This document shows, in pieces, positions 1 to 40,008 of a stretch of 40,008 nt of DNA (position 1 is the first letter of the stretch; each line of letters opens with the position of its first letter). Source of the DNA: a virus; IMG/VR virus record IMGVR_UViG_3300029258_000369, positions 1 to 40,008 of that record. One strand, written 5' to 3'. The notes under the pieces were generated by a model. That model was given only the letters and a program-made list of their open reading frames with translations. It was not told the DNA's origin and made no database searches. Made by a program: the position numbers and the translations under genes.

Positions 1-12
1 TTCCTTTCCGGT

Positions 13-43
13 CCCGGTCGCCCTACGGGGCGGTCGGGGCTTT
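13..43 (+). terminator. Hairpin terminator upstream of the tail tubular genes
   Basis: An 11-bp stem (13-23 with 28-38, two G:U pairs) closes a TACG loop, which is a stable UNCG-type tetraloop. A short GCTTT run follows. In T7 the terminator T-phi lies between the major capsid gene and gene 11, the same place as here, so partial termination after the capsid gene is the likely role. The U tract is weak, so read-through into the tail genes is expected. Confidence 0.6.
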
Positions 44-61
44 ACACACATCGGAGATACT

Positions 62-691
62 ATGGCACTCGCAGAAGGACTTACCAAACTCCGTGCCGTC
101 AACCTGATGTTGGCGGCTGCGGGTGAACAGCAGGTCTCTACTCTGGTAGACGACGGGATTAACGATACCGACGTGGCCCAGAGGGTCCTGAATGACAAGA
201 TTATTGAGGTACTCGCCAAAGGGTGGGACTTCAACACGGTGACCAAGACGATCTCGCCTACCACGGCGAACCAAATCGTCATCTCGTCTAACTATCTCCG
301 CGTAGACGGCGAGGGTCAGAACTACCGGGACAGGTTCACCGTACGTGGGAACGTCTTGTACGATCTCACGAACGACACGGACCAGTTCGAGGAGGACGTG
401 GAGCTTCGTGTCACTCAGAACATTGAGTGGGACGATATCCCTTCCCCCGTCAGGTTCTACATCGCCCGTGCGTCTGCACGTGAATACCAGAACAGGACGA
501 TTGCCGACCCCGCCATTGACCGTATCCTCCAAACGGAGGAACTCATGGCGTGGGAAGACGCGAAGAAGCACGACTCCAAGGCGTCCGACCGTCACTGGAT
601 CAAGGACTCTAGGTCGGCAGGTAGTTACATCGCCAAGCGAAACACACGGTACCAGACGGACACGAACTACGAAGACCCGTCACCGAGATAA
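62..691 (+). CDS. Tail tubular protein A (T7 gp11-like)
   Basis: This 209-residue protein is the expected size for T7 gp11 (about 196 residues), which forms the adaptor ring between the portal and the tail nozzle. It begins MALAEGLTKLRAVNLMLAAA, the usual N-terminus of this family, where the first helices pack against the portal. It has the typical WDFN and YYIAR-like (FYIARASARE) segments. The start at 62 has a GGAG site 5 bases upstream. It is directly followed by the gp12-like gene, as in T7. Function is assigned from family resemblance and gene order. Confidence 0.9.
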   Translation: MALAEGLTKLRAVNLMLAAAGEQQVSTLVDDGINDTDVAQRVLNDKIIEVLAKGWDFNTVTKTISPTTANQIVISSNYLRVDGEGQNYRDRFTVRGNVLYDLTNDTDQFEEDVELRVTQNIEWDDIPSPVRFYIARASAREYQNRTIADPAIDRILQTEELMAWEDAKKHDSKASDRHWIKDSRSAGSYIAKRNTRYQTDTNYEDPSPR

Positions 692-700
692 GGAAACACC

Positions 701-2941
701 ATGCCCCAACAGCGACTGGGTATTGCCCCACTTACTGGGGGCGTAAGTACACAACCCCCGGCAAACAGGTTCGCGTCTCAGACCGAGACGTCAGACAATA
801 CCCTCCTCGCCCTAAACAGGGGGCTGGAGAAGAGGTTTGGGAGTGACTTCGTCTCGTCACCCGACACGGCCTCCGGTAACCTGAACTACATCGGGGATAG
901 TGAAGAGGTCCTGTTCCACGTGGTCGAGAGGAACGACGACACGGTCTACTTTCTCCTGATCGACAAGACCAAGGACAACGCGGACGTCATTCAGGCGTTC
1001 AGTCTGGACGGTACGAAGTTGACGATTAACGTCAGCGACCCTACCATTTACGACTACCTGAAGGTTGGGAGCCTAGGTACGAAGGACGGTCTGGTGGTAA
1101 AGACCTACGCGGACACGACGTTCCTCCTAAACAGGGAGGTGACGGTCGCCCTCGGCTCAGACACGGTCACGTACACGTACCAGTCTTCTGACCCGGTCGT
1201 GACGACCCTGAGCGTTCCCCTCGAATCGGGGGACCCAGAGGTACAGAACTTGTACCAGCACCTGATTCAGACCGACGTCGGTTACGCCACGGGGTACTAC
1301 AAGGCCATTAACAAGGGGTCCAAGACAGGGCCTTGGTATGAGCGTGCCCGTACCCCTATGGCGAACTCTACGATCGACGACACGACCATGCCGATCACGC
1401 TGGTGTACGACCCGTCCGATAGTTCCTTGACTCTCTCTCGGCCCTCGTGGAACCCGAGGATGTCAGGGGACGACGTGACCAACCCCGGCCCTTCCTTTGT
1501 CGGCCAGACCCTAAGCGACCTCGCCATCTTCGACGGACGCATGTGGATCTCGGGTGGTCAACAGATCGTCTCGTCTCAGGCCGAGGACATCTATAACTTC
1601 TGGGTAAACGATTGGACGACGGTCGTTGACTCGGACCCCATCGACATTACCCTGTCCGGCTCCAGCGTGGAGTCGGGTAGGTTCCTCATCCCGTTCAGCA
1701 AGACCCTCGTGGTCATCGCGGACGGGGCGAAGCAGTGGGAGATCCAGTCTCTGGAGTCTTTCACACCTAGTTCTACGAACCTCGTAGAGACCACGACGTA
1801 CGACGTGGACAGCAAGGCCATTCCGACGAAGATCGGGAACCAGTTGTACTTCACGTCCGATCAAGGCCAGTACACTTCCGTCTGGGAGTACTTCCCAAAC
1901 TTTGACAGGGACTCCAATGTCGGAGACGAGATTTCCTCTCATATCGAGGAGTACGTCCCCCAGAACGTCCGTCGTATTGCACCGTCGGAGAACAACAACA
2001 TGTTGTTCCTGTGGTCAGAGGACGAACGTAATGTCCTCTACGTGTACACGACGAGGTGGCAGGTATCTGAGAAGATCCAGTCCTCGTGGTGCCGTTGGGT
2101 GTTTGACACGGACATCGAGATCGTCGGCCACGCCGCAGTGAATAACTTCCTCTACGTATTTATGACGAGGGACAACGACACTTGGCTAGAGAAGATCCCC
2201 ATTACCCCGCCAGAGCCTACGTCGGACGGATTCGTCTCCGACACGGATACCTACGCCCTCACGACGGAAGACGGAGAGGACCTCACTACCGAGGACGACG
2301 TTATCCTCGTTGTGGAAGAAGGTAACACGACGGGTGTCGGCTACCACGCCCACATGGATCGCAAGGTGGTCGTCACCGGGTCCTATTCCTCGTCTACAAA
2401 GATGACCACCTTCACGTGTCCCTTTGAGGACGCGAACATGGACAAGGTTATCCTCGGTGAGCAGTGGGGAGACAGGACCGGACAGTCCATCGCCGTAACA
2501 AACAACACGACCGGAGGGGCGACTACCCTCACGGTCACGGGCGACTTCTCTACGTACCCGGTCATCCTCGGTAAGACCTACACGATGTCCGTCAAGTTGA
2601 CGAGGCCCTTCGTGAAGGACGAGAGCCAGATCGTGGTTCAGGGTAACACCCAGATCCGTACGATTGACTTCCTACTGAAAGACACGACGACCTTCAACGT
2701 CGAGGTCACCCCACGTGGTAGGCCTACGAAGACCCAGAAGTTCAGTGCGGCCCGGTACGGGTCTGCCGTGTTCGGACGGTCCAGCACGGACGAGTTCGCA
2801 CGATACCGGACCTCTGTTCGTGGGGACGCCTCGGATACGTCCATCGTCGTGAAGAACGATACACCGTTCCCGTCTCAGTTCACGAGTCTGGAATACATTG
2901 TCAACTTTGTTCCTGCAAGAAACAACCCCACGAAACGATAA
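701..2941 (+). CDS. Tail tubular protein B (T7 gp12-like nozzle)
   Basis: This 746-residue protein matches T7 gp12 (794 residues) in size, order and character. The N-terminus, MPQQRLGIAPLTGGVSTQPP, is typical of gp12 proteins, followed by a long beta-rich chain with frequent Asp, Thr and Tyr. Gp12 forms the hexameric nozzle of the short tail and helps anchor the fibres. The start at 701 follows AAGGAAAC, 9 bases after the gp11-like stop. No frameshift or missing segment is visible. Confidence 0.92.
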   Translation: MPQQRLGIAPLTGGVSTQPPANRFASQTETSDNTLLALNRGLEKRFGSDFVSSPDTASGNLNYIGDSEEVLFHVVERNDDTVYFLLIDKTKDNADVIQAFSLDGTKLTINVSDPTIYDYLKVGSLGTKDGLVVKTYADTTFLLNREVTVALGSDTVTYTYQSSDPVVTTLSVPLESGDPEVQNLYQHLIQTDVGYATGYYKAINKGSKTGPWYERARTPMANSTIDDTTMPITLVYDPSDSSLTLSRPSWNPRMSGDDVTNPGPSFVGQTLSDLAIFDGRMWISGGQQIVSSQAEDIYNFWVNDWTTVVDSDPIDITLSGSSVESGRFLIPFSKTLVVIADGAKQWEIQSLESFTPSSTNLVETTTYDVDSKAIPTKIGNQLYFTSDQGQYTSVWEYFPNFDRDSNVGDEISSHIEEYVPQNVRRIAPSENNNMLFLWSEDERNVLYVYTTRWQVSEKIQSSWCRWVFDTDIEIVGHAAVNNFLYVFMTRDNDTWLEKIPITPPEPTSDGFVSDTDTYALTTEDGEDLTTEDDVILVVEEGNTTGVGYHAHMDRKVVVTGSYSSSTKMTTFTCPFEDANMDKVILGEQWGDRTGQSIAVTNNTTGGATTLTVTGDFSTYPVILGKTYTMSVKLTRPFVKDESQIVVQGNTQIRTIDFLLKDTTTFNVEVTPRGRPTKTQKFSAARYGSAVFGRSSTDEFARYRTSVRGDASDTSIVVKNDTPFPSQFTSLEYIVNFVPARNNPTKR

Positions 2942-2951
2942 GGAGGGTAAC

Positions 2952-3467
2952 ATGGCAGAAGCGGTAGCCCTCCTGAGTGCGGGGGTTAGTTACTTTGAGG
3001 CAGAGCAATCCAACAAGAACGCTCGGGCCGCAAGGGACCAAACCATCGGGACGACTAACGTCGCGGCCCGGCAGAGACAGACCATCACCGCCCGTAACCT
3101 CGCCGAACTAGAGGGGTCAATCAGGGCCTCGTCTGCCGGACGGGGCGTGGGCGGGAGTGAGTCGTCGTTTGCGTTGGGCCTGAGTGCCCGAGAGTCCGGT
3201 CTCTTTGAGAGACAGAATATTGAACTGGAACGGTACGGTCAGGTCGCGGCTGCCCAGAGCAGGTATGCGTCACAGTACACCAACCCGCTTCTGGCAGGTA
3301 TTGGTGGGGCTGTTGAGGGTTACATGCTTGCTAGTGACCTTGGTGCAGGGAGTATGTTTGCTGCGTCAGCACCGGCCACCGCAACATCGTCCGTCGTAGG
3401 CGGTGCTGTTGGGGCTCCCGGTAGTGGTATTTTCTTCCCTAATGCTATTCCCGGTGTGATTATTTAA
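2952..3467 (+). CDS. Internal virion protein (T7 gp14-like)
   Basis: This 171-residue protein has the features of T7 gp14 (196 residues), the ejectosome part that enters the host outer membrane. The N-terminal half is a long Ala/Gln/Arg-rich helix (NKNARAARDQTIG), and the C-terminal third is Gly/Ala-rich and hydrophobic (LLAGIGGAVEGYMLASDLGA), likely membrane-inserting. I chose ATG 2952, which has AAGGAGGG seven bases upstream, over an upstream in-frame start that would overlap the gp12-like gene. It precedes the gp15-like and gp16-like genes, the T7 order. Confidence 0.82.
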   Translation: MAEAVALLSAGVSYFEAEQSNKNARAARDQTIGTTNVAARQRQTITARNLAELEGSIRASSAGRGVGGSESSFALGLSARESGLFERQNIELERYGQVAAAQSRYASQYTNPLLAGIGGAVEGYMLASDLGAGSMFAASAPATATSSVVGGAVGAPGSGIFFPNAIPGVII

Positions 3468-3476
3468 GGAGGGAAC

Positions 3477-6101
3477 ATGAGTCGTATTGATACACAGTCT
3501 GACCGTCTTATTCGCGGTGCCGGTGGGTTTCAAGCTCAGCGTTCCTTCCTTGTCCAGCCTAAGCGATTCAGCACGGCCAGCACGCCCGGTCTGGCTCGTC
3601 TAGGACAGGCGATTGGTGCTGGTATCGCTACTATTAAGAAGCAGCGAGATAAAATCGACGCTCAGGAGAAACAGGAAGAACTGAACTCCCTCGTCGAACT
3701 CGGTCAACTCGCTAAGGGTGACCCAGATACCTACGGGCTTCAGTTCATTCAGTCCTACGAGGCAAGTCGAGAGAGACATAAGGATGACGCGGACTTTACC
3801 GCGACCCTCCTTCGTCTTGACCCCGAGAACAAGGTCGAATCTTACAAACAACGCTTTCAGGATGAAGCAGAGAACCGTCTCGCCGGACGTCTACAGCGAA
3901 CCTTCAGGGAAATCGCTGAGAGTTTCGACCCTAACGACCCGGTCCTTGCCGGAATGTCGCCAAATGAGCGACGGGCAGAGGTCAGGAGACGCTTCGAGGA
4001 AGACCTTGGTGACGAGGTTCTCGGTGAAATCAACAACAATGATTCCCTGTGGGTTTCCCTTAGTGATTACATCACGGCTACTACTAACCAGTACAACGGG
4101 CAGCATACTGAGATTATGCAGCTTGAAAAACAAGAGGCATTTGAAGACTCTCTTGCCGACGCTGTCGCACAGTTTTCGCAAGCGGAGGACGGAAGTGTCG
4201 TCTTTGGTGAGCGAGCGTCGTCGATGGCTGACTTCTACAATATAAGCTACGGTGAGGCAGAGAACCGACTGGCTTCCGCACTTGTTAACGAGATGTTTAA
4301 AGACTTGGAAACAGGAAAGTCCGGTTCCTCGATTCTCGGACGCTACAACAATCTCATGGAGGTCGCCAAGAACTCTTCCTCGTTCCCCGTAGAAACGATC
4401 GTCCAAGCCGGTGATCGTATTGTCCAAGAACTGACCCAGCGGGCCGCACCTATGCTTCGTGCCGAGACGCAGAAAGGTCTGCAAGGTACGGAGTCCCTAG
4501 ACAGCGTCAGGAGCGACGTGGAGTCGATGGGCGTGACCCTCGTAAACACGATCTTGGGCACAGACTTTGACCCCGATAACACCGACCTGCGAACCGTAGA
4601 CCGCAGTGGTCTTCGGAGTGCGGACCTCGACGTACTAGACAGTGTTGCTGCCCTTATGGACAGGGAACAGGCTAGGATCAACAAGATCGAGTCCGATATG
4701 CAGGCGGCAAGGTCTAAGGCCAAGACCGACTTTGAAGCCTTTAATGAATCCAATCCGTACGCATTGGTTCGAGAAGGGGATTCTAGGCTCGTTCGTGAAT
4801 ACGCAAAGCTGTCGAACCTTAACCCAGACATCATGTCTCCCCATCAGAACCTGTTTTACGGAGGGGCGTCTCGTCAATCTATCAGGTCGGGAAGTTTCCG
4901 AAACATTTCCGGCAAGCTCGACGAAGCCCATAAGAACTTTGTCGAGGGCAACAATGACCAGATGCTTATGGCTCTTGGTGCCTTCCTTTCTTACGACGAA
5001 GATCAGGTCCGTTCGATGGCTAGTGAAAGCCTTTCGGCGGAAGAGGTACAGGGGATCATTAACGTCTATCAGAAGGCGGAAGAACTCGGGATTGCTACCG
5101 CAATGCTTCAGGAAGGCGTCGATCTTAACGAGGTCTTTGCCCAGACCGGAGAATCTGGAGAGACTGTCCCCGGTATGGAAGCTATCCGGTCTGCCTTGTC
5201 CGAGGCGTACACGGCTGGGGCCGGGGTTATCGAACAGATGAATCAGAACCCGGTCGGTTCGTCGAGTTTTCAAGGTGTCTCTACAAAGAAGATGGGCGAC
5301 CTTCTCGGCTCCAAGGTACCTGTGAGTCAGGCCCTTGCCGATTCTTTCTCCCTGTACATTACACGCCTTGATCCCGAGTTGGACCTGTCCGAGAAAGAAC
5401 TCTTTAAGGCTTTCGAGACCCACTTGGCATCTACGGGCCGTCTCATCATTAACGACGGACTCACGGGGATGCAGACGATCATTACCGATCCGGGTAGAGT
5501 ACACCCACGAAACCACGTGTCTCAGGAAGCTCTCATAAACGACCTCTCCTTTCAAAGGGAAGGACCGACGTGGGTCGAGACAGGTATCGGGGCCCTTGGT
5601 TCTACCAGAATGTGGAATCGTCGTAGGGAAGTCACGGAAATGATCGAGAGAGGGGTTTCGTCTGCTCTCGACGTCGGGGGTTATGTCGGTCTCGGTGGTA
5701 CGTCCCTCTTTCAAGCAGAGTTCCACACGTATTTCGATAACCTCCCGAGCGATGTCGGGGAAGACCCGGCTGCCGTGGCCGCCCACCTTACTCGACAGGC
5801 GTTTGCGGATCGTCTTGATATTAACCAAGATGAACTGAGCCAACAGGCGTTCTACTCCGCGTTCGTACGTGGGGATGGTAAGAATAGTCTTAGACTCGAC
5901 GTTGGTATGAGAAACAATGCCCCCGTCCTGATTGCCGTCGGTATGATTGACGGTAAGAATATCACACACGAAAACGCCCCGGTCCTGTCGGACTGGAACC
6001 CACGGTGGAACTACCTTCTCGATAGGACAAAAGAAGGGGATACGAGGAACAAACTGTTCCAAATCGGAGCCCTTGGGTTTGAAGAACTCATTGAAGACTA
6101 A
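3477..6101 (+). CDS. Internal virion core protein (T7 gp15-like)
   Basis: This 874-residue, mainly helical, charged protein occupies the place of T7 gp15 (747 residues), which builds the periplasmic ejection tube with gp16. It opens with a polar segment followed by a Gly/Ala helix (LGQAIGAGIATIKKQRDKI) and continues with long coiled-coil-like stretches rich in Glu, Gln and Arg. The start follows AAGGAGGGAAC. The assignment rests on order, size and composition. I see no enzyme motif. Confidence 0.78.
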   Translation: MSRIDTQSDRLIRGAGGFQAQRSFLVQPKRFSTASTPGLARLGQAIGAGIATIKKQRDKIDAQEKQEELNSLVELGQLAKGDPDTYGLQFIQSYEASRERHKDDADFTATLLRLDPENKVESYKQRFQDEAENRLAGRLQRTFREIAESFDPNDPVLAGMSPNERRAEVRRRFEEDLGDEVLGEINNNDSLWVSLSDYITATTNQYNGQHTEIMQLEKQEAFEDSLADAVAQFSQAEDGSVVFGERASSMADFYNISYGEAENRLASALVNEMFKDLETGKSGSSILGRYNNLMEVAKNSSSFPVETIVQAGDRIVQELTQRAAPMLRAETQKGLQGTESLDSVRSDVESMGVTLVNTILGTDFDPDNTDLRTVDRSGLRSADLDVLDSVAALMDREQARINKIESDMQAARSKAKTDFEAFNESNPYALVREGDSRLVREYAKLSNLNPDIMSPHQNLFYGGASRQSIRSGSFRNISGKLDEAHKNFVEGNNDQMLMALGAFLSYDEDQVRSMASESLSAEEVQGIINVYQKAEELGIATAMLQEGVDLNEVFAQTGESGETVPGMEAIRSALSEAYTAGAGVIEQMNQNPVGSSSFQGVSTKKMGDLLGSKVPVSQALADSFSLYITRLDPELDLSEKELFKAFETHLASTGRLIINDGLTGMQTIITDPGRVHPRNHVSQEALINDLSFQREGPTWVETGIGALGSTRMWNRRREVTEMIERGVSSALDVGGYVGLGGTSLFQAEFHTYFDNLPSDVGEDPAAVAAHLTRQAFADRLDINQDELSQQAFYSAFVRGDGKNSLRLDVGMRNNAPVLIAVGMIDGKNITHENAPVLSDWNPRWNYLLDRTKEGDTRNKLFQIGALGFEELIED

Positions 6102-6109
6102 GGAGACAC

Positions 6110-9100
6110 ATGTCCCGTTTCGACAACTATCAGAACCCTCGCACCCCGATGGATATGGCGTACGCATCGGAGCTTCGTCATAACCAGATCGTTGGGGTGC
6201 TTACTCCTGACTACTTGTCTGAGGGACGCCCTTCTTTCTCTCCGCCGAGCAGTAACTTCTTTACCAACCTCCTAGACAAGTCGGCAGAAAACTCGATCAT
6301 GCTGGGTGACGGGTGGGGATATGCACTGAATAGTGGTATCGGTTTGTTTGCTCGTGGGCTTAACACCCTCGGGGACGCCGAACTCCCCACCCGCACGGCG
6401 GAGGACCAAGCCATCTTCCCAGACGGTTCCGTGAAGCACGTGGGGTCCCTACAGGGTGCTGAGTACTTCGACACTTTGGAACCAGAATACCGTGTCATCT
6501 TTGAACAGAACGGGGTCACTCGGAATCAGTTCGATGACGTGGAGAACGTCGAGGAGGCCACCGTTCGCTTCCGAGAGATCGCCCGACAAATCGAACTGCG
6601 TCAGTCCATTGTTGCCTACAACGAGGTTAACCCGAACTGGGCGACCGCTACGGGCATAGTGGGGTTTATTGCGGAGGCCGCGACAGACCCACTGACACTC
6701 GCCACGCTCGGTGCTGGCGCGGGTGTTGGTATCGTAAAGTCTGGGGCGACACAGGCGACACGTATCGGTGTCCAGACCCTCGTAAAGGAAGCCGCAGAGG
6801 ACGCTATCTTTAAGGGCGTACGTGCGTCACTAAAGAACACGACGGTGTCCCTCGCATCTCGCCGGGTCCGTATCCTCCCCAAGATTATCGAGGAGGCCGA
6901 GCAGTCCAGTCGTCTCTTCGCACACGGTCTCTCTACCGTCCGAGGCGGTTCTCTCGGTGTTGCGTATGATTACGCGGCCCAGATCGCTGAGTATCACCAC
7001 AGGGTCGATGCCCTCGGTATTCAGGAACAGTTTAACTACAGTTACGGGCGAGGGGGGTTCGGTTTCCTTATGGTGGCCGGTCTCGACAACCTTGGGGCGG
7101 CCTTTAGGGGGTCAAAGCCTAAGCCCATCACGAACCGAGACGTTATCTCTCGTGCCCCTACGTCGGCGGTGGCGAATCGTCTGAGGAACAAGGCCCGCAA
7201 GGGAATCATTCAAGAAGACGCACATGCCAACCTTCACGAGTTGACGATCATAGACCGTATCGAGAAGTGGGCTCGCTTCGCTTACGACGACGAGACGGCT
7301 GCGACTATCATTAAGGCCATCGAAGAGGACTGGATCTTCTTTGCTCCCGGTAAGTTGGGGGTGAAGAGGGCCGGGGTGAAGGCTACGGACAACATAAACA
7401 TGGTCTTGTCCGGCCCGGATCTGGCAAACACGCTGAACCAGATTGGTGAGTTCTTTGCGAAGGCCCCCACACAAGAGGAGGCCTTGTACGCCATCCGAAC
7501 CGGGGACTTTAACGTAGAACCGGCGATGGCCCGGATCAAGAAGAGGCGGGACATTCTTCAGAACGAGATAGATACCCTCGTCGCCAAGAGGGAACTCACC
7601 GACGCGGACAGGTCTAAGATTCTTAGGCTTAGGAACCGCATCAAGAAACTTGACCATGAACAATCCATCTACGTTCGGGGCGGTAAGGTCAACAAGAACC
7701 TTACGGTTAAGAGGGGATACCTGTTTACACAGGACGACCCGGACGCCGCCAAGATGCAGTCCCTCACTCAGGAGGGTCGCCTCACGGACGTTCACGGAGA
7801 CAAGGATAAGAGACTTATCCGAACCGCCCAGTTGGTGGGACTCGACCCGGAGACCGCTCCGGCCAAGACACCCGTTCAGACGAAGCAGTTGACCAACACG
7901 GTCTTCAACTTCTTGTCTAAACTGGGTTCTCTCGGTACCCTCGCTCGGTCGTCTGACAAACTCAAGAAGATATCGAACAACCCCATCGCCCAGAGCCTCG
8001 CCAAGATGTATGCGGCTATGGACTCCCGTATTGCGAACGACTTCTTTCAGAACGCAGACGGTTCTTCCATCATCACCCTGACAGAGAACATGGTTCGTCT
8101 CCGCATTATGCGGGGTCGTCTTGAGGCAGCCGTTCGACCTATCCTTAAGGGCTTGTCCAAAGAGGAACAAGACAGGTTGACCGCAATCGCCATTCAGGTC
8201 CGAACAGGTGTTCGGTCTGCCGACGAGGCATCGAATGACGCCGTCCGGTTGGCAAAGGAGATCGGGAAATACTACGACTCTGTCGGTGACATGGGCCTTC
8301 GTAACGGTGCCGTGAAGAACCGTATCGACGGGTACGTGAATGTTGTCCTGAAGAAGGGGTTTGATGAGTCGTCTACGAAGTATCGGAGGGCGGTAAGTCT
8401 CCTCGCGTCTTACTGGAAGAAGAACTTTGACCCTCGCCGGAATGACGGTGACGCTCCTCTCCATAATGCGACACTTAATCGTATGAAGTTGATGGACGAC
8501 ACGGGCAAGTTCACACACTCGGGATACGACGAGGTGCCTACCCGGTTCCTCGAACTGACCGACGAGCATCAGGCGAGGTACCTTGACGAACTCGACGCTG
8601 GTCTACAGGAGGAGGCGAGACACGCCTTCTCTCGCCGTATGAACAGGGACCGTGCCTTTAGTCAGGACCCGTCTCGTGCCGCCGACGAGAGGCGAGTAGT
8701 CTTCCGAGAAGACAACCGAGCGTCCCGCCAGATCGAGCAGGAGTTCTGGTACAGTGACGAGGTGTTAGAACTTGGTATCCTCGACACCAACCTCGACAGT
8801 CTTACCCGATCATACGAAGACGGGTTTGGTGGGGTGATTGCCCAGCAAGAAACGATGTCCGAAGTATTCGGTGAGGCCGTGAGGTTCACCGACTACGTTG
8901 AGGTCGTTCGTCGAGAGATCGGTAATCTTCCCGACTCCGACCCGGCTAAAGAGATTCTTAAGCGTGCCCTTACGGACCTCGAAGAGCTTAATGATCGAAC
9001 ACTCAACCGAATAGACTACAAGAGGACGGGAACCGAGAGGCTCTTTGGTCCCCTCGTTGACCTCGCGGCTGCGTCGATCCAGTCTGGTATCGTCATCGCT

Positions 9101-10279
9101 ATGCAGACCGAGGTCGCTACGATTCTTCCCCGTGCCTTGTTCAACAAGCACGACATTCGTTTGATGATGCGACACTTTAAGGAAACCTTCAAGTCCGAGC
9201 AGATCAGGCAGGACCTCTCCCTGATCGGGCAGGTCCACGAATACGACAAGTCGAGCAGTCGTCTGCTCGGTGACAGTCTCATTGACCCGACGGGTAGTCT
9301 CGGTCAAGGTCTTCGTAAGTACCGTGAGTTTACTCGTGAGTACTTCGGTGAGGCCGCACTAACCCGAAGGCTTAAGAGGTTCCACCATCAGGTCTCGTTC
9401 GCTAAGACGGCCAGAAAGTTGCGTAAGGTTGCCGATCGTCTACATCACCTTGAGGGTGACATTGACGCGGACGGTATTTCTGCGGCTGCCCGCGATGCGG
9501 GGTTTGGTTCGGACGTGGGATTGGCGATTGAGTACAAGAGAATCGGCCTTCACACGGCCCGTTCTCGAAAGGCCCTTGCGAGATACAAAGAGTTTGGTGA
9601 AGATGTCCTACAGGATATGGAGACCGCCACCAAGGTCGCCATGCAAGAGTCGGACGACGACCTGCGGGACGCGATGCTTGAGTTGATTGATAACATCAAC
9701 AGGTATGCTCGTCAGGACACAGACAACTTTGTCGTCACCCGAAGCGGTGGTACGATGTTGCGTTCTAACGACGTGCTGGGTAATGCCATCTATCAGTTCT
9801 TGACCTACCCCTCTTCGTGGTTTAACGGCTTCTTGCGTGCCGCGAGTAACCGACCGAACCATTACCTCCTCGGCTATCTCGGGACTTACCTTATGGGTGA
9901 GATTTACGCGGGTATGCTGAGGGACGTGGCCTTTGGTAAGAACTCGATCGACGACGTGGTCGAGGATTGGGAGGAGAACTTCTTTGAGAAAGCGACCGTG
10001 CTTACCTCAAGGATTCCCGTCGGGGGTGTCCTTACCGACCTCGTTACCGCACCGATCATTTCCGCCGCTACGGGCCGACGGTTCCGTCTGGGACTTTCAA
10101 GTAACCCGTCCGTCTCGTTCATCGAGCGTGCCGGTCAGGAAGCCTTTGGTACGATGAAGAAGGTGGCTAACGGTGAAGACGTAAGCCCTAGGGACTTTAA
10201 GAACGCCATGCGTGTTCTCGTTCCGGGCGGCGGTTTCCCCGTGGTCCAGTCCTTGATTCGTGACTACGAAGAAGAATAA
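6110..10279 (+). CDS. Internal virion protein / ejection protein (T7 gp16-like)
   Basis: At 1389 residues this is the largest gene, matching T7 gp16 (1318 residues), which crosses the host inner membrane during DNA ejection. Hydrophobic segments lie near residues 180-230 (GIVGFIAEAATDPLTLATLG) and in the C-terminal 200 residues (FLTYPSSWFNGFLRAA, HYLLGYLGTYLMGEIYAGM), with long charged helices between. I do not see the lytic transglycosylase domain found at the N-terminus of T7 gp16, so peptidoglycan must be opened another way or by a domain I cannot recognise. The start follows AAGGAGACAC, 8 bases after the gp15-like stop. Confidence 0.82.
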   Translation: MSRFDNYQNPRTPMDMAYASELRHNQIVGVLTPDYLSEGRPSFSPPSSNFFTNLLDKSAENSIMLGDGWGYALNSGIGLFARGLNTLGDAELPTRTAEDQAIFPDGSVKHVGSLQGAEYFDTLEPEYRVIFEQNGVTRNQFDDVENVEEATVRFREIARQIELRQSIVAYNEVNPNWATATGIVGFIAEAATDPLTLATLGAGAGVGIVKSGATQATRIGVQTLVKEAAEDAIFKGVRASLKNTTVSLASRRVRILPKIIEEAEQSSRLFAHGLSTVRGGSLGVAYDYAAQIAEYHHRVDALGIQEQFNYSYGRGGFGFLMVAGLDNLGAAFRGSKPKPITNRDVISRAPTSAVANRLRNKARKGIIQEDAHANLHELTIIDRIEKWARFAYDDETAATIIKAIEEDWIFFAPGKLGVKRAGVKATDNINMVLSGPDLANTLNQIGEFFAKAPTQEEALYAIRTGDFNVEPAMARIKKRRDILQNEIDTLVAKRELTDADRSKILRLRNRIKKLDHEQSIYVRGGKVNKNLTVKRGYLFTQDDPDAAKMQSLTQEGRLTDVHGDKDKRLIRTAQLVGLDPETAPAKTPVQTKQLTNTVFNFLSKLGSLGTLARSSDKLKKISNNPIAQSLAKMYAAMDSRIANDFFQNADGSSIITLTENMVRLRIMRGRLEAAVRPILKGLSKEEQDRLTAIAIQVRTGVRSADEASNDAVRLAKEIGKYYDSVGDMGLRNGAVKNRIDGYVNVVLKKGFDESSTKYRRAVSLLASYWKKNFDPRRNDGDAPLHNATLNRMKLMDDTGKFTHSGYDEVPTRFLELTDEHQARYLDELDAGLQEEARHAFSRRMNRDRAFSQDPSRAADERRVVFREDNRASRQIEQEFWYSDEVLELGILDTNLDSLTRSYEDGFGGVIAQQETMSEVFGEAVRFTDYVEVVRREIGNLPDSDPAKEILKRALTDLEELNDRTLNRIDYKRTGTERLFGPLVDLAAASIQSGIVIAMQTEVATILPRALFNKHDIRLMMRHFKETFKSEQIRQDLSLIGQVHEYDKSSSRLLGDSLIDPTGSLGQGLRKYREFTREYFGEAALTRRLKRFHHQVSFAKTARKLRKVADRLHHLEGDIDADGISAAARDAGFGSDVGLAIEYKRIGLHTARSRKALARYKEFGEDVLQDMETATKVAMQESDDDLRDAMLELIDNINRYARQDTDNFVVTRSGGTMLRSNDVLGNAIYQFLTYPSSWFNGFLRAASNRPNHYLLGYLGTYLMGEIYAGMLRDVAFGKNSIDDVVEDWEENFFEKATVLTSRIPVGGVLTDLVTAPIISAATGRRFRLGLSSNPSVSFIERAGQEAFGTMKKVANGEDVSPRDFKNAMRVLVPGGGFPVVQSLIRDYEEE

Positions 10280-10285
10280 CCCAAC

Positions 10286-10313
10286 CCCTACCTGCCCGAA
10301 AGGGTGGGTAGGG
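10286..10313 (+). other. GAAA-capped hairpin before the tail fibre gene
   Basis: A 12-bp stem (10286-10297 with 10302-10313, two G:U pairs) carries a GAAA tetraloop. It is followed by TATTACA and then the fibre ribosome binding site, not by a U tract. It may be a weak terminator, an RNase processing site or a stabilising 5' structure. The same design recurs at five other intergenic sites in this window. Confidence 0.6.
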
Positions 10314-10333
10314 TATTACACAGGAGGCCCATC

Positions 10334-11713
10334 ATGGCAGTAACAGAAGTCCAGCACGAGGTGACTGGAAGCGGTGATAAGACCCATGAATATGGGACTA
10401 TCCCTACGTTCGCAAGTAACATCTCTATCGACGACGAGGACATCCTTGAGGTTTATCTCAACGGAGTTCTTCTTACGCTCACGTCCGACTACACGGTTGA
10501 CGAAAGTACCGAGACGATCACACTAACTGCGTCTACCATGGTGGAAGCACAAGACATTGTGACGATCCGAAGGTCGGTCGAGATCGACAGTCCCTACGTG
10601 GACTTTACGAACAACACGACGATCGACGAGGCAGACCTTGACCTCGCCATTCTCCAACTCCTCTACAAACTTCAAGAACTAGATAACGACGTTAACGACC
10701 TGATCGAGTATGACTCGGTGAACACCTACTGGGACGGAAGGGCCCGTAAGACCGGGAACTTTCTCCCCGCTACGTCCAGTGACGGTCTTGTTACCAAGGC
10801 CCAGATGGACAACGCTATCGCCGGGGCCGACGTTGCTACGGTAAGTGACGTATTCAGCACGACAAGGTCTGGGACGGGTTCTCAGGTATCCTTTACGATC
10901 GCTTCGTTCCCGACAGAAGATACAGACGACAGCAGCCTCATGGTGACTGTCTCTGGCGTCATGCAGACCCCGACGACAGATTATTCTGTCAGTATCGTTG
11001 GTGGCAGGTATACGGTCGCATTTGTCACCGCCCCGCCGTCCGGCACCAACAACATTCTCTTCCGTCTCTACAAGGGAACCGTTGCTGCTGTGTTTGATGA
11101 TAACTCCGTAGACGGGTCTGCGATTATCGACGGTACTCTTGACCCTGACGCACTGGACGCCGGTGCCGGGTCTGGTAGTAGGTTCATTGTGTTTAATACC
11201 AGTGGTACTCCTGTGGTTTCTACGATCACCGGACCCGGCAACATCGTTGATTTCAACAGTGATGTCCGTGCCAACCGTCTGGACCAGATGGCCGCACCTA
11301 CGGCAAACGTCTCGCTAAACAGCAACAAGATCACGAATCTCACCGCTGGTGGTGCCGGGACCACGGACGCCTGTAACGTCGCTCAGATGGAGAGTTACGT
11401 TGCGGCAAACACGTCGTCCTCTGTGGCCGGTAGTGTGTACGGTATGGAGCCCTACGACACAGATGGTTCTGCCAAGTTCACTACCTCACTGACCTCACAG
11501 ACCCTCACCGGACTCACCGCAGGGACGTACCTGATCCATGTCCACACGGACGGACAGACTGGCACGTCTACTGTCACGGCTGGCGGGGTGACGAGGGAGA
11601 CGACCGGAAGTGGTCCTTCTGTCTCTTTTTATGTCACGACGGCTACTACTTCTATTGCTATCACGTCAAGCAACTGCAACATCCGAAACATCAGCTACAT
11701 GCGTGTGGCGTAA
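10334..11713 (+). CDS. Tail fibre with T7 gp17-type N-terminus
   Basis: This 459-residue protein starts MAVTEVQHEVTGSG; its first 120 residues or so resemble the T7 fibre N-terminal domain that docks to the tail (IPTFASNISIDDEDILEVYL, then DYTV and VTIRR segments). The rest is Thr/Ser/Gly-rich beta repeats ending in a small C-terminal beta domain. It is shorter than T7 gp17 (553 residues). ATG 10334 has AGGAGG 7 bases upstream; an earlier in-frame start at 10304 lies in the hairpin and is less likely. The fibre is probably the main receptor-binding protein, perhaps helped by the next gene. Confidence 0.85.
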   Translation: MAVTEVQHEVTGSGDKTHEYGTIPTFASNISIDDEDILEVYLNGVLLTLTSDYTVDESTETITLTASTMVEAQDIVTIRRSVEIDSPYVDFTNNTTIDEADLDLAILQLLYKLQELDNDVNDLIEYDSVNTYWDGRARKTGNFLPATSSDGLVTKAQMDNAIAGADVATVSDVFSTTRSGTGSQVSFTIASFPTEDTDDSSLMVTVSGVMQTPTTDYSVSIVGGRYTVAFVTAPPSGTNNILFRLYKGTVAAVFDDNSVDGSAIIDGTLDPDALDAGAGSGSRFIVFNTSGTPVVSTITGPGNIVDFNSDVRANRLDQMAAPTANVSLNSNKITNLTAGGAGTTDACNVAQMESYVAANTSSSVAGSVYGMEPYDTDGSAKFTTSLTSQTLTGLTAGTYLIHVHTDGQTGTSTVTAGGVTRETTGSGPSVSFYVTTATTSIAITSSNCNIRNISYMRVA

Positions 11714-11722
11714 GGAGAGACT

Positions 11723-12085
11723 ATGACTACACGAGTACCAGAGAGTATGCTCAAGAGCACGGTGAAGATCGTTGTTGTCCTGCCCGGACAGAACGACACC
11801 TTCCCGATCCTCCTGTCTTTCCCGTTCGACGGGACCATCACACAGGTATCCGGCCAGACGAACACGAGTACGGCTTCACTTGATCTCCAGATCGACGACG
11901 GCTCTGCTGCTGACGTTGAGTACGTTACTGCCGGGTCGAATCCCCTATCGCTCACTACAACTGCCCTGACAGATACCCCGAACGCGGAACACACGTTCAG
12001 TGCCGGGGATGCTCTCAACGCTATCCTCACCAGTGCTACAGGCCCCGATGCTATTACCGTTGAGATTACGATTGTGGAGGACTGA
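11723..12085 (+). CDS. Probable fibre-associated virion protein
   Basis: This 120-residue protein has no signal peptide or membrane segment and looks like one beta-sandwich: alternating hydrophobic and Thr/Ser residues (TITQVSGQTNTSTASLDLQI) ending EVYVTAG-, HTFSAGDALNAILT- and ITVEITIVED-like strands. Small domains of this kind are often found beside or within phage fibres. It lies between the fibre and the lysis cluster with AAGGAGAG before the start. A virion or fibre-tip role is inferred from context only. Confidence 0.6.
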   Translation: MTTRVPESMLKSTVKIVVVLPGQNDTFPILLSFPFDGTITQVSGQTNTSTASLDLQIDDGSAADVEYVTAGSNPLSLTTTALTDTPNAEHTFSAGDALNAILTSATGPDAITVEITIVED

Positions 12086-12192
12086 TGTACCAGATCATCT
12101 ACGTCTGTCACGTGGGGTTTAACTCCTCACCTCCAGTTGTTATTCTTCCCCCGCCCGGTGGTTGGGGAGAAGTACCGGACCCCCTTGGTTAA
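12085..12192 (+). CDS. Possible 35-residue ORF overlapping the previous stop
   Basis: An ATG overlaps the preceding TGA (TGATG), a coupling arrangement used elsewhere in this genome. The peptide begins MYQIIYVCHVGFNSS and ends Pro/Gly-rich. The same DNA can form a hairpin (12145-12152 with 12164-12172, one bulge), so the interval may instead be an untranslated structured spacer before the holin-like gene. No function is suggested. Confidence 0.3.
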   Translation: MYQIIYVCHVGFNSSPPVVILPPPGGWGEVPDPLG

Positions 12193-12208
12193 CCGAAAGG
12201 AAGAACAT

Positions 12209-12424
12209 ATGGAACAGAAAGCATTTTGGACATCTACTACATTCTGGGGAGTGTTCCTCATGGTGGTGTCGAGTATCGTAGCGAAGAGCCCCGATCAGGT
12301 GGCGTTCCTCGCTTCATCCGAAACCGCAGAGACCGCGGCGAACTTCGCGTTCCTCGTCTCCTCTGCCGTTGCCCTCTGGGGGCGTAAGAAGGCGACCGCC
12401 CCTCTTGGTCTCTCTACGAAGTGA
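12209..12424 (+). CDS. Holin-like small membrane protein
   Basis: This 71-residue protein has two hydrophobic segments, residues 7-26 (WTSTTFWGVFLMVVSSIVAK) and about 43-57 (AANFAFLVSSAVALW), then a basic tail (GRKKA). Size and two-segment topology fit a holin, and T7 places its holin (gp17.5) right after the fibre. ATG 12209 is preceded by AAAGGAAG; the in-frame start at 12137 would add a Pro-rich extension and lacks a site. Holin function is inferred from topology and position; another small phage membrane protein is possible. Confidence 0.65.
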   Translation: MEQKAFWTSTTFWGVFLMVVSSIVAKSPDQVAFLASSETAETAANFAFLVSSAVALWGRKKATAPLGLSTK

Positions 12425-12431
12425 GGAAGGC

Positions 12432-12761
12432 ATGAAGAAGACTGCACTTACACTTGTCGCTGTCGCGGCTACCGTTCTGGCTGGCTGCGGGAAGTCTACC
12501 GGACAGAAGCTCGGTGGTCTCTGGGTAGCCCACAACAGCACGACCGCTATCGTGACTGAACTGGGTGACGGTCCTGATCCTGTCCTGAGCGTCGCAGACC
12601 TCAAGGAGTTCCAGTCGTATCAGGTCCCTGTCCTCGAAGGTCTGAACTCCGCTACCGAGGACTACATTGCCGGTGAGGACGCGGACGTTCTCCGTACCCT
12701 TGAATACATTGACCCCCTCCTTGACCGGATGGTTGAGATCACAGAGAAGGAGGCCGACTAA
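12432..12761 (+). CDS. Small secreted lipoprotein
   Basis: The product (109 residues) begins MKKTALTLVAVAATVLAGC, a textbook lipoprotein signal with lipobox LAGC, so Cys19 should be lipidated and the mature protein exported to the envelope. The mature part is polar and acidic and ends in a Glu-rich helix. Its place between the holin-like gene and the terminase suggests an outer-membrane spanin-like (Rz1) or other lysis role, but it is longer than Rz1 and not Pro-rich. ATG 12432 follows GAGGAAGGC. The lipoprotein call is firm; the lysis role is tentative. Confidence 0.7.
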   Translation: MKKTALTLVAVAATVLAGCGKSTGQKLGGLWVAHNSTTAIVTELGDGPDPVLSVADLKEFQSYQVPVLEGLNSATEDYIAGEDADVLRTLEYIDPLLDRMVEITEKEAD

Positions 12762-12961
12762 TGGGGCCTGAAATCATTGCGATCATTGGTCTGATCCGGG
12801 CCATCACGCCCGAACTGATCCAGCTTGTCGAAGACCTCGGGACCCTTGCCGACGGTGAGGAACTCCCTGTTGAGCGTCTTCGTGAACTCCAGAACCGCGG
12901 TAACGAACTGAGCGATGGGCTCGCTGATCTTATCGCCAGACGCGAAGCAGAGGGGCGGTAA
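12761..12961 (+). CDS. Small protein of the lysis cluster
   Basis: The 66-residue product overlaps the preceding stop by one base (TAATGG) and has AGAAGGAGG upstream. Residues 1-25 are hydrophobic (MGPEIIAIIGLIRAITPELI) and the remainder is a charged amphipathic helix ending RREAEGR. It might associate with the membrane. No family is recognised. Coupling to its neighbours suggests a role in lysis or late assembly. Confidence 0.55.
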   Translation: MGPEIIAIIGLIRAITPELIQLVEDLGTLADGEELPVERLRELQNRGNELSDGLADLIARREAEGR

Positions 12962-12964
12962 CCC

Positions 12965-13219
12965 GTGGAGCAGCTGCTATCGAACTATGGGCCGTATGCG
13001 TTTGGGGTAGTGGCTGTCTACTTCATCTGGCGTTTCATGGTGGTCCCTGACAAGAAGATGAACCTTGAGCAGGCCAAGATCCACCTGACCACAGCCCAGA
13101 CCATGAAGGAAGTGACTCAGGAACTCAGGTACTCATATCTGAGAGGCCCTCAGACTGCTCCTAAGGGCTTCCAGAGATTAAAACGACTCAGACCCCGCCT
13201 AGAGGCTGAAACGCCTTAG
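12965..13219 (+). CDS. Small single-pass membrane protein
   Basis: A GTG start 3 bases after the previous stop gives 84 residues. Residues 9-27 form one membrane segment (YGPYAFGVVAVYFIWRFMVV), followed by a charged helical tail (NLEQAKIHLTTAQTMKEVTQ). This N-in, tail-out form resembles an inner-membrane spanin (Rz), and T7 places Rz just after gp18, but the tail here is short. The last codons (13139-13176) share a 38-base imperfect repeat with the noncoding region at 15637. No endolysin is seen nearby. Confidence 0.55.
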   Translation: MEQLLSNYGPYAFGVVAVYFIWRFMVVPDKKMNLEQAKIHLTTAQTMKEVTQELRYSYLRGPQTAPKGFQRLKRLRPRLEAETP

Positions 13220-13303
13220 ACGGGATTCTAGGCCCCTTACAGGAGAAGCCGTGGGATTACAACGTAACAGTCCCGAGTATAACGACAGGGAGGAGTGAAA
13301 GAC

Positions 13304-13528
13304 ATGACAGAGACAGAACTGAACCTCGTGTTTATCGAGTACGGGGTGTACGCCCTTGCGAAGGCTATCGAGGACGGGAGCGACGTGGACCCTAAGGTCT
13401 ACGAGACCGTGTACAAGTACCTCGACAAGAAGGAACTCGACACCATCCCCGAGCCCGAGTCGGGTACGGCGGCGGCAGACCAGTTGGCAAAGATCAGGGC
13501 CAAGCACGGGATGTCTGAGGAAGAGTGA
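13304..13528 (+). CDS. terS: Small terminase subunit (T7 gp18-like)
   Basis: This 74-residue acidic, helical protein lies directly before the large terminase, as gp18 does before gp19 in T7 (89 residues). It ends IRAKHGMSEEE, and its stop overlaps the terL start. I chose ATG 13304 with AGGAG 8 bases upstream; GTG 13295 would add three residues and would overlap the stop of a possible 15-codon ORF starting at GTG 13251, which has AGGAGA upstream. The assignment rests on position, size and the coupling to terL. Confidence 0.75.
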   Translation: MTETELNLVFIEYGVYALAKAIEDGSDVDPKVYETVYKYLDKKELDTIPEPESGTAAADQLAKIRAKHGMSEEE

Positions 13529-15276
13529 TGAACTACTACGAGTATCTGGAAGAGATCGACCAGATGGTCCAAGCCGACCCCGGCGTTCTCCACACGGACA
13601 CGATGCGTGGGGAGATGAAGAAAGACTTCAGGACCTTCATGTGGTTTGTCTTTAAGGAGGCGTACGGGTTTACCCCCCACCGTATCCAGCTCGACTTTGC
13701 CGACCTGATGCAGAAGGGGGTCGGGACCTCGCACATCCTGATGGCTATGCGTGAGTTCGGGAAGTCCATTATCGACGCGGCGTTTATCGACTGGTTCCTT
13801 CTGGTGAACCCGAACGCCACGGTGCTCGTGATGTCGGCGAACTTCGACAGGTCTCAGGAGATCGTGGGGACCGCCCTCGGCATCCTCAAGTCCTGTGACT
13901 TTCTCACGGACATGTGTCCCGGCAAGTACGACCTCGACGGTCGTATGGCCTTTACGGTGGGAACGAGGACCAAGGTCGTCAAGGAGCCGTCCTGTACGGC
14001 AACGAGTATCACGGCTGGTAACACGGGGAAGCACGCCGACCTCATCCTGTCCGACGATATCGAGATCCCCAAGAACTCAGACACACAGCCCAAGCGACAG
14101 AAGATCCTAGATGGCGTGGACGAGTACACGTACATCCTGAACATCGGGGGGACCGACATGAAGATCGGGACCCCCCAGACGGAAGACTCGGTGTACTTTA
14201 AACTCGTGGACGACGGGAGTCACACGATGTCCCGTGTCCCCGCCGAGTACCCGGACGTTACCGACGAGAAGCAGATGGCCCACCTCGCTGAGTTTTTGCT
14301 AGAGGAGATGAGAAAGGGTGACGTAGAACAGGGGGACCCCACCTACCCGGAACGATTCGGTAGGGAGGAACTTGCGAAGACCAAGGCCAAGGCCCCCGGA
14401 ACGTACGCCCTCCAGATGCTTCTGGACCCGTCCGCGTCCGACGAGGACAAGTACCCCCTCAAGCTGAGGGACGTCATCGTTATGGAACTTAGCCCCGACT
14501 ACGGACCCCTCCGGGTCATGTGGAACCTGACGAACCCGAGGGACGACATAGAGTCGGTCGGGCTCGGTAAGGACATGTGGTACGGGCCGGGGTACGTAGA
14601 CCATACCCCGACAGAGTACCAACTCTCTGTTATGGGTATCGACCCCGCAGGGAACGGACCAGACGAGGTAGGGTACGCGGTAGCCAAGAACATTCACAGC
14701 AACGTGTTTGTTACCGCAGCCGGTGGTATCGACGGTGGGTACGACGACGCTACCCTGAAGAAACTCTGTGAGATCGCTATGGCCCAAGGGGTCAAAGAGA
14801 TACACGTAGAGAAGAACTTTGCGGACGGCATGTACGGTGTTCAGTTGGCTCGTGTGCTGGGGGAGATGGGATTACGAATCCCCATCGTTCAGGCAACGGC
14901 AAAGGGGCAGAAGGAACAACGTATCCTCGCTACCCTCGAACCAATCTTCGCCTCACACAAACTGGTTATCGACTCACGTGTAGCACGAGACCAAACATTG
15001 GCCTACCAGATTACTCGGATGAGGAACGAGAGAGGGGCACTCCTACATGACGACCGTGTAGACGCCCTTGAGATTGCACTCAAACCATTCCAAGACATGT
15101 TCCTCATAGATGCGGACAAGATGATCTCCGATACACAGGACCAAGAGTTCCAACACGAGATCCAAGGGTTCCTACAGTACCACAAGGCCCCCGAGAAGAT
15201 CCACAGCATCTTGGGGTCTAAACGACGTGGAACGAGTAAGCCTACCATATTTGGTAGACAACGACGCAGAAGGTGA
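13528..15276 (+). CDS. terL: Large terminase subunit (T7 gp19-like)
   Basis: This 582-residue packaging motor ATPase-nuclease is the same length as T7 gp19 (586). The ATPase part has a Walker A-like REFGKS at residues 75-80 and Walker B LILSDDIE at 172-179. The nuclease part has GIDPAGNGPDE with Asp372, HVEKN with Glu428 and HDDRVDAL with Asp508-Asp509, which supply the metal-binding acids. It cuts concatemers and pumps DNA through the portal. Its ATG overlaps the terS stop (TGATG). The repeat-rich terminal region starts just downstream, as expected for a T7-type genome end. Confidence 0.95.
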   Translation: MNYYEYLEEIDQMVQADPGVLHTDTMRGEMKKDFRTFMWFVFKEAYGFTPHRIQLDFADLMQKGVGTSHILMAMREFGKSIIDAAFIDWFLLVNPNATVLVMSANFDRSQEIVGTALGILKSCDFLTDMCPGKYDLDGRMAFTVGTRTKVVKEPSCTATSITAGNTGKHADLILSDDIEIPKNSDTQPKRQKILDGVDEYTYILNIGGTDMKIGTPQTEDSVYFKLVDDGSHTMSRVPAEYPDVTDEKQMAHLAEFLLEEMRKGDVEQGDPTYPERFGREELAKTKAKAPGTYALQMLLDPSASDEDKYPLKLRDVIVMELSPDYGPLRVMWNLTNPRDDIESVGLGKDMWYGPGYVDHTPTEYQLSVMGIDPAGNGPDEVGYAVAKNIHSNVFVTAAGGIDGGYDDATLKKLCEIAMAQGVKEIHVEKNFADGMYGVQLARVLGEMGLRIPIVQATAKGQKEQRILATLEPIFASHKLVIDSRVARDQTLAYQITRMRNERGALLHDDRVDALEIALKPFQDMFLIDADKMISDTQDQEFQHEIQGFLQYHKAPEKIHSILGSKRRGTSKPTIFGRQRRRR

Positions 15277-15330
15277 CCCATTGTGGATAACTCTTAACTC
15301 CTGTGCAACATAAGGGGGGACCCCTAGGAT

Positions 15331-15376
15331 CTACTAGTACCTATAGGTACCTTAAGGGTCCTATAGGTACTAGTAG
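15331..15376. repeat. Perfect 17-bp inverted repeat
   Basis: CTACTAGTACCTATAGG (15331-15347) is repeated exactly in inverted form at 15360-15376 around a 12-base spacer. The arms are built from short palindromes (ACTAGT, CCTATAGG) and can form a cruciform. It immediately precedes the 10-bp array, which starts inside the last bases of the right arm. This is a likely protein binding or processing site at the genome end. Confidence 0.85.
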
Positions 15377-15380
15377 GGTC

Positions 15381-15480
15381 CTGTAGGGTCCTGTAGGGTC
15401 CTGTAGGGTCCTGTAGGGTCCTGTAGGGTCCTGTAGGGTCCTGTAGGGTCCTGTAGGGTCCTGTAGGGTCCTGTAGGGTC
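15381..15480 (+). repeat. Ten perfect tandem copies of a 10-bp unit
   Basis: CTGTAGGGTC is repeated ten times without error, with a near copy (TAGTAGGGTC) just before and CTACAGGTAT just after. The unit length is about one helical turn, so a protein bound to each unit would sit on one face of the DNA. T7 has arrays of short CCTAAAG repeats next to its terminal repeats, and origins with iterons have a similar look. This is not a CRISPR: there are no spacers. Confidence 0.95.
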
Positions 15481-15486
15481 CTACAG

Positions 15487-15531
15487 GTATATTGTATTGA
15501 TATATAAATATATTAAATATATATATCTAGT
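15487..15531. other. AT-rich core next to the 10-bp array
   Basis: About 45 bases of almost pure A/T (alternating TATA steps) lie between the 10-bp array and its degenerate mirror-side copies, in an otherwise GC-rich genome. Such a stretch melts easily and would suit a DNA-unwinding element of an origin, or a flexible spacer at a packaging site. Neither is proven here. Confidence 0.7.
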
Positions 15532-15592
15532 AGTATACCTGTAGGTACCTGTAGGACCCTAAAGGACCTTAAGGACCCTTAAGGGTATCGTG
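15532..15592. repeat. Degenerate 10-bp repeats on the far side of the AT-rich core
   Basis: The 10-base period continues here in diverged form (CTGTAGGTAC, CTGTAGGACC, CTAAAGGACC, TTAAGGACCC), ending in the palindrome ACCCTTAAGGGT. Read on the opposite strand the segment resembles the left flank (CCTTAAGGGTCC...AGGTAC), so the block is roughly symmetrical about the AT-rich core. It includes CCTAAAG, the 7-base word repeated near T7 genome ends. Confidence 0.7.
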
Positions 15593-15857
15593 TTCACCGT
15601 TCACCCTCGTTTAATCCCGTTAAACCGCACCGTGCCCTGAGAGGCCCTCAGATCCCTCCTAAGGCATTTCAGGGTCTAGGGGACCCGAGAGTCCTTCGAG
15701 AGCCTAGGACGGCTTAGAGAGGATCTGAGAGGATCTGAGAGGGTCTGGTGGATACAGACGGGTCCGGCAGAGACCAGAGTGGAAAATCAGGTCCGGCATA
15801 TTTCGGCTGGGTGTCTGTACCAGACGGCCCCCGCCGACCCCCCCGTACCCCCGCCTG
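15593..15857. other. Gene-free stretch between the repeat blocks
   Basis: I see no ORF with a ribosome site here. The stretch contains a near-palindrome CTGAGAGGCCCTCAGA at 15637, part of a 38-base segment repeated imperfectly at 13139, and short direct repeats of GAGAGGATCT around 15716-15745. It ends in a C-rich tract (15828-15855). It may be part of the direct terminal repeat or the packaging site. Confidence 0.5.
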
Positions 15858-15988
15858 ACCACCCGGATTCGGGGGGTCCGACCGCACCACCCGGATTCGG
15901 GGGGTTAGTTAGTGCTTACTAACACAACCACCCGGATTCGGGGGGACCCGGTTAGTGTCCACTAACAGGACCACCCGGATTCGGGGGG
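15858..15988. repeat. Four copies of a 19-bp repeat
   Basis: ACCACCCGGATTCGGGGGG occurs at 15858, 15886, 15927 and 15970. Each contains the small dyad CCCG-GATT-CGGG. From the second copy on, the copies alternate with the GTTAGT dyads, giving a composite unit of about 41-43 bp. The regular alternation suggests one multi-site protein-binding array rather than two unrelated repeats. Confidence 0.9.
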
Positions 15989-16164
15989 ACCCGGTTAGTG
16001 CGGACTAACATGCCGGACAATGTTAGTTAGTGCTTACTAACAGATCGAGCCCGCGTATGTTAGTTAGTGCTTACTCACCACCCTTTCGTCCATCCGGATA
16101 TTCGGATATTCGGATATTCGGATATTCGGATGGACCCGACCGGTCCATGTTAGTAAGTACTAAC
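15908..16164. promoter_or_regulatory. Six phased copies of the dyad GTTAGT-N4-ACTAAC
   Basis: Dyads lie at 15908-15923, 15951-15966, 15994-16009, 16026-16041, 16063-16078 (one mismatch, ACTCAC) and 16149-16164. Half-sites are the same while the 4-base spacers vary (GCTT, GTCC, GCGG, GCTT, GCTT, AAGT), the mark of a dimeric protein's operator. Centre-to-centre distances are 43, 43, 32, 37 and 86 bp, mostly near whole helical turns. The last copy is about 50 bp upstream of the -35 box of the first early promoter. Binding by a phage or host regulator is inferred. Confidence 0.8.
16088..16135. repeat. Hairpin enclosing four 8-bp tandem repeats
   Basis: GTCCATCCG (16088-16096) and CGGATGGAC (16127-16135) are exact inverted arms. 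Between them GATATTCG is repeated in tandem four times (16097-16128, overlapping the right arm). It lies between the fifth and sixth GTTAGT dyads. A structural or binding element is likely; no coding capacity is seen. Confidence 0.85.
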
Positions 16165-16215
16165 TAGTCGACCAAAGATTTTTCGGCTATTTGCACAAGA
16201 AAGAGTATCGAACGC

Positions 16216-16243
16216 TTGACCAATCGCCGATATATGGTATACT
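16216..16243 (+). promoter_or_regulatory. First early sigma70-type promoter
   Basis: TTGACC (16216-16221) and TATACT (16238-16243) are separated by 16 bp, close to the bacterial consensus. Transcription should begin near 16250, about 65 bases before the first early gene. This is the expected leftmost early promoter used by host RNA polymerase right after DNA entry. The dyad array lies immediately upstream and could control it. Confidence 0.8.
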
Positions 16244-16314
16244 TGGGGGGCGGGTCGCGTGATCCGCCCAACACAACTCGGATCCGATCGGATCCAAGCA
16301 GAAAGGCTAGACCA

Positions 16315-16653
16315 ATGACAACCAAGACCAACGCCAAGACCAACGCCAAGACCAACGCCAAGACCAACGCCAAGACCAATGCGTCTATCGAATGGATCAA
16401 GGCCTTGGACGTTCTCGCCGCACCTGCCAAGGAACAGGCCGACCCCGCTAAACAGGATAGCCTTGCGGCGGCTGTGCGATACTTGCTTTCTCCGTCCGCT
16501 AAGCGTGAGACTATCGGTATCGATGGGGGGGAGTTCGGGAAACAGAACGTCTCTGCCCAGCGGGCCGCCTTGATTCTGTGTGGTGTGAACGTTCGTGCGA
16601 ATACGTCTAGGTCCTCCATTGTGAAGGCGTACAAAGACAGTAAAAGCAAGTAA
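16315..16653 (+). CDS. First early gene: basic protein with KTNA repeats
   Basis: The product has 112 residues. The N-terminus holds five KTNA-type repeats encoded by tandem copies of AAGACCAACGCC (16324-16383), making a flexible basic arm. The rest is a compact helical domain (IEWIKALDVLAAPAKEQ, YLLSPSAKRETIGI) with a Lys/Ser-rich end. ATG 16315 has AGAAAGG upstream; the longer in-frame ORF begins inside the promoter and is not used. As the first gene after the early promoter, it is a candidate host-takeover or anti-defence protein or a DNA-binding protein. No family is recognised. Confidence 0.75.
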   Translation: MTTKTNAKTNAKTNAKTNAKTNASIEWIKALDVLAAPAKEQADPAKQDSLAAAVRYLLSPSAKRETIGIDGGEFGKQNVSAQRAALILCGVNVRANTSRSSIVKAYKDSKSK

Positions 16654-16669
16654 TACCCGATAGGGTACG

Positions 16670-16703
16670 CTGGACGCTCCCGAAAGGGAGTGTCTAGTCT
16701 TTG
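16670..16703 (+). terminator. Terminator after the first early gene
   Basis: A 12-bp stem (16670-16681 with 16686-16697, including G:U pairs) with a GAAA loop is followed by TCTTT. It lies 17 bases after the stop of the KTNA protein. It should end or attenuate the first early transcript. Confidence 0.75.
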
Positions 16704-17144
16704 GGTGATCCCTACCCGATTCCGCTAGTAGGCCGAATCCATATGGGGTTTCTGTGACAAGTAAATAGCGAAGGTTGAATCGTGGACGGTACCATAGAGT
16801 ATCGTACAGGACACCATAAAGCGTAGAGTATGCCGCTCGTGAAGGGTATCGTATCGGGTACGGTTGAAACAGTACGGCTCGGTACCATCTACGCGAAAGG
16901 GAAACGTGAGGCATCACGTGCCCGATTCCATCCGCATATGATCGAATCCAAACGCCCAAGACACCACGATACAACCTAGAATCGGACCCCGTTAGAATCG
17001 TGCCGGGACCATCCGAGGAGCATTACCAAAGTAGCGTACGCGATAGACTAGCATCCTATCGGGACCATAAACGCTAAACCAAATACGAAACCGTGCGCGG
17101 GGTCTGCGGATCTCGCGTTGTATATATTCGGAAACCTTAGAATC
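16704..17144. other. 440-bp gene-free region in the early side
   Basis: No ORF with a credible ribosome site or known RNA gene is seen. Short loosely repeated words occur (AGAGTATCG/AGAGTATGC, GGACACCATAAAGCG against GGGACCATAAACG, several GAATC), and GATTCCGC...GCCGAATC forms an imperfect dyad near 16719-16739. It could hold phage polymerase promoters, a noncoding RNA, or the other part of the genome terminus. Confidence 0.5.
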
Positions 17145-17178
17145 ACCCCGCGTATCATAACGGTACGCGGGGTCTTTA
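17145..17178 (+). terminator. Strong hairpin terminator
   Basis: A perfect 10-bp stem, ACCCCGCGTA (17145-17154) with TACGCGGGGT (17164-17173), has a 9-base loop and is followed by CTTTATC. A related GCGCGGGGTCTGCGG lies just upstream at 17095. It separates the gene-free region from the next early operon, so anything transcribed from 16.7-17.1 kb would be a short RNA. Confidence 0.8.
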
Positions 17179-17222
17179 TCGTTAGGATATCACGTCACCC
17201 CAAACAGAAAGGAAGGTACGTC

Positions 17223-17465
17223 ATGACGACGAGGAACAAACATAGGATCGTGCTGGACGAGCACGACGTAAACAGGAACGGGGTCTGTGTCCGTTGCGGT
17301 ACGGTCACGGACGAGTGTGACCCGTTGGACGGGCACAAGGTACCGTGCGGTACGTGCGGGAAGCGTACGGTCTACTCGGTACCGTTCGTGGTCTTCTCGA
17401 ATATCGTGGACGTTACGCCCGAGGGTATGAACGCCATGCACTACGATCTGGGGGACATGGTATGA
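17223..17465 (+). CDS. Small zinc-finger-like early protein
   Basis: This 80-residue protein has two CxxC pairs (CVRC near residue 21 and CGTC near residue 43), enough for one zinc-binding ribbon, with conserved-looking turns around them (GVCVRCGTVTDEC, PCGTCGKRTVY). Such small phage zinc proteins often bind host proteins or nucleic acid. ATG 17223 follows AAAGGAAGG. Its stop overlaps the next start (ATGA), making it the first gene of a coupled early run. Function is unknown. Confidence 0.7.
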   Translation: MTTRNKHRIVLDEHDVNRNGVCVRCGTVTDECDPLDGHKVPCGTCGKRTVYSVPFVVFSNIVDVTPEGMNAMHYDLGDMV

Positions 17466-17818
17466 ACGACAGGGAACTGCCGCTAAACTTGTCGGTCGTG
17501 TCGTTACGCAAGGACCCCGAACGGTACAAGCCGTACCGAGAACTCGCGTACCTTATCACGGATAAGGACGGACGACGTATCGCACTGGTACAACGGGACG
17601 GCGTAGGCACCGATCCGGGGGACTACGTGCGTGCTATCTGTCGGGACTACGGTGGACCGACCGACGTGGACCTCGTGACGTACCACGCTACGACACTGGC
17701 CAAGTGGGAACGGTACAAGCACGGACTGTACAACGTGCCCGTGCCCGAAACGTGTACGGCACACTGGACGGACATGGACTGGGTGGAATACATCGACATC
17801 GCCGGATCGTGGCTATAA
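17462..17818 (+). CDS. Early protein of unknown function
   Basis: The product has 118 residues, is soluble and mixed alpha/beta (LAYLITDKDGRRIALVQRDG, ending YIDIAGSWL), and contains many Tyr and Asp. It overlaps the zinc-finger gene by 4 bases and is therefore probably translationally coupled. No family or motif is recognised. Confidence 0.65.
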   Translation: MNDRELPLNLSVVSLRKDPERYKPYRELAYLITDKDGRRIALVQRDGVGTDPGDYVRAICRDYGGPTDVDLVTYHATTLAKWERYKHGLYNVPVPETCTAHWTDMDWVEYIDIAGSWL

Positions 17819-17833
17819 CAGGGAGGTTGTGTA

Positions 17834-18187
17834 ATGGAACAAGAAATAATCAAGCAGATCCGTGACCTCGGGTACCGTGTGTACCAGACCAACAGGTACG
17901 CATCGTGGTGTTACGTTGAGTCGGACGATGGCGTGTGTTACGTCCAGAAGAGCAGGGAGTATCGGGGGTACGCTGTCCACGCAGTCTACCGACCCAGCCG
18001 GGAGTGGGGTACGGGGTACAGGGTGAACGATAAAGTGCAGGTGTTTACAAGGGACCTTCTCGACTCCGCCATCCTCGCCAACACCCCGCCCGGATACGTC
18101 GGGGGTAAGGGTCCGGTGAAACATAAGGACATGGCCGATGTCATGGAATACTCAAAGCCACTCAAATACAGGGAGGTTAAGGCGTGA
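17834..18187 (+). CDS. Early protein of unknown function
   Basis: The product has 117 residues with a clear ribosome site (AGGGAGG) before ATG. It is Tyr-rich and polar, begins with a short helix (EQEIIKQIRDLGYRVYQT), then predicted strands (SWCYVESDDGVCYVQ). There is no signal peptide or membrane segment. Its stop overlaps the next GTG start. Function cannot be assigned. Confidence 0.65.
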   Translation: MEQEIIKQIRDLGYRVYQTNRYASWCYVESDDGVCYVQKSREYRGYAVHAVYRPSREWGTGYRVNDKVQVFTRDLLDSAILANTPPGYVGGKGPVKHKDMADVMEYSKPLKYREVKA

Positions 18188-18399
18188 AGGTTCTCTTAAC
18201 GTATGTAAACTACTCGCTTACCGTAGACTCCGAAGGTGTCTACTGGATCGTGAGTAGTGAGACCAAGGACCAGCACAGTCTGGAATCTTTGGAGGCTACC
18301 GAGGAAGGGTCCGAGTGGTGGCCTAGTGACCTGTCCGTGTGCACGTTCAGGATCTTGCAGGGGGTGGCCGAGAACTTGATAGGAATGGGGGAAGAATGA
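18184..18399 (+). CDS. Small acidic early protein
   Basis: This 71-residue protein starts at GTG 18184 inside the previous stop (GTGA) with GGGAGG upstream. It is acidic and looks like a small beta-alpha fold (KVLLTYVNYSLTVDSEGVYW). Small acidic phage proteins in this position often inhibit host enzymes, but nothing here proves it. Confidence 0.6.
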   Translation: MKVLLTYVNYSLTVDSEGVYWIVSSETKDQHSLESLEATEEGSEWWPSDLSVCTFRILQGVAENLIGMGEE

Positions 18400-18743
18400 A
18401 TAATCCCAGCATTGAAGTACCGTTCGGCGTGTTCGACCGGGACCACGCCGTACGTGTGTCTCACCGTCTACGCAAGAAGTACCGTCTCCACGTGCGGAGC
18501 GAACCGACCGACGACGGACAGACCCGGCTTACCGTCGTGGGGAGGGAGGCGAACAAGGGTAGGACACGTTCTGTCACCCTGCCACGTAGGTTCAACACGC
18601 TGGACAATGCGTGTGACTACGCCGACCTGTTGTCACGCAACGGGTGGAAGGCGTTCGGGTACGAGGAGGGGGTCGTGTCTGTCTCCCCGACGTGTACGCC
18701 CGACCTCGTAGATACCGGGGTGTACCGGGTATCTTTCTCTTGA
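18396..18743 (+). CDS. Early protein of unknown function
   Basis: The product has 115 residues and is basic and beta-rich (VRVSHRLRKKYRLHVRSEPT, RTRSVTLPRRFNTL). ATG 18396 overlaps the previous stop (ATGA), which I prefer to the in-frame start at 18339. It ends the first coupled early run, and the next promoter's -35 box overlaps its stop. Nucleic-acid binding is possible from its charge, but this is a guess. Confidence 0.65.
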   Translation: MNNPSIEVPFGVFDRDHAVRVSHRLRKKYRLHVRSEPTDDGQTRLTVVGREANKGRTRSVTLPRRFNTLDNACDYADLLSRNGWKAFGYEEGVVSVSPTCTPDLVDTGVYRVSFS

Positions 18744-18768
18744 CTTGTCCCGTCACGTATGCTAGTGT
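18740..18768 (+). promoter_or_regulatory. CTTGACTT-type early promoter
   Basis: TTGACT (18740-18745), a 17-bp spacer and TAGTGT (18763-18768) preceded by TGC (an extended -10 element) form a plausible sigma70 promoter for the DUF932 gene. The hairpin-like CCGTCACGTA...TACGTGACGG (18750-18779) overlaps the -10, so a repressor or RNA structure may act here. Confidence 0.6.
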
Positions 18769-18824
18769 GTACGTGACGGTTTGTGTTTCTGGTTTCTTTA
18801 CACTGGCACGGAAAGGACAATACC

Positions 18825-19721
18825 ATGCCCACCACGTACGATATGCAAGACGTTTCCTCCCTCGTTCACCACGCGTTCCCCGACACGATCCTCGTCGAGC
18901 CGTCCCGCATGAGCGGTACCGACGAGCCGACCGGACACTACTACCTGAAGCGTAGTATTGAGGGCGACGTCGTCGGGAAGCCCGTCGGGAAGAACTACAC
19001 CCCGCAACAGACCGATCAGGTCGCACGTGTCGTCGAGGCGTCGTGTTACGCACTCGACCCGCACGGTATGGTGGGCGACGTCCAGTGTCGCTGGAGAGAC
19101 GGACACCACGTCATCATCAAGCCGACCGACGACCAACGCCGGGAGATCAGCAAGGACGACACGGTGTTTCCCGTCGTCCACGTGTCGGGGAGTCTCGACG
19201 GTCGTGCGTTCCGGTACCAGCTCGGTATGTACCGTGACGTGTGTATGAACCTCGCCATGATGCAGCGTGTCGGTGGGCTGACCTTGACACGAAGCATCAA
19301 CCACACGTCGGGGTTGAACTGGAAGATGGAGGAACTCGTGAGCGATATCACGGCACTCACGGACAAGACCGACGACGTGATCGACACGTTCCGTACGGCC
19401 AACGAGCGAGAGGTGACCATCGCCGACTTCCTCCGTGAGGTGTACCCGATGCCCGAGGACCCGACGGAACGCACGAGGAACACGTTTGACAAGCGTGTCG
19501 AGTCTATCGTCCAGAGGCTCTGGCGTGAGCGTGACCAAGTGAACCGTGACCGTCCGTGGAACACACGTGCCACTGCGTGGGAGATGTTCAACGCCGTGCA
19601 GGGGTACGAACAGCACGACGCACGCCGTCGTAATCTCCCGAGGGGACGCAGTCTTGACCGTGCGTTTGCGGCATTCAACACTCCGGCAGTGGAGCGGGCG
19701 TCTGCCCTCGCCTTTGCCTAA
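18825..19721 (+). CDS. DUF932 family phage/plasmid-type protein
   Basis: This 298-residue protein shows the DUF932 pattern found on many phages and plasmids: a DVCMNLAM segment like the family's conserved Cys-Asn-Thr-Leu site, a central helical part with EVTIADFLREVYPMPE, then TAWEMFNAVQGYEQHDAR and a C-terminal Arg-rich helix ending NTPAVERASALAF. Its role is not established; associations with DNA recombination or plasmid maintenance are only suggestive. ATG 18825 follows GGAAAGGAC; the track-like upstream start would overlap the promoter. A strong terminator follows, so it is a one-gene unit. Confidence 0.78.
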   Translation: MPTTYDMQDVSSLVHHAFPDTILVEPSRMSGTDEPTGHYYLKRSIEGDVVGKPVGKNYTPQQTDQVARVVEASCYALDPHGMVGDVQCRWRDGHHVIIKPTDDQRREISKDDTVFPVVHVSGSLDGRAFRYQLGMYRDVCMNLAMMQRVGGLTLTRSINHTSGLNWKMEELVSDITALTDKTDDVIDTFRTANEREVTIADFLREVYPMPEDPTERTRNTFDKRVESIVQRLWRERDQVNRDRPWNTRATAWEMFNAVQGYEQHDARRRNLPRGRSLDRAFAAFNTPAVERASALAFA

Positions 19722-19740
19722 GTAACGATATCCTTTCTGG

Positions 19741-19782
19741 GCTGGGTCCGTCGGGAACGGCGGGCCCGGCTATTGTTTATTC
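19741..19782 (+). terminator. Terminator after the DUF932 gene
   Basis: A 12-bp GC-rich stem (19741-19752 with 19759-19770, including G:U pairs) with a GGGAAC loop is followed by TATTGTTTATTC. This is the most convincing intrinsic terminator in the window and insulates the DUF932 gene from the next early run. Confidence 0.85.
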
Positions 19783-19813
19783 TCTCATCACTAACTCGGA
19801 AAGGAAGTGTAAC

Positions 19814-20269
19814 ATGGGATTGGATATGTACCTGTACGCCGAGTCGTACATCAGTGGGTGGAATCATGGTAAGGGACCAGACCCACTGTACCAGACACTG
19901 CTCGATCACTTTAGGATGGAGCGTAACGAGGATTCGCCCCACGCAGAGGTTTCTTTGTGTGTAGGGTACTGGCGTAAGGTCAACGCCGTTCATAACTGGT
20001 TCGTACAGAACTGTGGCGGAGGAGTAGATGAATGTCAGAAGATTTATGTCTCTCGTGAGAAACTTCACGAGTTGTACACCCTGTGTAAGAAGGTGCTGGC
20101 AAACAAGGAGAACCCAGAAGAACACCTCCCACCTGTAGATGGGTTCTTCTTCGGCGGGACGGAGATCGACGAATGGTACTGGCAGGGTATTCAGTACACC
20201 CACGACTTGATCGAAGGTCTGTTGAACCGTGACGATCTGGATACATTCTACTATCAGGCCAGTTGGTAA
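19814..20269 (+). CDS. Conserved phage protein starting MGLDMYL
   Basis: The product has 151 residues. The start MGLDMYLYAESYI, the WRKVNAVHNWF segment and the EIDEWYWQ end are typical of a widespread phage protein family of unknown function. It is soluble, acidic and helical. AAAGGAAG lies before ATG. The next gene follows after 10 bases. No enzyme motif is recognised. Confidence 0.72.
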   Translation: MGLDMYLYAESYISGWNHGKGPDPLYQTLLDHFRMERNEDSPHAEVSLCVGYWRKVNAVHNWFVQNCGGGVDECQKIYVSREKLHELYTLCKKVLANKENPEEHLPPVDGFFFGGTEIDEWYWQGIQYTHDLIEGLLNRDDLDTFYYQASW

Positions 20270-20279
20270 GGAGGTTCAC

Positions 20280-20591
20280 GTGTCTGAACGTATCAAGGTG
20301 CTGATGATTCAGGAACACCCAGAGGAGAAGCGTGCCCTCCTGTTCTTTAACAAGTGGGTGACTCAGAAGGTATACGACGACCTTTACAGCGAGGAGGTGA
20401 GTTACTGTGCGGTTGAGGTTATCGGCGGGGTCATCTTCCCGATCAACCACGAGACACACGTTCGCCTCTCCCTTGATCCCCTCTACGGTTCCCGTGTCTC
20501 TGTCGAGTCACACGACCCGAGGGAACAGGTGAGCGAACTGATTGAGTACGTGTACGACTCAGACCTCAAAACATCGGAGGAACACCCGTGA
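20280..20591 (+). CDS. Early protein of unknown function
   Basis: GTG 20280 with a perfect AAGGAGG site gives 103 residues; the longer in-frame ORF from 20229 lies in the previous gene. The protein is soluble alpha/beta (SERIKVLMIQEHPEE, YCAVEVIGGVIFPINHETH). Its stop overlaps the next start (GTGA). Function is unknown. Confidence 0.65.
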   Translation: MSERIKVLMIQEHPEEKRALLFFNKWVTQKVYDDLYSEEVSYCAVEVIGGVIFPINHETHVRLSLDPLYGSRVSVESHDPREQVSELIEYVYDSDLKTSEEHP

Positions 20592-21136
20592 GTACCAAGC
20601 AACTCGAACTGTACGAACAGTATTACAAGTCCGGGTACGAGATGAAGGACTGGTATATCCGTACCAAGGAGGACATTATGATTGCCTCCCGGCACCTGAA
20701 GTGTCGCCCCGAGTACCTCGCCGGTCTGTTGGCCGCGTTCTCCCCACGTGTCAGCGTGAACCGTAGCGTTAAGTGGGCACTCCACTACGTCAGGACGGGG
20801 GAGTTTCTGTACGACGTGCCCAAGCCGATTCGTGTCCATGTCCGTAAGTTTATCGAGACCGGGCTGGTCACCGGACCCAAGACGGGACCGTTCCACCGTG
20901 CCCTGTTGGGTGACCCTCAGGCCGTCGTCATCGACAGTCACATGCTGGCTGCGGCGGGACACGACAGGAACGGCACGAAGGAAACGATGGAGGATTGTGA
21001 CGCACTGGTCCGTAAGGTAGCGTACCGTAGGTGTTCACCCGCCGAGGCTCAGGCCGCTATCTGGTGTGGGTTCCTCCCCACCATCGGACGTAAGCCGGGG
21101 TACATGCCCCTTCTCGAAGTGTTGTGGGACGTCTGA
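20588..21136 (+). CDS. Conserved phage protein, possibly DNA-glycosylase-like
   Basis: This 182-residue protein is coupled to the preceding gene (GTGA). It contains AGLLAAFSPRVSVNRSVKWA, then GDPQAVVIDSHMLAAAGHDR and AEAQAAIWCGFLP, a pattern seen in a phage/actinobacterial family whose helical layout and Asp after VVID recall HhH-GPD DNA glycosylases. That link is from memory of the pattern and is tentative. A role in base removal or DNA modification would fit an early gene. No other motif is seen. Confidence 0.6.
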   Translation: MSTKQLELYEQYYKSGYEMKDWYIRTKEDIMIASRHLKCRPEYLAGLLAAFSPRVSVNRSVKWALHYVRTGEFLYDVPKPIRVHVRKFIETGLVTGPKTGPFHRALLGDPQAVVIDSHMLAAAGHDRNGTKETMEDCDALVRKVAYRRCSPAEAQAAIWCGFLPTIGRKPGYMPLLEVLWDV

Positions 21137-21150
21137 ACAAGGAGATCATC

Positions 21151-21360
21151 ATGGTAATCCGTAGGTACAGGCTGAGTTACGCGGACTCGACAGACCGGGC
21201 GTTGCTCTACACCATGCCCGACAACGACACCCTCACTATACTGGAGGACGTGGCCGACGAGCACGACACGTCCATGAAACTGGAGCGTATCACGACGACC
21301 ATCGAGGACGGCGTGACTGAAACCGTGGCCGAGTGTGTCCACGTGTACGACGGTAAGTAA
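21151..21360 (+). CDS. Small early protein of unknown function
   Basis: ATG 21151 with AAGGAG upstream gives 69 residues; an upstream in-frame start at 21124 lies in the previous gene. The protein is acidic alpha/beta (VIRRYRLSYADSTDRALLYT, ETVAECVHVYDGK). A hairpin follows the stop. Function is unknown. Confidence 0.6.
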   Translation: MVIRRYRLSYADSTDRALLYTMPDNDTLTILEDVADEHDTSMKLERITTTIEDGVTETVAECVHVYDGK

Positions 21361-21369
21361 TCACCCACC

Positions 21370-21391
21370 GACCGGAAGGGACCCGGTCTTT
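21370..21391 (+). terminator. Short hairpin terminator
   Basis: GACCGG (21370-21375) and CCGGTC (21383-21388) form a 6-bp stem followed by TTTACC. The stem is short and the U run brief, so this is a weak terminator at best. Confidence 0.45.
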
Positions 21392-21426
21392 ACCAACGGC
21401 GGAGCCGACACACGTTAGGAGTAGGT

Positions 21427-21603
21427 ATGGAATCTTACAAGTACGAGCGTTGGAACTGGAAGCACACCCTGTTGGTCGTGACCGTGGTCGTATTCTGCGG
21501 GGCACTGGCCGTCGTCTCGCCGGGTTGCGGTACGATCGAGGGACTGGCGAAGGACATGTCCGACATGAGCCGGGCCACACGTAACGCCATGACTCAGGAG
21601 TAA
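21427..21603 (+). CDS. Entericidin-like small lipoprotein
   Basis: The ORF encodes 58 residues, with TTAGGAG before ATG. A basic N-terminus (SYKYERWNWKH) is followed by one hydrophobic segment (TLLVVTVVVFCGALAVV) and SPGCGTIEGLAKDMSDM. The Cys-Gly-Thr-x-x-Gly-x-x-Lys-Asp stretch is the pattern of entericidin small lipoproteins (GCNT..G.GKD). The site before Cys34 (SPGC) is a weak lipobox. Entericidins are envelope lipoproteins linked to bacteriolysis; a role in lysis or in blocking superinfection is possible. The resemblance is short and could be coincidental. Confidence 0.55.
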   Translation: MESYKYERWNWKHTLLVVTVVVFCGALAVVSPGCGTIEGLAKDMSDMSRATRNAMTQE

Positions 21604-21611
21604 CCAACCAT

Positions 21612-21631
21612 GCCCTCGGGAAACCGGGGGC
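21612..21631 (+). other. GAAA-capped hairpin
   Basis: An 8-bp stem (21612-21619 with 21624-21631, one G:U) with a GAAA loop lies 33 bases before the next start and has no U tract. It belongs to the set of GAAA hairpins placed upstream of genes in this genome. Confidence 0.6.
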
Positions 21632-21663
21632 GTGGGATTCACACCAACCACAAGGAGACAGCC

Positions 21664-21984
21664 ATGACACAAGCGTACATTGACGAATCCCGAGCCCATG
21701 ACCCTTACGCCCTGCCCGACCTGGAGGTGCAACACTGGGGCGATGCGGTATCGGTGGATATGGGCGGCGAGACGCGGCACTTTTCGGACATCGGCGAAGC
21801 GTTTGCTGAGATTGCCGAGCATTGGATCGACGGCGGCAACGACGCGACGATCGAGCGAGCCGAAGGCTACTTCGTCGCCGTGTGCTTCCCGGGATGCTTG
21901 CCCGATTCGGATTGGATGGGACCCTATGGGTCCGAGGAGGAGGCGATCGAGGAGGCCCGTGCGATGTTTGGGGGTGACTCGTGA
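21664..21984 (+). CDS. Small acidic protein with HicB-like features
   Basis: This 106-residue acidic protein ends in a segment reading YFVAVCFPGCLPDSDWMGPY, then SEEEAIEEAR, the shape of HicB-type domains (strand, PGC turn, helix with EEA). An earlier DIGEAFAEIAEHWID helix resembles the same pattern. HicB proteins are antitoxins with a partly ribonuclease-like fold, but no HicA toxin is seen. Codon use (many GCG, GGC, CGA codons) differs from neighbours, hinting at separate acquisition. AAGGAGAC precedes ATG. Confidence 0.6.
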   Translation: MTQAYIDESRAHDPYALPDLEVQHWGDAVSVDMGGETRHFSDIGEAFAEIAEHWIDGGNDATIERAEGYFVAVCFPGCLPDSDWMGPYGSEEEAIEEARAMFGGDS

Positions 21985-22106
21985 AGATCCGCGAAGGATG
22001 GCGATATGTGGCCGAGTTCCCGGGGTGTCAGTTCGTGAGCCGCGACCTGTACGCCACCCAGGGCGAGGCGTTCGACAACATCGGCGAAGCCGTCGAGATT
22101 GAATGA
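21981..22106 (+). CDS. 41-residue HicB-like mini-protein
   Basis: GTG 21981 overlaps the previous stop (GTGA) and gives 41 residues. The sequence WRYVAEFPGCQFVSRDLYAT, then GEAFDNIGEAVEI, reads like the first half of a HicB domain: strand, PGC, polar turn, helix with A..NI.EA. It is far shorter than a full HicB (80-150 residues), so it is a remnant, a dimerising mini-domain, or a decoy. GGGGTGA lies just upstream as a weak ribosome site. Confidence 0.5.
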   Translation: MKIREGWRYVAEFPGCQFVSRDLYATQGEAFDNIGEAVEIE

Positions 22107-22120
22107 CATTCTCCTGCGTC

Positions 22121-22142
22121 CCCCGCTTGGAAACGGGCGGGG
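22121..22142 (+). other. GAAA-capped hairpin
   Basis: CCCCGCTTG (22121-22129) pairs with CGGGCGGGG (22134-22142) around GAAA, with two G:U pairs and no following U tract. It lies between the HicB-like mini-gene and the leader ORF, and resembles the hairpins at 10286, 21612 and 37585. Confidence 0.6.
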
Positions 22143-22186
22143 CGGCGTTTCACCGGATTGGACACACCTAACACAAGGAGATTTGC

Positions 22187-22222
22187 ATGACACAGACACA
22201 ACAGGAAAGGACACAGACATAA
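22187..22222 (+). CDS. 11-residue leader ORF
   Basis: ATG 22187, with ACAAGGAG at proper distance, starts a peptide MTQTQQERTQT that stops at TAA 22220-22222. Its stop overlaps ATA at 22219-22221 (ATAA), the apparent start of the next gene, in the same way that ATGA and GTGA overlaps couple other genes here. It looks like a leader that delivers ribosomes to an unusual start. Confidence 0.5.
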   Translation: MTQTQQERTQT

Positions 22223-22677
22223 ACATCTTCATCCTCCACACCGACCCCGCCAAAGCCGCACGGGACCATTGCGACCGGCACGTTGTCAAGATGATGCTGG
22301 AGACGGCCCAGTTGCTGTGCTCCGTGCATGAACCCGGCGAGGCACCGTACCGGAGGACGCACTACAACCACCCGTGCTCGGTGTGGACCCGTGCGTCCCG
22401 GCAAAACTACGACTGGCTCGTCCGGCTCGGGCTAGCACTGGCCGACGAGTACGCTGTCAGGTACGGGAAGGTCCACAAGTCCCGTGCGGTGGTGGAGTGG
22501 GCCGAGCAGCACGTCCCCGACTTGTCCGGTACAGGGCAGACACCGTTTGTCTTGGCGATGCCGGAGGAATACAAGGGAGATTGCCCTGTCCGGGCGTACC
22601 GGGCGTACTACAGGGCTGAGAAGGGTTGGGCGAGATGGGATAGGGCTGGGAACGTACCGGAGTGGTTCACGAGCTAG
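22219..22677 (+). CDS. Conserved phage protein with apparent AUA start
   Basis: The family-like sequence begins at ATA 22219: NIFILHTDP, then RDHCDRHVVKMMLETAQLLC, HPCSVWTRASRQNYDWL, AMPEEYKG and AYRAYYRAEKGWARW. This is a widespread phage family of unknown function whose members normally start M-N-I-F/Y. No ATG, GTG or TTG lies at that point; the only upstream in-frame start is TTG 22099, giving a low-complexity 40-residue extension with no good site. AAAGG lies 8 bases before ATA. So either AUA is used by coupling to the leader stop, or ATG mutated to ATA. The first internal ATG (22291) would cut into the conserved part. The product from ATA is 152 residues. Confidence 0.7.
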   Translation: MNIFILHTDPAKAARDHCDRHVVKMMLETAQLLCSVHEPGEAPYRRTHYNHPCSVWTRASRQNYDWLVRLGLALADEYAVRYGKVHKSRAVVEWAEQHVPDLSGTGQTPFVLAMPEEYKGDCPVRAYRAYYRAEKGWARWDRAGNVPEWFTS

Positions 22678-22719
22678 ACCGACCTATCCACACGAACCAT
22701 ACCATAAGGAGAACACAGA

Positions 22720-22842
22720 ATGTACACCGAACAGACCAGTGAGTATCTGAACGACGACAGCGGGGCCACCGCGAACCTTGAGGACTTCTCTGAGGAAGAC
22801 ACCCGCCTCATCGCCGCCGCCACCGGGGACCTTACCTCCTAG
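22720..22842 (+). CDS. 40-residue acidic early protein
   Basis: ATAAGGAG precedes ATG 22720, and the ORF runs to TAG 22842 giving a very acidic peptide (MYTEQTSEYLNDDSGA, then NLEDFSEEDTRLIAAATG). It stands between two larger genes with good spacing. Too short for family assignment; small acidic phage peptides can mimic DNA or bind host polymerase, which is only a thought here. Confidence 0.5.
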   Translation: MYTEQTSEYLNDDSGATANLEDFSEEDTRLIAAATGDLTS

Positions 22843-22893
22843 ACTACATACGGAGACCGCTCTCTTTCTTAACGATCTCTTCACACTCCCGGC

Positions 22894-22922
22894 TTGACTT
22901 CTGGGGGTGAACGGCATACGAT
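22894..22922 (+). promoter_or_regulatory. CTTGACTT-type promoter
   Basis: TTGACT (22894-22899), a 17-bp spacer and TACGAT (22917-22922) give a good sigma70 promoter. Transcription would start near 22929, leaving a leader of about 17 bases before the virion-like gene at 22946. Confidence 0.7.
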
Positions 22923-22945
22923 CAGATATCCAAGGAGGATACGAC

Positions 22946-23542
22946 ATGGCAGAAAAGATAAGCGAACAGACACAGACCACGACACCCGCTAAGAGCGACA
23001 GTCTCGTGGTGGTGACAGGTTCGGGTACCAGAAAGACTACCATCCACGATGCGGTGGACTCGGTACTCGGGTGGTTCGACGTGGGCCACAACGGTGCCGA
23101 CCAGACTGGTATCAATGACGTTACCGAGACACAACTCTTGTGTGATGCCGCAAGTGCTAATCAAGGGGGGTACACGAACCTTCCTCATGGCATTTCTTCT
23201 GGTGACGTGTATGATTCTGGCAACAGTAGGATCAAGTTGGGTTGGTTGGCAGAAGGACAAGCGTGTAACCTACGGGTTACCGGAGACTTCACGACGGGAG
23301 TCAACAATACGGAGGTCACCCTGACGTTTAAGTTCTTCGACTCTTCCGATGTTGAAATCTTCTCGTTGTCAGACTCTCGTTACTACAAGGACTCAGGAAC
23401 ACACCCCGCTATGATCGACTTACCGTTCTGGGTCTCGTCCACGTTGGCGTCAGACGGGTACATTCAGGCGTACGTTACGTTCGACGGCGGGGGAAGTAAT
23501 GAGGTAGACATGGGAGGATTCTTCGTCCACGTGCTTTCGTAA
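22946..23542 (+). CDS. Virion-like beta-sandwich protein in the early region
   Basis: The product has 198 residues. A short polar N-terminus (AEKISEQTQTTTPAKSDSLV) resembling the ends of phage head or tail decoration proteins is followed by a beta-rich domain with GNSRIKLGWLAEGQACNLRV, then alternating strands typical of a jelly roll (VTLTFKFFDSSDVEIFSLSD), ending DMGGFFVHVLS. No enzyme motif is seen. ATG 22946 follows AAGGAGG; GTG 22907 upstream lies inside the promoter. A structural role is inferred from composition; the location far from the late genes and its own promoter suggest a moron. Confidence 0.65.
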   Translation: MAEKISEQTQTTTPAKSDSLVVVTGSGTRKTTIHDAVDSVLGWFDVGHNGADQTGINDVTETQLLCDAASANQGGYTNLPHGISSGDVYDSGNSRIKLGWLAEGQACNLRVTGDFTTGVNNTEVTLTFKFFDSSDVEIFSLSDSRYYKDSGTHPAMIDLPFWVSSTLASDGYIQAYVTFDGGGSNEVDMGGFFVHVLS

Positions 23543-23566
23543 CACACCGACAGGAAAGGAAGTGTA

Positions 23567-23887
23567 ATGATGAACGGTAACAAATACACCCACGACACCA
23601 GCACGGAGCGGGTGAAGTGTGTCGTAGGCCACCTTCGTGCCTACGGGTTTGATATACAGATCACAGATTCATGCGTAGGCGACCTCCTCGAATCCCTTGC
23701 CGCCGAGCGTGACAGGCTTGTGAAGGAGCGGCAAGAGTACCGAGACATCATGCACAGTGCCGTACTTAAGATCCAAGACGGTGCGGCGAGACACGCGGAG
23801 GGTATGTTGATTCAGGCATTGGCGGAAGATTGTCCAAATGTTTTGGACAACAGCGACACCTCGCAGATCGTGGAGGAAGACACGTGA
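23567..23887 (+). CDS. Early protein of unknown function
   Basis: This 106-residue protein begins with a mixed fold and then has a long charged coiled-coil-like helix (ESLAAERDRLVKERQEYRDI). It starts at ATG 23567 (another ATG follows at once) after AGGAAAGGAAG. Its stop overlaps the next GTG. Function is unknown. Confidence 0.65.
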   Translation: MMNGNKYTHDTSTERVKCVVGHLRAYGFDIQITDSCVGDLLESLAAERDRLVKERQEYRDIMHSAVLKIQDGAARHAEGMLIQALAEDCPNVLDNSDTSQIVEEDT

Positions 23888-24237
23888 CTAACAGACCAAC
23901 AGACGAGACGACCGCGAGGGTGGTGGCAATAAAAGAGGCGGGAGAGTTCAAGGACCATTCCCGCTACGGCATCCTGAACCCCGGCAAGATCATGGTTGAT
24001 CCACCGGGCGGTCCAATGAGAGAGTACCCGGACCCCCGCGACGACACAGACGAGGCAATGAAGTTGTTGAACTGGCTCATGGTCAACCGCATCGGGTCAT
24101 CGTGTGAACTTGTCCCTCAGTCCAATGGGACATGGTGGCTCACAGGGGACTACGACAGGTTCATACCGGGCTCCGGCGAGCCCTTCCGCTTCGCAGTCGT
24201 CGCACTGGCGGCGGAGGTGATGGAAACAAGGACTTGA
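23884..24237 (+). CDS. Early protein of unknown function
   Basis: GTG 23884 overlaps the previous stop and gives 117 residues; an earlier in-frame start at 23830 would lie deep in the previous gene. It is a soluble alpha/beta protein (TTARVVAIKEAGEFKDHSRY, NPGKIMVDPPGGP, ending ALAAEVMETRT). The -35 box of the next promoter overlaps its stop. No family recognised. Confidence 0.62.
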   Translation: MTNRPTDETTARVVAIKEAGEFKDHSRYGILNPGKIMVDPPGGPMREYPDPRDDTDEAMKLLNWLMVNRIGSSCELVPQSNGTWWLTGDYDRFIPGSGEPFRFAVVALAAEVMETRT

Positions 24238-24262
24238 CTTTCTAGGTTAGTCTGCCTATACT
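24234..24262 (+). promoter_or_regulatory. Near-consensus CTTGACTT-type promoter
   Basis: TTGACT (24234-24239), a 17-bp spacer and TATACT (24257-24262) make the best sigma70-like promoter in the window. The start would be near 24269, so the ribosome site AGGAAAGGAG lies at the very 5' end and the leader is about 12 bases long. Confidence 0.8.
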
Positions 24263-24280
24263 CTCAGGAAAGGAGTTGAC

Positions 24281-24502
24281 ATGCAGATAGTCACACTGTA
24301 CGACGACAATACCGACACCGAATACGAGATCGAGACGGTATGGGAGAACGAGGGCAACGGATTTGTTGACGACTTCCAGCCCAACATCTCGGCACTGTAC
24401 GTGAACGGAGAGAAGAAAGAGCCGGATGAACTTCCCGACGCATACTGGGAACGGTTCCAAGAGAAGGCCCACGAGGAAAGGTGGGACAACCATGATTACT
24501 GA
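24281..24502 (+). CDS. Small acidic early protein
   Basis: This 73-residue, strongly acidic protein (QIVTLYDDNTDTEYEIETVW, then DELPDAYWERFQEKAHEE) follows the best early promoter with a strong ribosome site, so it should be made in quantity. No family is recognised. Small acidic early products are often host or defence inhibitors; this one is a candidate on position alone. Its end overlaps the start of the next ORF. Confidence 0.68.
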   Translation: MQIVTLYDDNTDTEYEIETVWENEGNGFVDDFQPNISALYVNGEKKEPDELPDAYWERFQEKAHEERWDNHDY

Positions 24503-24713
24503 ACACCTGCTTCTGTCCAAGACGAACGAAGCGGAACTGAAACAACACTGGTGGATCACACCACAACGGGCACGGCCCGAGAAGGATAACGACTATGGCA
24601 CACGCACGAAGCCACACCGGAACGACCGTTGCCACTGGGTCCAAGACGACCATGTGGGACAAGGAGGACTCGACGAACAACAACAGCACCGGACCTATGG
24701 AATGGAGGATTGA
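24492..24713 (+). CDS. Possible 73-residue overlapping ORF
   Basis: ATG 24492 has AGGAAAGG at good distance inside the previous gene. The first 33 residues (MITEHLLLSKTNEAELKQHW) are free-standing, but the remainder runs in another frame through the virion-like gene starting at 24595 and has a His/Arg/Gln-rich shadow composition. Either this is a real overlapping gene or translation here mainly feeds the next gene. Confidence 0.35.
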   Translation: MITEHLLLSKTNEAELKQHWWITPQRARPEKDNDYGTRTKPHRNDRCHWVQDDHVGQGGLDEQQQHRTYGMED

Positions 24714-24891
24714 CACGGATGAGGACATCGACGTGTATGTCTCTGGTACCTACCCGGAGGCGGCGAACGCAGTCCGGGTAAAGTCGGGAGAGACGTACTA
24801 CTTCGGTAACCCCGGACGCTCCATCACGCTTATCGAGATGCAGGCCGTAAGTAGTGCCGCTACGGTTTCCCTTCGTCCGTCGATCGTATAA
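24595..24891 (+). CDS. Small virion-like beta protein
   Basis: This 98-residue protein (MAHARSHTGTTVATGSKTTM, then MEWRIDTDEDIDVYVSGT and ITLIEMQAVSSAATVSL) is beta-rich with no hydrophobic segment and resembles small head or tail decoration proteins. GAGAAGGA lies 11 bases upstream of ATG. It precedes the SGNH protein, and the two may be assembled together. The role is inferred from composition and context. Confidence 0.6.
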   Translation: MAHARSHTGTTVATGSKTTMWDKEDSTNNNSTGPMEWRIDTDEDIDVYVSGTYPEAANAVRVKSGETYYFGNPGRSITLIEMQAVSSAATVSLRPSIV

Positions 24892-24907
24892 CAGAAAGAG
24901 GACAACC

Positions 24908-25000
24908 ATGAAACTCATATTCCTCGACGTGGATCGTCGAGGTCGTGAACGAATCCCCAAGCCGAACAGACCTGAGGAAGGAGCACATCATGTCGCCTGA
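24908..25000 (+). CDS. 30-residue ORF before the esterase gene
   Basis: AGAAAGAGG precedes ATG 24908; the peptide MKLIFLDVDRRGRERIPKPN continues to TGA 25000 and overlaps the next start by 11 bases. The start resembles the first strand of a HAD or nucleotide-binding fold (LIFLDVD), so it may be a truncated remnant, or a coupling leader for the large gene. Confidence 0.4.
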   Translation: MKLIFLDVDRRGRERIPKPNRPEEGAHHVA

Positions 25001-26984
25001 TATCGACTGGGACTTGGACACCATCCGTGATGGGGCATCAGACGGCACTACCCTTGTAGCCGGAGACTTCGACGACTTCTTCGCCGAGACTATTGGTGGG
25101 ACCCCGACTTGGCAGACAGACGAGGACGGTGTGACGTACATCGAACTCGACGGGACCACCTCCGACTCCCTCAACATCGCCACCGTCTCGTCGGGAACGG
25201 CAGACGCATCGACCTACCTCGCCGCCCACGTCGAAGGCCTCCAGATTTTCCTCGCCGACGGACAGTCGTGGACTGCGGACACAGTGGGGACCATGCTCTT
25301 CGATTCAAACAGCGGCAACGACCGGCACCGTGTCGGTGTGCGTGGGCGTATCGACAGCGGGGTGAACTCCGTCGATTTCCAAGCGGACCTGTTCTCGGCA
25401 GTCGGAATCACCGAGTGGGAGAGGTCCCGGGTCAACAGGGAGTACCTCCCCGGCGGGGACGCGGTCAGTGTCGGATGGGGTCGTGTGAATACCGAGGGCG
25501 GGGCGTTCTTTATCAATGGGCACGTTGCCCACGCTTGGAACGGAGACTTCTCGGCCTCCACCAACGCCACACGGATCTACCGGAAGATCATCTTGGCTCC
25601 GAAGTCGTATCAGGTCTGGCGTATTTACGGGGGCATCAAGGTATGGCACAGCAGCAACGACTTCCGTACTGACTCGGAGTTCATCTCAGGCTACGACACG
25701 CTCGACTACAAGGCACCCATCCGGGAACCATCGTCGGACCCGATGGGGCCATACACGATTTCCGGTACCGCTACGACCACCCTTGTTGACGGTTACAGGT
25801 CCGGCGGGGTGAACCCACGCAGGGTGAGGAGGATCATCTCGGGGTCAGCGGGACAGACCGCGACCTTCACCATGAAGGACGATCACGACTTTGTCACACA
25901 GTCGAGACGGGATACCGCCGCCGTTCAGTTTCTCCTCTACCTCCCCGGGGGTGCCGAGCAGATCGTGTCGATCGACAACGGGAGTGGTGCGGTTCGGAGG
26001 ATCGAGTTCGACGGGGCCACAGGCACATCTTCAACCCGTCAAATCAAGGTGGATGTCGGTCTCGGGACCTTCGGGTCCTCCATCCTGACATACGACGAGT
26101 CCAAGAGGTACATCGTCACGGTCTACATTCGGTCCACCGGCTGGTCCATTGTTCTCCATGACGTCACCACCTCCGGCCACTCCACTCAGCTCTGGTCCTC
26201 GGCACAACTCGGTTTCGGCACGGCACCGGGCACGAGCATCAAGGTCTCTCACACCATCACGATGGGTTCCTCCGGAACACCTGAGTTCGGGGAAGTCGTG
26301 CAGTGTCCTCCAGACTGGTCCGGCGTTGACTCGTGGGGATCATCGGGTGTGCAGACTATCGACGGTGATAGCCCGGGTGCTTCGATGGAGCTGCCGGACG
26401 ACATTCAGTACAGCTACGGGGACCACTACGTCAAGTTCGGGCAGACCCAAACTGGGGGCGTGAGGAACGAACACCTATTCGGATCGTCTGGGCGGTCCTT
26501 CAAGGATCTCCCCACGGTCTTTGGCGACTACGACACCCTGTTCCCCCGTATGAAGGGCAGCCGATTCCGCGTCTACTCCACAACCCCCAACCCTGCCACA
26601 GACAACCACGACCCCAACGTCTTTGTCCCCGTTGCGAGGACGTTCATCGAGGCGTGTGCGAATGCTGGTGTGGATCTCGACTGGATCTTCCAGCCCCCGG
26701 TGGACGATAATCCCGCCTCCGATCAGGATAACCTCCGAGCCACCAACGATCAGATCGCCGCGATCCTGCAGGGTGTTGCGGGCGATATCACGGTGCGGAT
26801 CGTTCGTCTCGATAACGAATACACGGATGTCGAGGCGGCGGCTCTCTCGTCTGACGACGTCCACCCTACGGCGGCGGGGTACAAAGAGCTTGGCGCGTTG
26901 GTCGAGAGTTTGGGATGGACGACACTGACGAGTGGTGGAAACCGACCTAGGACCCAACGTTTTATTCAGTATTACAAAAGATAA
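24990..26984 (+). CDS. Tail spike-like protein with C-terminal SGNH esterase domain
   Basis: The product has 664 residues. Residues 1-440 are beta-rich and contain lectin/LamG-like stretches (FFINGHVAHAWNGD, VWRIYGGIKVWHSS and a second set at about 270-430). The C-terminal part has the SGNH signature: IDGDSPGAS with Ser461, and SSDDVHPTAAGYKELG with Asp623 and His625. SGNH enzymes remove acetyl or other esters, and in phage spikes they deacetylate surface polysaccharide. ATG 24990 follows AGGAAGGAG; the longer frame from 24945 is less likely. It lies among early genes, not with the late fibre. The GxND-type block is not clear. Confidence 0.72.
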   Translation: MSPDIDWDLDTIRDGASDGTTLVAGDFDDFFAETIGGTPTWQTDEDGVTYIELDGTTSDSLNIATVSSGTADASTYLAAHVEGLQIFLADGQSWTADTVGTMLFDSNSGNDRHRVGVRGRIDSGVNSVDFQADLFSAVGITEWERSRVNREYLPGGDAVSVGWGRVNTEGGAFFINGHVAHAWNGDFSASTNATRIYRKIILAPKSYQVWRIYGGIKVWHSSNDFRTDSEFISGYDTLDYKAPIREPSSDPMGPYTISGTATTTLVDGYRSGGVNPRRVRRIISGSAGQTATFTMKDDHDFVTQSRRDTAAVQFLLYLPGGAEQIVSIDNGSGAVRRIEFDGATGTSSTRQIKVDVGLGTFGSSILTYDESKRYIVTVYIRSTGWSIVLHDVTTSGHSTQLWSSAQLGFGTAPGTSIKVSHTITMGSSGTPEFGEVVQCPPDWSGVDSWGSSGVQTIDGDSPGASMELPDDIQYSYGDHYVKFGQTQTGGVRNEHLFGSSGRSFKDLPTVFGDYDTLFPRMKGSRFRVYSTTPNPATDNHDPNVFVPVARTFIEACANAGVDLDWIFQPPVDDNPASDQDNLRATNDQIAAILQGVAGDITVRIVRLDNEYTDVEAAALSSDDVHPTAAGYKELGALVESLGWTTLTSGGNRPRTQRFIQYYKR

Positions 26985-26996
26985 CTCGGAGTACAC

Positions 26997-29900
26997 ATGA
27001 GAAAACTTCACCCCGGTATGGGGCAGGCGGTAGCGGAGCGGACGGTCCTTCGTGAGAAGGGTAACGGAGAGTTAGAGACGTGGCAAGACGTGGCGTTCAG
27101 GGTCGCACGTGGGAACACGTCCCTCGTCCCCGACTGTTCAGACATGGTCGGGCTTGAGGATCACATCGGCAACGGTCGGATCCTGATGAGTGGTCGCCAT
27201 CTGCAACAAGGGGACGAGTGGCAGCACAGGCGGAACATGGAAGTTTTCACGAACTGCGGACATCGAGATACCCGTCTGCTTACTCAAGAGTTTGGAGTCA
27301 CCTCCCTCGGCGAGATCGCAGGACATACAGTTACTGTTCGGTGTAAAGACGGACAATGGCGACCGGCAGTTGCAAAGAGCTACGGCCAGCAAGAGTTGTT
27401 CGACATGGTGTTCCGTCGATACCCCAAGACTGGGCCTGCGTTGCGAGTGACAGAACGGTTTACTCGTAACCACAGATGGGTTCTGGAAGATGGGTCGGTG
27501 ACTGACGCCATCCGGGTGGGCGATAGATTACAGCCTGCGGTGATTCAGACGCCCTCTGATCCAGAAGCTGTGATTGACGGTTTGATTTTTGGGGACGGTA
27601 CTCACCACAAACGGAGGCTGGACACGTCCTTGGCGGTTCATTCTCAGGGGCGAACATACGCCACCCTTCGCGTCTGTAAGCAGGATTCAGTCCGTGAAGA
27701 GATTCACACAATCCTCGATGACGCTGGATACAAGTTCACCACGCCTAAGTCAGCTAATGGTGATCGTGTGTACTACTTCGGGAAACGCCCGTTTGCTAAA
27801 GACGTTCCCCATACTCGTGACGGAGAATACATCGGTAGTTTCATTCACGGGTGGTGGTTAGCCGATGGGTCCAAGACAGAATCAAGCAGATCGTCCACAT
27901 CCAACCTGACACAGACCATTTCCACAGCTAACCGAGAGGCCGCTGAGTGGTTGGTTGAACATGCTCCGTTTGCAGGTTACACGGTCGTAAGTCACAAGAT
28001 CAAAGATCGCCGAGAAGGTGATGGCTCCTTCCCTAATGGGAAGCCGCTTCATGTCGTCCGTCTTCGACACAGTGTTGTGTGGGAGTTGGAATCAATGGAG
28101 TCTGTGGGAACGGACGAGGTCTTCTGTGTGGAGGAGCCGGAGACACAGTCGTTCACGCTTGGAACAGGCATGGTCACAGGGAACTGTGCTACGGCGGCGT
28201 CCTCCTTCGCATCGTTCGGCCTCCTCCTGAACGGGAGTGGGGTCGGACGGTGTTACGACGACGACATGATGCTGGTGGATTGGGATGAGGCTCCCAAGAT
28301 GGTGATGAAGATTTCATCCAGCCACCCCGACTTTGAGGAGGCGAGAAAGACCCTTGACCCTACACCCTTCAAGGAAGTGTTGGGTGATGAGTCTCGATGG
28401 AGAGGGCATCAGGTGGAGGATTCCCGAGAGGGTTGGATGAAAGCTCTGGAACTCTACGAGACGATGACGTTCCGTAAAGAGGACCAGAACCTTCTCATCC
28501 TCGACTTCTCCAACGTCCGCCCCTCTGGCTCACCCATCGGCGGGATGCAGGGCCGACCCTCCTGCGGCCCCGTGCCCACAATGCAAGCCTTCGCCAACGT
28601 CCGTGACAAGGTGGTGGGGAGGGGTCTCCCGAGGTGGCTCCAAGCCATGATGGTGGACCACTTCTTCGCCGAGTCCGTGCTGGTCGGCGGGGCACGGAGA
28701 GCCGCACGTATCGCTACCAAGTCGTGGCGAGACGAGGGGATCTTCGAGTTCATCAACTGCAAGCAGGAGGGCGACCTCTGGTCGGCCAACAACAGCGTGG
28801 CGGTGGACGAGGAGTTCTGGCAGAAGGTTCATCAAGAGGACACCAGAGCACGAGAAGTCTTTGACGCCGTCACCTACGCAGCCTACCACCACGGCACAGG
28901 TGAACCCGGCTTCCTGAACCTCCACAGGCTGAACAACAACGAGAAGGGGCTGGACTGGGAGGAACTCAAGAAGGGCGAGTGGCTCGGCTCTGAGAAGTAC
29001 ACGGTTGAGCCCGAGACCAAGAGCTACCTTGGGTTCCTCGCCGCAGCCGTCAAGAACAAGCGGTACAAGTTCATCGTCAACCCCTGTGCGGAGATCCCCC
29101 TGTTGATTCTGGGTGGGTACTGCGTGATCGGGGACGTCGTCCCGTTCCACTGCAAGGATCAGGAGGAGTTTGAAGATGCCTGCCGACACACGGCCCGTGC
29201 GCTTGTCCGTGTCAACACAATGGACAGCCTCTACCGAGGAGAGGTGCGACGGACGAATCGTATTGGTGTTGGAGTCACGGGACTCCATGAGTGGCTCTGG
29301 GATCGACACGGCATTTCTTTCAGGGAAGCGGTACGAAGTCCCGCTCTCAGTGGCGACTGGGAGATTGATCTCCAGACTGCAAGACGAGCATCAGAGTTGT
29401 CTGCGGATGAGTATGCAGCACGCCTTGGACTCTCTCATCCCCACACCGTCACCACCATCAAGCCAGCAGGCACCACCAGCAAACTCTTCGGGCTGACAGA
29501 AGGCTGTCACCTCCCGGCGATGGCGTACTACCTGCGGTGGGTCCAGTTCCGATCTGATGATCCGTTGGTCTCCGAGTACGAGTCTCACGGCTACCCGATC
29601 AAGGAACTCCAGACGTACAAGGGGATGACCGCCGTGGGATTCCCCACCAAACTCCCCATCGCCGACCTCGGCATGGGAGACAGACTGACCTTCGCTGGTG
29701 ATGCCACCATGCAAGAGCAGTTCGAGTGGCTCCGCCGTCTGGAATCCTCGTGGCTTGGACCCCGCGGGAACCAAGTCTCCTACACGCTCAAGTATGACCC
29801 TGAGGAGGTGTCTTACGAGCAGTTTCGGGAGGCGATGCTCGCCAACATGGACAGCATCCGGTGTTGTTCGGTGATGCCACAGGTGGACACGACCAAGTAC

Positions 29901-30041
29901 GAGTACCAGCCCGAGGAACCAATCACGGAGGAGCAGTACGACGACATGATGTCACACATTGACAGGATGAAAGAAGACATTGGCCGGGAGCACGTCGATT
30001 GTGGTTCAGGCGGGTGTCCTATCGACTTCAACGATGATTAA
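26997..30041 (+). CDS. nrdJ: Class II ribonucleotide reductase with intein
   Basis: The precursor has 1014 residues; removing the 310-residue intein leaves 704, close to monomeric adenosylcobalamin-dependent reductases such as that of L. leichmannii (739). The exteins join as EVFTN/CATAASSF, placing the redox-active Cys at the splice point. NPCAEIPL (Cys697, Glu699 of the precursor) carries the catalytic Cys and Glu. TTIKPAGTTS is the conserved loop, and the C-terminal VDCGSGGCPID has the shuttling cysteines. No small subunit gene is present, as expected for class II. It makes deoxynucleoside triphosphates. The start at 26997 has a weak CGGAG site. Residues after the intein show codon use rich in GCC, CTC and ACC. 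Confidence 0.92.
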   Translation: MRKLHPGMGQAVAERTVLREKGNGELETWQDVAFRVARGNTSLVPDCSDMVGLEDHIGNGRILMSGRHLQQGDEWQHRRNMEVFTNCGHRDTRLLTQEFGVTSLGEIAGHTVTVRCKDGQWRPAVAKSYGQQELFDMVFRRYPKTGPALRVTERFTRNHRWVLEDGSVTDAIRVGDRLQPAVIQTPSDPEAVIDGLIFGDGTHHKRRLDTSLAVHSQGRTYATLRVCKQDSVREEIHTILDDAGYKFTTPKSANGDRVYYFGKRPFAKDVPHTRDGEYIGSFIHGWWLADGSKTESSRSSTSNLTQTISTANREAAEWLVEHAPFAGYTVVSHKIKDRREGDGSFPNGKPLHVVRLRHSVVWELESMESVGTDEVFCVEEPETQSFTLGTGMVTGNCATAASSFASFGLLLNGSGVGRCYDDDMMLVDWDEAPKMVMKISSSHPDFEEARKTLDPTPFKEVLGDESRWRGHQVEDSREGWMKALELYETMTFRKEDQNLLILDFSNVRPSGSPIGGMQGRPSCGPVPTMQAFANVRDKVVGRGLPRWLQAMMVDHFFAESVLVGGARRAARIATKSWRDEGIFEFINCKQEGDLWSANNSVAVDEEFWQKVHQEDTRAREVFDAVTYAAYHHGTGEPGFLNLHRLNNNEKGLDWEELKKGEWLGSEKYTVEPETKSYLGFLAAAVKNKRYKFIVNPCAEIPLLILGGYCVIGDVVPFHCKDQEEFEDACRHTARALVRVNTMDSLYRGEVRRTNRIGVGVTGLHEWLWDRHGISFREAVRSPALSGDWEIDLQTARRASELSADEYAARLGLSHPHTVTTIKPAGTTSKLFGLTEGCHLPAMAYYLRWVQFRSDDPLVSEYESHGYPIKELQTYKGMTAVGFPTKLPIADLGMGDRLTFAGDATMQEQFEWLRRLESSWLGPRGNQVSYTLKYDPEEVSYEQFREAMLANMDSIRCCSVMPQVDTTKYEYQPEEPITEEQYDDMMSHIDRMKEDIGREHVDCGSGGCPIDFNDD
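27255..28184 (+). mobile_element. LAGLIDADG intein in the reductase
   Basis: The 310-residue insertion begins Cys87 (CGHRDTRLLTQEFG, block A) and ends LGTGMVTGN just before Cys397 of the C-extein. Block B is RFTRNHRWVLEDG with His159. The homing endonuclease has two LAGLIDADG-type motifs, VIDGLIFGDGT (Asp200) and FIHGWWLADGS (Asp290), both with the catalytic acid, so it may be active. Block F is VFCVEEPETQSFTL. The residue before the final Asn is Gly where most inteins have His; splicing with this substitution is known in some inteins. Base use is more A/T-rich than the reductase around it, consistent with separate acquisition. Confidence 0.9.
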
Positions 30042-30047
30042 GGATTT

Positions 30048-30061
30048 GACCCGAAAGGGTC
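30048..30061 (+). other. Short GAAA-capped hairpin
   Basis: GACCC (30048-30052), GAAA and GGGTC (30057-30061) form a 5-bp hairpin right before the AAGGAG site of the dUTPase gene. It is the smallest of the GAAA set and may shape translation start or mRNA processing. Confidence 0.5.
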
Positions 30062-30074
30062 GGGAAGGAGTTAC

Positions 30075-30509
30075 ATGTTTAGATTTAAACCCTTCGTCGT
30101 ATTCCAGAAAGTACTCGCAACCGCCACCTTCCCAGTCTTCAAGACAAAGGGGTCGGCGGGTGCCGACGTGTTCTCGGCGGAAGACAAGAGGCTCGGGGCA
30201 AACGAGAATACCCCGGTGCGTACCGGGGTTAAGGTGAAGGTGCCCGATGGTTGGGAGTTGCAGGTGAGATCAAGGTCCGGCCTTGCCCTAAAGGGGGTAA
30301 CGGTAGCAAACGCACCCGGCACGATCGACAGCGACTACCGTGGCGAGATTATTGTCATCCTTCACTCCCTCGTTCCCTACGAGGTGAAGACGGGTGACCG
30401 TATCGCCCAACTGGTCTTGAAGAAAGCACACGGGTTCGTGATTAAAGAAGGACTGGTACCCCTCGACACCGATAGGGGCGAGGGTGGATTCGGGAGTACG
30501 GGCGTATGA
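30075..30509 (+). CDS. dut: dUTPase
   Basis: The 144-residue product shows all five motifs of trimeric dUTPases in order: GSAGADVFS, RSRSGLAL, GTIDSDYRGEI, GDRIAQLVL and RGEGGFGSTG. It hydrolyses dUTP to dUMP and pyrophosphate, keeping uracil out of DNA and feeding ThyX with dUMP. AAGGAG precedes ATG 30075. Its stop overlaps the RNA polymerase start (ATGA). Confidence 0.95.
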   Translation: MFRFKPFVVFQKVLATATFPVFKTKGSAGADVFSAEDKRLGANENTPVRTGVKVKVPDGWELQVRSRSGLALKGVTVANAPGTIDSDYRGEIIVILHSLVPYEVKTGDRIAQLVLKKAHGFVIKEGLVPLDTDRGEGGFGSTGV

Positions 30510-32986
30510 CGACACGGGACGAGTTTCTCCGACAAGAACAGCAAGACCTTGAAATGGAAGCCGTCCGTGAGGGGGTGGATAAATACTACAAGACGTATCA
30601 CGAGACTCCCCCGTCTAATCGTACCCCCGAGATGTCGTACATCGCACGTAACATGGACCCCCTGATCGAACATATCGACGGGGTGAAGGTTCGTGTGGCT
30701 AGGGGAGAGAGGATGTCCAACGCCTCCGTGTGGGGTATCCCCCTGCTTACGGTGGAGACACCCAAGTTGGCCCTCATCACACTCACGTCTATCTTCAACC
30801 TATCAGAGAAGTCCATGCCGAGGGTGGCAAGGGACATCTCCGAGCGTGTCCTTATGGAGATCATCCACGAGGAAGTGAAGAGGACGACACCCGGAGTCGT
30901 CTCGTGGATCGAGAAGAGTTTCGACCACGGCATGGCCTACCACGCACGTTACGCCCTAAGGAAACGGGCCGAGAAGATGATGACCGTGAAGTGGGACACC
31001 GTTACCCACCAGAAGGTGGGGTCACGACTGATCTCCTGTGCGTACGAGGCGTCCGAGGATATCGAGAAGTGTACCACGTACACGTCTAACCATCGCAAGG
31101 CGTATTCTATCCGGGTCAAACCTGAGGTAAAGGAGGCTATCGAGCGGCAGCACTCGGACAGGTCGGTACTCAGGCCGTCCTACATGCCGCTCGTGTGTCC
31201 CCCGGACGATTGGACCACGGCGTACGACGGCGGGTATTTGACCGGGCACGACGAGCGTACGTGTCTCTCTCCCCTTATCAAGGAGGGATTCAAGAACCAT
31301 ATCTCCGAGTACACCCCCGAGATGTTCGGTCTACACATGGCCGGGGTGAACTATATCCAACAGACGGCGTGGGAAGTCAACCCCCTGATTCACGAACTCG
31401 TTCAGGATATCGACGTGCTTGATTCTGAGTTGGGAAAGAAACTCTCTACCCAACCTAAGGAACTCCCCTGTCGTGAGAAGATCGACTGGGAAGATCCCCA
31501 AGAGGTAGCCGTATGGAAGTACGCCGCACGTGAGGTACACGAGCATAACAGGAACACACAGGGGCAGCGTAGTCTCTACCTGTACCTGACGAGTACGGCG
31601 AAGAAGATGAAGAAGTACCCGAAGTTCTACTTCGCTTGGGACCTGTGCTTTCGTGGTAGGTACTACCCGAAATACTGTGGTATGGACCCGCAAGGTGACA
31701 AGATCAACAAGGCGTACCTCAGGTTTGCCGACCCCGAACCTCTCGGTCACGAGGGGTACAAGGCGTTAACTATCCACCTCGCAAACTGTATGGGGTACGA
31801 CAAACTGAAAGAGTCCGACAGGATTCAAGCGGTTCACGATCGCAAGGACGAGATTAAGTCTTGGGCCTACGACCCACACGGCAACACGGGGTGGACCGAG
31901 GAAGAGACCCTGCTTACCCTCGCCGCAGCCGAGGAGTGGGTCGAGGCTACCGAGTCGGGATCTCCCGAAACGTACCTGTCAAAGATACCGTGTGCTATCG
32001 ACGGCAAGTGTAACGGACTCCAACACCTGTCGGCACTGTCTCGTGACCCGGTCGGTGCCAAGGCGACGTGTCTCGTTCCTATGGACGAGCCTCAGGATAT
32101 CTACTCCCTCGTCTGGGAGAAGGTGGACAAGTACCTACTCGACACCATCACGAGGGCCAACCTAGATCAGATCCCCGCCGTACTCCCCGAGAAGCCGAAG
32201 GCGGGGGAACAACTCCTACTCACGGACGAACAGAGGAGACTGAGGAAGAGACAGCAGGACTTCTGTGCGGCCCTGTCTTGGAGGGATAAGACGTCCCGCA
32301 AGCTCGTGAAGAGGGGTGCTATGACGTGGGCCTACGGGGTAACACGTCAGGGGATTATGACCCAACTCATCGCCGACGGGTTCCTCGACGACATCGAGGG
32401 GTCACTCGCCGGTAACGCCTCGTACATGAGGGACCTTATCTACGACGCGGTGAACAATACCGTGACGTCGGCGAGGGAAGTCATGGAGTGGCTCCAGTAC
32501 GTTGCGAACACGGCCTACGACGAGGGACACGCACTTCGGTGGACCAACCCTGCGGGCATGACGATCCAGCAGGAATACTTGAAGAAGAAGACACGACAGG
32601 TCAAGATGGCTACCGGAAGGTACGCCTTCTACCTCGACGATATGGGTCAGAGGAAGATGGTGAGGAAGCGTCAGGTCAACGGGATCGCACCCAACTTTGT
32701 CCACTCGATCGACGCCGCACACATGACACAGGTAGCTCTCCGACTCAAGGAGGCCGGAGTCAACCACGTTCATATGGTACACGACTCCTTCGGGGTCCAC
32801 GCCAGACACGTACCACTCCTGCACCGTATCGTGCGGGAAGAGTTTGTCAAGATTCACAAGAGGAACCTCCTACAGGAGTTTAAGGAGGAAGTAGAAGAAC
32901 AAATAGGTGCGGAACTCCTGCCGTACCCCCCACTAGGAGACTTCAATGTCGAAGAAATACTTGAAAGTCGGTATGCTTTCGCTTGA
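30506..32986 (+). CDS. Single-subunit phage RNA polymerase (T7-type)
   Basis: This 826-residue polymerase (T7: 883) has motif A DGKCNGLQHLSAL with Asp499, motif B VKRGAMTWAYG with Lys602 and Tyr610, and motif C HMVHDSFG with Asp760, the aligned partners of T7 Asp537, Lys631, Tyr639 and Asp812. It should transcribe the late genes from promoters I could not recognise. Its start overlaps the dut stop. It lies about 14 kb into the early side, after the reductase, whereas in T7 it is the first major early gene, so much more DNA must be read by host polymerase first. Confidence 0.95.
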   Translation: MTTRDEFLRQEQQDLEMEAVREGVDKYYKTYHETPPSNRTPEMSYIARNMDPLIEHIDGVKVRVARGERMSNASVWGIPLLTVETPKLALITLTSIFNLSEKSMPRVARDISERVLMEIIHEEVKRTTPGVVSWIEKSFDHGMAYHARYALRKRAEKMMTVKWDTVTHQKVGSRLISCAYEASEDIEKCTTYTSNHRKAYSIRVKPEVKEAIERQHSDRSVLRPSYMPLVCPPDDWTTAYDGGYLTGHDERTCLSPLIKEGFKNHISEYTPEMFGLHMAGVNYIQQTAWEVNPLIHELVQDIDVLDSELGKKLSTQPKELPCREKIDWEDPQEVAVWKYAAREVHEHNRNTQGQRSLYLYLTSTAKKMKKYPKFYFAWDLCFRGRYYPKYCGMDPQGDKINKAYLRFADPEPLGHEGYKALTIHLANCMGYDKLKESDRIQAVHDRKDEIKSWAYDPHGNTGWTEEETLLTLAAAEEWVEATESGSPETYLSKIPCAIDGKCNGLQHLSALSRDPVGAKATCLVPMDEPQDIYSLVWEKVDKYLLDTITRANLDQIPAVLPEKPKAGEQLLLTDEQRRLRKRQQDFCAALSWRDKTSRKLVKRGAMTWAYGVTRQGIMTQLIADGFLDDIEGSLAGNASYMRDLIYDAVNNTVTSAREVMEWLQYVANTAYDEGHALRWTNPAGMTIQQEYLKKKTRQVKMATGRYAFYLDDMGQRKMVRKRQVNGIAPNFVHSIDAAHMTQVALRLKEAGVNHVHMVHDSFGVHARHVPLLHRIVREEFVKIHKRNLLQEFKEEVEEQIGAELLPYPPLGDFNVEEILESRYAFA

Positions 32987-33011
32987 CTTTCGTCCCTAAG
33001 AGGCATACCCT
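32983..33011 (+). promoter_or_regulatory. CTTGACTT-type promoter overlapping the RNA polymerase stop
   Basis: TTGACT (32983-32988) overlaps the last codon and stop of the RNA polymerase gene. With a 17-bp spacer the -10 would be TACCCT (33006-33011), weaker than the others. The match of the CTTGACTTT word and spacing to three other sites supports it; the poor -10 lowers confidence. Confidence 0.5.
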
Positions 33012-33027
33012 TACGAAGGAGGTGTTT

Positions 33028-33489
33028 ATGGAAGTGTTGAAAGACCTTGAGACACTCGAAGATCCTTGTTACGACGTGGTCTACGGACTTATTAACGCCC
33101 TGCGTGAGGCACAGCGGTCTGACCACACGACACAGGTCGGGGCCTATCTTCAGGGACAGGCGGCACACAATCAAATGACGGTCAGGGACAAGCGGGCTCA
33201 CGCCGAATCTCGGTGTATCGCCCTCTGTGCCCGAGCCGGTGTTCCGACACACGGCAGTTACCTCTACGCACCTTGGGCCGCTTGTACCGAGTGTGCCCTC
33301 GACATCATTCAGGCCGGTGTCCGTAAGGTCTACGTCCTGAAGAAGGTGATGGAGGCGACGCCAGATCGCTGGGTAGAGGAAGTCACCGAGGGGTTGAACA
33401 TGCTCCTCGACGCCCGAGTCCGTGTCATTATGGTTGACTACGAGACCGGGGTGAACATCCTCATGGACGGGAAGACGGTATACGCATGA
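33028..33489 (+). CDS. dCMP deaminase-like protein
   Basis: The 153-residue product has the zinc deaminase signature HAE (His58, Glu60) and PWAACTEC with Cys86 and Cys89. The usual second Pro-Cys before the CxxC is Pro-Trp here, but the ligands are present. It probably converts dCMP to dUMP, the substrate of ThyX. AAGGAGG precedes ATG 33028; the longer frame from 32983 lies in the promoter. Its stop overlaps the next start. Confidence 0.82.
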   Translation: MEVLKDLETLEDPCYDVVYGLINALREAQRSDHTTQVGAYLQGQAAHNQMTVRDKRAHAESRCIALCARAGVPTHGSYLYAPWAACTECALDIIQAGVRKVYVLKKVMEATPDRWVEEVTEGLNMLLDARVRVIMVDYETGVNILMDGKTVYA

Positions 33490-34253
33490 CGTATTCACTG
33501 GTATTCATGGATCTCCACACGAGTCCAGAAGACGACTTCAAGAGACACGAGGCCCTCGGGAACATGATCCTTGAGGAGAAGCCCGCAGAGATTATCTCGG
33601 TGGGGGACTTCGCCTCTCTCGACTCGTGTTCCCAGTACGACACCGTCAAGCGTTGTAGCATGGCCGACGATATCGGGGCAATCAAGGAAGCCTACCGACT
33701 GATCTTCGGTCCTCTGGAGAAATGGAACGACAAGCGGAGGAAGGGCAGACACAAGCGACACGAGCCACGTACCGTCTGGTGCGAGGGGAACCACGAGGAA
33801 CGAGAGAAGAGGATGAGGAAGGCCGACCCGGACGGGTACGCCAGCCTGATCGACTTCCAGTCCCTCCTCGCACCCCCGGCGTTCTGGCAGGAACGCTACG
33901 ATTACGGGCAGGTCGCCAACGTGAGGGGAGTGGACTACACCCATATCCCCCTGAACCGTATGGGCAAGGCCGCGAGCATGGCCTTCATGAGAAAACATAC
34001 GGCGAGACACTTGATTTGGGGACATACCCATACTATGATGCTGGAGACGATCCCGCAGGTCGCCACCGAGAACAGCGTCAGGATGCTCCTGAACGGTCCC
34101 GCCCTTCTCAGGCAGGACGAGAAGGAACACTACTGCGAGATGAACACGACGGGATGGGTCTACGGCCTGTTGAGGGTGAGACCTCAGGGACCGACACAGC
34201 CCTTCTCGTTTGACTTTGTAAGCACGGCAGAACTGGAATCACAATACCTCTAA
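33486..34253 (+). CDS. Calcineurin-like metallophosphoesterase
   Basis: This 255-residue protein has the metallophosphoesterase metal motifs in order: MDLH (Asp9, His11), VGDF (Asp41), GNHE (Asn102, His103), a YTHIP segment and WGHTH (His180, His182). These bind two metals and cleave phosphoesters in nucleotides, RNA, DNA or proteins. It is overlapped by the dCMP deaminase gene, so nucleotide or DNA-end processing during replication is a reasonable inference. Similar genes occur in marine T7-like phages. Confidence 0.85.
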   Translation: MTYSLVFMDLHTSPEDDFKRHEALGNMILEEKPAEIISVGDFASLDSCSQYDTVKRCSMADDIGAIKEAYRLIFGPLEKWNDKRRKGRHKRHEPRTVWCEGNHEEREKRMRKADPDGYASLIDFQSLLAPPAFWQERYDYGQVANVRGVDYTHIPLNRMGKAASMAFMRKHTARHLIWGHTHTMMLETIPQVATENSVRMLLNGPALLRQDEKEHYCEMNTTGWVYGLLRVRPQGPTQPFSFDFVSTAELESQYL

Positions 34254-34269
34254 GAGGAAAGGAAACAAC

Positions 34270-34848
34270 ATGGCTAAGACCAAGCAGACGTACAACAAGA
34301 CCTCCACCGTCACCCCTAAGGGCGAGGCCATCTGGCCCGCACTCGTCACCCCCGACGAGCAGAGTGACAAGTTTCAGATCGGTGTCGAGGTCGTGGAGGG
34401 GTCGAGTGAGTGGGAGCCGGTGCTCTCACAGCTCCTCTCGTTCCAGAATAAGTGCCTCCGAGAGGCCGGTGAGGACGAGTCAGACTCCCTCCTCTGCCTC
34501 AAGCCGATCAAGGAGAAGGACGAGAAGACCGAGAAGTACGTGGACAAGGGGCGTCGCCAGATCATCTTCAAGTCGGCAGACCGAAGCAAGTTTAAGGTCG
34601 TCGGTGCCGACAAGAAGCCGTTTGACGACGAGGTGAACTTTGGTGCCACGGTTCGTGTGAACGGCACGGCGGCGTTCGGGTTCATGAAGTCTGACCCCTA
34701 CGTTACCCTGTACATCAACGCCGTTCAGGTCATCGAGAACGGGTCGTCCTCGGGGGTTGACGCCTTCGACGACGAGACGGGCGGGTCCGACGAAGGTTCG
34801 GACGGGTTCAACGACGAGACGGACCATGACTCCGTTGACCTCGCGTAA
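34270..34848 (+). CDS. Single-stranded DNA-binding protein (T7 gp2.5-like)
   Basis: This 192-residue protein has an OB-fold-like core (KFQIGVEVVEGSSEWEPVLS, TVRVNGTAAFGFMKSDPYVT) and an acidic C-terminal tail (DDETGGSDEGSDGF, ending DHDSVDLA), the mark of phage SSBs whose tail contacts polymerase and helicase. T7 gp2.5 is 232 residues. It lies upstream of nuclease, primase-helicase and polymerase genes, as in T7. The start follows AGAGGAAAGG. Confidence 0.8.
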   Translation: MAKTKQTYNKTSTVTPKGEAIWPALVTPDEQSDKFQIGVEVVEGSSEWEPVLSQLLSFQNKCLREAGEDESDSLLCLKPIKEKDEKTEKYVDKGRRQIIFKSADRSKFKVVGADKKPFDDEVNFGATVRVNGTAAFGFMKSDPYVTLYINAVQVIENGSSSGVDAFDDETGGSDEGSDGFNDETDHDSVDLA

Positions 34849-35204
34849 TGGCTAAGACTTCGACCACAACGCACACCATGAAACTCTTTCGGAAATACAA
34901 CTATGTCGTGTGGAAGACAGAGTACTGGTGTAGTTTCAGTCGAAAGCGTAAGGATCTCCTTGGATTCATAGACGTTCTCGCGTTTGACGAGAACGAGATC
35001 ATCGGAATCCAAGACACCAGTGCGGGGAACATGGGGGCGAGGGTCAAGAAGATCCTCGCCTCTCCCCTTGCATGGGACTGGCTTCAAGACCCGACCCGTA
35101 CCATCATCGTGGTGGGGTGGAAGAAGGTTAAGAACCGTTGGGTGCATGAAGAGGAGGAGATTCGACTAGGAGACTTCAAGGATGGAAGACCGAATGAGCC
35201 CTAA
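34848..35204 (+). CDS. PD-(D/E)XK nuclease-like protein
   Basis: The 118-residue product reads LLGFIDVLAFDENEIIGIQDTS, then GNMGARVKKIL and RTIIVVGWKKVKNRW. The Asp after GFI and the IIGIQ-x-TS strand fit a variant PD-(D/E)XK core (D...QxTS) seen in small phage and bacterial nucleases or resolvases. T7 has endonuclease I at this place (gene 3), so it may resolve replication junctions. It overlaps the SSB stop by one base. The nuclease call is from the pattern only. Confidence 0.6.
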   Translation: MAKTSTTTHTMKLFRKYNYVVWKTEYWCSFSRKRKDLLGFIDVLAFDENEIIGIQDTSAGNMGARVKKILASPLAWDWLQDPTRTIIVVGWKKVKNRWVHEEEEIRLGDFKDGRPNEP

Positions 35205-35424
35205 CGAGGTTCTGGAACAAACATACGAGGGACTAAACATGTCAGAGATCGTTGACTGGGAAGAGTACGAGCGTCGTGTGAACGCCGAGATGGACGAGTA
35301 CGCCGACCGAAGTAACGGGAGGTACACGATGGACGATCACGAGGTTCAGCAAACTATTCTCGACTGGGAAGGTGATGAGTACTTGCACGAAGAGGACGAG
35401 GACGAACAGGACCTGATGTTCTGA
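35182..35424 (+). CDS. Small acidic protein
   Basis: The 80-residue, very acidic product (EEYERRVNAEMDEYADRSNG, ending EEDEDEQDLMF) starts at ATG 35182 with AGGAG upstream and overlaps the nuclease-like gene by 23 bases; ATG 35194 is an alternative. Its stop overlaps the primase-helicase start (TGATG). It could act as a replisome accessory protein, but no family is recognised. Confidence 0.62.
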   Translation: MEDRMSPNEVLEQTYEGLNMSEIVDWEEYERRVNAEMDEYADRSNGRYTMDDHEVQQTILDWEGDEYLHEEDEDEQDLMF

Positions 35425-37124
35425 TGTGTGAGGTCACGACGTCCCGGTGTCCAGAGTGTGCCAAGCGTGGTAAGGACACCCGTGGGGATAACCTGAACAC
35501 GTACTCGGACACGGGATGGAGTGTCTGCCACGCCTGTAACTACCGGAAGGGACCGGACGGTTCCTCCCCACCTCCGAAGGAAAGGAAGGTGAAGACTTTG
35601 GGTGGAGCGAAGCCCCTCAGTCAGACAGACAATCGGGGAGAGATCAACGATCTCCGATCCAGAGGAATCTACGAGGATACCTGTAGGAAATACGGGTATC
35701 TCTCAGACGACAACATACACCTCGCACCGTTTCACGATGAAAACGGTAATCTCGTGGCCCGTAAGGTTCGTAACGAGAAGACCAAGAACTTCGTGTGGTA
35801 CGGTGAACCCTCGGAGGCGGTCCTGTTCGGTCAGCACCTGTTCAACAGGGGACAGCGACGGGTCATCGTGACGGAGGGAGAGATCGACTGTCTCTCCGTG
35901 TACCAGACCATCGCCGCTAGTACCAAGTCCGAGTGGGCCGTGGTGTCCGTGAAGAACGGGGCGTCGGACGACGACAAGGCCACCAAGGTCGTGAAGGAAG
36001 TCAGGCGGTCGTTCGACTGGTTGAACTCCTTCGAGGAGGTCGTGTTCTGTTTCGACGACGACGAGCCGGGACAGAAGTCGGCCCAAGCCTGTGCTAAGTT
36101 GTTTGCTCCCGGTAAGGCACACATCACGGCCCTGAGATATAAGGACCCAAACGAGTATCTTAAGAACAACGATCGAAAGAACCTGACGAAGGACCTGTGG
36201 AACTCTCCCAAGTACGTTCCTCAGGGAGTGGTTCAACTCAAGGACCTAACTGGTGCGTTCAAGATCAACAAGGCCCTGCCGTACACCTCCCCGGAGATCA
36301 CGGCGAAGATGCTCGGACGTAAGATCGGGACGATGACGGGCCTGCTGTCCGGTACGGGGTCGGGGAAGACCACCCTGATCTTTGACCAGATGATCGAGGA
36401 CATGAACAGTAATATCAAGACGGGTGCCATCATCCTTGAGGCCACCCCCGACGAGACCTTGTTGGACCTCGCCGGTCTGGTCATGAGGAAGCCCGTCAGG
36501 AGTATCTTGATCCAACGTGAACTTCAGAAGATCGACCCCCGGATCAGGCCGGAGTTTGTAGACGACCTCGACGATGAGGAACTCCAGCACACGATCGAAG
36601 AACTCAAGGGTAACGAGAACCTGTGCCTGTTCGACCACTTCGGTCAGGCCAAGGAAGACGAGATCATTGAGAAGATCGAATACTTCGTGTCTGGGATGGG
36701 GTGTGAGGAGATCATTCTCGACCACATGAACAGCGTGGAGACGAACGAGCCCGGTGCGATGGGGCTGGAGGCTTTCGCTAAGAGGATTCAGAGGATGACC
36801 AAGCGTCTCCCTGCCCACTTCACGATCGTTTCCCAGTTGTCTCAGACCGGAGGCAAGAGTTGGGAAGAGGGGGAGGTCCCGTCCCTACGGGATATGCGAG
36901 GTACACAGAACGTGCCCGGCTGTTTCGATGAGATCATGTCACTCACCCGAAACCAGCAGGCCGAAACAGAGGAGGAACGAAACACCGTCTTTATTCACTC
37001 GTTGAAGGGAAGGTTGAGTTCGTTTACGGGTCTGATTGAGACCCGGCAATACAACAGGAATACTGGTCGCTTCGATATTCCGAGTGCGGCACAGGACGCC
37101 TTTCAAGTGGAGACACTCTCATGA
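35424..37124 (+). CDS. DNA primase-helicase (T7 gp4-like)
   Basis: This 566-residue product is the size of T7 gp4A (566). An N-terminal zinc site (Cys9, Cys12, Cys35, Cys38) is followed by a TOPRIM primase core with VTEGEIDCLS (Glu151, Asp155) and CFDDDEPGQ. The RecA-like helicase has Walker A GTGSGKTT (310-317), EIILDH with Asp433 as Walker B, and QLSQTGGK and MRGTQ-like late motifs. It primes lagging-strand synthesis and unwinds DNA ahead of the polymerase. The start is coupled to the small acidic gene. Confidence 0.94.
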   Translation: MCEVTTSRCPECAKRGKDTRGDNLNTYSDTGWSVCHACNYRKGPDGSSPPPKERKVKTLGGAKPLSQTDNRGEINDLRSRGIYEDTCRKYGYLSDDNIHLAPFHDENGNLVARKVRNEKTKNFVWYGEPSEAVLFGQHLFNRGQRRVIVTEGEIDCLSVYQTIAASTKSEWAVVSVKNGASDDDKATKVVKEVRRSFDWLNSFEEVVFCFDDDEPGQKSAQACAKLFAPGKAHITALRYKDPNEYLKNNDRKNLTKDLWNSPKYVPQGVVQLKDLTGAFKINKALPYTSPEITAKMLGRKIGTMTGLLSGTGSGKTTLIFDQMIEDMNSNIKTGAIILEATPDETLLDLAGLVMRKPVRSILIQRELQKIDPRIRPEFVDDLDDEELQHTIEELKGNENLCLFDHFGQAKEDEIIEKIEYFVSGMGCEEIILDHMNSVETNEPGAMGLEAFAKRIQRMTKRLPAHFTIVSQLSQTGGKSWEEGEVPSLRDMRGTQNVPGCFDEIMSLTRNQQAETEEERNTVFIHSLKGRLSSFTGLIETRQYNRNTGRFDIPSAAQDAFQVETLS

Positions 37125-37303
37125 ATGATGCTGTTGAAGAGAAATACGGAACCCTTATCAGTGACGCCTGTCGAACTAGGCAGGAACGATCTCTCATGTA
37201 CGCCCTTGCCGGTGAGTTGGAGACTCTCCGAACTCGGGTAGAGAAGATGGAGAGGGGTTCAGGGTCTCCTACCAAGAAAACCACCAAGAAAGTCCGATCA
37301 TGA
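37121..37303 (+). CDS. Small basic coiled-coil protein
   Basis: This 60-residue protein overlaps the helicase stop (ATGA). It is one long helix (RSLMYALAGELETLRTRVEK) with a Lys-rich tail (KKTTKKVRS). Its stop overlaps the next start. A replisome accessory role is possible; nothing in the sequence identifies it. Confidence 0.6.
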   Translation: MNDAVEEKYGTLISDACRTRQERSLMYALAGELETLRTRVEKMERGSGSPTKKTTKKVRS

Positions 37304-37572
37304 TTTGCTCAATCTACCTCCTCGACGTCGGGGAGGATCAGTGGGTATACGGGGTGCAATACAAGGATCGGAAATACTACCGACCTTACCCGATGCCCTT
37401 CGAGGAGATGTCTCCCCTAGAGCAGGAGAGACTGATCGCGGAGATGTTCAGCGAGCCGTTCCATCAGGTGCGGCAGGAGTGGCTCGACACCCGTCCGAGC
37501 GACGTACTGGACGACATGATTGACGACATTCTTGGTCCCGACGTGGACGAAGACGAGCCCGAAGAGAGGTGA
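37300..37572 (+). CDS. Small acidic protein
   Basis: The 90-residue product (ICSIYLLDVGEDQWVYGVQY, then acidic DDMIDDILGPDVDEDEPEE) is coupled to the preceding gene and followed by a hairpin. No family is recognised. Confidence 0.6.
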   Translation: MICSIYLLDVGEDQWVYGVQYKDRKYYRPYPMPFEEMSPLEQERLIAEMFSEPFHQVRQEWLDTRPSDVLDDMIDDILGPDVDEDEPEER

Positions 37573-37584
37573 TCGTATCTCCCT

Positions 37585-37608
37585 GTCCCTCTGGGAAACC
37601 GGAGGGAC
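37585..37608 (+). other. GAAA-capped hairpin before thyX
   Basis: GTCCCTCTGG (37585-37594) pairs with CCGGAGGGAC (37599-37608) around GAAA, with one G:U pair. No U tract follows; the ribosome site TTAGGAGG lies 6 bases downstream. It is more likely an RNA structure or processing site than a terminator. Confidence 0.65.
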
Positions 37609-37626
37609 TAGGGTTAGGAGGTATTT

Positions 37627-38286
37627 ATGGAAAGGAAGAAAGTAGACGTACTCGACAAGGGCTTCGTGGAACTGATGATGTGTGCCGACTCGGACCACAC
37701 GGTCGTGAACGCCGCACGTGTTAGTTTCGGTAAGCAGGTAGACCCGGATGACTTCCTGTCCGAGAGGGACGAGAAGCTCATCCACTACCTCGCCCGTGAG
37801 AACCACTGGTCACCATTCGCCCACCCTCAGGTCCGCTTCCGGGTGAAGGCACCGATCTTCGTGCGGACGCAGTTGTTCAAGAGCAAGGTTGGCCTGACGG
37901 AGAATGAAGTCAGCCGAAGATATGTTGACGACGAACCGGAGTTCTACGAGCCCGAGGTGTGGCGAGGGAGGCCCGACAAGTCCATCAAGCAGGGGAGTGG
38001 TAAGGACATCGAATGTCCTTACGCACAAAGAGACACAAACTTTCAGACACTAGAACTGTATCACTTCCTTATAGGAGAGAATGTTGCCCCCGAGATGGCC
38101 CGCATGGTCCTCCCACAATCGACCTACACGGAGTGGATCTGGACAGGCTCCCTTGCCGCCTTCGCCCGTGTCTACAGGCAGCGGTCAGACCCACACGCAC
38201 AGTGGGAGGCTCAGCAGTATGCACACGCTCTGGATAAGATCATCGCCCCCCTGTTCCCGGTGAGTTGGGAGGCGTTGACGAAATGA
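37627..38286 (+). CDS. thyX: Flavin-dependent thymidylate synthase
   Basis: This 219-residue enzyme has the ThyX layout: AARVSFGK, LARENHWSPFAHPQV, then VRTQLFKSKVGLTENEVSRRY, and VLPQSTYTEWIWTGSLAAF. It makes dTMP from dUMP with FAD and methylenetetrahydrofolate. The canonical RHR-x7-S motif is altered: residues 85-87 are Lys-Ser-Lys and Ser96 follows after 8 residues, so the motif His and both Arg are missing, although NEVSRRY is kept. Phage ThyX variants of this kind exist, so activity is still likely. The stop overlaps the polymerase start (ATGA). Confidence 0.92.
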   Translation: MERKKVDVLDKGFVELMMCADSDHTVVNAARVSFGKQVDPDDFLSERDEKLIHYLARENHWSPFAHPQVRFRVKAPIFVRTQLFKSKVGLTENEVSRRYVDDEPEFYEPEVWRGRPDKSIKQGSGKDIECPYAQRDTNFQTLELYHFLIGENVAPEMARMVLPQSTYTEWIWTGSLAAFARVYRQRSDPHAQWEAQQYAHALDKIIAPLFPVSWEALTK

Positions 38287-40008
38287 AAGTACTGGCCTTT
38301 GACATCGAGGCTGACGGTCTCCTGAACGAGGCCACGACCATCCACTGTGGGGTAGTGTATGATTATGATACTGGAGAAACTGAGACGTATCGGGACCCAG
38401 ACCTACTGTACCAACGCCTGCTTCAGGCGGATCGTTTGGTTGCTCATAACGGCAGGATGTATGACTGTCCTGTTCTTGTACGTCTTGTTGGGAGACCTAG
38501 AGGCTATCCTGATCTTGGTCCTTGCTTTGACACTGCTCTTATGTCCCGTCTCCTCTGGCCCAACCACGACTCTCCGTCAGGAGGACATGACCTTGACTCG
38601 TGGGGAACGTACCTCGGTCTCACGAAGAAGCACACGGACATCGAAGACTGGTCGATCTACACCCCGGAGATGATGGAGAGGTGCGAGTCCGACGTTCAAA
38701 TCCAGAAGGCGTTGTACGACTTCATCCTTCCCCGTCTCTCCGGTCTCGGACCTTGTGTTCAAATCGAACACACGGTGGCGAGTATCGTCTGTAAGCAAAT
38801 CGAGAACGGATTCCACGTAAACACGGATATCCTTGACGACCTCGAAAGGGACCTACAGATCGAGAGGGCCGCCTCTATGGACGACCTGAGTCAGATCGAG
38901 CCGTGGGTCGAGGAGGTTGAACTCAAGACACCGGCCTACTGGTTCATTGAGAAACCGGACCTGACGGAGAAGTACAGGATCAAGTCAGACGCCCCTCCCA
39001 GTATTCGTCCCCACTTGGAAAGGGGTCCCAACAAGAAGAAGCAGGTGGTTACGGTATTCAACCCCGGATCACGACAGCACATCTGTCGCCTCTTCAAGGA
39101 GAAGTACAACTGGAAACACACGAAGGAGACCGAGAAGGGTAACCCGATCATGGACGAGGCCGTCCTGAGGACTCTCGACTACCCAGAGGCCAAGACACTC
39201 GCTCGGGTATTCCTGATCGACAAGAGACTGTCCCAAACGGCCCAGTGGAGGAAGTACCTGAAGGACGACGGACGCATACACGGGAGTGTTATCACGAACG
39301 GGGCCGTGTCCGGTCGCATGACACACAGCAAACCCAACATGGCCCAGATCCCAAAGGTCGGTAAGCCTTGGGGAGAAGAGTGTCGAAGTGTCTTTGGACC
39401 ACGCAAGGGTTGGGTGCTCGTAGGTGCCGACGCTTCTGGTCTCGAACTCCGTATGCTGGCCCACTACATGTCCGAGTGGGACAACGGGGAGTACGCAAAG
39501 GTCGTCCTAGAGGGGGACATTCACACCGTAAACCAAGAGGCGGCGGGTCTCCCTACCCGAGACAACGCGAAGACGTTTATTTACGGGTTTATCTACGGTG
39601 CGGGTGACGCTAAGATAGGCCAGATCGTGGGGTCCGGTAGGAAGAGGGGTCGTGAACTGAAGGAACAGTTCCTCGACGGCCTCCCCGCCCTGCGTGAACT
39701 CATCAAATCAGTAAAGGGGAAGACGGAACTCGTAGGACTGGACGGAAGGAAGTACCCCGTCCGATCCGAACACATGGCACTCAACACCCTGCTGCAAGGG
39801 GCCGGTGCCGTGGTGATGAAGCAGGCCCTCATAGAGTTTTGGAATCTCGCACATGACCAGATTGGTCCGCACGGAGAACGTTGGGCCTTGTGTGCGAATG
39901 TCCACGACGAGGTTCAAATGGAGTGTGAGCCTGAACTGGCTGACAAACTGGGAGGATTGTTCATTGAAGGACTCAAGCGTGCCGGGGAATACTTCTCCCT
40001 CGGAATCA
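38283..40008 (+). CDS. DNA polymerase, family A (T7 gp5-like), cut by the window end
   Basis: The frame from ATG 38283 is open to the window end (575 residues seen; T7 gp5 has 704). Exonuclease motifs: FDIEADG (Asp7, Glu9), HNGRMYD (Asn56, Asp61), and RCESD with Asp137. Polymerase motifs: GADASGLELR (Asp383), RDNAKTFIYGF (Lys430, Tyr434) and VHDEVQ (His541, Asp542). T7 has Tyr four residues before the Exo III Asp; here it is Arg133, so proofreading may be weak. The segment that holds the thioredoxin-binding loop in T7 is about 50 residues shorter. It copies the phage genome with the helicase and SSB encoded upstream. Confidence 0.93.
   Translation, partial: MKVLAFDIEADGLLNEATTIHCGVVYDYDTGETETYRDPDLLYQRLLQADRLVAHNGRMYDCPVLVRLVGRPRGYPDLGPCFDTALMSRLLWPNHDSPSGGHDLDSWGTYLGLTKKHTDIEDWSIYTPEMMERCESDVQIQKALYDFILPRLSGLGPCVQIEHTVASIVCKQIENGFHVNTDILDDLERDLQIERAASMDDLSQIEPWVEEVELKTPAYWFIEKPDLTEKYRIKSDAPPSIRPHLERGPNKKKQVVTVFNPGSRQHICRLFKEKYNWKHTKETEKGNPIMDEAVLRTLDYPEAKTLARVFLIDKRLSQTAQWRKYLKDDGRIHGSVITNGAVSGRMTHSKPNMAQIPKVGKPWGEECRSVFGPRKGWVLVGADASGLELRMLAHYMSEWDNGEYAKVVLEGDIHTVNQEAAGLPTRDNAKTFIYGFIYGAGDAKIGQIVGSGRKRGRELKEQFLDGLPALRELIKSVKGKTELVGLDGRKYPVRSEHMALNTLLQGAGAVVMKQALIEFWNLAHDQIGPHGERWALCANVHDEVQMECEPELADKLGGLFIEGLKRAGEYFSLGI

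Follow-up and report, generated by a model that had tools for sequence, protein, structure and literature searches.

Six palindromic dyads in the left-end region of a T7-like phage can tentatively be read as operators of a dimeric regulator, which would control early phage transcription or be titrated by the phage DNA. The leading form of this reading, in which the binder is host-encoded and shared with the gene nrdA, has in our estimate a probability of about 0.42. It draws on the array itself, on recurrence of the same site in many phages beside the terminase genes and on its presence ahead of nrdA in seven gammaproteobacterial genomes.

A dyad array ahead of the first early gene

The window, that is, the whole stretch of DNA analysed here, is a 40,008-base virus record (IMGVR_UViG_3300029258_000369). 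By its predicted single-subunit T7-type RNA polymerase (30506-32986, plus strand; Pfam RNA_pol, 2.9e-93), the phage is T7-like. The last late gene ahead of the genome-end region encodes a T7-type terminase large subunit (13525-15276, plus strand; Pfam Terminase-T7_RNaseH-like, 6.8e-30; PHROG 38, 2.9e-76), and both this protein and the polymerase have their nearest matches in phages of proteobacteria, at 29-37% identity only. The terminase gene is followed by 10-bp tandem repeats CCTGTAGGGT with inverted partners (15338-15584), then by the dyad array, a sigma70-like promoter and the first early gene (16315-16653, plus strand), whose 112-aa product matches neither Pfam nor PHROG. We take the 10-bp repeats to resemble the short repeats that flank the T7 terminal repeats, and they probably mark the genome-end region. 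The array thus occupies the same position as the left-end early promoter region of T7, between genome-end repeats and first early gene; to our knowledge, palindromic operator arrays are not a feature of that region in T7. The collections searched yielded no close relative of the window that includes the array region.

Five exact copies of GTTAGT-N4-ACTAAC start at 15908, 15951, 15994, 16026 and 16149, where base composition predicts 0.0013 in 40 kb, and dyad 5, at 16063, has a single half-site mismatch (ACTCAC). The six dyads with a 4-base spacer described by the sequence-only reading are therefore borne out, and the whole window record holds no further exact copy outside 15908-16164. Two features had escaped that reading. 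Dyads 1 (15908-15923), 4 (16026-16041) and 5 (16063-16078) extend into a 20-bp palindrome, GTTAGTTAGTGCTTACTAAC, which occupies 15904-15923, 16022-16041 and, with one mismatch, 16059-16078; the other three dyads are GTTAGTGTCCACTAAC (dyad 2, 15951-15966), GTTAGTGCGGACTAAC (dyad 3, 15994-16009) and GTTAGTAAGTACTAAC (dyad 6, 16149-16164). In addition, the spacer is purine-NN-pyrimidine in four of the five exact sites. We rejected a hairpin as the explanation of the dyads because the strict R..Y spacer ends leave the stem unextended.

The proposed helical phasing of the dyads was only partial. Spacings of 43, 43 and 32 bp correspond to 4.10, 4.10 and 3.05 turns, but 37 bp corresponds to 3.52 turns and 86 bp fits loosely (8.19 turns). 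In the largest phage group carrying the site (group 1, below), dyad spacings were non-random at 10.5-11 bp, off whole-turn centres and uncorrected for kinship. The alternation of dyads with a 19-bp repeat, ACCACCCGGATTCGGGGGG (CCCG-N4-CGGG), likewise holds in part, since the repeat (15858-15876, 15886-15904, 15927-15945 and 15970-15988) precedes dyads 1-3 and not dyads 4-6. Between dyads 5 and 6, four tandem GGATATTC units lie within a 48-bp inverted repeat (16088-16135). Dyad 6 ends 51 bp before the -35 box of the putative promoter TTGACC-N16-TATACT (16216-16243, plus strand), in agreement with the roughly 50 bp originally noted; the promoter itself is a consensus match, and the window contains one such match against 1.8 expected from shuffled sequences. 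As the array fronts the first early genes and not lysis genes, the suggestion of a lysis-timing switch found no support.

Recurrence of the site in other phages

We scanned IMG/VR for two GTTAGT-N4-ACTAAC dyads 10-40 bp apart, using reversed half-sites as a control. Tandem dyads were found in at least 120 stretches compared with none for the control, and the 20-mer GTTAGTTAGTGCTTACTAAC was matched in 68 stretches. As the pattern was chosen from the window motif, these counts show recurrence of the motif and not its frequency among phages. The site is common to many phages and not private to the phage of the window. Chance or simple repeat expansion as the origin of the dyads is ruled out by the exact counts together with the empty reversed control. 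A full-text literature search for the dyad motif returned no matching paper.

Most phages with the tandem dyads carry them between the early and terminase genes. Group 1 is a podovirus-like family; its relatives with annotation are podoviruses that have portals of the P22 type. All of its 127 unique sites have RNNY spacers, a pattern expected from symmetric protein contacts. Members of groups 1, 3 and 4, and phages with other terminases, have their sites in a single intergenic cluster next to terS/terL, in most cases where the early and late operons diverge, and the arrays adjoin several unrelated types of TerL. Another contig with weak matches to T7 RNA polymerase also has the dyads. Just ahead of terS in group 1, 400-1150 bp upstream of TerL, lies a cos-like element, GGGTAGGGCCGACGG...GGTCACGGCTACGGAGG...CACAAAATTTTTTATTTTTT (L276, L300, L311, L270, L273 and others).

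Group 2 has terminases related to those of SPbeta-like Firmicutes phages at 30-38%, and its spacers are mostly of the opposite class (YNNR). The arrangement recalls the SPBRE/MrpR system of Bacillus phage SPbeta, in which a short element repeated in intergenic promoter regions of the phage is served by one regulator (PMC10516654). Large contigs with distant SPbeta-like terminases hold many GTTAGT-YNNR-ACTAAC sites. Those sites are spread over an extended stretch, and their spacers are of the class opposite to that of the window; the T7-like phage of the window, by contrast, has its dyads in a single cluster. No MrpR-like repressor of the tyrosine-recombinase fold was noticed among the window proteins scanned.

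Sites ahead of nrdA in host genomes

In a search of roughly 745 proteobacterial genomes, the phage-type site GTTAGTRNNYACTAAC was not enriched over the reversed control, with 16 versus 14 matches in 369 Gammaproteobacteria genomes and 9 versus 15 in 398 Pseudomonadota genomes. We therefore rejected a general proteobacterial regulon; a host regulator of the exact site would have to be restricted to some lineages. Four of 24 proteobacterial matches, however, lie 28-60 bp upstream of the -35 box of nrdA (ribonucleotide reductase), and three more nrdA-upstream sites came from the family of one of these four genomes and from one further genome. The same palindrome thus occupies a conserved position, about 100-300 bp before nrdA, in seven gammaproteobacterial genomes (L407, L408, L409, L410, L416, L417 and L419). 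Its distance to the -35 box, read by eye in two cases, is 28 bp in three genomes of one family and 49, 50, 51 and 60 bp in the others, compared with 51 bp in the window. Although the link to nrdA is post hoc, having been spotted among the matches with no prior prediction, chance is an unlikely cause of this placement.

NrdR boxes, too, are elements that control nrdA from upstream. The nrdA regions in question contain NrdR-box-like sequences of their own, closer to the promoter than the dyad, and GTTAGT-N4-ACTAAC is an element distinct from them. DnaA-box-like sequences adjoin the dyad in some of the seven genomes. The dyad is absent upstream of E. coli nrdA, and degenerate sites in the genomes with nrdA sites formed no clear regulon. 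A beta-proteobacterial bin includes an array contig, and 120 other genomes of its family showed no chromosomal site. Other palindromes stand in close relatives, and for one of these, TGTTTAYRTAAACA, no counterpart in hosts emerged (22 matches versus 19 for the control, mostly coding). A match at nrdB in L250 was discarded because the dyad belongs to a terminator. The window phage encodes its own predicted B12-dependent (class II) ribonucleotide reductase (26997-30041), which is of interest because of the nrdA link.

Together, these distributions suggest that phages borrow a host regulator, given the recurrence of its putative site beside packaging genes and before nrdA. A dimeric protein would read GTTAGTR half-sites at a distance of 10 bp (N4), and the 20-mer would arise where such pairs overlap. 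In some gammaproteobacteria it would occupy a single site about 30-60 bp before the nrdA promoter, and phages would carry arrays of this nrdA-type site between the early and terminase genes, ahead of the first early genes. The most likely effect would be either to link early transcription of the phage to the host factor or to titrate that factor off nrdAB. That one protein binds both kinds of site, that it is encoded by the host of the window phage, and the direction of its effect are our inferences. The idea of a dimeric, possibly host-derived binder already proposed for the window finds partial support in the seven nrdA sites and in the range of unrelated phages with the site; against a host origin stands the missing enrichment in proteobacterial genomes.

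A single palindrome of 16-20 bp recurring at one functional junction across unrelated terminases, and again before nrdA, would be notable if one host protein binds both: phages would have a DNA-only means of reading or disarming a control that the host exerts on DNA precursors or division, and the binder would be an nrdAB regulator without a match to known ones. A bolder version, which we regard as unlikely, is that many unrelated lytic phages use arrays of sites for a host cell-cycle or DNA-precursor regulator, either SlmA or a so far undescribed regulator of nrdAB, as decoy or sensor at that end of the genome where the early genes lie. If true, the phage's own DNA would block division or derepress ribonucleotide reductase.

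Candidate binders of the array

The binder is more likely host-encoded than phage-encoded. A phage repressor or activator, with a specificity that varies between phages as in heteroimmunity and a gene outside the tested stretch or among unrecognised small early genes, seems to us rather unlikely, although several observations fit it. In group 1, relatives at 68-72% TerL identity have a different palindrome in this position, GACCCACTGGGTC in DSL-LC05 and TGTTTAnnTAAACA in MW202483; elsewhere in the family, L331 has GATGGGCRTGCCCATC and L311 alternates two kinds of palindrome, as the window does. In both DSL-LC05 and MW202483 the leftward operon includes a small gene annotated as HTH-type, and the site is mostly absent from host chromosomes. 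However, unrelated phages have the identical palindrome without any tested gene in common, and the nrdA sites would be left unexplained. Among 20 proteins of the window, none was recognised as an HTH regulator at E values of up to 1, early proteins without a recognised family remaining, and a search of the array phages for the HTH genes of DSL-LC05 and MW202483 found nothing. Various other palindromes (ACCCASTGGGT, GATGGGCRTGCCCATC, TTGTACACAATGTGTACAA-like and TGTTTAnnTAAACA) were seen at the locus in L311, L300, L331, L317, L228 and L261.

Within group 1, we compared gene content from about -9 to +6 kb of 69 array-bearing and 60 array-free loci; many relatives lack an exact palindrome array at the locus. 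No gene family tracked the array over this distance. The best small gene occurred at 17 of 53 array-bearing loci and at none of 42 array-free ones, and primase at 26 of 27 loci with the array and 11 of 20 without it. Replication genes nearly always accompany the array (26/27, 13/14), yet are often present without it. As the comparison used fragment contigs and mechanically called ORFs, left kinship uncorrected and covered many families, it speaks against no more than a dedicated binder that is obvious and encoded locally. A conserved protein of 73 aa at the end of the operon was dropped as a candidate, since some of group 1 lack it and it matches no Pfam family.

A role of the array in DNA packaging, as part of a pac or cosB-like site bound by the small terminase, is very unlikely. 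Arrays do adjoin the terminase genes and genome end: in several kinds of phage they are neighbours of terS/terL, preceding these genes in groups 1 and 3 and following terS closely in group 4, and those of group 1 adjoin the conserved G/T-rich cos-like element. Covariation with TerS, assessed in group 1 only, was not seen. The TerS of MW202483 is about 60% identical to that of GTTAGT phages, yet this phage has another palindrome, and the TerS proteins of GTTAGT phages differ among themselves as much as from that of MW202483. Conversely, L093 has a different TerS and the same array, and three phages (L354, L363 and L379) whose polymerase and primase match those of group 1 (61-77%) have kept the 20-mer with a different TerL and TerS, indicating that the array is retained when the terminase is swapped. 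We therefore rejected TerS as the binder, as the array does not follow TerS similarity; packaging also leaves the nrdA sites unexplained.

SlmA, a TetR-family nucleoid-occlusion protein, would be recruited near the leading end of the phage DNA and could block division or pattern that DNA; we consider this distinctly unlikely. The E. coli SlmA consensus is GTGAGTACTCAC (PMC3116907), and a GTKAGT half-site is common to both elements. Exact GTGAGTACTCAC occurs nine times in the 34 kb that lie no more than 300 bp from group-1 arrays and not once in 373 kb elsewhere, although in arrays so rich in the half-site some exact 12-mers may derive from the half-site alone; for the looser GTnAGTGCTnAC the counts are 115 and 0. 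One half-site at N0, N4 and N8 spacings would fit SlmA, and tandem SlmA sites in multiple copies stop E. coli from dividing (PMC3573117). Two Microbacteriaceae genomes also have GTTAGT dyads in pairs directly before a TetR-family gene (L132:5759-5800 and L197:5478-5519). However, SlmA sites are N0, whereas the window dyads are N4 and N8, intergenic and clustered, and E. coli SlmA sites lie mainly in coding regions (PMC3116907). The window lacks exact GTGAGTACTCAC, its closest sequence being GTAAGTACTAAC in dyad 6 (16153-16164), with two differences. In the host genomes that carry an nrdA site, SlmA-like sequences are few (5 versus 1, 9 versus 7 and 2 versus 7 in the control), and the idea arose after the motif had been seen.

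Iron boxes of a DtxR/IdeR-type regulator are a highly improbable identity for the array. The scan pattern also occurs in 102 bacterial genome stretches (L126-L227), mostly of Firmicutes and Spirochaetes, in which tandem dyads lie near feoB, feoA, flavodoxin and DtxR genes. The cellular sites, however, have no strict spacer class (YR 78, YY 56, RY 25, RR 64), whereas those of group-1 phages are all RY; the window array has mostly RNNY spacers in a phage early region and not at iron uptake genes, and the affinities of the window terminase and polymerase, distant as they are, point to phages of proteobacteria. In rumen Firmicutes and Treponema, the tandem dyads at feoB, feoA, flavodoxin and DtxR-type genes are themselves likely an iron box.
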